NCBI GenBank assembly: GCA_017518225.1
Contig: JAFWVV010000031.1
Coordinates: 1 to 36,411 of the forward strand
Direction of reading: 5' to 3'
DNA length: 36,411 bases
Origin: Oscillospiraceae bacterium
Lineage (GTDB): Bacteria > Bacillota > Clostridia > Oscillospirales > Oscillospiraceae
The notes beneath the pieces are model-generated. The model did no database searches. It had not been told where the DNA came from and saw nothing but the letters and a program-made list of their open reading frames with translations. The position numbers were made by a program, and so were the translations under genes. Shown here in pieces: positions 1 to 36,411 of this stretch. Position 1 is the stretch's first letter. Each line of letters starts with the position of its first letter.

Positions 1-987
1 CCGGGCGCGACGAAGTGGGAAAAGGTCTCCATCAACGGCACTTCCGCGACCTATACGCTGACAACTAAGGAGCGGCACAACGGCTATACTTACACCTGCA
101 AGGTCTGGAACGAAGCGGGACAGGTCTGGTCGGGCGACGCCAAGCTGACGGTTACGAGCGGCAAGCCGAAGATCACGACAGAGCCGAAGAACGTATCCGT
201 CAAGGCGGGCGCGAACGCGAGCTTTACGGTCAAAGCCAGCGGCGAGAATCTGCAATACCAGTGGTATTATCTGGCGCCGGGCGCGACGAAGTGGACGAAG
301 GTGCTGAAAAACGGCACTTCCGCGACCTACACGCTGACGACGAAGGAGCGTCACAACGGCTATGTCTACACCTGCAAGGTCTGGAACGAATCCGGTAAGG
401 TCTGGTCGGGCGACGCCAAGCTGACGGTTACGAGCGGCAAGCCGACGATCACTACCCAGCCGAAGAACACCTCCGTCGCTGTCGGCGCGAACGCGAGCTT
501 TACGGTCAAAGCCAGCGGCGAAAATCTGAACTACCAGTGGTACTATCAGGAGCCGGGCGCGACGAAGTGGACGAAGGTGCTCAAAAACGGCACTTCCGCG
601 ACCTACACGCTGACGACAAAAGAGCGCCACAACGGCTATGTCTACACCTGCAAGGTCTGGAACGAGGCGGGCAAGGTCTGGTCGGGCGACGCCAAGCTGA
701 CGGTTACGAGCGGAAAGCCGAAGATTACGACGGAGCCGAAGAACGTATCCGTCAAGGCGGGTGAGAGCGTGAGCTTTACGGTCAAGGCGAGCGGACAGAA
801 TCTGCAATACCAGTGGTATTATCTGGCACCGGGCGCGACGAAGTGGACGAAGGTCGCCAAAAACGGCACGTCCGCGACCTACACCCTGACGACGGCGGCG
901 CGCCACAACGGCTATACCTACAGCTGCAAGGTGTATAACGACGCCGGCACGGTCTGGTCGGGCGACGCCGTGCTGACGGTGAAGTAA
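1..987 (+). CDS. Surface protein with tandem Ig-like repeats (5'-truncated by window)
   Basis: The reading frame is open from base 1 and ends at TAA 985-987, so only the C-terminal 328 residues are visible. They consist of part of one repeat followed by three full ~92-residue units starting at 163, 439 and 715. Each unit has the pattern KPxITTxPKN, SFTVKASG, YQWYY, GTSATYTLTT, NGYxYxCKV and SGDAxLTV, which is that of a bacterial Ig-like/I-set beta-sandwich domain. Each unit has one Cys (in YxCKV) and lacks the partner Cys, so no canonical intradomain disulphide is expected. The protein ends shortly after the last repeat with no LPxTG motif or membrane anchor, so any attachment or catalytic domain must lie upstream of the window. 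It is probably secreted and may serve adhesion or spacer roles (inference). A strong hairpin terminator follows. Confidence 0.85.
   Translation, partial: PGATKWEKVSINGTSATYTLTTKERHNGYTYTCKVWNEAGQVWSGDAKLTVTSGKPKITTEPKNVSVKAGANASFTVKASGENLQYQWYYLAPGATKWTKVLKNGTSATYTLTTKERHNGYVYTCKVWNESGKVWSGDAKLTVTSGKPTITTQPKNTSVAVGANASFTVKASGENLNYQWYYQEPGATKWTKVLKNGTSATYTLTTKERHNGYVYTCKVWNEAGKVWSGDAKLTVTSGKPKITTEPKNVSVKAGESVSFTVKASGQNLQYQWYYLAPGATKWTKVAKNGTSATYTLTTAARHNGYTYSCKVYNDAGTVWSGDAVLTVK
163..984 (+). repeat. Tandem 276-bp coding repeats
   Basis: Units begin at 163, 439 and 715, exactly 276 bp (92 codons) apart. They are nearly identical at nucleotide level, including at synonymous positions, which points to recent duplication or gene conversion. 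A further partial unit occupies 1-162. Confidence 0.9.
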
Positions 988-1020
988 ACACGAAAACGGC
1001 AGACAAGCTGCCGCCTCAGA

Positions 1021-1092
1021 TGGATTATATTATGTAAGTAAAAACATATAAGATCAAGAGCCGCCGGAGCATTCCGGCGGCTCTTGATTTTC
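1021..1092 (+). repeat. Hairpin-bearing direct repeat, copy 1
   Basis: The sequence TGGATTATATTATGTAA (1021-1037), then about 15 bp of AT-rich spacer, then a 16-bp hairpin and TTTTCT. A second copy with the same order and spacing lies at 2853-2924. The two copies bracket the AT-rich lipoprotein island. Confidence 0.75.
1053..1088 (+). terminator. Rho-independent terminator of the Ig-repeat gene
   Basis: A perfect 16-bp stem (1053-1068 with 1073-1088) closes the tetraloop GCAT and is followed by TTTTCT. It is GC-rich in the middle of the stem and lies 65 bp past the stop codon. Confidence 0.85.
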
Positions 1093-1215
1093 TGATAATT
1101 TAGGGTGAGGATCATTGTAGCGGCAGTATCCTCCACAGACGATCGTCCGCTTGTACGCCAAAATATTTACAAGCAAATAAAGTATACCACAACATATAAG
1201 AATGTCTATATATGG

Positions 1216-1243
1216 TTGATATATATACAGGATTTGTGATAAT
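1216..1243 (+). promoter_or_regulatory. Candidate sigma-A promoter
   Basis: TTGATA (1216-1221) and GATAAT (1238-1243) are separated by 16 bp, with TGT just upstream of the -10 giving an extended -10. It precedes the small lipoprotein ORF by about 100 bp. Confidence 0.45.
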
Positions 1244-1344
1244 ATGACAAACGTAAGGATAAAATGTACGCAGAATCCGCGCCGGTATCAAAAAACAAAC
1301 GGATCGCCGCCGATCAGGCGCGGCTGCAAATTGAGGAAAAGTCA

Positions 1345-1479
1345 ATGAAGATCAATAAGATAAAATGCTTTGTTGTAGTATTTATCGCCGCTTTTATTAT
1401 GCTTTGCTTCACATCTTGCGTTCTGACGAAATCTAACCATGATGACCATTCGATCATCGTGGTCGGCACGGAGACTTAA
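1345..1479 (+). CDS. Small lipoprotein, probable truncated relative of the downstream dipeptidase
   Basis: A 44-residue product. The ATG at 1345 is preferred over an upstream in-frame ATG at 1264 because GAGGA lies just before it and the protein then starts with a normal signal sequence: basic MKINKIK, a hydrophobic core and a lipobox ending in SC. After the lipobox comes DDHSIIVVGTE, which resembles DDTIAVSGTE at the same place in the VanX-type lipoprotein at 1779. The frame then stops at once. It looks like the 5' stump of a duplicated dipeptidase gene, though expression as a tiny lipoprotein cannot be excluded. Confidence 0.45.
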   Translation: MKINKIKCFVVVFIAAFIMLCFTSCVLTKSNHDDHSIIVVGTET

Positions 1480-1778
1480 TGCGATTATAAAAAAGCAAAG
1501 GTGACGACAGAGCTACGCTTGATAAACACAGTAGATGGGGTGGGTCCAACGGGCTAAGACAATGCGGGGACGCGAGCTGCGCAAATGAACAGAAAAGATC
1601 TCAAAAAATTTTTCTCTTTTTGTGTCCCCGTTTATGCTTCTCGTACGTTATATAGGTAGAGGAACAAACAGCAAGCAAGCCGTCTTTTCCGAAATGTCCA
1701 ATAATATTAGCGCCGGACTTTTTATCCAGCATCTTCTGAACGCTCAGTTTGATCATATTTGAGACAAGGGTGAAAAAC
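1480..1778. other. AT-rich intergenic region between the two lipoprotein ORFs
   Basis: No plus-strand gene is seen. A long imperfect hairpin spans 1565-1630, with outer arms CGGGGAC and GTCCCCG and A-rich/T-rich inner arms. Its 3' part overlaps a short coding-like minus-strand frame. The region may be debris of an earlier gene or element. Confidence 0.4.
1601..1760 (-). pseudogene. Possible 3' remnant of an unrecognised minus-strand gene
   Basis: The minus strand encodes about 51 residues containing KMLDKKSGANIIGHFGKDG and a Lys/Arg-rich tail, ending at a TGA (complement of 1601-1603). It reads like genuine protein sequence, but there is no ribosome binding site before its ATG near 1758. Upstream the frame runs into the antisense of the dipeptidase gene. 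I do not recognise the family. The call is a tentative decayed C-terminal fragment. Confidence 0.2.
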
Positions 1779-2789
1779 ATGAAAAAGTCAGAATATCTGC
1801 TTGCAACAATTATCCTGTTTTCTTTTCTGGTCAATTTGACCGCGTGTTCACCTTTAGAACAATCTACACCCAGAGATGACACAATTGCTGTATCCGGCAC
1901 GGAGATGCAAGCCGCTTCTCCTATGCCAACATATTCATTTGAGCAACCAAACAATTATCTTGAAAATAGTGAAAATAGTATGGAATCACAAAATAATACC
2001 ATGAATGAAATAAGCGAAAGCCCCAAGATAACGCCAGAAGATTGTGAGCTGGTTCGTATTGTTGAATTCATCCCTGAAATATATATTGATCTTTCATATG
2101 CATCAACGCAAAACTTTACGGGGGAAAAAATATATTATTTTGAGGATGCCTGGCTACGTTACGGTACGGTAAAAAAGCTGCAAATTGCCCAGCGTACGCT
2201 TTCTGAACGTGGTTATAGTCTGAAAATATGGGATGCTTATCGCCCGCATTCGGCGCAGTTCAAATTATGGGAGTTGGTTCCGGACGCAACTTATGTTGCG
2301 AATCCTTATACCGGTTTTTCCGCGCACAGCAGCGGAGATACACTTGACCTCACGCTGGTTCGCAACGATGGTTCAGCTTTGGAAATGCCCTCCCGCTTTG
2401 ATGATTTTTCTGCCTTGGCCGACCGTGACTACAGCGAGGTTTCCGAGGCAGCCAAAGAAAATGCGCGGATTCTGGAACAGACGATGGCAGAGGCTGGCTT
2501 TGAGGGGTACTACTATGAGTGGTGGCACTATTCTGATTGCGATTCATACCCATGCGAAGACATTGCCGATCTCCAGCTTCCGTTAAATATCCACATAAAG
2601 TATGAGCCGGTATCTGAAGCCTGTATACTTCTGCGTGAAGCACCTTCTTATGAGGCAGGTGATATCGCAAGAATTCCAAGCGGCGCATCATTTTCCGTGT
2701 TTGGTTGGACAGAAGAATTTGCCCGCATTGAGTATGACGGGAAGCAGGGATATGTGGTCATAGAGGACATCAAAATGATTATCAAGTGA
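1779..2789 (+). CDS. VanX-type D-alanyl-D-alanine dipeptidase lipoprotein with C-terminal SH3-like domain
   Basis: A 336-residue protein. The ATG at 1779 follows AAGGGTG and starts a lipoprotein signal peptide ending LTAC, with Cys23 predicted to be lipidated and exported. Residues 40-90 are a Ser/Asn-rich linker. Residues 95-260 are a peptidase M15D domain: Arg155 in DAYRP, zinc ligands His183 and Asp190 in SAHSSGDTLD, then Glu247 and His250 in EWWHY. Residues 275-336 look like a bacterial SH3 domain, suggesting wall binding. VanX enzymes hydrolyse D-Ala-D-Ala dipeptide; a surface-tethered form may act on released wall dipeptides or other wall ends. Nothing resembling vanHA is nearby, so glycopeptide resistance is not implied. 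The gene is AT-richer than its flanks, consistent with transfer. Confidence 0.85.
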   Translation: MKKSEYLLATIILFSFLVNLTACSPLEQSTPRDDTIAVSGTEMQAASPMPTYSFEQPNNYLENSENSMESQNNTMNEISESPKITPEDCELVRIVEFIPEIYIDLSYASTQNFTGEKIYYFEDAWLRYGTVKKLQIAQRTLSERGYSLKIWDAYRPHSAQFKLWELVPDATYVANPYTGFSAHSSGDTLDLTLVRNDGSALEMPSRFDDFSALADRDYSEVSEAAKENARILEQTMAEAGFEGYYYEWWHYSDCDSYPCEDIADLQLPLNIHIKYEPVSEACILLREAPSYEAGDIARIPSGASFSVFGWTEEFARIEYDGKQGYVVIEDIKMIIK

Positions 2790-2852
2790 TACGCATTTGT
2801 TTGGCGTAGGTAAAAACAGGGAGAGAATACGTCCACTGGTACGACTGCATCA

Positions 2853-2924
2853 TGGATTATATTATGTAAATAAGAATATGTAAATCAAGAGCCTCTGGAT
2901 CACTCCAGAGGCTCTTGATTTTCT
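2853..2924 (+). repeat. Hairpin-bearing direct repeat, copy 2
   Basis: The same 17-bp leader TGGATTATATTATGTAA (2853-2869) as at 1021, followed at nearly the same distance by a 16-bp hairpin and TTTTCT. Stem differences from copy 1 are compensatory. Confidence 0.75.
2884..2919 (+). terminator. Terminator after the dipeptidase, possibly bidirectional
   Basis: A perfect 16-bp stem (2884-2899 with 2904-2919), loop TCAC, then TTTTCT on the plus strand. On the minus strand it lies just past the cysS stop and could also end that operon, though the T tract there is weaker. Confidence 0.85.
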
Positions 2925-2936
2925 AAAAGCTAAAAG

Positions 2937-4388
2937 CTACACCCGGCGCCACTTCGCCCCGTGGGGGATATCGGTCACTTCGATGCCGGCGGCCTTCAGC
3001 TCGTCGCGGATGCGGTCGGCCTCGGCAAAGTTTTTGGCCTTCTTCGCCTCCTGCCGGGCGAGGATCTGCGCCTCGATCGCGGCGTCTGTCTCTCCGGTCT
3101 CGGAGATGACGGTGAAGCTTCCGGCGGCGACGGCCTGCTTTTTCAGCTCCTCGCGCTTCCGGTCGGCCTTGGCGATCAGCTCAAGGCTCAGCACACGGTC
3201 AAAGTCTGCGAAAATCTGCAGCTTGGTGTAGTCGTTCGTCGGATACTTCAGCACGTCGTAGAGCGCCGTGACGGCGAGAGAGGTGTTGAGATCGTTGTCC
3301 AGCGCGGCGGTGAAACGCTTTTTCAGCGCGGCGAAGGCGGCCTCGTCCAGCGTGTCCGCCTCCGGCTTGAGCGCGGCGATGCGGGCAATCAGCTTGTTGT
3401 AGGCAAGCTGGGCGTTGTCCATGTTCTCCCAGTCGAACACGAGGTTTTTGCGGTAGTGGCTCTGCAGGCAGAAATAGCGGTAGGCGCGCGGATCGTAGCC
3501 CTTTTCCTCCAGCAGCGAGACCGTCAGAAACTCGCCCTTGGACTTGGACATCTTGCCGCCCTTGCTGTTGAGGTGCAGCACGTGCATCCAGTAGTTGCAC
3601 CACTTGTGGCCGAGATAGGCCTCGCTCTGGGCGATCTCATTGGTGTGGTGCGGAAACGCGTTGTCGATGCCGCCGCAGTGGATATCCAGATCCTCACCCA
3701 GGTGCTTCATCGAGATGCCGGAGCACTCGATATGCCAGCCCGGATAACCGACGCCCCAGGGGGAATCCCATTTCAGCGCCTGATCTTCGAACTTCGATTT
3801 GGTAAACCACAGCACGAAGTCGTTTTTGTTGCGCTTGTTGAGGTCTTCCTCGACGCCCTCGCGCACGCCGACGTCCAGATCCTCGGCGTTAAAGTCGTTG
3901 AAAACGTAGTATTTTTCCAGCTTGGAGGTGTCGAAATAGACGTTGCCGCCGGCAAAATAGGCGTAGCCGGTGTCCATCAGGCGGGAGATGATTTGGATAT
4001 ACTCGTCAATGCAGGCGGTGGCGGGCTCGATCACGTCCGGCTTGCGGATGCCGAGCTTGTCGCAGTCGGCAAAGAAAGCGTCGGTGTAGAATTTGGCGAT
4101 CTCCATGACGCTCTTGTTTTCGCGCTTGGCGCCCTTGAGCATCTTATCCTCGCCTTCGTCGGCGTCAGAGCTGAGGTGTCCGACGTCGGTGATATTCATG
4201 ACGCGCTTCAAGTTATAGCCCAGATAGCGCAGATAGCGGTCGAGCGTGTCTTCCATGATGTAAGTGCGCAGGTTGCCGATGTGGGCGAAGTGATAGACCG
4301 TCGGGCCGCAGGTGTACATCTTGACGATATCGGGTTGATTGGGGACAAAATCCTCGCGGGTACGGGTGAGAGAGTTATACAGCTTCAT
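2937..4388 (-). CDS. cysS: Cysteinyl-tRNA synthetase
   Basis: A 483-residue class I aminoacyl-tRNA synthetase that charges tRNA-Cys in the cytoplasm. The HIGH-type motif is HIGN (36-39) and the KMSKS motif is at 279-283. Likely zinc ligands are Cys27, Cys222, His247 and Glu251, in the typical TCGPTVY, WHIECS and FPHHTNE contexts. The length is normal for the family and the C-terminal anticodon-binding helical region is complete. AAGGAG lies just upstream of the ATG. It is the last gene of the minus-strand run, 11 bp after pgsA, and ends near a hairpin terminator. Confidence 0.97.
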   Translation of the reverse strand: MKLYNSLTRTREDFVPNQPDIVKMYTCGPTVYHFAHIGNLRTYIMEDTLDRYLRYLGYNLKRVMNITDVGHLSSDADEGEDKMLKGAKRENKSVMEIAKFYTDAFFADCDKLGIRKPDVIEPATACIDEYIQIISRLMDTGYAYFAGGNVYFDTSKLEKYYVFNDFNAEDLDVGVREGVEEDLNKRNKNDFVLWFTKSKFEDQALKWDSPWGVGYPGWHIECSGISMKHLGEDLDIHCGGIDNAFPHHTNEIAQSEAYLGHKWCNYWMHVLHLNSKGGKMSKSKGEFLTVSLLEEKGYDPRAYRYFCLQSHYRKNLVFDWENMDNAQLAYNKLIARIAALKPEADTLDEAAFAALKKRFTAALDNDLNTSLAVTALYDVLKYPTNDYTKLQIFADFDRVLSLELIAKADRKREELKKQAVAAGSFTVISETGETDAAIEAQILARQEAKKAKNFAEADRIRDELKAAGIEVTDIPHGAKWRRV

Positions 4389-4399
4389 GGAAAAACTCC

Positions 4400-4942
4400 T
4401 TATTTTGCGTCTTTGAAAACGTCGCGATTATAATAAAAGTATTCCGCGCCGGAATAGACGGTAGTCAATAGAATGATGGCGGTGCTGATATGGGCAATGA
4501 AATCCGGGACGGAATCCCCGATTCCGGGCGCGGGGAAGAAGAGCATCAGGCACAGGCAGATCATCGTCGCGGCGGTTTTGATCTTGCCGGATTTTCCGGC
4601 AGCGATCACGCGCCGCTGCTCTACGGCGATAAGCCGCAGCCCGGACACGCCGAATTCCCGCAGCAGAACGACCGCCAGCGCCCAGCCGGGCATGCGCCCA
4701 ATCTCGACGAAATAACACATCGCGGCCATGACCAGTACCTTGTCAGCCAGCGGATCCATGAATTTGCCGAAATTGCTGATCTGATTGTAGCGTCGGGCAA
4801 TATAGCCGTCCAGAAAATCTGACAGGCTCGCCAGAACAAAGACGGCAAGCGCCGCATAGCGATGTCCGGTATAGGCCAGCAGCAGGAAGAAGGGAATCAG
4901 GACGATCCGAAAGATAGTGATCTTATTGGCTAAGGTGTTCAT
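4400..4942 (-). CDS. pgsA: CDP-diacylglycerol--glycerol-3-phosphate 3-phosphatidyltransferase
   Basis: A 180-residue integral membrane enzyme that makes phosphatidylglycerophosphate, the first committed step to phosphatidylglycerol and cardiolipin. The CDP-alcohol phosphotransferase signature is complete: Asp42, Asp45-Gly46, Ala49-Arg50, then Asp63 and Asp67 (SDFLDGYIARR and FMDPLADK). Several hydrophobic helices flank it. It begins 9 bp after the rimO stop and is followed closely by cysS, so it is probably part of the recA-recX-rimO-pgsA-cysS transcript. A rimO-pgsA pairing is common in Firmicutes. Confidence 0.95.
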   Translation of the reverse strand: MNTLANKITIFRIVLIPFFLLLAYTGHRYAALAVFVLASLSDFLDGYIARRYNQISNFGKFMDPLADKVLVMAAMCYFVEIGRMPGWALAVVLLREFGVSGLRLIAVEQRRVIAAGKSGKIKTAATMICLCLMLFFPAPGIGDSVPDFIAHISTAIILLTTVYSGAEYFYYNRDVFKDAK

Positions 4943-4951
4943 AAGCAGCCC

Positions 4952-6268
4952 TCAATCCGTATGTCCGTACAGCAGACCATCCTCGACGGCGTCGATGATG
5001 ACCTCGGCAAATTCGCCCTCGCGGCTGTCGCCGGAGAAAAGCACCAGCCCGTCGATATCCGGGGAGTCGGCATAGCTGCGCCCGGTGTGCAGGCCGCTGT
5101 CGGCGTCCTCGCCCTCGTGCAGCACACGCAGGGGCTTGCCGACGAAGCTCTGGAGGAAGTCATCCATGATCGGCGCTTGCAGCTGCATGATCAGCTCCGC
5201 GCGCCGCTGTGCCGTCTCGGCGTCCGGATGCTCCATCGCGGCGGCGGGAGTGCCCTCCTCGGGGGAGAAGGGGAAGACGCCGACGCGCTCGATCCTGGCC
5301 TCTTTCAGAAAGGCGCAGAGCTCCTCAAAGGCGGCCTCGTCCTCGCCGGGCAGACCGGCGATCAAACTGGTGCGAAGCACCAGTCCGGGGATACGCCGAC
5401 GGAGATCCCGGAACAGGGCGCGGATCTCCGCGCCGGTGCCGCGGCGGTTCATGCGCTTCAAAATGGCGTCGTTGATGTGTTGGATGGGAATGTCCAGATA
5501 CTTGACGATCTTGTCATTTTGCGCGATTTCGTCGATCAGCTCATCGTCGAACTGGTCGGGATAGAGATAGTGCAGCCGGATCCATTCGACGCCCTCGATC
5601 TGCGCCAGCTCCCGGCACAGCCGCGCCAGAGAACGCCTGCCGTAGAGATCGCTGCCGTAGCGGGTGATGTCCTGGGCGATGACGATGAGCTCTTTCACGC
5701 CGCGTGCGGCGAGCTCCCTTGCCTCCTCCAGAATATGCTCGACGGGCCGCGAACGATAACGTCCGCGGATCGCGGGGATCGCACAAAAGGCGCAGCAGTT
5801 GTTGCAGCCCTCGGCAATGCGCAGATAGGCCCAGCCGGCGCCGGTGGAGACTACGCGGGGGATTTCGTCCACGGGAGCGTTCTTGTCGCCAAAGCGCGAG
5901 AGCGCATTGCCCGCGCAGACGCTGTCGGCGGCGGCGACGATGTCGCCAAAAGAGCCGACGCCGAGCACCGCGTCGATCTCCGGCAGTTCCTGCAGGATGC
6001 TGTCCTGATAGCGCTCGGTCAGACAGCCGGTGACGATCAGGCCGCCGAGCCTGCCCTCTTTTTTCAATTCTGCCAGAGACAAAATCGTGTCAATGGCTTC
6101 GGTCTTGGCTGCGTCAATAAAGCCGCAGGTGTTGACGACGGCAAAATCGGCGCCGTCTGCCTCCGGCACGAGCGTGTATCCAGCCTCATCGAGCAGGAAC
6201 AGCATCTGTTCACTGTTGACCAGATTCTTGGCACAGCCGAGAGAGATCATAGCAAAGCGTTTTTTCAT
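4952..6268 (-). CDS. rimO: Ribosomal protein S12 methylthiotransferase RimO
   Basis: A 438-residue radical SAM enzyme that adds a methylthio group to a conserved Asp of ribosomal protein S12. The N-terminal UPF0004 domain holds cluster-binding cysteines in SLGCAKNLVNSE, VVNTCGF and VTGCLTERY. The radical SAM cluster motif is GCNNCCAFC (CX3CX2C), followed by IPAIRGRYRSRP. The C-terminal ~65 residues fit a TRAM domain. S12-type RimO is favoured over MiaB by the start (ISLGCAKNLVNSE) and the pgsA neighbour. The first four bases overlap the end of recX (ATGA), implying translational coupling. Confidence 0.95.
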   Translation of the reverse strand: MKKRFAMISLGCAKNLVNSEQMLFLLDEAGYTLVPEADGADFAVVNTCGFIDAAKTEAIDTILSLAELKKEGRLGGLIVTGCLTERYQDSILQELPEIDAVLGVGSFGDIVAAADSVCAGNALSRFGDKNAPVDEIPRVVSTGAGWAYLRIAEGCNNCCAFCAIPAIRGRYRSRPVEHILEEARELAARGVKELIVIAQDITRYGSDLYGRRSLARLCRELAQIEGVEWIRLHYLYPDQFDDELIDEIAQNDKIVKYLDIPIQHINDAILKRMNRRGTGAEIRALFRDLRRRIPGLVLRTSLIAGLPGEDEAAFEELCAFLKEARIERVGVFPFSPEEGTPAAAMEHPDAETAQRRAELIMQLQAPIMDDFLQSFVGKPLRVLHEGEDADSGLHTGRSYADSPDIDGLVLFSGDSREGEFAEVIIDAVEDGLLYGHTD

Positions 6269-6897
6269 CCGTTTTCCTCGTCCGGCGCCTCCGCCCGGAA
6301 ACGCGCCAGCGCCGCGCGGATTTCGTCCCAGCCGTAGCCGCGTCGAAAGAGCGCTGCGCTGACCTTGCGCACCTGATCCCGATCCTCAGGGTTATGGAGG
6401 CGGGCGGCGATAAAGGCGTCCATCTTTTTGGTGTTGTCGGGGCGCTGGGCGATAGCGTCGTCCCAGAGCGCGCGGGAAAGGCCGCGGCGGCAGAGCTCGG
6501 AGCGGATGCGCCCCGCGCCGTAGCCCTTGGCAGCATAGTGCCGCGCAACGGCGGCAGCGTAGGCTTCGTCGTCCAGCAGACGGTTATCCTCCAGCCAGCG
6601 GATACAGCGCGCAACAACGCGCTCGTCCTCGCCCTTTTGCAGAAGCTTTTTCTCCAGCTCTCGGGCGGACAGCATACGTCGTGAGAGCGCATCGAGCGCG
6701 CGCGCCTTGGTCATCGACAGCGCGCAGGCGCTTCTAACGGTCTCCAGCGTCGCCTCGTCCAGCGGCTGTCCACGATAAAGCCGCAGCTCAGCCAGATCGC
6801 TGATGCTACCCTTGAGCGTCTCGCCGTCAGAAAGCGCAATCTCAATGCGCTCTGACGAGAGCTGGCGAATGGCCTCAATGGTGACGGGAGCGGCCAT
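6265..6897 (-). CDS. recX: Regulatory protein RecX
   Basis: A 210-residue, mostly helical RecX-family protein, a modulator of RecA filaments. The core contains ALDALSRRMLSARELEKKL, IRWLEDNRLLDDEAYA and GAGRIRSELCRRG, the three-helix repeats typical of RecX. Its ATG shares one base with the recA stop (TGATG) and its stop overlaps rimO by 4 bp, so synthesis is likely coupled to recA. A recA-recX tandem is common and supports the call. Confidence 0.92.
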   Translation of the reverse strand: MAAPVTIEAIRQLSSERIEIALSDGETLKGSISDLAELRLYRGQPLDEATLETVRSACALSMTKARALDALSRRMLSARELEKKLLQKGEDERVVARCIRWLEDNRLLDDEAYAAAVARHYAAKGYGAGRIRSELCRRGLSRALWDDAIAQRPDNTKKMDAFIAARLHNPEDRDQVRKVSAALFRRGYGWDEIRAALARFRAEAPDEENG

Positions 6898-8000
6898 CAG
6901 CCCTCGTCAAAGTCGGCGGCGCTGACGTCCACGGCGCGGCCGGAGACCTGCGCGGCGCGCTTGGCCTGCGGGCTCATCAGCTCGGTGGAGCGGGCGCGAA
7001 TCTGCTGCTCAATGTCGTTGCAGACCTCTTCGTTAGAGGCGAGATACTCCTTCAAAGCCTCCTTGCCCTGGATGCGCTGTCCGTTGCAGGTAAACCAGGC
7101 GCCGCCCTTTTCGATGATGTCGAGCTTGACGGCAAGGTCAATGATCTCGCTGATGCGCGAAATACCCTCGCCGTACATGATATCGAACTCCGCCTCACGG
7201 AAGGGAGGCGCGACCTTGTTTTTGACAACCTTGGCGCGGGTGCGGTTGCCAATCATCTCGTTGTTGGCCTTCAGGGTCTCGATGCGGCGTACGTCAATGC
7301 GCACGGAGGCGTAGTACTTGAGCGCCAGACCGCCGGGCGTCGTCTCGGGGTTGCCGTACATGACGCCGATTTTCTGACGCAGCTGGTTAATAAAGATAAC
7401 GGTGCAGTTGTTTTTTGAGATGGCGCCGGCAAGACGGCGCATGGCCTGGCTCATCAGACGCGCCAGCATGCCCACCACCGTGTCGCCGATCTCGCCGTCC
7501 AGCTCGGCGCGTGGGATCAGCGCAGCAACCGAGTCTACCACCAGCACGTCGATCGCGCCGGAGCGAACCAGGGATTCTGCGATATCCAGCGCCTGCTCGC
7601 CGGTGTCCGGCTGGGAAATCAGCAGACTGTCAATGTCTACGCCGAGGGCGCGGGCGTAGGCCGGCTCCAGCGCGTGCTCAACGTCGATATAGGCGGCGGT
7701 GCCGCCGCTTTTCTGCGCAGAGGCCACCACGTGCAGCGCCAGCGTCGTCTTACCGGAGGCCTCGGGGCCGTAAATTTCGACGATGCGCCCGCGGGGAACG
7801 CCGCCGATGCCCAGCGCCAGATCCAGCGACAGAGAGCCGGTGGACAGCGCCTCCACGTTGACGGAAATATCATCGCCAAGGCGCATAATCGTGCCCTTGC
7901 CATAGTCCTTTTCAATCTTGGCGATCGCCGTTTCCAGCGCCTTTTTCTTGTCACTGTCAGCAGGAGCGACGATTGCAGGAATCTTCTTCTTTTCAGCCAT
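6897..8000 (-). CDS. recA: Recombinase RecA
   Basis: A 367-residue DNA recombinase for strand exchange and SOS co-protease activity. Walker A is GPEASGKTT; other family motifs are [21 protein letters not shown] and INQLRQKIG. An in-frame ATG exists at 8045, but the ATG at 8000 is chosen because AAAGGAGAG lies just upstream and the product then begins MAEKKK like other RecAs. The C-terminal tail ([11 protein letters not shown]) is acidic. It leads a tight group with recX and rimO. No Gram-positive LexA box (CGAAC-N4-GTTCG type) is seen in the 74-bp gap upstream; direct repeats of another kind occupy that space. Confidence 0.98.
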
Positions 8001-8074
8001 GTCTTTCTCTCCTTTATCTTTCGGCAGTGCAGGTTTACACTGCAAATTTACATAATTTTGTTTACATAATCATA
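8001..8074 (-). promoter_or_regulatory. recA upstream region with repeated TTATGTAAA elements
   Basis: The 74-bp gap between prmC and recA carries, on the minus strand, two direct copies of ATTATGTAAA 14 bp apart (complements of 8061-8070 and 8047-8056) and a partial third, TGTAAAC (8033-8039). A 6-bp dyad GCAGTG/CACTGC lies beside the third. No good -35/-10 pair stands out, so recA may be read through from prmC or use an unusual promoter. Confidence 0.4.
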
Positions 8075-8929
8075 TCACATGATGCCGGCCACAACGCGAT
8101 CCACACCAAGCGTGTCACGTGTGCAGGCGGTGGCACGAAAACCGGCGGACAGCAGCATTTCGCTGACGGTCTCGGCCTGACCCTCGCCGACCTCAAAGAG
8201 CAGGATACCGCGCGGCGGCAAGAGGGATTTCCAGTGCTTGATAATCGCTTTGTAAAATTTCAGCCCGTCCTCACCGCCGTCGAGCGCCCAGATCGGCTCG
8301 TAGTCGCGCACGGAAGCATCCAGCTCCAGAATTTCGCTGCTGGCAATGTAGGGAGGATTGGCAACGATCATGTCGAACTGACCGATGCTCATGGGGGGAG
8401 AGGCGGTGGCGTCCGCCTGCAGGCAGTAGGAGCGCCCGCTCAAGCGATTTTGCGCGAGATTTTTCCGGCAGACCTCCAGCGCGCTGGCGCTGATATCCAC
8501 ACAGACGAGCCGTGTGGCAGGCAGCTCATGCCCGATGGCACAGGCGATACAGCCGCTGCCGCAGCAAAGATCGAGCACGCGCGCGTCCATTTTGCGGCCG
8601 GTCAGCAGTTTGATGGCGGCGTCCACCAGCACCTCGGTGTCCATGCGCGGAATCAGAACGTCCGGCGTGACGATCATGGGCAGTCCGTGAAATTCCCAGG
8701 AGCCGGTGATATAGGCGACCGGCTCTCCGGCCAGACGTCGGACGGTAAGCGCCGCGGTGTCTCGCTCCACCTGATCGGTGGTGTACAGGCGCATATCGCG
8801 CAGCAGCTCCTGCGTGCTTTTTCCAGCGGCGCAGGCGAGCAGGATGCGCGCCTCCAGCTGATAGGCTTCGACGCCGGCGTCGCGCAGGGCATTGCGCGTG
8901 GCAATCAGAATGTCGTTGTAGGTTTTCAC
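8075..8929 (-). CDS. prmC: Peptide chain release factor N5-glutamine methyltransferase PrmC
   Basis: A 284-residue SAM-dependent methyltransferase that modifies the GGQ glutamine of release factors. It shows the N-terminal helical domain, the SAM site VLDLCCGSGCIA and the catalytic VANPPYI motif. I choose the GTG at 8929: AAAGGAG sits 8 bp before it, whereas a TTG two codons earlier (8935) would be only 2 bp from the same site. It follows the DUF1385 gene by 18 bp. prmC usually sits with prfA; here prfA is not in the window. Confidence 0.93.
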   Translation of the reverse strand: MKTYNDILIATRNALRDAGVEAYQLEARILLACAAGKSTQELLRDMRLYTTDQVERDTAALTVRRLAGEPVAYITGSWEFHGLPMIVTPDVLIPRMDTEVLVDAAIKLLTGRKMDARVLDLCCGSGCIACAIGHELPATRLVCVDISASALEVCRKNLAQNRLSGRSYCLQADATASPPMSIGQFDMIVANPPYIASSEILELDASVRDYEPIWALDGGEDGLKFYKAIIKHWKSLLPPRGILLFEVGEGQAETVSEMLLSAGFRATACTRDTLGVDRVVAGIM

Positions 8930-8947
8930 GGGCAAGGCTCCTTTTGT

Positions 8948-9910
8948 TTACCAGGCGTCGCTGCCTTTTTCTTCGGGAATAACGAGCTGCAGCGCACGGA
9001 TCGCGACCTCAATCATGCCATCGTCGGGCTCGTTGGTGGTGATGTGCTGCAGCCATTTGCCGGGGGCGGAAAGAATGGCGGACAGCCAGTTGTCGTGCGC
9101 GCCGCACCAGCGGTTGATCTCGTAGCTGATGGCGACGACGACAGGCAGCAGCAGCAGATGCAGCAGCATGCGCAAAAGGCGCTGCCGGGCGGTGACGACC
9201 GAGTTGACGAGGATGCTGATGACAACGACGACCAGCAGAAAGCTGGTGCCGCAGCGGGGGTGAAAGCGGCTTTCCTCGCGCACGTTTTCCACGGTCAGCT
9301 CCTTGCCGCGCTCGTAGCAGAAGATGGATTTGTGCTCGGCGCCATGATAGGCAAAAAGCCGCTTTACGTCCTTGACGCGGCTGACAAGCGCCATATAGCC
9401 GAGCAAAATCGCAATGCGGATGACGCCCTCACAGAGATTGAGCAGCGGAACGCTGACGGCGGCGCTGTCTGCGCCGAAAAGGCGAAAGCCCAGCGCGACG
9501 AGCTCAACGGGAAGAAAGACGAAAAGAAATACAGACAGCAAGATCCCCAGCGCAACGGCGACGCCGATGATGAGCTTTTGCGCCTGTTCGGCCGGAAAAT
9601 GTTTTTCGATCCAGAGATCGAGCTTATCCGGCTCCCCCTGCAGCTCCGGCGGCTGCTGCTCAGCGGAATAAGTGAGAGCCTTCATGCCGTTGACCAGCGA
9701 GGATAAAAAGATCGCGCAGCCGCGAATAAGCGGCCAGCCCAGAATGGGATAGCGATCCTTGATGAATTTCAGATCCTCGAGCCTTTCAACAAGACCGTCG
9801 GCGCCGCGGCAGACGATGGCCTGCTTTTGGGGGCCGCGCATCAAAATACCCTTGATCAGCGCCTGACCGCCGATGCTGGTACGAAAAGAGCAGAAACTTT
9901 TATCTGACAT
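8948..9910 (-). CDS. DUF1385 family membrane protein (YqhQ-like)
   Basis: A 320-residue protein of the DUF1385 family, function unknown. It shows the family's start GGQALIKGILMRGP, the conserved AYHGAEHKSIFCYE and HPRCGTSF motifs, and about five hydrophobic segments including LIIGVAVALGILLSVFLF and LLVVVVISILVNSVV. The His/Glu/Cys-rich HGAEHK and HPRCG motifs suggest metal binding (inference). The ATG at 9910 follows GGAGAG and overlaps the end of the kinase gene by 11 bp. Placement next to prmC is seen in other Clostridia. Confidence 0.85.
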   Translation of the reverse strand: MSDKSFCSFRTSIGGQALIKGILMRGPQKQAIVCRGADGLVERLEDLKFIKDRYPILGWPLIRGCAIFLSSLVNGMKALTYSAEQQPPELQGEPDKLDLWIEKHFPAEQAQKLIIGVAVALGILLSVFLFVFLPVELVALGFRLFGADSAAVSVPLLNLCEGVIRIAILLGYMALVSRVKDVKRLFAYHGAEHKSIFCYERGKELTVENVREESRFHPRCGTSFLLVVVVISILVNSVVTARQRLLRMLLHLLLLPVVVAISYEINRWCGAHDNWLSAILSAPGKWLQHITTNEPDDGMIEVAIRALQLVIPEEKGSDAW

Positions 9911-10934
9911 TGGTCTCTCCGTTCTGCTGGGGCAGGAGAATGGTCACCAGACAGCCGCCTCCCTCAGCGTTTTCAATGCTCAGCTCACCGCCGTGGCGCG
10001 TTATGATTTCGTCGCAGACGGCCAGACCGATGCCGGTGCCACGGTTTTTGGAGCTGCCCTTGTAGAATTTTTCTTTGACGTGCGGCAGCTCTCCCTCGGG
10101 AATGCCCCGCCCGTGATCGCGGATGCGGATACAGACGCCGCGCGGAACCTCGGAGAGACTGACCTCAACCTTTTGACCCTCGCCGCCGTGCTTGACAGCG
10201 TTGTCCAGCAGATTCAAAAACACCTGCTTGAGCCGCTCCGGATCTCCCGGAATCAGCGGGATTTCAACAGGCGGCTGCTCATAGCTGACGAGCACGCCCG
10301 CCTGCTTCATCAGCTCTCCGTAGGTGAACAGCGCGTCTTCAAGTTCGGCGGCAATGTCGATCAGCTCGACGCGCAGGTTGAAGCGCCCGTCCTGAATACG
10401 GGCAAACTCCAGCATTTCCGCTACCATGCCGGTCAGGCGGTCTGCTTCCTTGGAGATGATATGGATGCCGCGCAGGGAGTCGCCCTGCACCGCGCTGTCG
10501 TAGGCGATGGTCTCCGCCCAGCCCTGAATGGCTGTCAGCGGCGTGCGCAGCTCGTGCGAGACCTGAGAAATAAACTCCGTGCGGGATTTTTCCGCCATGG
10601 CGACTTTTTCGCTCATGTTGTTGAGCTCGGCAGTCAGATGACCGATCTCATTGTCGTAGCTCTGTTCGATTCGCGCGCCGTAGCTTCCCTCGGCGATGCG
10701 CCGGGCAGCGCCCGTCATGTCACGGATCGGGTCGGAGACGAAGCGCCAGAACCAGAGGTTGAGCAAAACAAGATAGGCGCCAAGCAGAATAAGAATCAAA
10801 ATTGACGGCACAATCCAGCCGCGGGAGAGAAACAGCACCGTCAACAGCAAAAACAGCAATGCGGCGACGCTCGATAACAGCAATTGTATTTTTAGCTGTT
10901 TGAATATTTTTAATATCGTGTTGAAATTGATCAT
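9900..10934 (-). CDS. Sensor histidine kinase of a two-component system
   Basis: A 344-residue membrane kinase. Two transmembrane helices at about 15-36 and 40-62 are separated by only a few residues, so there is no extracytoplasmic sensor domain. A HAMP domain (about 62-112) follows, then HisKA with phospho-accepting His127 in SQVSHELRTPLTAI, and HATPase_c with an N box (LLDNAVKHG), DHGRGIP and GTGIGLAV. I chose the ATG at 10934, which has AGGATGG upstream; an in-frame ATG at 10943 lacks a spaced site. It is paired with the response regulator gene upstream, separated by a hairpin. With so small a sensor it may detect membrane or wall state. Confidence 0.9.
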   Translation of the reverse strand: MINFNTILKIFKQLKIQLLLSSVAALLFLLLTVLFLSRGWIVPSILILILLGAYLVLLNLWFWRFVSDPIRDMTGAARRIAEGSYGARIEQSYDNEIGHLTAELNNMSEKVAMAEKSRTEFISQVSHELRTPLTAIQGWAETIAYDSAVQGDSLRGIHIISKEADRLTGMVAEMLEFARIQDGRFNLRVELIDIAAELEDALFTYGELMKQAGVLVSYEQPPVEIPLIPGDPERLKQVFLNLLDNAVKHGGEGQKVEVSLSEVPRGVCIRIRDHGRGIPEGELPHVKEKFYKGSSKNRGTGIGLAVCDEIITRHGGELSIENAEGGGCLVTILLPQQNGETNVR

Positions 10935-10992
10935 GAATACCATCCTAATGCGCGTTTGGCGACGGCGCGCGATACGCCCTTAATTATCAAAA

Positions 10993-11020
10993 CGGGCCGC
11001 TTTCCGGAGAGAGCGGCCCG
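10993..11020 (-). terminator. Intercistronic hairpin between response regulator and kinase
   Basis: A perfect 9-bp GC-rich stem (10993-11001 with 11012-11020), followed on the minus strand by GTTTTGAT. The U tract is short, so it may be a leaky terminator or mRNA-processing site that lowers kinase relative to regulator expression. Confidence 0.55.
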
Positions 11021-11035
11021 CAAGAGGAGCGTGGC

Positions 11036-11722
11036 TCAATAGCCCCATTTATAGCCGTAGCCCCAGACCGTGGTCAAAAACTCCGGCTCCGTCGGATCCG
11101 CCTCGATCTTGATGCGCAAACGGCGAATGTTCACGTCAACGGTTTTGAGTTCGCCGGTGAAATCACTGCCCCAGACGGCGGCGAGAATGTCCTCGCGGCT
11201 CATGGCCTTGCCGGGGTTTTCCATAAATAAGCGCATCAGCAAATACTCGATCTGGGTCAGCTTCAGACGCTGGCCGCCTTTCTCCAGCGTGCGGTTACGC
11301 GTGTTGAGCAGGAAGGGGCCGCTGACGATTTCGTTGGAGGCCTTTTCGTCGTCAATGCCAAGACGACGGATCAGCGCGTCGACACGCGCAGTCAGCTCCG
11401 CCGGGGAAAAGGGCTTTGTTACGTAGTCGTCCGCCCCGGTCATCAGGCCGGTGACCTTGTCGATTTCCTGATCTTTGGCTGTGAGCATGATAATACCCAT
11501 TTTCGAACCCGTGGCGCGGATACGGCGGCAGACTTCAAAGCCGTCGATATCCGGCAGCATTACGTCCAGCAGCGCCAGGCAGATATCCGGGTTGACCTTG
11601 AGCTTTTCCAAAGCCATCATACCGTTTTCCGCCTCAATCGGCTCAAAGCCGCTCCGGCGCAGATTGATGACGACGAAGCTGCGGATGTTGGCTTCATCCT
11701 CCAGAACAAGGATTTTCTTCAT
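11036..11722 (-). CDS. OmpR/PhoB-family response regulator
   Basis: A 228-residue DNA-binding regulator. The receiver domain (1-115) carries the acidic pair in LEDE, phospho-acceptor Asp53 in LLDVMLPD, and Lys103 in YVTKPF. A winged-helix Trans_reg_C domain (about 130-226) ends in VWGYGYKWGY, typical of the PhoB group. A leader of about 95 nt separates a TATAAT extended -10 from the ATG. It is first in the minus-strand run and is the likely partner of the kinase just downstream. Targets are not evident. Confidence 0.93.
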   Translation of the reverse strand: MKKILVLEDEANIRSFVVINLRRSGFEPIEAENGMMALEKLKVNPDICLALLDVMLPDIDGFEVCRRIRATGSKMGIIMLTAKDQEIDKVTGLMTGADDYVTKPFSPAELTARVDALIRRLGIDDEKASNEIVSGPFLLNTRNRTLEKGGQRLKLTQIEYLLMRLFMENPGKAMSREDILAAVWGSDFTGELKTVDVNIRRLRIKIEADPTEPEFLTTVWGYGYKWGY

Positions 11723-11823
11723 GGTGGCGATCTCCTTTCGTGCAAGGGAAAACTAAACGCTTGTCTGCCGGGCGCACGACGCGCTGGACAGGACAAGAAA
11801 GCATGCAGACACTTATCTCACAC

Positions 11824-11832
11824 ATTATAACA
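11824..11832 (-). promoter_or_regulatory. Extended -10 promoter for the response regulator
   Basis: The minus strand reads TGT-TATAAT (complement of 11824-11832). No good -35 hexamer is seen 17 bp upstream, as is usual for extended -10 promoters. Confidence 0.45.
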
Positions 11833-11958
11833 TACATTTTACCGTTTTGGTAGCTAAAGTTGCAAAAAAGTTTTTTGATTTTATAAAATAATGACAGAGA
11901 AACAGCATTATGTAAACAAAACGGGAGAAAAGAAGGGTCGAAAACTCAAAATGCCGTA

Positions 11959-11987
11959 TCGACGACAGAGGAAATGTGTGGTATACT
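11959..11987 (+). promoter_or_regulatory. Promoter for pepT
   Basis: TCGACG (11959-11964), a 17-bp spacer and TATACT (11982-11987), with TGG immediately upstream of the -10. It lies about 57 bp before the pepT ATG. Confidence 0.55.
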
Positions 11988-12043
11988 GAATTTGAAATTG
12001 AGCGCGCAGGGCGCGGCTCAGCATAGAAGGAGGAAGGTCTGAG

Positions 12044-13261
12044 ATGACAGCCTTGGAAAGATTTATTCACTATGTCAAAATTCATACGGCGAGCGCGGAG
12101 GATACAAACTGTACGCCGAGCACGCAGAGACAGTTTGATCTGTCCCGCGTCCTGGAGCGAGAGATGAAGGAGATGGGGATGCAGGAGGTCTTTGTGGACG
12201 AGCATGCCTACGTCTACGGCTTTTTGGAAGCGACGCCGGGCTGTGAAAACAAGCCGTCCATCGGTTTCGTTGCTCATCTGGACACCGTGCCCGACTTCTC
12301 CGGAGAAAACGTGCAGCCGCAGATCATTGAAAACTACGACGGGGGCGAGGTGAAGCTCGGTACGAGCGGCCGTGTGCTCTCGCCGGCAGATTTTCCGCAC
12401 CTGCCTGCGCTGAAGGGACAAACCCTGATCACGACCGACGGTACGACGGTGCTCGGTGCGGATGATAAGGCGGGCGTGGCCGCGATCATGACGGCCTGCG
12501 AGACGCTGATCCGGGAAAACCGCCCGCATGGGCGGATCGCCGTTTGCTTCACGCCGGACGAGGAGATCGGCCACGGCGCATCGCTGTTGGATCTGGATCG
12601 CTTTGGCGTGGACTTTGCGTACACGGTGGACGGCGGAGAGCTGGAGGAGATCAACTATGAGACCTTCAACGCGGCCAGTGCCAGGTGGGAGATCGAGGGC
12701 TACAACATCCACCCGGGCAGCGCAAAAAACAAGATGATCAACGCCTGCCTCGTTGCCATGGAGATCAACGCCATGCTGCCCGCCGGAGACACCCCGGCGC
12801 ATACCGAGGGGCATGAGGGCTTTTTCCACCTTACGGATATGAGCGGCACGGTGGAGAAGGCGTCTTTGAGCTACATCATCCGTGACCATGACGCGCAGCG
12901 TCTCGCTGCGCGCAAGGATACCCTGCGCCATATCGAGGCTCTGATCAATGATAAATACGGCGCAGGCACCGTAAAGCTTAGCATGCATGACCAGTACCGC
13001 AACATGGCGGAGATCGTGCTGGAGCACCCGGAGATTCTTCGCCTCGCGGAGGCTGCGATCCGCGGTCTCGGGAAAGAACCGAAGGCAGAGCCGGTGCGCG
13101 GCGGTACGGACGGGGCACAGCTCAGCTTCCGTGGCTTGCCCTGCCCGAATCTCGGCACAGGCGGCTACGCCTTTCATGGCCCCTACGAGCATGCAACTGC
13201 CGAGGGCATTGAGGGCGCTGCACAGATTGTACTTGGGATTGCAGCAGAGAACGTTAAGTAA
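12044..13261 (+). CDS. pepT: Peptidase T (tripeptide aminopeptidase)
   Basis: A 405-residue M20B zinc aminopeptidase that removes the N-terminal residue from tripeptides in the cytoplasm. Metal-binding motifs are AHLDTVPD, LGADDKAGVAA and TPDEEIGHGA; GGTDGAQLSFRGLPCPNLGTG near the C-terminus is also a family hallmark. The ATG follows AGGAGGAAGG. The gene is followed by a 165-bp gap and then a wall-dipeptide hydrolase, which suggests a local theme of peptide scavenging. Confidence 0.95.
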   Translation: MTALERFIHYVKIHTASAEDTNCTPSTQRQFDLSRVLEREMKEMGMQEVFVDEHAYVYGFLEATPGCENKPSIGFVAHLDTVPDFSGENVQPQIIENYDGGEVKLGTSGRVLSPADFPHLPALKGQTLITTDGTTVLGADDKAGVAAIMTACETLIRENRPHGRIAVCFTPDEEIGHGASLLDLDRFGVDFAYTVDGGELEEINYETFNAASARWEIEGYNIHPGSAKNKMINACLVAMEINAMLPAGDTPAHTEGHEGFFHLTDMSGTVEKASLSYIIRDHDAQRLAARKDTLRHIEALINDKYGAGTVKLSMHDQYRNMAEIVLEHPEILRLAEAAIRGLGKEPKAEPVRGGTDGAQLSFRGLPCPNLGTGGYAFHGPYEHATAEGIEGAAQIVLGIAAENVK

Positions 13262-13426
13262 ACATAAAAATGTAAACTTAATATTATTTACGTATTGTTG
13301 TTTACATAATATTAAACTGTTTGCCCTTTGCTTTTCAAAACGGCAGCAAGGCTTTCCGCGGATGAAAGCGAATGCATACTGGCGAGGCTTCGCGCACAGC
13401 GCGGACGAGGAACGGAGAGAAGCACA
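13262..13426 (+). promoter_or_regulatory. Intergenic cluster of TGTAAAC/GTTTACA elements
   Basis: The pepT-dipeptidase gap starts AT-rich and contains TGTAAAC (13271-13277), TTTAC (13288-13292) and GTTTACATAAT (13300-13310). The first and last are in inverted orientation. No convincing -35/-10 pair was found. It could be a regulator site or part of a dispersed motif family. Confidence 0.35.
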
Positions 13427-14677
13427 GTGAAAAAATATGTCCCTCTGCTGATGGTTTTGTGCATATTGATTTTGCTGACGGCGGTTGTCGTACAGCTCGA
13501 GCGTATGATCAGAGACTGGATGATCAGCGCGCCGGAGCATGAGACGCTTGTGACTTCTGCGCCGGGTGATACGGCTGCGACGGCTGAGCCGCTGCAGGAG
13601 ACGCCGGACGAGCGCAGCAGCTATCTTGTCGCCGTAGACCAATGTCCTTATTTTCCGGAGCCGGGGCGCGCGGATCAATCGCCGCTTGGCGCGCTCTCAC
13701 GCGGCACGCTCGTTTCCTGCGAACGACTGGAGGGGCAGTGGATGCTGGCCTCCTTTGCCAACGGAGAAGAGGCCTGGATATACTTGTGGTATCTGGAGGC
13801 CTGTGACGCCGCGCTTGCGCAGCAGCAGGAGATGGACGCTCTGCGCGTACAGACGGAGCGAGAGAGCTTTGTTCCCGTTGAGGGGGAGCCATGGTATGTC
13901 TGCACCGCGAGCATTTTGCAATGCCGTGCCGAGCCGACGGATGACGCCTTTGTGTTGACCAATATCCAGGCAGGAACAAAAGTGGCGGTTTTTGGGCGAG
14001 ACGGTGCGTATCTGCTGTGCCGTTTGCCTGGTGGGAAATGCTGCTACTGTCTGGGCGACTGGCTGGTGAGAGACGGTCAGTACGTATCCTATCCGGGGGC
14101 GGTGGATCTGCGGCTTTATTTGCCTTTGGCGGAGTTTGAGCTGCTTTTTGCTTCCCCCAACAATATCACGGGTCACGCCATGTACGAGCCGATTCCTCTG
14201 CTGGAGGAGGAGACCGCGCAGCACCTGCGAACGGCCTATCACCGCTTCCGGGAGGACGGCTACACCATCAAAATATACGACGCGTATCGCCCCTTCAGCG
14301 CGCAGGTTCAGTTGTATGAGATCGTCAAGGACTCCAATTTCATCGCCGATCCGAGCTACGGCGGCTCCTGGCATCAGCGCGGGCGGGCGGTGGACATGTC
14401 GCTGATCGAAATCGCAACCGGACGTGAGCTGGAAATGCCGACGCCGATGCATACCTTCAATATGTCTGCCGCGCGCTTTCAAAGCGGAAACTGGACGGAG
14501 GAGGCGCGACGAAACGTAGAGTATATGACGAAGGTGATGCAGGAGGCCGGCTTTGGCATCCTCGGTACGGAGTGGTGGCATTTTGAATACCTCGAGCCGG
14601 GCAACTATCTGGATAAGGAGATCGATCTGGCCTCGCTGCCCACGATTGATCTCATGGATACTCTGACCAAGGGCTAA
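13427..14677 (+). CDS. Membrane-anchored VanX-type D-Ala-D-Ala dipeptidase with N-terminal SH3-like region
   Basis: A 416-residue protein starting at GTG 13427, seven bases after GGAGAG; an upstream in-frame extension is unlikely because it lacks a ribosome site. Residues 4-24 form one transmembrane helix or uncleaved signal anchor. Residues 60-215 appear to be two SH3-like beta modules (Cys- and Trp-rich) outside the cell. The catalytic M15D domain (about 225-400) has Arg288 in YDAYRP, His316 and Asp323 in SWHQRGRAVD, and Glu382 and His385 in TEWWHF. All VanX catalytic and zinc residues are therefore present. It differs from the lipoprotein at 1779, where the SH3-like domain is C-terminal. 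A wall-peptide recycling role is inferred. Confidence 0.85.
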   Translation: MKKYVPLLMVLCILILLTAVVVQLERMIRDWMISAPEHETLVTSAPGDTAATAEPLQETPDERSSYLVAVDQCPYFPEPGRADQSPLGALSRGTLVSCERLEGQWMLASFANGEEAWIYLWYLEACDAALAQQQEMDALRVQTERESFVPVEGEPWYVCTASILQCRAEPTDDAFVLTNIQAGTKVAVFGRDGAYLLCRLPGGKCCYCLGDWLVRDGQYVSYPGAVDLRLYLPLAEFELLFASPNNITGHAMYEPIPLLEEETAQHLRTAYHRFREDGYTIKIYDAYRPFSAQVQLYEIVKDSNFIADPSYGGSWHQRGRAVDMSLIEIATGRELEMPTPMHTFNMSAARFQSGNWTEEARRNVEYMTKVMQEAGFGILGTEWWHFEYLEPGNYLDKEIDLASLPTIDLMDTLTKG

Positions 14678-14737
14678 GGGAAAAGACTGGTTTACATAAT
14701 TTTTGTTATCAAAGAATAAAACGGTTGAATTAGTTTA

Positions 14738-14783
14738 CATAACGAAAAACACGCCCGGAGATCCGGGCGTGTTTTTCGTTATG
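14738..14783. terminator. Bidirectional terminator
   Basis: A perfect 21-bp stem (14738-14758 with 14763-14783) with loop AGAT. The arms contain AAAAACACGCCCGG and its complement, so both strands end in a T tract. It separates the converging dipeptidase and hydroxy-acid dehydrogenase genes. Confidence 0.9.
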
Positions 14784-14819
14784 GTTTCTATTCGATTGCA
14801 CGAGATGGACAGCGTGCGC

Positions 14820-15839
14820 TTACGGCAGCCAAATCTTGTCGCGGCTGATGTCCGCGAGTGTGGCAGCGCCGCACATCTGCATGGTGGATTTCAGCTCGCC
14901 GATGATGCGCTCAAGGTAGACCTTGACGCCTTCCTCCGCGCCGCCGTAGATCATGTTGACGATCGGGCGGCCGATCAGCACAGCGTCGGCGCCGAGAGCG
15001 AGCGCACGGAACACGTCTACGCCGGAGCGGATGCCGCCGTCGACAAAGATGACGGTCTGGCCCTTGACGGCCTCAACGATGGCGGGCAGCACCTCGGCGG
15101 TGGAGGGGACGCCGCCCTGCACGCGCCCGCCGTGGTTTGATACGACGATGCCTGCGGCACCAGCCTCCACGGCCTTTTTCGCGCCCGTGGCAGTCATGAT
15201 TCCTTTGATGATAAAGGGGCGTCCGGCGTAGTCAATGATCTCGCGCATTTCACCAACGGATTTACTTCCGGCGTTGGGGTTCATCGCCTTGAGGAAGGGG
15301 AGGCCCGCGCCGTCGACGTCCATCGCGGCGGCGAAGACCTTGTGCTCTTTGATGTAGTCAAGTTTTTCAAAAACAGCCTCTTTGTTCCAGGGCTTGATGG
15401 TTGGTATGCCAAGCCCGCCGACGCCGTCCATGTCGCGCACGGCGCTCTGCATGACGGAGGGGTTGACACCGTCGCCGGTGAAGGCGGCCACGCCGTAGTC
15501 CGCGGCGGCTTTGACCAGAATGCTGTTGTAGCCGAGGTCGTTGTACTTTGGCCCGTAGTGCATGTCGAGCGCGCCGATGGGAGCGGCGAAGATCGGCGCG
15601 GCAAAGTCGCGGCCAAAGAGACGGAAGCTGACGTCGGGATCGGCGTTGGGAACGAGCGTGTCCATGTTGACGCAGATCTCCTGCCATTTGTCGAAATTGC
15701 GCGCGGCGACATTGCCGGGGTACTTGCAGCCGGGGCCGGGCATCCGGTTGCCGCAGGCGCGGCCGTTGCAGACAGGACAGTTTTTGCAGAATTCTTTGAC
15801 GTGCTCGCGGGCAGCCTCGTGGATTTCCTGATAATTCAT
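14820..15839 (-). CDS. FMN-dependent alpha-hydroxy-acid dehydrogenase/oxidase family protein
   Basis: A 339-residue TIM-barrel flavoprotein of the lactate/glycolate oxidase family, which oxidises 2-hydroxy acids. The FMN and substrate motif VSNHGGRVQGG contains the catalytic His, followed by FVDGGIRSGVDVFRALALGA and IGRP at the FMN phosphate site. The N-terminus has a Cys-rich stretch (CKNCPVCNGRACGNRMPGPG) absent from classical oxidases but usual in the clostridial subgroup; it may hold a cluster or metal (inference). The substrate cannot be told from sequence, and lactate is a guess. It is 14 bp downstream of the radical SAM gene, with AAAGGGG before its ATG. Confidence 0.85.
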   Translation of the reverse strand: MNYQEIHEAAREHVKEFCKNCPVCNGRACGNRMPGPGCKYPGNVAARNFDKWQEICVNMDTLVPNADPDVSFRLFGRDFAAPIFAAPIGALDMHYGPKYNDLGYNSILVKAAADYGVAAFTGDGVNPSVMQSAVRDMDGVGGLGIPTIKPWNKEAVFEKLDYIKEHKVFAAAMDVDGAGLPFLKAMNPNAGSKSVGEMREIIDYAGRPFIIKGIMTATGAKKAVEAGAAGIVVSNHGGRVQGGVPSTAEVLPAIVEAVKGQTVIFVDGGIRSGVDVFRALALGADAVLIGRPIVNMIYGGAEEGVKVYLERIIGELKSTMQMCGAATLADISRDKIWLP

Positions 15840-15853
15840 GATACATTTCCCCT

Positions 15854-16768
15854 TTATTCTTTTGTTGTTTTTTGTTCCAATGAAAGGCCTGTGCCGTCAA
15901 AAGCCGGGATCATGTCTGCCGTCGCTGCCGACGGCTCCTGCCAGAAGCCGTCCTCAATGCCGCGACGGCGCATATAGTGGCACAGACGCTCGTTGAGCTC
16001 GGCGTCTACAGTCTTTTGCAGAGCAGGGAAGGCCTCCAGACCGGGCATGGGTGTGTACTGGCACATCAGCGAAAACAGCACGCTACCGCGCGGAAACTCC
16101 TCGGCGACGAAGTCGATGACGTCCATGCTGTTGAGGTCTTCCTCCGGCAAAATGAGGTGCCGGATCAACAGGCCGCGGCGAAGCATCCCGTCTGCGTCCA
16201 GTTGATAGGGGCCGGTCTGCCGAAACATCTCGCAGATCGCCGCAGCGGCAATTTTCGGATAGTCCGACGCGCCGGAATAACGCTGCGCCAGATCGCCGCG
16301 CAGATATTTAAGATCCGGCAGATAGATCTGCACCAGCCCCTCCAGCAGCCGCAGGCTCTCGACGCTTTCATAGCCGCTGCTGTTCCAGACCACGGGGATC
16401 TCCAGCTTCGCGAGCGCAAGCGCCTCGGCGACGGGGCGGACAAAGTGGCTCGCCGTGACGAGGTTGATATTATGTACGCCCTGATCTCGCAAGCGCCAAA
16501 AGCAGTCGCGCAGCTGCGCCACGGAGAGGATTTCTCCCACGTTGCCGCGGCTGACGGCGCGGTTTTGGCAAAACACACAGCGCAGATTGCAGCCGGTGAA
16601 AAACACCGTGCCGGAGCCGCGCGTGCCGCTGATGCAGGGCTCCTCGCCGAAGTGCGGCGCGGCTCTCGCAACGCGCGGCAGATAAGGACTGCAGCAGACG
16701 CCGCCCGGGGAAAAATCCGTCCGGCGCGCGTGGCAATGGCGCGGACAATCGCTGCAAAAAACTTCCAT
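15854..16768 (-). CDS. Radical SAM protein, PflA/PflX-like
   Basis: A 304-residue radical SAM protein of the putative pyruvate formate-lyase-activating type. The cluster motif is GCNLRCVFCQN (CX3CX2C) at about residues 59-69. It is preceded by a Cys-rich N-terminal segment (CSDCPRHC and GVCCSPYLPRVARAAPHFGEE). The family is annotated as activase-like, but no glycyl radical enzyme gene lies nearby, so the true substrate is unknown. It is first gene of a two-gene unit with the hydroxy-acid dehydrogenase and has its own good promoter. Confidence 0.82.
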   Translation of the reverse strand: MEVFCSDCPRHCHARRTDFSPGGVCCSPYLPRVARAAPHFGEEPCISGTRGSGTVFFTGCNLRCVFCQNRAVSRGNVGEILSVAQLRDCFWRLRDQGVHNINLVTASHFVRPVAEALALAKLEIPVVWNSSGYESVESLRLLEGLVQIYLPDLKYLRGDLAQRYSGASDYPKIAAAAICEMFRQTGPYQLDADGMLRRGLLIRHLILPEEDLNSMDVIDFVAEEFPRGSVLFSLMCQYTPMPGLEAFPALQKTVDAELNERLCHYMRRRGIEDGFWQEPSAATADMIPAFDGTGLSLEQKTTKE

Positions 16769-16836
16769 GCCGTCTCCTTGGTGAACTCTTACAGAAAGTG
16801 GGCAAAATGCCTATAAAAAAGCACTTGTTTTAAGCA

Positions 16837-16865
16837 ATTATAGCGCAAATTTGTACAAAATGCAA
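16837..16865 (-). promoter_or_regulatory. Promoter for the radical SAM / hydroxy-acid dehydrogenase unit
   Basis: The minus strand reads TTGCAT, 17 bp, TATAAT (-10 is the complement of 16837-16842). It ends about 68 bp from the ATG. Confidence 0.6.
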
Positions 16866-16911
16866 GAATCGCAAAAAAATAAAAAAAGACGCATGCTTTT
16901 TACGAAAATTG

Positions 16912-16920
16912 TGCTAAAAT
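16912..16920 (+). promoter_or_regulatory. Extended -10 for trmL-pgk-tpiA
   Basis: TGC-TAAAAT at 16912-16920 is an extended -10 about 70 bp before trmL. No clear -35 is visible. Confidence 0.35.
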
Positions 16921-16989
16921 GTTTCTGGGAATAAGGGATTCCCTGCGTTTTTCAGCGTTTTCAAGACTGGAAAGGGGAGGATGCTCCCA

Positions 16990-17481
16990 ATGCTGAATAT
17001 TGTGCTTTTCGAGCCGGAAATTCCGCACAACACCGGGGCGATCGCCCGCACCTGCGCCGCCACAGGCGCACGGCTGCATTTGATCGAGCCGCTGGGCTTC
17101 GATATCTCCGACAAGATGGTTAAGCGCTGCGGGCTGGACTACTGGCCGCTGGTCGATCTGCGCGTCTATAAAAACTGGGACGAGTATCTGGGGCAAAACG
17201 GCGACGAACGACTGTTTCTTGCTACCACCAAGGCGCCGAAGGCTTACCACGAGGCCGATCTGCGCGGCGATGTGTCGCTGCTGTTCGGCAAGGAGACGGC
17301 GGGACTGCCGGAATGGCTGCGGGAAAAATACCGGGATCGCTGCATCCGCATCCCGATGATCTCCGAGGCGAGGAGCTTGAATTTGTCCAACTCCGCTGCG
17401 GTTATATTATATGAGACGCTGCGGCAGCAGGGCTTTCCCGGCCTGATGCACACCGGCAGTATGGCGGAGAGCGAGCTGTAA
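16990..17481 (+). CDS. trmL: tRNA (cytidine/uridine-2'-O-)-methyltransferase TrmL
   Basis: A 163-residue SPOUT methyltransferase that 2'-O-methylates the wobble base of certain tRNA-Leu. It begins LNIVLFEPEIPHNTGAIART and has the knot motifs LFGKETAGLP and IPMISEARSLNLSNSAAV. The second ATG (16990) is chosen over 16981 because GGGGAGG abuts the first but lies 9 bp before the second. It stands 37 bp ahead of pgk and may share its transcript. Confidence 0.92.
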   Translation: MLNIVLFEPEIPHNTGAIARTCAATGARLHLIEPLGFDISDKMVKRCGLDYWPLVDLRVYKNWDEYLGQNGDERLFLATTKAPKAYHEADLRGDVSLLFGKETAGLPEWLREKYRDRCIRIPMISEARSLNLSNSAAVILYETLRQQGFPGLMHTGSMAESEL

Positions 17482-17518
17482 AACTGTTTAATATATTTTT
17501 AGATAGGAGGAACTCCCG

Positions 17519-18784
17519 ATGAACTACAACAAGAAAACCGTCTGCGATGTGGACGTGCGCGGCAAGAAGGTTTTGCTGCGCTGCGACTTCAATGTTCCCC
17601 AGGATAAGGAGACCGGTGAGATCACCAGCGATAAGCGCATCGTTGCCGCTATCCCGACGATTCGGTATCTGCTCGATCACGACGCCGCCGTGATTGCCTG
17701 CTCGCATCTGGGCAAGCCCGTCGCCAGCTTTGACAGCTATGTCAAAAAGCAGGTGGAAAAGGGAAAGAAGGCAGAGGAAGTCACCCGCGAGAGCTGGGAA
17801 AAATCCCTGCGCAAGCTGACGCTTGCACCCGTCGCCAGGCGCTTGAGCGAGCTGCTGGAAATGGAGGTTATCTTCGCCGCCGACGTGATCGGCGAGGACG
17901 CGACGGCCAAGGCCGCCGCGCTGCAGCCGGGGCAGATCCTGCTGCTCGAAAACCTCCGCTTTGAAAAAGGCGAGACCAAGAACGATCCTGTGATGGCCGA
18001 GAAGCTTGCCTCTATGGCTGAGCTCTACGTGTCCGACGCCTTTGGCACCGTGCATCGCGCCCACGCCTCCACGGCCGGCGTTGCGGCCTTCCTTCCCGCC
18101 GTCAGCGGTCTGCTGGTGGACAAGGAACTGTCCATCATGGGCAAGGCGCTGGATGATCCCAAGCGCCCCTTTGTCGCCGTTCTCGGCGGCGCGAAGGTTT
18201 CCGACAAGATCAACGTCATCAACAATCTCCTGGAAAAGGCCGACACCATCATCATCGGCGGCGGTATGGCCTACACCTTCAAAAAGGCGCAGGGCTTTGC
18301 CATCGGCCAGTCCCTGCTGGAGGAAGAGCGCATCGATTACGCGCGTGAGATGATCGAAAAGGCGAAGGCGCGCGGCGTACAGTTTTTGCTGCCGGTGGAC
18401 AATCTGGCGGCGGCGGAGTTTTCTGCCGAGGCTGAGCCCGTGCTGGTCGAGGGCGACATCCCCGAGAACCTGATGGGAATGGACATCGGGCCGAAAACGG
18501 TGGAGATGTTTGCCGAGGCTGTGCGCGGCGCGGGCACCATCGTGTGGAACGGGCCGATGGGCGTGTTCGAGTTTGACCGCTTTGCCGGCGGCACCAAGGC
18601 TATGGCCAAGGCGCTGGCCGAGAGCGGTGCGATTACCATCGTCGGCGGCGGCGATTCCGCGGCTGCGGTGGAAAAGCTCGGCTTTGCCGACAAGATCACT
18701 CATATCTCCACCGGCGGCGGCGCGTCGTTGGAATTTTTGGAAGGCAAAGAGCTGCCCGGCGTGGCCTGCCTGCTGGACAAGTAA
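17519..18784 (+). CDS. pgk: Phosphoglycerate kinase
   Basis: A 421-residue glycolytic enzyme interconverting 1,3-bisphosphoglycerate plus ADP and 3-phosphoglycerate plus ATP. It shows [28 protein letters not shown] and [15 protein letters not shown], plus the C-terminal [11 protein letters not shown] nucleotide loop. It is about 25 residues longer than typical bacterial PGKs. The extra length is a Lys/Glu-rich stretch after CSHLGKP (about residues 66-95). The ATG follows AGGAGG. It heads a pgk-tpiA-gpmI glycolytic group; gap is not in the window. Confidence 0.97.
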
Positions 18785-18804
18785 GAGAAATCGGAGGGAG
18801 AACA

Positions 18805-19575
18805 ATGAACAGAAAGTATCGGAAAACCGTGATCGCGGGCAACTGGAAAATGAATCTGACCGCGTCTGAGATCAAACCCTTTATGGAACAGCTCAAGCCG
18901 CTGCTGCCGAAGAGCCGCCCCTGTGACGTCGTGCTGTGCACCCCGGCCGTGATGCTGCCCGCAATGATCAAGGCGGGCAAGGACGCCAAGGTCGCCGCCG
19001 GCGGACAGGACGTCTCGAAGTATGAAAAGGGCGCCTACACCGGCGAGGTTTCTGCTGCGCAGCTGGCGGATATCGGCGCGAAGTACTGCATCGTCGGCCA
19101 CTCGGAGCGTCGCCAGTACCACGGCGAGGACGATATGCTCGTCAACGCCAAGGCGCGTGTGCTGCTGGCCAAAGGCATTGTGCCCATCATCTGCGTGGGC
19201 GAGAGCCTGGAGCAGCGCGAGGCCGATCTGACGATGGAATACGTCGCCTATCAGGTCAAGGCCGCGCTGCACGGTATCGACGCGACACAGCTGCGCCGCT
19301 GCATCATCGCCTATGAGCCCATCTGGGCCATCGGTACCGGCAAGACGGCGACGGCGGAGCAGGCGCAGGAGGTTTGCGAGGGCATTCGCGCGGTCATCCG
19401 CAAGATCTACGGCGCGCGTCCGGCGCGTGCGGTCAGTATCCTCTACGGCGGCAGCATGAATGCCAAAAACGCCGCCGAGCTGCTGGCGCAGCCGGATATC
19501 GACGGCGGGCTGATTGGCGGCGCCTCTCTGAAGCCGGCCGACTTTGCTGCGATCGTTGCCGCGAGCGATCAATAA
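18805..19575 (+). CDS. tpiA: Triosephosphate isomerase
   Basis: A 256-residue TIM-barrel enzyme interconverting dihydroxyacetone phosphate and glyceraldehyde 3-phosphate. It has GNWKMN with the catalytic Lys, VGHSERR with the catalytic His, AYEPIWAIGTG with the catalytic Glu, and LYGGSMNAKNAAEL phosphate-binding residues. It starts 20 bp after pgk with GGAGGGAG upstream, so co-transcription is very likely. Confidence 0.97.
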   Translation: MNRKYRKTVIAGNWKMNLTASEIKPFMEQLKPLLPKSRPCDVVLCTPAVMLPAMIKAGKDAKVAAGGQDVSKYEKGAYTGEVSAAQLADIGAKYCIVGHSERRQYHGEDDMLVNAKARVLLAKGIVPIICVGESLEQREADLTMEYVAYQVKAALHGIDATQLRRCIIAYEPIWAIGTGKTATAEQAQEVCEGIRAVIRKIYGARPARAVSILYGGSMNAKNAAELLAQPDIDGGLIGGASLKPADFAAIVAASDQ

Positions 19576-19594
19576 TTCGAGACAGTCATTTTTC

Positions 19595-19629
19595 GCGTTA
19601 CTCCCGCCGGTTAGCGGCGGGAGTGACGC
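19595..19629 (+). promoter_or_regulatory. Stable hairpin between tpiA and gpmI
   Basis: A 15-bp stem with one G-T pair (19595-19609 with 19615-19629), loop GTTAG. It has no T tract and ends three bases before the GAGGAG ribosome site of gpmI. It may be an mRNA processing or stability element, or a weak attenuator. Confidence 0.6.
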
Positions 19630-19648
19630 ATGAGGAGAAGAATATTTG

Positions 19649-21166
<1,518 letters not shown>

Positions 21167-21171
21167 GCGCG

Positions 21172-21222
21172 AGCGGAGAGCTTCTCTTTCCAGATGAACG
21201 AAGGAAAGCTCTCCGCTCCTTT
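21172..21222 (+). terminator. Terminator of the glycolytic group
   Basis: A 12-bp stem (21172-21183 with 21206-21217) closes a 22-nt loop with further partial pairing, then CCTTTTATGTTTT. Confidence 0.8.
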
Positions 21223-21250
21223 TATGTTTTCCGCACAGGATAGACGCCGT

Positions 21251-21279
21251 TTGGCAAGAGCATGAGGAATGATTACAAT
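21251..21279 (+). promoter_or_regulatory. Strong sigma-A promoter upstream of the orphan kinase
   Basis: TTGGCA (21251-21256), a 17-bp spacer and TACAAT (21274-21279), 5/6 matches in each hexamer. Transcripts would start near 21286 and carry a leader of about 200 nt before the kinase gene. Confidence 0.6.
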
Positions 21280-21484
21280 GGAAATGGGTATAAAGCGGCA
21301 CGACGTGCCGCCGCAATAAGACGATGGATGCGACAGAGTGACGGTCGCTGCCGGGTGGGAGGAAGCGCGCATGGCACAGGAAGGAAGCGTTTGGCAGAAA
21401 AAGGGGGATCAATTGTTCACAAAAACCTCTTGAAGCAGACGGCGGCGCTGTGATAAAATCAAAAAAAGGTAAAAGAATAAGGTC
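21280..21484 (+). other. Long 5' leader of the kinase-protease unit
   Basis: No known riboswitch is recognised. It contains a 7-bp hairpin (21295-21311, GCGGCAC/GTGCCGC), a purine-rich stretch, and a second promoter-like pair TTGAAG (21430-21435), 18 bp, TAAAAT (21454-21459) near its end. A short frame at 21285-21320 would encode MGIKRHDVPPQ from a start at or beside the transcript 5' end. Confidence 0.35.
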
Positions 21485-22924
21485 GTGAATGAGCGCGTGA
21501 AAAGCATTTATCTTCGCAATTTCATAGCGACGGCGCTGCTGATTGTGGTATGCTTTCTGATTATCAGCGTCTCGATCGTTTTTATTGGGCGCAGCTACAT
21601 CATCAAAGAATACCAGGAGAAGATGGAAAAGTGCGCTGACGAGGTTGCGCATACAGCGATGGCAGTCTCCCGCAATGAGGGCTTGTCCAGCTGGGCGCTG
21701 CGTATGAATTTGAGCGCGCTGTCCAACAGTACCGGCAACCACATCTTCATTACAAACGGGGATGGGCTGATTGTCTCCTGCTCCGATCGCTCCATGCTGT
21801 GCCAACATTTGAATCAGCAGCTCTCGGGCAGCTTTTTCAGTACGCTGTGTGCCGAGGGCAGCCTGCGGCGAATCAGCGATCTCGAGGGCCTTTACAGCAA
21901 AGGGCGCTATGTCGTCGCACGCGCGATCGACGCGGACAAAGACAAAACGCTGGGCTATGTCTTCGTCAGCAGTTCGATCGACAATATGCTCGGCGCGTGG
22001 TCGACCTTTTTGAGCGTGATTGCCGCCGTCGGTTTGATCGTACTGCTGCTGGGACTGGTGTTGAGTCTCGTCTACTCCAAGCGTATGGCGCGCCCGCTCG
22101 ATGAGATGGCGGCCGCTGCGCGGAAATTTGCCCGGGGTGATTTTTCCGTGCGTGTCCATCAGCAGGAGGATCCCAGCGATGAAATGGGAGCCTTGATCGA
22201 CTCGTTCAACAAGATGGCGGATTCGCTGGAGAGCGCGGAGCAGCGCCGCAGCGAATTTATCGCCAATATCTCACACGAGCTGCGCACCCCCATGACAACC
22301 ATCGCGGGCTTTGCCGACGGGATTCTGGACGGTACCATTCCGCACGAAGAGGAGAAAAAATATCTCCGCTCCATCCGGGATGAGACCAGACGGCTCAGCC
22401 GCCTGGTGCGAGATATGCTTGACGCGTCGCAAATGCATTACCGCGCGGCAGATCCGACGCGCCGTCAGGTCTTTGATCTGACAGAGCTGATTTTGCAGAC
22501 CCTGCTGCCTTTTGAGGATCGCGCAACAAAAAAGCGGCTGGACGTCGATCCGCAGCTGCCAGACGACCCCATGCTGGTGCTGGCCGAGAAGGACGCAATC
22601 ACACAGGTGATCTACAATCTCATCGACAACGCCGTAAAATTTGCCGATGCGGGCAGCTGCATTGTGATCCGGCTGTTTAAGCAAAATGGCAAGGCCTATG
22701 TTTCGGTCAAGGATCAGGGCGAGACGATCCCGCCGGAGGATTTGCCGCTGATCTTTGACCGCTTCCACAAGTCCGACCGCTCGCGCAGCATCGACCGCAA
22801 CGGCGTTGGGCTGGGACTGTATCTGGTCAAGGCGATCATCAACAGTCACGACGAGGATATCGCAGTCAAAAGCGAAAACGGCGTAACGGAGTTTGTGTTT
22901 ACTCTGCCGCTGGCAGAGGCTTAA
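21485..22924 (+). CDS. Sensor histidine kinase (orphan)
   Basis: A 479-residue membrane kinase starting at GTG. Transmembrane helices lie at about 13-35 and 172-196. Between them is a ~135-residue extracytoplasmic domain of the Cache/PAS-like kind (NHIFITNGDGLIVSCSD). HAMP spans about 197-250. HisKA has phospho-accepting His264 in NISHELRTPMTTIAGF. HATPase_c has an N box (LIDNAVKFA) and GVGLGLYLVKAI. No response regulator gene is adjacent; instead an HtrA-type protease follows after 18 bp. A role in sensing envelope stress and coupling to the protease is inferred. Confidence 0.9.
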   Translation: MNERVKSIYLRNFIATALLIVVCFLIISVSIVFIGRSYIIKEYQEKMEKCADEVAHTAMAVSRNEGLSSWALRMNLSALSNSTGNHIFITNGDGLIVSCSDRSMLCQHLNQQLSGSFFSTLCAEGSLRRISDLEGLYSKGRYVVARAIDADKDKTLGYVFVSSSIDNMLGAWSTFLSVIAAVGLIVLLLGLVLSLVYSKRMARPLDEMAAAARKFARGDFSVRVHQQEDPSDEMGALIDSFNKMADSLESAEQRRSEFIANISHELRTPMTTIAGFADGILDGTIPHEEEKKYLRSIRDETRRLSRLVRDMLDASQMHYRAADPTRRQVFDLTELILQTLLPFEDRATKKRLDVDPQLPDDPMLVLAEKDAITQVIYNLIDNAVKFADAGSCIVIRLFKQNGKAYVSVKDQGETIPPEDLPLIFDRFHKSDRSRSIDRNGVGLGLYLVKAIINSHDEDIAVKSENGVTEFVFTLPLAEA

Positions 22925-22942
22925 AGAAAGGGAGAGGGCGAT

Positions 22943-24319
22943 ATGAGCGATCATTGGTACGAAAACGAAAGCTGGTACGCACCGCTGCAGCAGAAAGAAA
23001 AAACGCAGGGCGAGCCAGGAAGAAAAAGCGTGAAAACAAAGAAAAAGAGCCGGTTTTTGGCCTGGGGAAGCCTGCTGCTTTCGCTGCTTGCGATTGTTGC
23101 GTTGTCGCTGATCTTCCGCGAAGAGCCGGCGCAGAGGCAGCCGACGCTGCCAACACCGCGGCTGGAACAGCCGCGCACCACCGAACAGCCGAAAGCGGAG
23201 CCCCGGGAGGAGCCGAAAAAGGAGCCCGAGGATGACGCTGACAACGAAAGTGACAGCATCCTCGACAAGCTGCCGGACAGCTTTCGTGAGTTTTTTGATG
23301 CGCTCTATCCCATGGACAGCTCCAGCAGCACCTCGGTGAGAATCCCGCGCGGCGAGCTGCCCGCCGGAGCGCGCATGACGCTGGAGACGAAGGTCGGCGA
23401 GTCCTTGGATCTGAAGACGCTTTATGAGCGCTGCTCGCCTACGGTGGTCGGAATTTCCGGCTATGTGGACGGCAAGATCAGCTACAGCTGGGGCAGCGGT
23501 GTGATTTTAAGCGAGGATGGGCTGATCATCACCAATACCCACGTCATTGACGGCTGCGACCGTGCGACGGTGACGCTCTTCGACGACCGGGAATTTGAGG
23601 CAAAGCTTCTGGGCGCCGACGGCATCAGCGACATTGCGCTTTTGAAGATCGAGGCGACGGGGCTGCCTGCCGCCAGCTTCGGCGACAGCGGCAAGCTCGT
23701 TGTTGGCGAGGCGGTCGCCGCGATCGGAAACCCTCTGGGCGAGGAATTTCGCATGACGCTCACCAACGGCATCATCTCTGCCATTTCGCGCGACGTCAAT
23801 TATAAAAGCCGCACCATGACGCTTTTGCAGACGAACGCTGCCATCAACGAGGGCAACTCCGGCGGACCGCTGTTTAATATGTCCGGGCAGGTGATCGGCA
23901 TCACCAATATGAAGATGATCTCCTCCGGCGTGAGCATCGAGGGCATCGGCTTTGCCATCCCGAGCGTCACCGTTGAGAGCGTAGTCAACGCGATCTTGAA
24001 GGACGGCAAGGTCGTCGGACGCCCTTCCATTGGCATCACCGTCGGCCCGATCCCGGAGAGTGCGGCCAAGCAATACGATCTGCCTCAGGGTGTGTATATC
24101 GCCGGCGTCAGCGAGGGTTCAGACGCGCAGGCCAAGGGCGTGCAGGCAGGGGATATCCTGATGAAGGTCAACGGGCAGGTCGTGACGGAGACCAGACAGG
24201 TCTCGGAGATCAAGGATCAATTTCAGGTCGGCGACGAGCTGATTTTCACCCTCTGGCGTGATGGAGAGATCTTTGAGCTTTCGGTGGCGCTGGTGGATAC
24301 CAACGACGTGTACGGCTGA
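22943..24319 (+). CDS. HtrA/DegP-like membrane-anchored serine protease with PDZ domain
   Basis: A 458-residue S1C protease. A short cytoplasmic head is followed by a transmembrane helix (about 37-58) and a long Pro/Glu/Lys-rich linker (about 60-110). The trypsin-like domain (about 155-350) has the complete triad: His200 in TNTHVID, Asp230 in SDIALLK, Ser306 in NEGNSGGPL. One PDZ domain lies at about 360-455 (GVQAGDILMKVNGQ). The protease domain faces outside and handles misfolded exported proteins in this family. It is 18 bp after the kinase gene and probably co-transcribed with it, with a terminator just downstream. Confidence 0.93.
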   Translation: MSDHWYENESWYAPLQQKEKTQGEPGRKSVKTKKKSRFLAWGSLLLSLLAIVALSLIFREEPAQRQPTLPTPRLEQPRTTEQPKAEPREEPKKEPEDDADNESDSILDKLPDSFREFFDALYPMDSSSSTSVRIPRGELPAGARMTLETKVGESLDLKTLYERCSPTVVGISGYVDGKISYSWGSGVILSEDGLIITNTHVIDGCDRATVTLFDDREFEAKLLGADGISDIALLKIEATGLPAASFGDSGKLVVGEAVAAIGNPLGEEFRMTLTNGIISAISRDVNYKSRTMTLLQTNAAINEGNSGGPLFNMSGQVIGITNMKMISSGVSIEGIGFAIPSVTVESVVNAILKDGKVVGRPSIGITVGPIPESAAKQYDLPQGVYIAGVSEGSDAQAKGVQAGDILMKVNGQVVTETRQVSEIKDQFQVGDELIFTLWRDGEIFELSVALVDTNDVYG

Positions 24320-24338
24320 AAGCGATACAAATACGTGG

Positions 24339-24383
24339 GGAGTGACCGGCCGCGGTTTCAAAACGCGCCCGGCCACTCCTTTT
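24339..24383 (+). terminator. Terminator after the HtrA-like gene
   Basis: Arms GGAGTG-CCGG-CGCG and CGCG-CCGG-CACTCC pair with two single mismatches, followed by TTTT at 24380-24383. Confidence 0.75.
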
Positions 24384-24450
24384 GCGTTTGTTTGTGGCAT
24401 AGTATACATAAAAAAATGAAAAAAATCTTTTAGCTTTAGCGTTACGCATC

Positions 24451-24479
24451 TTGCTATTTGTCGACAGTTGTTATACAAT
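24451..24479 (+). promoter_or_regulatory. Promoter of the korDABC-CoA-transferase operon
   Basis: TTGCTA (24451-24456), 17 bp, TACAAT (24474-24479). A leader of about 100 nt precedes korD. No known riboswitch was recognised in it. Confidence 0.55.
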
Positions 24480-24588
24480 ATTAGGCGGTGTGTCGGAAGC
24501 ACCTTGAAATCGGCATGCCGCGCCCGTCAAGGGCAAGCAGGAAACCCGTTTATTCATTTTCAATCATGATGAAAAAGGAGACAAACGA

Positions 24589-24789
24589 ATGCTCGGGAAA
24601 AAGAGACTCGTGGTGGACGAGGCCTGGTGCAAGGGCTGCGGTATCTGTGCAGCTTTCTGCCCAAAGGAAGTGCTGGAGATCAAGCATGAAAAAGTGCAGA
24701 TCAAGGCGCCGGAAAAATGCATTTTCTGTGCTCAGTGCGAGCTGCGCTGTCCGGACTACGCGATTTATCTGGTAAATGTTGAGGAATAA
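24589..24789 (+). CDS. korD: 2-oxoacid:ferredoxin oxidoreductase delta subunit (2x[4Fe-4S] ferredoxin)
   Basis: A 66-residue ferredoxin-like protein with two CX2CX2CX3C motifs: CKGCGICAAFCP and CIFCAQCELRCP. It relays electrons from the TPP site to external ferredoxin. AAGGAG precedes the ATG. It is first gene of a korDABC set, the usual arrangement of four-subunit 2-oxoglutarate:ferredoxin oxidoreductases. Confidence 0.92.
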   Translation: MLGKKRLVVDEAWCKGCGICAAFCPKEVLEIKHEKVQIKAPEKCIFCAQCELRCPDYAIYLVNVEE

Positions 24790-24801
24790 GGAGAGCGGAA
24801 T

Positions 24802-25953
24802 ATGTCGAAAGCAGTTTTGATGCAGGGCAACGAAGCCGTTGTCGAGGGAGCGATCGCCGCAGGCTTTCGTTTCTTTGCGGGATATCCCATCACCCCCTCC
24901 ACCGAGATCGCGGAGCAGAGCGCGCTGCGCCTGCCGCAGGTAGGTGGTAAGTTCATCCAGATGGAGGACGAAATCGCCTCTATCGCCGCCGTGCTCGGCG
25001 CATCTGCCGCAGGTATGAAGGCCATGACGGCCACCTCCGGCCCGGGCTTTTCTCTGATGCAGGAGAATATTGGCTATGGCGTCATGGCCGAGATCCCCTG
25101 TGTCATCGTTGACGTACAGCGCGCCGGCCCCTCCACGGGTCTGGCGACCAGCCCTGCGCAGGGCGACTACATGCAGGCTAAATGGGGCACTCACGGCGAC
25201 CACCCGGTCATTGCGATTTCCCCGGCCTCCGTGCTCGAGTGCTACACGCTGATCATCCGTGCGTTTAATCTCTCGGAGAAATACCGTACGCCCGTCATCT
25301 TCCTGATGGACGAGATCGTCGGTCATATGCGCGAGGGCGTGGAGCTGCCCAACCCCAACGATTTGATCATCAACCCGCGCAAGATGAGCTTCCACGACGG
25401 CGCCAACAAGCAGTGCTACTACGTGCCGGAAGGTGAGTTCATCCCCGCGATGAAGCCTTTCGGTCAGGGCGAACGCTATAACATCACGGGTCTGGCGCAC
25501 GACGAGTCCGGCTTCCCGGTCAACAGCAATGAAATCGCCGACAAGCTTGTCACCCGTCTGCTGGAGAAGGTCGAAAAGAACGTTGACAAGATCTGCCGGA
25601 TCGAGGAGTACGCGATGGACGACGCCGAGACTGCGATCGTCTGCTTCGGCGGTACGACTCGTGCGGTGATGTCCGCCGTGCTGAAGGCGCGCGCGGAGGG
25701 CAAGAAGGTCGGGATGTTCCGTCCGATCACGGTTTGGCCCTTCCCCGAAGCGCAGCTGCGTGAGCGTCTGCCCCAGCTCAAGAAGATTTTGATGGTTGAG
25801 CACAACCACGGTCAGATGCTGCAGGAGGTGCAGCGCACGGTCGGCGGCAAGCTGCCCGTCGATTTCCTCGGCTGCGTCGACGGCACCGTCATTTCCCCGG
25901 ATGCGATCTTGAATAAACTCAACGAAATGGAGGGTAAGCGCCATGCCAAGTGA
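24802..25953 (+). CDS. korA: 2-oxoglutarate:ferredoxin oxidoreductase alpha subunit
   Basis: A 383-residue subunit of a TPP-dependent 2-oxoacid oxidoreductase. It shows the pyrimidine-binding domain start FAGYPITPSTEIAEQ, the conserved EDEIASI, ATSGPGFSLM and QRAGPSTGLAT segments, and a C-terminal CoA-side domain. QRAGPSTGLATSPAQGD resembles KorA more than VorB or PorA, so 2-oxoglutarate is the likely substrate, but other 2-oxoacids cannot be excluded. It follows korD by 12 bp and overlaps korB by 11 bp. Confidence 0.9.
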   Translation: MSKAVLMQGNEAVVEGAIAAGFRFFAGYPITPSTEIAEQSALRLPQVGGKFIQMEDEIASIAAVLGASAAGMKAMTATSGPGFSLMQENIGYGVMAEIPCVIVDVQRAGPSTGLATSPAQGDYMQAKWGTHGDHPVIAISPASVLECYTLIIRAFNLSEKYRTPVIFLMDEIVGHMREGVELPNPNDLIINPRKMSFHDGANKQCYYVPEGEFIPAMKPFGQGERYNITGLAHDESGFPVNSNEIADKLVTRLLEKVEKNVDKICRIEEYAMDDAETAIVCFGGTTRAVMSAVLKARAEGKKVGMFRPITVWPFPEAQLRERLPQLKKILMVEHNHGQMLQEVQRTVGGKLPVDFLGCVDGTVISPDAILNKLNEMEGKRHAK

Positions 25954-26788
25954 TCTGATCCATGAATATATGAGAATTGATCATCTTCCCCAGATCTGGT
26001 GCCCCGGCTGCGGCAACGGCGTCATTATGCACGACGTCGCAACGGCGATCCACGAGCTGATCGAAGATCCCGACACCCCCTGCAACCGCGATGACTTTGT
26101 GATCGTTTCCGGCATTGGCTGCTCCTCCCGTGCGGCCGGATATCTCGATTTCAATTCCATCCACACGACGCATGGGCGCGCCATCGGCTTTGCCACCGGC
26201 ATCAAGCTCGCCAACCCCAAGCTGCACGTCATCGTGCTCACCGGCGACGGCGACTGCTCTGCCATCGGCGGCAACCATCTGATCCACGCTGCCCGCCGCA
26301 ACATCGACCTGAGCGTCATCGTCTTCAATAACGACATTTACGGCATGACCGGCGGTCAGTATTCCCCGACGACGCCGAACGGCGACAAGGCCACCACCGC
26401 GCCCTACGGCAACGTGGACCGTCCTTTTGATATCGCCAATCTCGCCACTGGCGCGGGTGCGTCCTTCTCCGCGAGAGGCGACGTGTTCCACGCCAGGGAG
26501 ACCATCTCCATCATCAAGCAGGCGATTCTTCACAAGGGCTTTTCGCTTGTTGATGTGTACGCCATTTGCCCGACTTACTACGGCCGCAAGAACAAGAAAG
26601 GCGACGCCGTGGAGATGCTCAAGTGGCAGAAGGAAAATCTGGTGCCGACTTCCAAGTTCTATCACATGAGCGAGGAAGAGCGCGCCGGCAAGAAGATGAT
26701 CGGCATTCTGTCGTACAACGACTATCCCGAGTACACGGCGGAATACGCGAAGGTCATCGAAGCCAGCCAGAAAAAAGGCAAGAAGTGA
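25943..26788 (+). CDS. korB: 2-oxoglutarate:ferredoxin oxidoreductase beta subunit
   Basis: A 281-residue TPP-binding subunit. It shows WCPGCGNGVI with cluster and TPP-side residues, GIGCSSRA, and the TPP/Mg motif GDGDCSAIGGNH followed by NNDIYGMTGGQ. The Cys pattern at the start (CPGCGNG) is typical of KorB. The gene begins within the last codons of korA, with GGAGGGTAAG upstream, so translation is coupled. Confidence 0.92.
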   Translation: MPSDLIHEYMRIDHLPQIWCPGCGNGVIMHDVATAIHELIEDPDTPCNRDDFVIVSGIGCSSRAAGYLDFNSIHTTHGRAIGFATGIKLANPKLHVIVLTGDGDCSAIGGNHLIHAARRNIDLSVIVFNNDIYGMTGGQYSPTTPNGDKATTAPYGNVDRPFDIANLATGAGASFSARGDVFHARETISIIKQAILHKGFSLVDVYAICPTYYGRKNKKGDAVEMLKWQKENLVPTSKFYHMSEEERAGKKMIGILSYNDYPEYTAEYAKVIEASQKKGKK

Positions 26789-26802
26789 GAGAGGGGTAGA
26801 GC

Positions 26803-27372
26803 ATGAGCAATCGTTATGAAATGCGCTTCGCCGGCTCCGGCGGACAGGGCGTTATCCTCGCGAGCGTCATCATTGCAGAAGCCGCTGTCATCAGCGGCGT
26901 GAAGGCCGTGCAGTCCCAGGCCTACGGTCCCGAGGCCAGAGGCGGCGTCAGCAAGGCGGAAACCGTCATCAGCCGCGACCAGATCTGGTACTCCAAGGTT
27001 ACCAAGCCCAACTTCCTGCTGGCGTTGACCCAGGCGTCTCTGGACAAGTACAGCACGGAACTGGCTGAAGGCGCAATCGTCATGATGGACGACAGCCTGA
27101 AGGCGCCCGAATATCTTGACGCCGCCCGCGTCATCTCCATCCCCATCCTTGAGACCGCAAAGACCAAGGTCGGCAAGGCTTTTACCGCCAATATCGTCGC
27201 TGTCGGCGCCATCAACCGTGCGCTGCAGCTGTTCGAGGGCAAGGAGCTGATGGAGGGCGTCAAGCGCCACATCCCCGCCGGTACCGAGGAAATCAACGAG
27301 AAGGCTCTCAACGAAGGCGCCGCGCTGATTTCCGACAAGCAGGCTGCCGCTTTCAAGCAGAGCATCGGTTGA
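26803..27372 (+). CDS. korC: 2-oxoglutarate:ferredoxin oxidoreductase gamma subunit
   Basis: A 189-residue gamma subunit with GSGGQGVILASVIIAEAAV near the start, QAYGPEARGG, and a Rossmann-like remainder. It completes the four-subunit KorDABC enzyme that converts 2-oxoglutarate, CoA and oxidised ferredoxin to succinyl-CoA, CO2 and reduced ferredoxin. It lies 14 bp after korB and 4 bp before the CoA-transferase gene. Confidence 0.92.
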   Translation: MSNRYEMRFAGSGGQGVILASVIIAEAAVISGVKAVQSQAYGPEARGGVSKAETVISRDQIWYSKVTKPNFLLALTQASLDKYSTELAEGAIVMMDDSLKAPEYLDAARVISIPILETAKTKVGKAFTANIVAVGAINRALQLFEGKELMEGVKRHIPAGTEEINEKALNEGAALISDKQAAAFKQSIG

Positions 27373-27376
27373 GCGG

Positions 27377-28882
27377 ATGGATATGGATAAACGCTTTCGC
27401 TGCGACGCGCTGAAGGCGCGCGTCATGAGCGCCGATGAGGCTGCGCTGCTGATTCAGGACGGTATGACCATCGGCGTGAGCGGCTTCACCCCCTCGGGCT
27501 GCCCGAAGGCGGTGCCGCTGGCTCTGTCTGAGCAGGTACGCGCCGGACAGCGCAAGCTGCGCGTCAATCTGCTGACCGGCGCTTCCACAGGAGACGAGCT
27601 GGACAGCGACTGGGCGTCGCTGGGCATTCTCGCCCGGCGCATGCCCTACATGACCAGCAAGGAGCTGCGCGGCGCGGTCAACCGTGGGGAAGTCGCCTAT
27701 TTGGACGCCCACCTCGGCATGATGGCGCAGAACGCCCGCTACGGCTACTACGGCAAGATCGATCTCGCGATTGTCGAGGCCGCGGCGATTACCGAGGAGG
27801 GACATCTGATCCCGACGACGGCGGTCGGCTGCTCACAGAGCTATATTGATCTGGCCGACAAGGTCATCGTTGAATTAAACCTTGCCCAGCCGGCGGAGCT
27901 GGAGGGCTTCCACGACATCTACCGGATGCAGGACCCGCCGCTGCGCCAGCCCATTCCGCTGACCTCCGCCGGCGAACGGATCGGTACGCCCTGGCTCACA
28001 TGCCCGGCAGAGAAGATCGCCGCCGTGGTCATCAGCCAGGCGCAGGAGCATCCGCGCCCGCTTGCCCCGGAGGACGAGGTCAGCCGCCAGATCGCCGCGA
28101 ACATTCTGCGCTTTTTGCAGGCGGAAAAGGACGCCGGGCGTCTCTCCGCCGACAAGCTGCCGCTGCAGTCCGGCGTCGGCTCGGTGGCAAACGCCGTGCT
28201 GATGGGTCTGAAAAATGGCGAATTTGAGCATATGTGCTTCTTCTCCGAGGTCATGCAGGACGGCATCCTCGATCTGATGGACGCCGGAAAGGCGGACTTC
28301 GCCTCGGCGACCTCACTGTCGCTGTCGAAAGAGGGTATGGAACGCCTGCTGTCAAAGCTGGAGCTCTACCGCGACAAGCTGGTGCTGCGCGATTCCGAAA
28401 TCTCCAACAGCGCCGAGCTCATTCGCCGCCTGGGCGTGATCGCCATGAACACCGCGGTCGAGGCTGACATCTACGGCAATGTCAACTCCTCGCAGATGAA
28501 CGGCACGAACGTCTACAACGGCATTGGCGGCTCCTGCGACTATTCCAGAAACTCCTCGATCTCCATCTTCATGACCAACTCCGTGGCCAAGGGCGGCAAG
28601 ATCTCCAGCATTGTGCCCATGGTCAGCCATGTCGACCACAGTGAGCACGACGTGGACGTGCTGGTGACGGAGCAGGGCTACGCCGATCTGCGCGGCCTCT
28701 CGCCCAAGGAGCGGGCTGTGCGCATCATCGAAAACTGTGCCCACCCCGATTACCGGCCCTTGCTGATGGAATACTTCGAGGCTGCCTGTGCTGCGACACA
28801 CAACGCGCAGACACCGCATCTGCTCGATCAGTGTTTCAGCTTCCACCTGCGTCTGCAGCAGACCGGAAGCATGCAAAAATGA
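27377..28882 (+). CDS. Succinyl-CoA:acetate CoA-transferase-type protein
   Basis: A 501-residue class I CoA-transferase of the acetyl-CoA hydrolase/transferase (Cat1/AarC) family. It has SGFTPSGCPKAVPLAL, GVGSVANAVLMG, the catalytic Glu291 in CFFSEVMQDG, and NGIGGSCDYSRNS and VTEQGYADLRGL. These match the succinate CoA-transferase group; a butyryl- or propionyl-CoA preference cannot be excluded. It starts 4 bp after korC with only a weak ribosome site, suggesting coupled translation. With KorDABC it would turn succinyl-CoA and acetate into succinate and acetyl-CoA (inference). Confidence 0.88.
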   Translation: MDMDKRFRCDALKARVMSADEAALLIQDGMTIGVSGFTPSGCPKAVPLALSEQVRAGQRKLRVNLLTGASTGDELDSDWASLGILARRMPYMTSKELRGAVNRGEVAYLDAHLGMMAQNARYGYYGKIDLAIVEAAAITEEGHLIPTTAVGCSQSYIDLADKVIVELNLAQPAELEGFHDIYRMQDPPLRQPIPLTSAGERIGTPWLTCPAEKIAAVVISQAQEHPRPLAPEDEVSRQIAANILRFLQAEKDAGRLSADKLPLQSGVGSVANAVLMGLKNGEFEHMCFFSEVMQDGILDLMDAGKADFASATSLSLSKEGMERLLSKLELYRDKLVLRDSEISNSAELIRRLGVIAMNTAVEADIYGNVNSSQMNGTNVYNGIGGSCDYSRNSSISIFMTNSVAKGGKISSIVPMVSHVDHSEHDVDVLVTEQGYADLRGLSPKERAVRIIENCAHPDYRPLLMEYFEAACAATHNAQTPHLLDQCFSFHLRLQQTGSMQK

Positions 28883-28898
28883 GAAAATAAGATAGAAA

Positions 28899-28930
28899 AA
28901 AACACGGCGGGCCCTTGCCCGCTGTGTTTT
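28899..28930 (+). terminator. Terminator of the kor operon
   Basis: A 13-bp stem with one G-T pair (28899-28911 with 28918-28930), loop CCCTTG, with the 3' arm ending in TTTT. Confidence 0.88.
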
Positions 28931-28940
28931 AATTCAGCAA

Positions 28941-28970
28941 AAAAAACGGGAGGCGAAAGCCTCCTGTTTT
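28941..28970 (-). terminator. Terminator of the phage-type repressor gene
   Basis: On the minus strand the stem arms ACAGGAGGC and GCCTCCCGT (loop TTTC) are followed by TTTTTTT, directly after the repressor stop. The A/T arms also allow function on the plus strand. Confidence 0.85.
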
Positions 28971-29609
28971 TTATCGGATCGCGCTGGTAAAGGCCACGGC
29001 GCGACCGAGGATACGCACGCGATCCAGCTCCTCGCCTACAAAAACAAACGGCGCATAGGCATCGTTGGCAGGGGAGAGGATCAGCCGCCGCTGCGCCCGG
29101 TCATAAATGATCTTTTTCAAGGTGGCCTCGTCGTCGATCAGCACGGCGGCAATCTGTCCGTTGTCTACCTCGTCCTGCTGCCAAATGTAGACGATATCTC
29201 CGTCGTAAATCCGGGCTTGAATCATGCTGTCGCCCCGGCAGCGCAGGGCAAAATCCGCATCAATGCCAGCCGGCAGGCTGACACGCGACTCCCAGTTTTC
29301 CATCGCGAGGATGGGCTCGCCGCAGGCGATTGCGCCAATCAGCGGCACGGTACGCGACGAGGCCGCAAAGGACGGCTCGCGCAGGGATTGATCGGTAAAT
29401 TCCCCGCGTTCATACTGTCCGAGAATATACAGAGGCGAAACGCCAAAAGCCCGCGCAAGCTTCTCGATTTTGTCCTGACGCATGTTGGCGATGCTTCCGG
29501 TTTCCCATTTGCGGACGGTGCTTTTGCCGACGCCGACCAGCTTTCCCAACTGCTCAAGCGTCATATTCCGTGCGCAGCGGAGGATGTGGATGCGATCTCC
29601 GATCGTCAT
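28971..29609 (-). CDS. Phage-type repressor: XRE HTH plus S24 (LexA-like) autocleavage domain
   Basis: A 212-residue CI/LexA-type repressor. The N-terminal XRE helix-turn-helix (about 5-65) contains MTLEQLGKLVGVGKSTVRKW. The C-terminal S24 domain has a candidate cleavage site at Cys96-Gly97 (AIACGEP), catalytic Ser128 (GDSM) and Lys165 (ATLKK). The Ser-Lys spacing of 37 equals that of LexA. It should therefore self-cleave with activated RecA and release lytic genes. It faces the plus-strand phage-like genes across a promoter region with repeated operator-like sites, and its own promoter overlaps one such site. Confidence 0.9.
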   Translation of the reverse strand: MTIGDRIHILRCARNMTLEQLGKLVGVGKSTVRKWETGSIANMRQDKIEKLARAFGVSPLYILGQYERGEFTDQSLREPSFAASSRTVPLIGAIACGEPILAMENWESRVSLPAGIDADFALRCRGDSMIQARIYDGDIVYIWQQDEVDNGQIAAVLIDDEATLKKIIYDRAQRRLILSPANDAYAPFVFVGEELDRVRILGRAVAFTSAIR

Positions 29610-29642
29610 GGTTTTGTTCAGCCCTTTCCTGTTTATATCTGC

Positions 29643-29671
29643 AGTATATCATGAGCGTGTCGCAAAAGCAA
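29643..29671 (-). promoter_or_regulatory. Repressor promoter with overlapping operator-like site
   Basis: The minus strand reads TTGCTT, 17 bp, TATACT. GTGTCGCAAAAGCAAC (29657-29672, plus) overlaps the -35 and spacer and resembles the two operators to the right with a one-base insertion, suggesting autoregulation. Confidence 0.5.
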
Positions 29672-29702
29672 CAAATATTGTTTCGACAAAAAAACTTTTT
29701 TC

Positions 29703-29731
29703 TTGACATTATTTTCCGTTGGTGATAGTCT
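29703..29731 (+). promoter_or_regulatory. Rightward early promoter of the phage-like region
   Basis: TTGACA (29703-29708), 17 bp, TAGTCT (29726-29731). The expected start point falls within operator-like site 1. Confidence 0.65.
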
Positions 29732-29734
29732 GGT

Positions 29735-29752
29735 GGTGTCCAAAAGGAAACG
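29735..29752 (+). promoter_or_regulatory. Operator-like site 1
   Basis: GGTGTCCAAAAGGAAACG is an imperfect dyad (GTGTCC/GGAAAC) placed over the transcription start. It matches site 2 at 16 of 18 positions. Confidence 0.55.
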
Positions 29753-29789
29753 GCATGCCGGTGAATCAGAGAAAAAGAGGTGTATCATC

Positions 29790-29849
29790 ATGCGATCATT
29801 ATTTTTTACACAACGGTGTCCTAAAAGAAACGAGAATACGGATTTATGA
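29790..29849 (+). CDS. Possible 19-residue leader peptide
   Basis: ATG at 29790 with AGAGGTG upstream encodes MRSLFFTQRCPKRNENTDL and then stops. It overlaps operator-like site 2. No homologue is recognised and it may be chance. Confidence 0.2.
   Translation: MRSLFFTQRCPKRNENTDL
29815..29832 (+). promoter_or_regulatory. Operator-like site 2
   Basis: GGTGTCCTAAAAGAAACG lies exactly 80 bp downstream of site 1, in the same orientation. Confidence 0.5.
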
Positions 29850-29867
29850 AATGAAGGTGGAAGTAAT

Positions 29868-30326
29868 ATGGAAGGGTTTGACTGGAAGACATATTTGAAA
29901 CGGTCGAGCCGGGAGCAAAACGAGGGGGACGAGGGTGAGCGATTCTGGGAACAGATAGCGGACAGTCCTTACGTCTGCCATCGGCGCGACTGCCGTTATT
30001 ACAATGAGCCGCACAAGGGAGCGCCCTTCAGCTGTGATTATCTGGGGATGACGGGTAAATCGCGTATTGCACAAATTCCGAAGGAAGAGCGTTTGGATTT
30101 TTCCTGCTGCCCATGCTATGAACATACGGAGAGATCGCAAAATGGATGCACGGAGGATCAATATGAGCAGAAGGCCGCCTATGACTGGCAGGAGGGGCGT
30201 CGGCTCTATAAGCTTGGCAAAAGCGACGGAGAGATTGCCGCAGCGCTCGGCTGTGCGCGCAGCACCGTGCGCTACTGGCGGCGGCGTATGCATCTATCGG
30301 CCAATTCTTGGGAAAAGGGGAGGTGA
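29868..30326 (+). CDS. Phage-like Cys-rich protein with C-terminal helix-turn-helix
   Basis: A 152-residue protein with GAAGGTGG before the ATG. The central part has cysteines at 37, 42, 56, 80, 81 and 83 (VCHRRDC, SCDY, SCCPC) that could bind zinc. Residues 107-140 form a helix-turn-helix (LYKLGKSDGEIAAALG followed by STVRYWRR), like those in transposase or phage regulators. It is first of the rightward genes controlled by the S24 repressor promoter. The exact function is unknown; a transcriptional or packaging regulator is a guess. Confidence 0.7.
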   Translation: MEGFDWKTYLKRSSREQNEGDEGERFWEQIADSPYVCHRRDCRYYNEPHKGAPFSCDYLGMTGKSRIAQIPKEERLDFSCCPCYEHTERSQNGCTEDQYEQKAAYDWQEGRRLYKLGKSDGEIAAALGCARSTVRYWRRRMHLSANSWEKGR

Positions 30327-30330
30327 GCGC

Positions 30331-30561
30331 ATGCCGGACGGAAGCTGGAGACAGGCGGATATCCTCTGCCCCTTTTATCGGGACGACAACCCGCGTCAAA
30401 AGACCATCAGCTGCGAGGGCGTGTTCAGCCGCGCCAGCCTGACCAACCGCTTTCAGCGGCAGCGCGAGCGTGAAATGCAGCTCAATCTGTTTTGCGCCGA
30501 CCAGTACAGGAAGTGCGAGATCTTCCGGGCGATCATGGAGGCGAAGTACCCGGAGGAGTAA
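30331..30561 (+). CDS. Small phage-like protein with four cysteines
   Basis: A 76-residue protein starting at ATG 30331, with GGGGAGG seven bases upstream, 4 bp after the previous stop. The cysteines at 13, 28, 55 and 62 lie in ILCPFY, TISCEG, LFC and KCEIF, a pattern consistent with one zinc site. Similar short proteins often sit just before terminase genes in clostridial prophages (recollection, not verified). Function unknown. Confidence 0.65.
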   Translation: MPDGSWRQADILCPFYRDDNPRQKTISCEGVFSRASLTNRFQRQREREMQLNLFCADQYRKCEIFRAIMEAKYPEE

Positions 30562-30576
30562 AATGAAATAGCAGAT

Positions 30577-30613
30577 ACGGCGCGGCAAAGCTTATTGAAC
30601 TTCGCTGCGCCGT
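30577..30613. terminator. Hairpin between converging genes
   Basis: A 10-bp GC-rich stem with one G-T pair (30577-30586 with 30604-30613). T tracts are poor on both strands, so termination strength is uncertain. Confidence 0.45.
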
Positions 30614-30637
30614 GTCTGTTTGATATACAATCGCTTT

Positions 30638-31438
30638 TTACCGATAGATTTCCATGAGATCGCCGTCGTTCCAGCCCGTTTCCATCGAAGCTGTGATCTT
30701 CTCATAGCTCGGATAGCGTTTGAGGAAGGAAAACAGCGCTCTGGCCTGGTCTTCGATTTCGGCCAGTCTTTGCGCGTCTTGTTCTTCATCCTTACGCATG
30801 GCAAGCATGCAGATCAGTTTGTCGATGCAAAGGCATTCGACTTTTTCAATATGATCCATGCGCTCTTTGCCGCTTTTGACGGCAGCGGCGATCTCGTACT
30901 GCCAAAAGTGCAAGGCGGGGATCTGGTTGACGTAGTATTCGGCCATCGCCTGCTCGCCCATGCTGTGGTAGGTTTCCGCCAGAATGCGCAGCACGTCGAT
31001 CCTCAACTCGTCGTCCCTGGTGCAGGCGAGCACACGCTCGCCCGTTTCCACGATCTCGGCGCTGCGGGAGCCGTCGGCGTTTTGCTCCTGCATATCCTCT
31101 AAAATACAGGTCAGCAGGAGATCGTTGTTCGGGTACTTTTCCAGCGCCTTGCGTAGAAAAGCTTCAGATTTAGCCGGATCTCCGCCGCTTCCCCGTCCGC
31201 ATTCAGCGACCAGCGCCTCAACGGCAGCGTTGACCTGGCTCTGGTCAAAATCCAGCAAATGATCCAGCGAGGTGCCAAAAAAGATAGCCAGCTTTGGCAG
31301 CAGGTCGATGTCGGGGCTCGACGCGCCGGTCTCCCACTTGCTGACGGCCTGGGAGGAGATGTGCAGGTATTCCGCCAGCGCCTCCTGGGTAACTTTTTTC
31401 TCTTTTCTCAAAAGCTTGATTTTTGCTCCGATGTTCAT
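30638..31438 (-). CDS. XRE-family regulator with TPR-like C-terminal region
   Basis: A 266-residue protein. The N-terminal helix-turn-helix (about 4-60) has VTQEALAEYLHISSQAVSKW and SSPDIDLLPKLAIFF. The remaining ~200 residues are helical and TPR-like (KSEAFLRKALEKYPNNDLLL, AETYHSMGEQAMAEYYVNQI), with a Cys-rich stretch VECLCIDKLICML. This layout resembles common Clostridia regulators of unknown target. AAAGGAA precedes the ATG. It points the same way as the BlaI/M56 operon, 170 bp downstream of its terminator. Confidence 0.85.
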   Translation of the reverse strand: MNIGAKIKLLRKEKKVTQEALAEYLHISSQAVSKWETGASSPDIDLLPKLAIFFGTSLDHLLDFDQSQVNAAVEALVAECGRGSGGDPAKSEAFLRKALEKYPNNDLLLTCILEDMQEQNADGSRSAEIVETGERVLACTRDDELRIDVLRILAETYHSMGEQAMAEYYVNQIPALHFWQYEIAAAVKSGKERMDHIEKVECLCIDKLICMLAMRKDEEQDAQRLAEIEDQARALFSFLKRYPSYEKITASMETGWNDGDLMEIYR

Positions 31439-31480
31439 TGTTATGAATTCCTTTCTGTGTTTTGTAACCGGTTCGATTGC

Positions 31481-31489
31481 ATGATACCA
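31481..31489 (-). promoter_or_regulatory. Extended -10 for the XRE/TPR regulator
   Basis: The minus strand reads TGG-TATCAT, about 45 bp before the ATG. It lies within a small dyad CGGTT...AACCG. Confidence 0.4.
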
Positions 31490-31574
31490 AACCGAAGCGA
31501 AAGAATCCAGATGAAAATGATTGGAGAAAAATCAACCGCTGGTTGTTATTCTGCTTGTGTGCCCGGAGAAAAAG

Positions 31575-31605
31575 CATCTGCGCAGCGGAGATAGCTGCGC
31601 AGATG
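31575..31605. terminator. Terminator of the BlaI/M56 operon, T tracts on both sides
   Basis: A perfect 12-bp stem (31575-31586 with 31594-31605), loop GGAGATA. On the minus strand it follows the M56 stop and is trailed by CTTTTTCT. Confidence 0.85.
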
Positions 31606-31608
31606 GCC

Positions 31609-34600
31609 TTATTTTTGTTCTTCCATATAGAGCGACATGCGTTTTTGAATATCTGCGGTGACCAGCTCGAGGCTCTTTTGACCGCTGTAATATCGCTCGA
31701 TTTCATCGTAGACCACATCCATGACAGCGTCGTCCCAATACTCCATGCATGTGATTCCCTCGATCAGCGCCAGCAGCTGCGCCGCCTGTTGCTCTGTCAT
31801 GGCGTAAACGGGAATGGTGTCTGTGCCGTAGCCGGAAGCGATGGTGAATTTGGGCTGCCTGAGTCTTGCTCCGTTGGCATCCAACACATACTCGCCCTTG
31901 TCATTTTTTACATATTCCTCGCGCATCGCATCCTCCAGCAGCGCGTCAAAGGCGCGGCGATTGGTTGGAAACGGAGAAGTAAATTCGCCTCTCGCGTGGG
32001 CGAGCTGCCGATTGGCGTCAAGCGTTCCGCGAAGAAAACGCCAAGCCGCCTCCTTGTGGCGACAGCTTGCGGACATGGCGAGGCCCATGGGGATATCAAA
32101 GGCGCTGCCGTTGCCGGATACGCCGGGCAGACCGACATAAATCGGCTGATCGCCCAGCTGAGCCGCGTTGCTGCATACATCGTCAAAGCCATTGAGCGCT
32201 GTATATAGCAGCATCTGTTCGCCGTCAATGATCCGCTCGTGCTCCTTTCCAACATAGTCCGTCCACAACTCAGCCCGGTCGTTGAAGAGATCTGAAAACC
32301 GGATCAAGTCACGAAATTCCTCGCTGTCAAAGCGGCAGATCCCCGTATCCTTGTCCAAAAACTGATCCACCCGCATGCACAGCGAACGGGTTAGCGCGGC
32401 CTTTTTATCAAACCATGGCCCCAGGATCGTGCTGCCCTCCGGCATCTGCTGCCAGAGCGTCATGAAATCCTCCATGCTCCAGCCCTGCCGATCACCTACG
32501 GTCGATTTTGCACCGATGACGGTTTGAATGGAAAAGTAAGGAGCAACGGTGTAGAGCTTTCCCTTCTGCTCCATGGCGGAAAAGAGCGGCGCCATCAGCG
32601 CGTCCCGGCCGCCCAGCTCTGCATCTGCGTCGATGTATGGCCAGAGATCCTCCAAAAGCCCTCTCGCGGCGTAGTCGCGCATGGGAAGACCGTTGGTGCA
32701 GAAGAGGTCCGGGCTCTGTCCAGCTACGATCTCGGCGTTGAGCATGGTGTAGCTCGCTTGGGGCGAGGCGTTGGTGCGAAAGCCGCTGTAATCCTTGACC
32801 TCAATGCGGTAGTCCCGGTCGCTGCGATTGAAGTGCAGCACCAAATCGGCAGTATCTTTATTCAGACCCATGCAGCCCAGCGTCAACACGGTGCGCTCCT
32901 CCCGGGGCGGCAGGTCCGTCTGCCGGATGGTCGCCACGCCGAAGTCCTTTTTCGCTTCATAGGGGACGCCAAAAACACATCGGAGCGTCTGTCCATCCGC
33001 GTCCGGGACGATATCCAGCAGTTTGTTGCCGTCCAGATCGCAGTTGAGCCAGGTGACTACGGTGCCCTGCTCACCGGTGCCCTTGACGCCGTAAAGCATC
33101 GTGCCGGTATTCACCAGCAGATCCCAGCCAAAGGCGCCGGGATAAACCGTGAGACCAAGCTGACCGAAGGTGCTGGCAATGAGCTGCAGGCTCCTGTTTT
33201 CCGGATCAAAGGCGTGAACCTCCAGGCCGCTGCCGCTGAGAAGCACCAATGCCACGCGCCCGTCGCCCAGCCGCAGCAGCTGCCAGCATTGCTGGGCGGG
33301 CTGTATCGTCCAGTCCTCCCCATTCGCCATGGAAAAGACCCGGAGTGCGCCAAGATCGTCGATCTGATAGATGTTGCCATCGTCGTCTGTCTGAGGCGCG
33401 ATCCAGCTTGAGGTTTCGGGGAGGGCGCGGCAATGGAGCAGCTCGCCGTTTGCGTCCAGCTGCAGGGCGAAGTTCTCGCTGTGCCACTGCCATGAGGGCA
33501 TGGTGCTGCCGTCGCTCAATAAGATCCCGTCGTCGACGACGGTCTCATAGCAGACGAATCCGAGAGCGATCACGGAGCCCTCGGGTCCGGGAAAAAGCCG
33601 GGTGACAGTAAGGTCAAGAAGCTCCGCGTCTTCAGGCAGCTCGTAAGGAAGCGGAAAGGGGATGGCGAACTCCTGCTGATCGCCGCCATTCAGATCAGAG
33701 GAATAAAGGCGGCAGATTGTTCGTCCGCTTGTCGCATCTTCCTCCTCCGTGGCGGCATAGAGCCGGTCCCCGGAAAGGCAAGCGCTGTACACGCTTTTCC
33801 CGGGAAGCTGCAAGGGCTGATATTCAGATTCGTAGAAGGGGCCGGTCTGTACCGGGGCTTCCTCTTTCTTTGCAAAGGCGCATCCGGTCGCCAGCAGCGA
33901 GATGAGCATGGCCAGCGCCAGCGCCCAGGCAGCGGTGCGCGGCGCATTGGCAACAAGTCGGACGCGCTCGCGGAGGCAGCCTCCCCGGTCGGCCATCGAG
34001 AGAACGGGACGGAGGCGCAGCGCGCGCCCGGAACAGCTGAGCTGGATCAATGTGCGGCCATAGGCCAGGCGCTGCGCTTCTCCCAGCCGGGTGATCGCGC
34101 CTTCGTCGCAGGCCAGCTCCGCATCCCGCCTGGACAACAGCGCAGCCAGCCAGACCAGCGGATTGTACCAGTGCAGAGCCAGAGCAAGCGCGCGAAGCCC
34201 CGACCAGAGCAGATCGCCGTGACGCAGATGGGTTTGCTCGTGAGCCAGGGCGTGCGAAAGCTGCTCCGGATTTGCGCTAAGCGCGGTGGGCAGATAGATC
34301 GCCGGGCGGAACAAACCGAGCAGACAGGGCGCCTCCAGCCAAGAACAGGCATAAATCGGCAGCGTCGTTTTCACAAACGCAAGCCGAATGCGGCTTCGCC
34401 GCAGACGCAGCGAAAAGCGAAGCTGCGCGCCAAGCAGCGCCGCCAGCGTCGCGGCAGCCCCGGCAAAATAGAGCCGGTGGAGAAGCTCCGGCAAGGAAAG
34501 CTGCTGCGCGGGAGCGGCAGCGCGTACTGTCAGCGCGGAGGTCGCCGGGATAGCCGCTGCTGTCGTTGAGGATACAGCCAAGTCCGGCTCAAGCGGCGTT

Positions 34601-34890
34601 TCCTGTGCCGACAGCTTTTGCCTCGGGTGTTCGACAGACAGCAGCGACTCCGGGATTCTGCGGACAGCGTATTCCCGCCGCTGAAGAGGGTCGACGAGGA
34701 TGCGAGGGTCTGCTTCATCCGGCGTCACCTGCTGCGGGATATTCCAGAGGCTGCCCGGGATCAGCAGCCGCAGCAGCAGCGGCAGCCACAAAAGATAGCG
34801 AAGGCGCAGCGAAAGGCGTTTTTTCAGCAGTGCGCGAAGCGTAAACACAACCAGGATCAGCGTGGAGGAGGATATGACCCATGTACTCAT
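31609..34890 (-). CDS. BlaR1-like M56 metallopeptidase fused to propeller-like and solute-binding domains
   Basis: A 1093-residue protein. Residues 1-340 form the BlaR1/MecR1-type membrane protease: transmembrane helices near 5-22 and 33-46, a low-complexity loop, another helix near 138-157, then HEQTH (217-221, HExxH zinc site) and DAELACDE (256-263). A helix at about 319-336 ends in LLATGC, a lipobox with Cys337. Residues ~350-655 look like a beta-propeller (repeated YxxDLNG, DDDGNIY, DLDGNKL segments). Residues ~665-1093 resemble a family-1 extracellular solute-binding protein (TVLTLGCMGLNKDTADLVLH, AEIVAGQSPDLF, KEAAWRFLRG). Classical BlaR1 has a penicillin-binding sensor here instead. 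The start overlaps the BlaI stop (ATGA). I infer that ligand binding outside triggers BlaI cleavage inside. Confidence 0.85.
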   Translation of the reverse strand: MSTWVISSSTLILVVFTLRALLKKRLSLRLRYLLWLPLLLRLLIPGSLWNIPQQVTPDEADPRILVDPLQRREYAVRRIPESLLSVEHPRQKLSAQETPLEPDLAVSSTTAAAIPATSALTVRAAAPAQQLSLPELLHRLYFAGAAATLAALLGAQLRFSLRLRRSRIRLAFVKTTLPIYACSWLEAPCLLGLFRPAIYLPTALSANPEQLSHALAHEQTHLRHGDLLWSGLRALALALHWYNPLVWLAALLSRRDAELACDEGAITRLGEAQRLAYGRTLIQLSCSGRALRLRPVLSMADRGGCLRERVRLVANAPRTAAWALALAMLISLLATGCAFAKKEEAPVQTGPFYESEYQPLQLPGKSVYSACLSGDRLYAATEEEDATSGRTICRLYSSDLNGGDQQEFAIPFPLPYELPEDAELLDLTVTRLFPGPEGSVIALGFVCYETVVDDGILLSDGSTMPSWQWHSENFALQLDANGELLHCRALPETSSWIAPQTDDDGNIYQIDDLGALRVFSMANGEDWTIQPAQQCWQLLRLGDGRVALVLLSGSGLEVHAFDPENRSLQLIASTFGQLGLTVYPGAFGWDLLVNTGTMLYGVKGTGEQGTVVTWLNCDLDGNKLLDIVPDADGQTLRCVFGVPYEAKKDFGVATIRQTDLPPREERTVLTLGCMGLNKDTADLVLHFNRSDRDYRIEVKDYSGFRTNASPQASYTMLNAEIVAGQSPDLFCTNGLPMRDYAARGLLEDLWPYIDADAELGGRDALMAPLFSAMEQKGKLYTVAPYFSIQTVIGAKSTVGDRQGWSMEDFMTLWQQMPEGSTILGPWFDKKAALTRSLCMRVDQFLDKDTGICRFDSEEFRDLIRFSDLFNDRAELWTDYVGKEHERIIDGEQMLLYTALNGFDDVCSNAAQLGDQPIYVGLPGVSGNGSAFDIPMGLAMSASCRHKEAAWRFLRGTLDANRQLAHARGEFTSPFPTNRRAFDALLEDAMREEYVKNDKGEYVLDANGARLRQPKFTIASGYGTDTIPVYAMTEQQAAQLLALIEGITCMEYWDDAVMDVVYDEIERYYSGQKSLELVTADIQKRMSLYMEEQK

Positions 34891-35282
34891 GGCGCATCCT
34901 CCTGCGCCTGGCGGAGAATCTGGTAGAGCTCCTCGATCTCCTGCGGACTCAGCTTGTGCTCTTTCGTCATGGCGTTGATCATCATGCCGATGCTGCCCCG
35001 ATAGACCCGATCCAGAAAGCTCTGGGTCTCCTCGCGCACCGCGTCCTCCCGGCGTATCAAGGGACGGTAGCGCAGCAACTCCCCGTCCTTTTCACAGGCA
35101 ATATAAGTCTTTTCCGTCATCCGGCGCAGCATGGTCAGCGTGGTGCTGCGGCTCCAGCCTACGCTTTTTTGCAGGTATTCGACTGCCTCTCGCCCCGTGC
35201 ATGGGGACAAGGACCACAGACACTCCATCAGACGCCACTCCGCGGCGGTCAACGAGGTCGAGGCTTCGGATTGCTTCGACAT
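34887..35282 (-). CDS. BlaI/MecI-family transcriptional repressor
   Basis: A 131-residue winged-helix repressor. The ATG at 35282 is chosen since GGAGGG lies nine bases upstream and an earlier start would run into the promoter. The DNA-binding domain (about 8-80) contains LTAAEWRLMECLWSL and WSRSTTLTMLRRMTEK. The C-terminal dimer helices include SFLDRVYRGSIGMMINAM, where BlaI proteins are cleaved. It is translationally coupled to the M56 gene, as in bla and mec operons. The perfect dyad over its own promoter fits autorepression. Confidence 0.93.
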   Translation of the reverse strand: MSKQSEASTSLTAAEWRLMECLWSLSPCTGREAVEYLQKSVGWSRSTTLTMLRRMTEKTYIACEKDGELLRYRPLIRREDAVREETQSFLDRVYRGSIGMMINAMTKEHKLSPQEIEELYQILRQAQEDAP

Positions 35283-35300
35283 GGTATTGAGCCCTCCAGT

Positions 35301-35351
35301 CTGTTGACATTGTAAACACATTGTATCACAGTATGTTTACAATGTCAACAG
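35301..35351 (-). promoter_or_regulatory. BlaI operator overlapping the operon promoter
   Basis: Perfect 18-bp inverted arms at 35301-35318 and 35334-35351 contain TGTAAACA and TGTTTACA. On the minus strand TTGACA (complement of 35343-35348), 17 bp and TACAAT (complement of 35320-35325) form a near-consensus promoter wholly inside the dyad, so repressor binding would block it. Confidence 0.85.
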
Positions 35352-35451
35352 ATGCGTTGCCTGTGTTTTTTGGGGGAAAAGCCCGGCGTAGAGATCGGCG
35401 GCGCGCAGTCTCTATACTTTTTCTCGGTCGGAGGAGAAAGGAGGGGAGGCT

Positions 35452-36033
35452 GTGCGAAATTGGACGGCAATCGAGGCGCTTTACGTGCAGGGCGATATGA
35501 GCCTGCGCGATCTGGCGCAGCGGCAGGGCGTATCACTATCCGCGCTGAAAAAACGGGCGTCGGCACAAGGCTGGAGTGAGAAACGACGCGTCTATCGCGA
35601 GCAGACGGCGCGGGCGGAGCCGGAAACCGGGAAGGACGGAGGAGATCTGGAGAAGCTGATTTGTGCGACGGAAAAACTGACAGATGCAGCGCTGCGGGCG
35701 CTGAACGACGAGGAGCAGTTTTGCCGCTGGATCGTGTCTGACGGCGGTGGCGCGGCAAAATCCACGGAGGAGCGGGTATTTCGCAAAATTGATACCAAGT
35801 CGCTCAAGGAAATGGCCGGGGTGCTCAAGGAGTTGACGGATCTGACACGCGATTTCTATGGGCTGCCCGCGCCCGGAGACGCTGCCGCCGCGCGTCTGGC
35901 AGAGGAAAAGCTGGCGCTGGAAAAGCAGAAGCTGGAGATGGCGTGGCGGGAGGCGGAGCTCAAGCGGCAGGAGGATACGCCGGAGGAGCTGCGCGTGGTG
36001 CTGGCGGAGGAAACGGAGGAGCTGAGCGAATGA
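35452..36033 (+). CDS. Phage terminase small subunit-like protein
   Basis: A 193-residue protein starting at GTG, preceded by AAAGGAGGGGAGG. The N-terminal helix-turn-helix (about 5-45) has LYVQGDMSLRDLAQRQGVSL and ALKKRASAQGW, typical of small terminases that recognise the packaging site. The C-terminal third is a charged helical stretch (EEKLALEKQKLEMAWREAEL), probably for oligomerisation. Its last codons overlap the large subunit ATG (ATGA), which strongly supports the call. Confidence 0.85.
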   Translation: MRNWTAIEALYVQGDMSLRDLAQRQGVSLSALKKRASAQGWSEKRRVYREQTARAEPETGKDGGDLEKLICATEKLTDAALRALNDEEQFCRWIVSDGGGAAKSTEERVFRKIDTKSLKEMAGVLKELTDLTRDFYGLPAPGDAAAARLAEEKLALEKQKLEMAWREAELKRQEDTPEELRVVLAEETEELSE

Positions 36034-36411
36034 GCGTGACGCTGGAGATCGGAAGGCCGAATGAGAAGCAGCGGGAGATGCTGCTGGACAGGCATAAGTT
36101 TATCGCCTACGGCGGGGCGCGCGGCGGCGGGAAGAGCTGGGCGGTGCGCGCGAAGGCGGTGCTGCTGTGCCTGAGGTATCCGGGCATTAGCTGCCTGATC
36201 GTGCGCCGGACCTATCCGGAGCTGCGGGAAAACCACATCCTGCCGCTGACGGCGCTTTTGCGCTGCTACCACCCGGACAAGACGCAGCGCCTTGCAAGCT
36301 ACAACGACCAGCACAAGACGATCCGCTTTCGCAACGGCAGCCGGATCCTGTTTCGCTTCTGCGCCAATGACGCGGACGCGGCAAAGTTCCAGGGCACGGA
36401 GGTGGACGTGC
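36030..36411 (+). CDS. Phage terminase large subunit (3'-truncated by window)
   Basis: The first 127 residues of a terminase ATPase. An N-terminal adenine-binding segment (NEKQREMLLDRHKFIAYGG) leads into a Walker A motif GGARGGGKSW (28-37). Then come LIVRRTYPELRENHILPL, typical of the phage large terminase family, and RFRNGSRILFRF. Walker B and the nuclease domain lie beyond the window. It packages DNA into proheads in this family. Translation is coupled to the small subunit. Confidence 0.93.
   Translation, partial: MSVTLEIGRPNEKQREMLLDRHKFIAYGGARGGGKSWAVRAKAVLLCLRYPGISCLIVRRTYPELRENHILPLTALLRCYHPDKTQRLASYNDQHKTIRFRNGSRILFRFCANDADAAKFQGTEVDV

Follow-up and report, generated by a model that had tools for sequence, protein, structure and literature searches.

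The window, the whole stretch of DNA analysed here (36,411 nucleotides from an Oscillospiraceae bacterium), carries a two-gene operon on its reverse strand. A gene for a BlaI/MecI-type repressor is followed by one for a single long protein in which an M56 membrane metalloprotease is joined to a beta-propeller-like region and a solute-binding domain (Table 1). The start of the fusion gene and the stop of the repressor gene overlap by 4 nt. Because the first ATG of the repressor gene falls within the operator, its start was placed downstream, at the likely position given in the table. The repressor matched Penicillinase_R (E 4e-31, 108.3 bits against a Pfam cut-off of 22.6), and MecI was its nearest solved relative (E 9e-17).

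Table 1. Genes, protein regions and regulatory elements of the operon, in window coordinates.
Feature	Position	Strand	Remarks
M56 protease-propeller-solute-binding fusion gene	31609..34890	(-)	One uninterrupted open frame, 1093 codons
BlaI/MecI-type repressor gene	34887..35321	(-)	Penicillinase_R match; likely true start 35282
M56 membrane metalloprotease module, residues 1-337	33880..34890	(-)	Pfam match 5-311, active-site residues, hydrophobic segments
Cys337 codon, end of lipobox-like LATGC at the protease/sensor junction	33880..33882	(-)	
Beta-propeller-like region, residues about 351-664	32899..33840	(-)	Profile match to NHL, tricorn and WD40 propellers
Family-1-type solute-binding domain, residues about 665-1093	31612..32898	(-)	Profile matches
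Double operator, inverted repeat	35300..35352	none	Perfect 17-nt arms 35302-35318 and 35334-35350, TTKACANNGTMAA in each
Sigma-70-type promoter TTGACA-17-TACAAT	35320..35348	(-)	11/12 match; inside the operator
Terminator-like hairpin closing the two-gene unit	31575..31605	(-)	12 pairs, then a T run

The N-terminal module matched Peptidase_M56 at E 4e-40, with 138.2 bits against a Pfam cut-off of 31. It carries the HExxH...ExxxD motif of peptidase family M56 (HEQTH at residues 217-221, DAELACDE at 256-263) together with a membrane module of four hydrophobic segments near residues 5-21, 28-49, 140-156 and 323-339 that fit the layout of BlaR1. The functional residues given for BlaR1 are H201/E202/H205, D210, E242, D246, Y261 and R294 (PMC9834060). 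Equivalents are present with identical spacing at H217/E218/H221, D226, E258, D262 and Y277, and the arginine equivalent to R294 sits one residue nearer, at R309. All of these residues are retained in a divergent fused protein, L151, described below. A preliminary description of the locus had proposed a BlaR1-type protease core coupled to a BlaI repressor, and both parts of that proposal hold.

The sensor was characterized by profile. For the window protein alone, SBP_bac_1 reached 20.6 bits against a Pfam cut-off of 26, and PDB searches with single window sequences gave empty or weak matches; profiles were therefore used. One built from 24 aligned tails matched CbpC at E 1e-36 over the binding domain and Lmo0181 at 5e-17, and a profile made from the four fused proteins alone matched both at about 1e-7. 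At E 0.01 or better, 22 of the 24 tails matched SBP_bac_1 (PF01547), 10 matched SBP_bac_8 and 3 matched Reg_prop. The propeller half, as a profile of its own (23 rows), matched NHL, tricorn and WD40 propellers at E 8e-9 to 1e-5, and regular expressions found few blade-like motifs in this region. The roughly 300 propeller-like residues and roughly 430 residues resembling a solute-binding protein that had been noted earlier are thus supported, with the second assigned to the SBP_bac_1-type family by profile only and sub-threshold for the window protein on its own.

The same fusion, 1086-1094 codons long and 51-60% identical, was found in L001 and L002 (nearly identical to each other), L003 and G1187. 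By genome, full-length fusions were present in at least 4 of 102 members of the genus: the window's own, G1145 and G1146 (60% identity) and G1187 (51%). Three further long frames (945-1065 codons) from genomes of the genus lacked an M56 part and were set aside. Among 400 genomes of the family we found a divergent fusion, L151 in G654, which is 28% identical over residues 4-861, ends at a contig end and has its own BlaI; it was the sole divergent case among the matches listed. Among the matches listed from a search of 398 phylum genomes, the window protein alone spanned both halves. The best two candidates were scored per genome in the order, family and phylum searches and up to seven in the genus search, so that fusion counts are lower bounds; at this depth the fusion looks rare. 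A different type of binding protein is attached to an M56 module in L008 from Christensenella sp. UBA1214 (SBP_bac_5, E 3e-31). The best trees required two changes to explain the window-type fusions together with L151, whose branch is long, and none of 200 bootstrap trees grouped them; AU tests did not reject one origin (p 0.122 for tails; p 0.279 for M56 domains, using 39 chosen rows of 83). Separate origins are thus favoured by the trees, rather than shown. A literature search of titles and abstract openings, with most subscription journals outside its reach, returned no description of an M56/BlaR1/BlaI fusion to a solute-binding or propeller sensor.

By eye, the tail of the window protein can be aligned over its full length with free-standing proteins whose N terminus is a lipoprotein-type signal. 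Tail relatives at E 1e-20 were present in at least 27 of 394 genomes of the order. Besides the place in the window, the list comprised 32 others, in frames of 173-910 codons, and none of the 29 that were scanned had an M56 match. The own genome holds one such relative on contig C11, 32% identical over residues 535-1093 and followed by two permeases. With one permease as query, a MalF-like permease was found within 500 bp downstream of 18 of 44 free-standing loci and none at the other 26 (counting loci followed by 900 bp or more of sequence; one gene is counted twice, as L002 and L169). PF00528 permeases map to 19 places in the genome, none of them on the window's contig (C10), and the N terminus of the window protein is the M56 module; it thus has neither the N-terminal lipoprotein signal nor the linked permease of a working transporter part. 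These results agree with the preliminary description, which had reported no ABC permease nearby and likened the sensor to transporter binding proteins. The simplest history seems to be the fusion of an M56 module with the binding lipoprotein of a CUT1-type importer. Scans of viral contigs with the tail found no relatives, and of the plasmid and phage records matching the protein (22 and 13, respectively) none covered 80% of it.

The M56 relatives were gathered with the window's own M56 module as query and sample its neighbourhood. A BlaI-like ORF lies just upstream of 79 of the 83 M56 ORFs in L001-L080. Tails on these relatives have a median length of 485 residues and reach 1175. We scanned 73 of 76 eligible tails, leaving out the near-duplicates L002, L003 and L069: at least 45 had no Pfam family at E 0.001, and the named domains included Ig-like, LRR, BNR, M23, LprI, DUF6273, one Transpeptidase and two binding-protein types. 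The earlier reading of a sensor that stands in place of a penicillin-binding one is borne out in that the window protein has no Transpeptidase, but this absence is not special, as the tails of this M56 group vary widely and just 1 of the 73 scanned carries that domain. Non-penicillin tails are the rule in the M56 relatives examined, so that by sequence the novelty lies in the sensor and not in the circuit, and the M56 group gives the impression of a chassis on which many kinds of outside domain can be mounted.

Upstream of the repressor gene, both arms of the double operator match at all 17 positions, which none of 300 Markov-resampled 130-nt stretches achieved (best, 13). Promoter-like sites numbered 2, against 1.3 expected from shuffling the region. 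The double site also precedes the repressor gene, at the same position relative to the promoter, in L003 (G1145), L002 (G1146) and G1187; in the last of these, the upstream copy is an exact fit and the downstream one differs by a single change. Across the four operons, the intergenic DNA has drifted outside the operators and promoter, which are conserved. We note that two further such palindromes occur in the window, at 2882 and 14738, and look like terminators.

Within the own genome (86% complete), the exact 17-nt site is present at the operon only. With up to three mismatches, the 17-nt operator gave nine rows, four at its own site and five elsewhere that all carry three mismatches, and the reversed control gave three. 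The pattern TTKACANNGTMAA gave 15 rows, four at its own site and 11 at ten places elsewhere; its reversed control, which is not itself a palindrome pattern, gave none. Seven of the ten outside places lie inside ORFs, with the reservation that the ORFs are mechanical and a site within one could still be regulatory. The remaining three (two on C5, one on C75) are copies of one intergenic repeat beside terminator-like sequence, and the three-mismatch site on C47 is intergenic but has no dyad. Neither scan therefore yielded a convincing second operator in the 86%-complete genome. As the sole convincing operator is the operon's own, there is good support for self-regulation and none for a wider regulon or for derepression of other genes.

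We also located the predicted cleavage region of the repressor. In an alignment counted as 81 BlaI rows, since two records of the set bore one name, the column of the MecI scissile P1' Phe holds L, M, F, I or V in 80 rows and a gap in one. The P1' Phe has been termed almost invariant in BlaI (PMC9834060). In the window-type BlaI, P1' is instead Met following Ala: the NAMT motif of the window protein, which is the same in L001, aligns as Ala-Met at the known Asn-Phe cut column.

On balance, and with a modest lean rather than conviction, we favour a self-regulated two-gene receptor circuit that runs from solute through M56 protease and BlaI cleavage to derepression of the operon. BlaI-type repressors would occupy the two operators bracketing the operon's own promoter. 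The M56 protease would have its active site towards the cytoplasm and, as its outside sensor, a complete propeller and solute-binding lipoprotein derived from an ABC importer of the CUT1 type. A small solute, possibly an oligosaccharide, would on binding close the two-lobed domain, and this closure, passed on through the last membrane helix, would free the protease site. The freed protease might then cut BlaI near the Ala-Met bond and so derepress the operon. The sequence itself shows the architecture, the intact catalytic residues, the pairing with a repressor, the layout of operator and promoter, the kinship of the sensor and purifying selection. Ligand binding, coupling through the helix, BlaI cleavage and any targets beyond the operon are the steps that we infer, and the transporter-like sensor suggests, without proving, small-molecule sensing.

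The tail may alternatively no longer bind a small solute, its propeller and binding fold having become a scaffold for contact with a protein, the cell wall or envelope stress, and the protease would respond to that contact. We consider this unlikely but worth taking seriously. In one study CbpC, which is the solved relative closest by profile, had its pocket blocked by a loop and bound none of the carbohydrates tested, in conflict with an earlier report (PMC9601137). In the tail tree a long branch, of 1.32 changes per column, leads to the fused proteins, as would suit a shift in function, and Ig-like, LRR and BNR domains occur among the tails of related M56 proteins. Selection speaks against a mere scaffold: between L002 and L003, dN/dS was 0.39 for the protease, 0.28 for the propeller and 0.14 for the binding domain, the lowest of the three regions. 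Furthermore, 23 free-standing relatives share 64 conserved columns, of which 50 are unaltered in all four fused proteins and 3 differ in every one of them. As the CbpC pocket is blocked and bound no tested carbohydrate in that one study, the 'nutrient' of the preliminary description is a guess at the ligand, and to read the tail as a sugar sensor is a lead and not a result.

The junction between protease and sensor raises another possibility, namely cleavage or lipidation of the sensor at the lipobox-like Cys337. Among M56 relatives, 68 of 82 rows could be anchored for a cysteine count. A cysteine occupies one column just past the last helix in 54 of these (next commonest column, 4), and a Gram-positive lipobox pattern fits 47; Gly or Ala directly precedes the cysteine in 48 of the 54. 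Were this a real lipobox, the sensor would be lipidated and cut by signal peptidase II, the free lipoprotein could feed a permease encoded elsewhere, and signalling would be set by the amount of intact receptor. The cut product would resemble the free-standing relatives, and in BlaR1 signal peptidase I is described as cleaving the same linker and so releasing the sensor (PMC9834060). Against this reading, position -3 holds Ala, not Leu, in 39 of 54 cases and TFTG is conserved after the cysteine in 38, the cysteine is absent at that column from 14 of the 68 relatives, and L160 alone has a lipobox-like motif among six M56 proteins from the wider phylum. We regard it as improbable. The same low standing applies to its extension, in which the last M56 helix would double as a lipoprotein signal and one gene would give both a membrane protease and a transport-ready binding lipoprotein. 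Ligand occupancy would then set how much intact receptor is left to cut BlaI, and the M56-BlaI chassis would be a general acceptor of whole surface lipoproteins (sugar-binding, peptide-binding and others).

A BlaR1-like beta-lactam receptor, which the layout of M56 plus BlaI would suit, is very hard to credit: the protein gave no Transpeptidase match up to E 1 in Pfam, scored 77.6 bits against a cut-off of 400 with the BlaR1 equivalog model NF000326 and does not have the Transpeptidase sensor that defines the BlaR1/MecR1 equivalog. Two genes joined through a sequencing or assembly error, the outcome against which the preliminary description had set its claim of a single gene, are excluded by the orthologous fusions in L001/L002, L003 and G1187, with all three regions under purifying selection, and an artefact has practically no chance left.

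For the receptor circuit, we counted the M56 match, the BlaR1 residue spacing, the gene overlap, the BlaI pairing (79/83), the hydrophobic P1' column and the conserved operators and promoter, as well as the collinearity of the sensor, the kept columns (50/64), the C11 paralogue with its permeases, the loci with a permease (18/44) and the dN/dS of 0.14. Counted against it were the blocked pocket of CbpC, the lack of a second operator, the lipobox-like cysteine (which could split sensor from protease), Met at P1', the long tail branch and the loci without a permease (26/44). If the circuit is real, receptor proteases of the BlaR1 type, familiar from antibiotic sensing, are able to employ an entire transporter binding protein as their sensor, in a one-step, kinase-free route from an outside solute to the destruction of a repressor. 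Since the sensor has many free-standing relatives, its ligand can be searched for in sensor and transporter in parallel. Judging by the variety of tails found with related M56-BlaI pairs, a good deal of such signalling in Clostridia seems yet to be described.

Several known systems come close to the proposed circuit. With staphylococcal BlaR1/MecR1 and BlaI/MecI, it shares the catalytic spacing of the M56 module, an adjacent BlaI-type repressor, a C-terminal outside sensor and operators at the promoter; it differs in that the sensor is a propeller and solute-binding domain rather than a penicillin-binding domain and that the two-gene unit contains no beta-lactamase or PBP2a gene. The BlaI regulons of Clostridium thermocellum are likewise very small, self-regulated and controlled from paired dimer sites, whereas their receptors are treated as beta-lactam sensors, with no other sensor domains described in the part of that account cited here (PMC8457756). 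Propeller-bearing SBP_bac_1 lipoproteins of CUT1-type importers align with the window protein over both the propeller and the binding domain, but in the window protein the M56 module replaces their signal peptide and no permease lies on the contig. Finally, the Venus-flytrap sensor kinase BvgS is likewise a membrane signalling protein that senses the outside through two-lobed binding domains; its output is a kinase, whereas the output proposed here is proteolysis of a repressor (PMC4352136).

Most relatives of the M56 protease share a lipobox-like cysteine at a fixed column past the last membrane helix. It was present in 54 of the 68 M56 relatives that could be aligned at the junction (M56 ORFs of loci L001–L086), and lies approximately 118–120 residues C-terminal to HExxH. 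A divergent fusion in genome G654 joins protease to sensor through LVSCGSNEE, which resembles the end of a lipoprotein signal. We also identified an M56 protease with a domain of the peptide-binding type in its tail; the several hundred residues beyond that domain correspond to no named Pfam family.

Features of the operon's surroundings and of other fusions
Feature	Location	Strand	Remark
Terminase_3-like large subunit, start of gene	within window 35452-36410	+	at contig end; E 7e-5, just below cut-off
S24/LexA-like repressor and XRE-type regulator, near operon	window 28974-29609 and 30641-31438	both -	
Divergent BlaI + M56 + propeller + solute-binding fusion	L151:3-2753 (G654, contig C4)	-	gene broken off at contig end
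M56 protease with SBP_bac_5 domain	L008:4001-8389	+	

Beside the operon, the terminase-like start is preceded by a 193-aa ORF with no Pfam match, and this stretch (35452-36410, +) is probably a prophage edge. Two related operons (L168 and L170) are flanked by genes that we take, from sequence, to be obgE-like (upstream) and cysS-like (downstream); neither neighbour was seen in the window. Elsewhere in the window's own genome, a GCATTTTGACACCGTCAAAATGC palindrome is found in three copies of an intergenic repeat (L128 and L129 on contig C5, and L138 on C75), each adjoined by a terminator-like sequence. Contig C12 (L084, L126) carries a second BlaI and M56 pair with a different tail.

Relatives of the sensor also occur without the protease. 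One genome with an orthologous fusion (L002) encodes a free-standing relative upstream of the fused operon; L002:3-1664 and L169:1-2037 are one gene with the start missing. A further relative, matching query residues 536-1092 at 26% identity, is encoded by phage record MT835833.1 (18368-19960), which is filed as a bacteriophage from human faeces.
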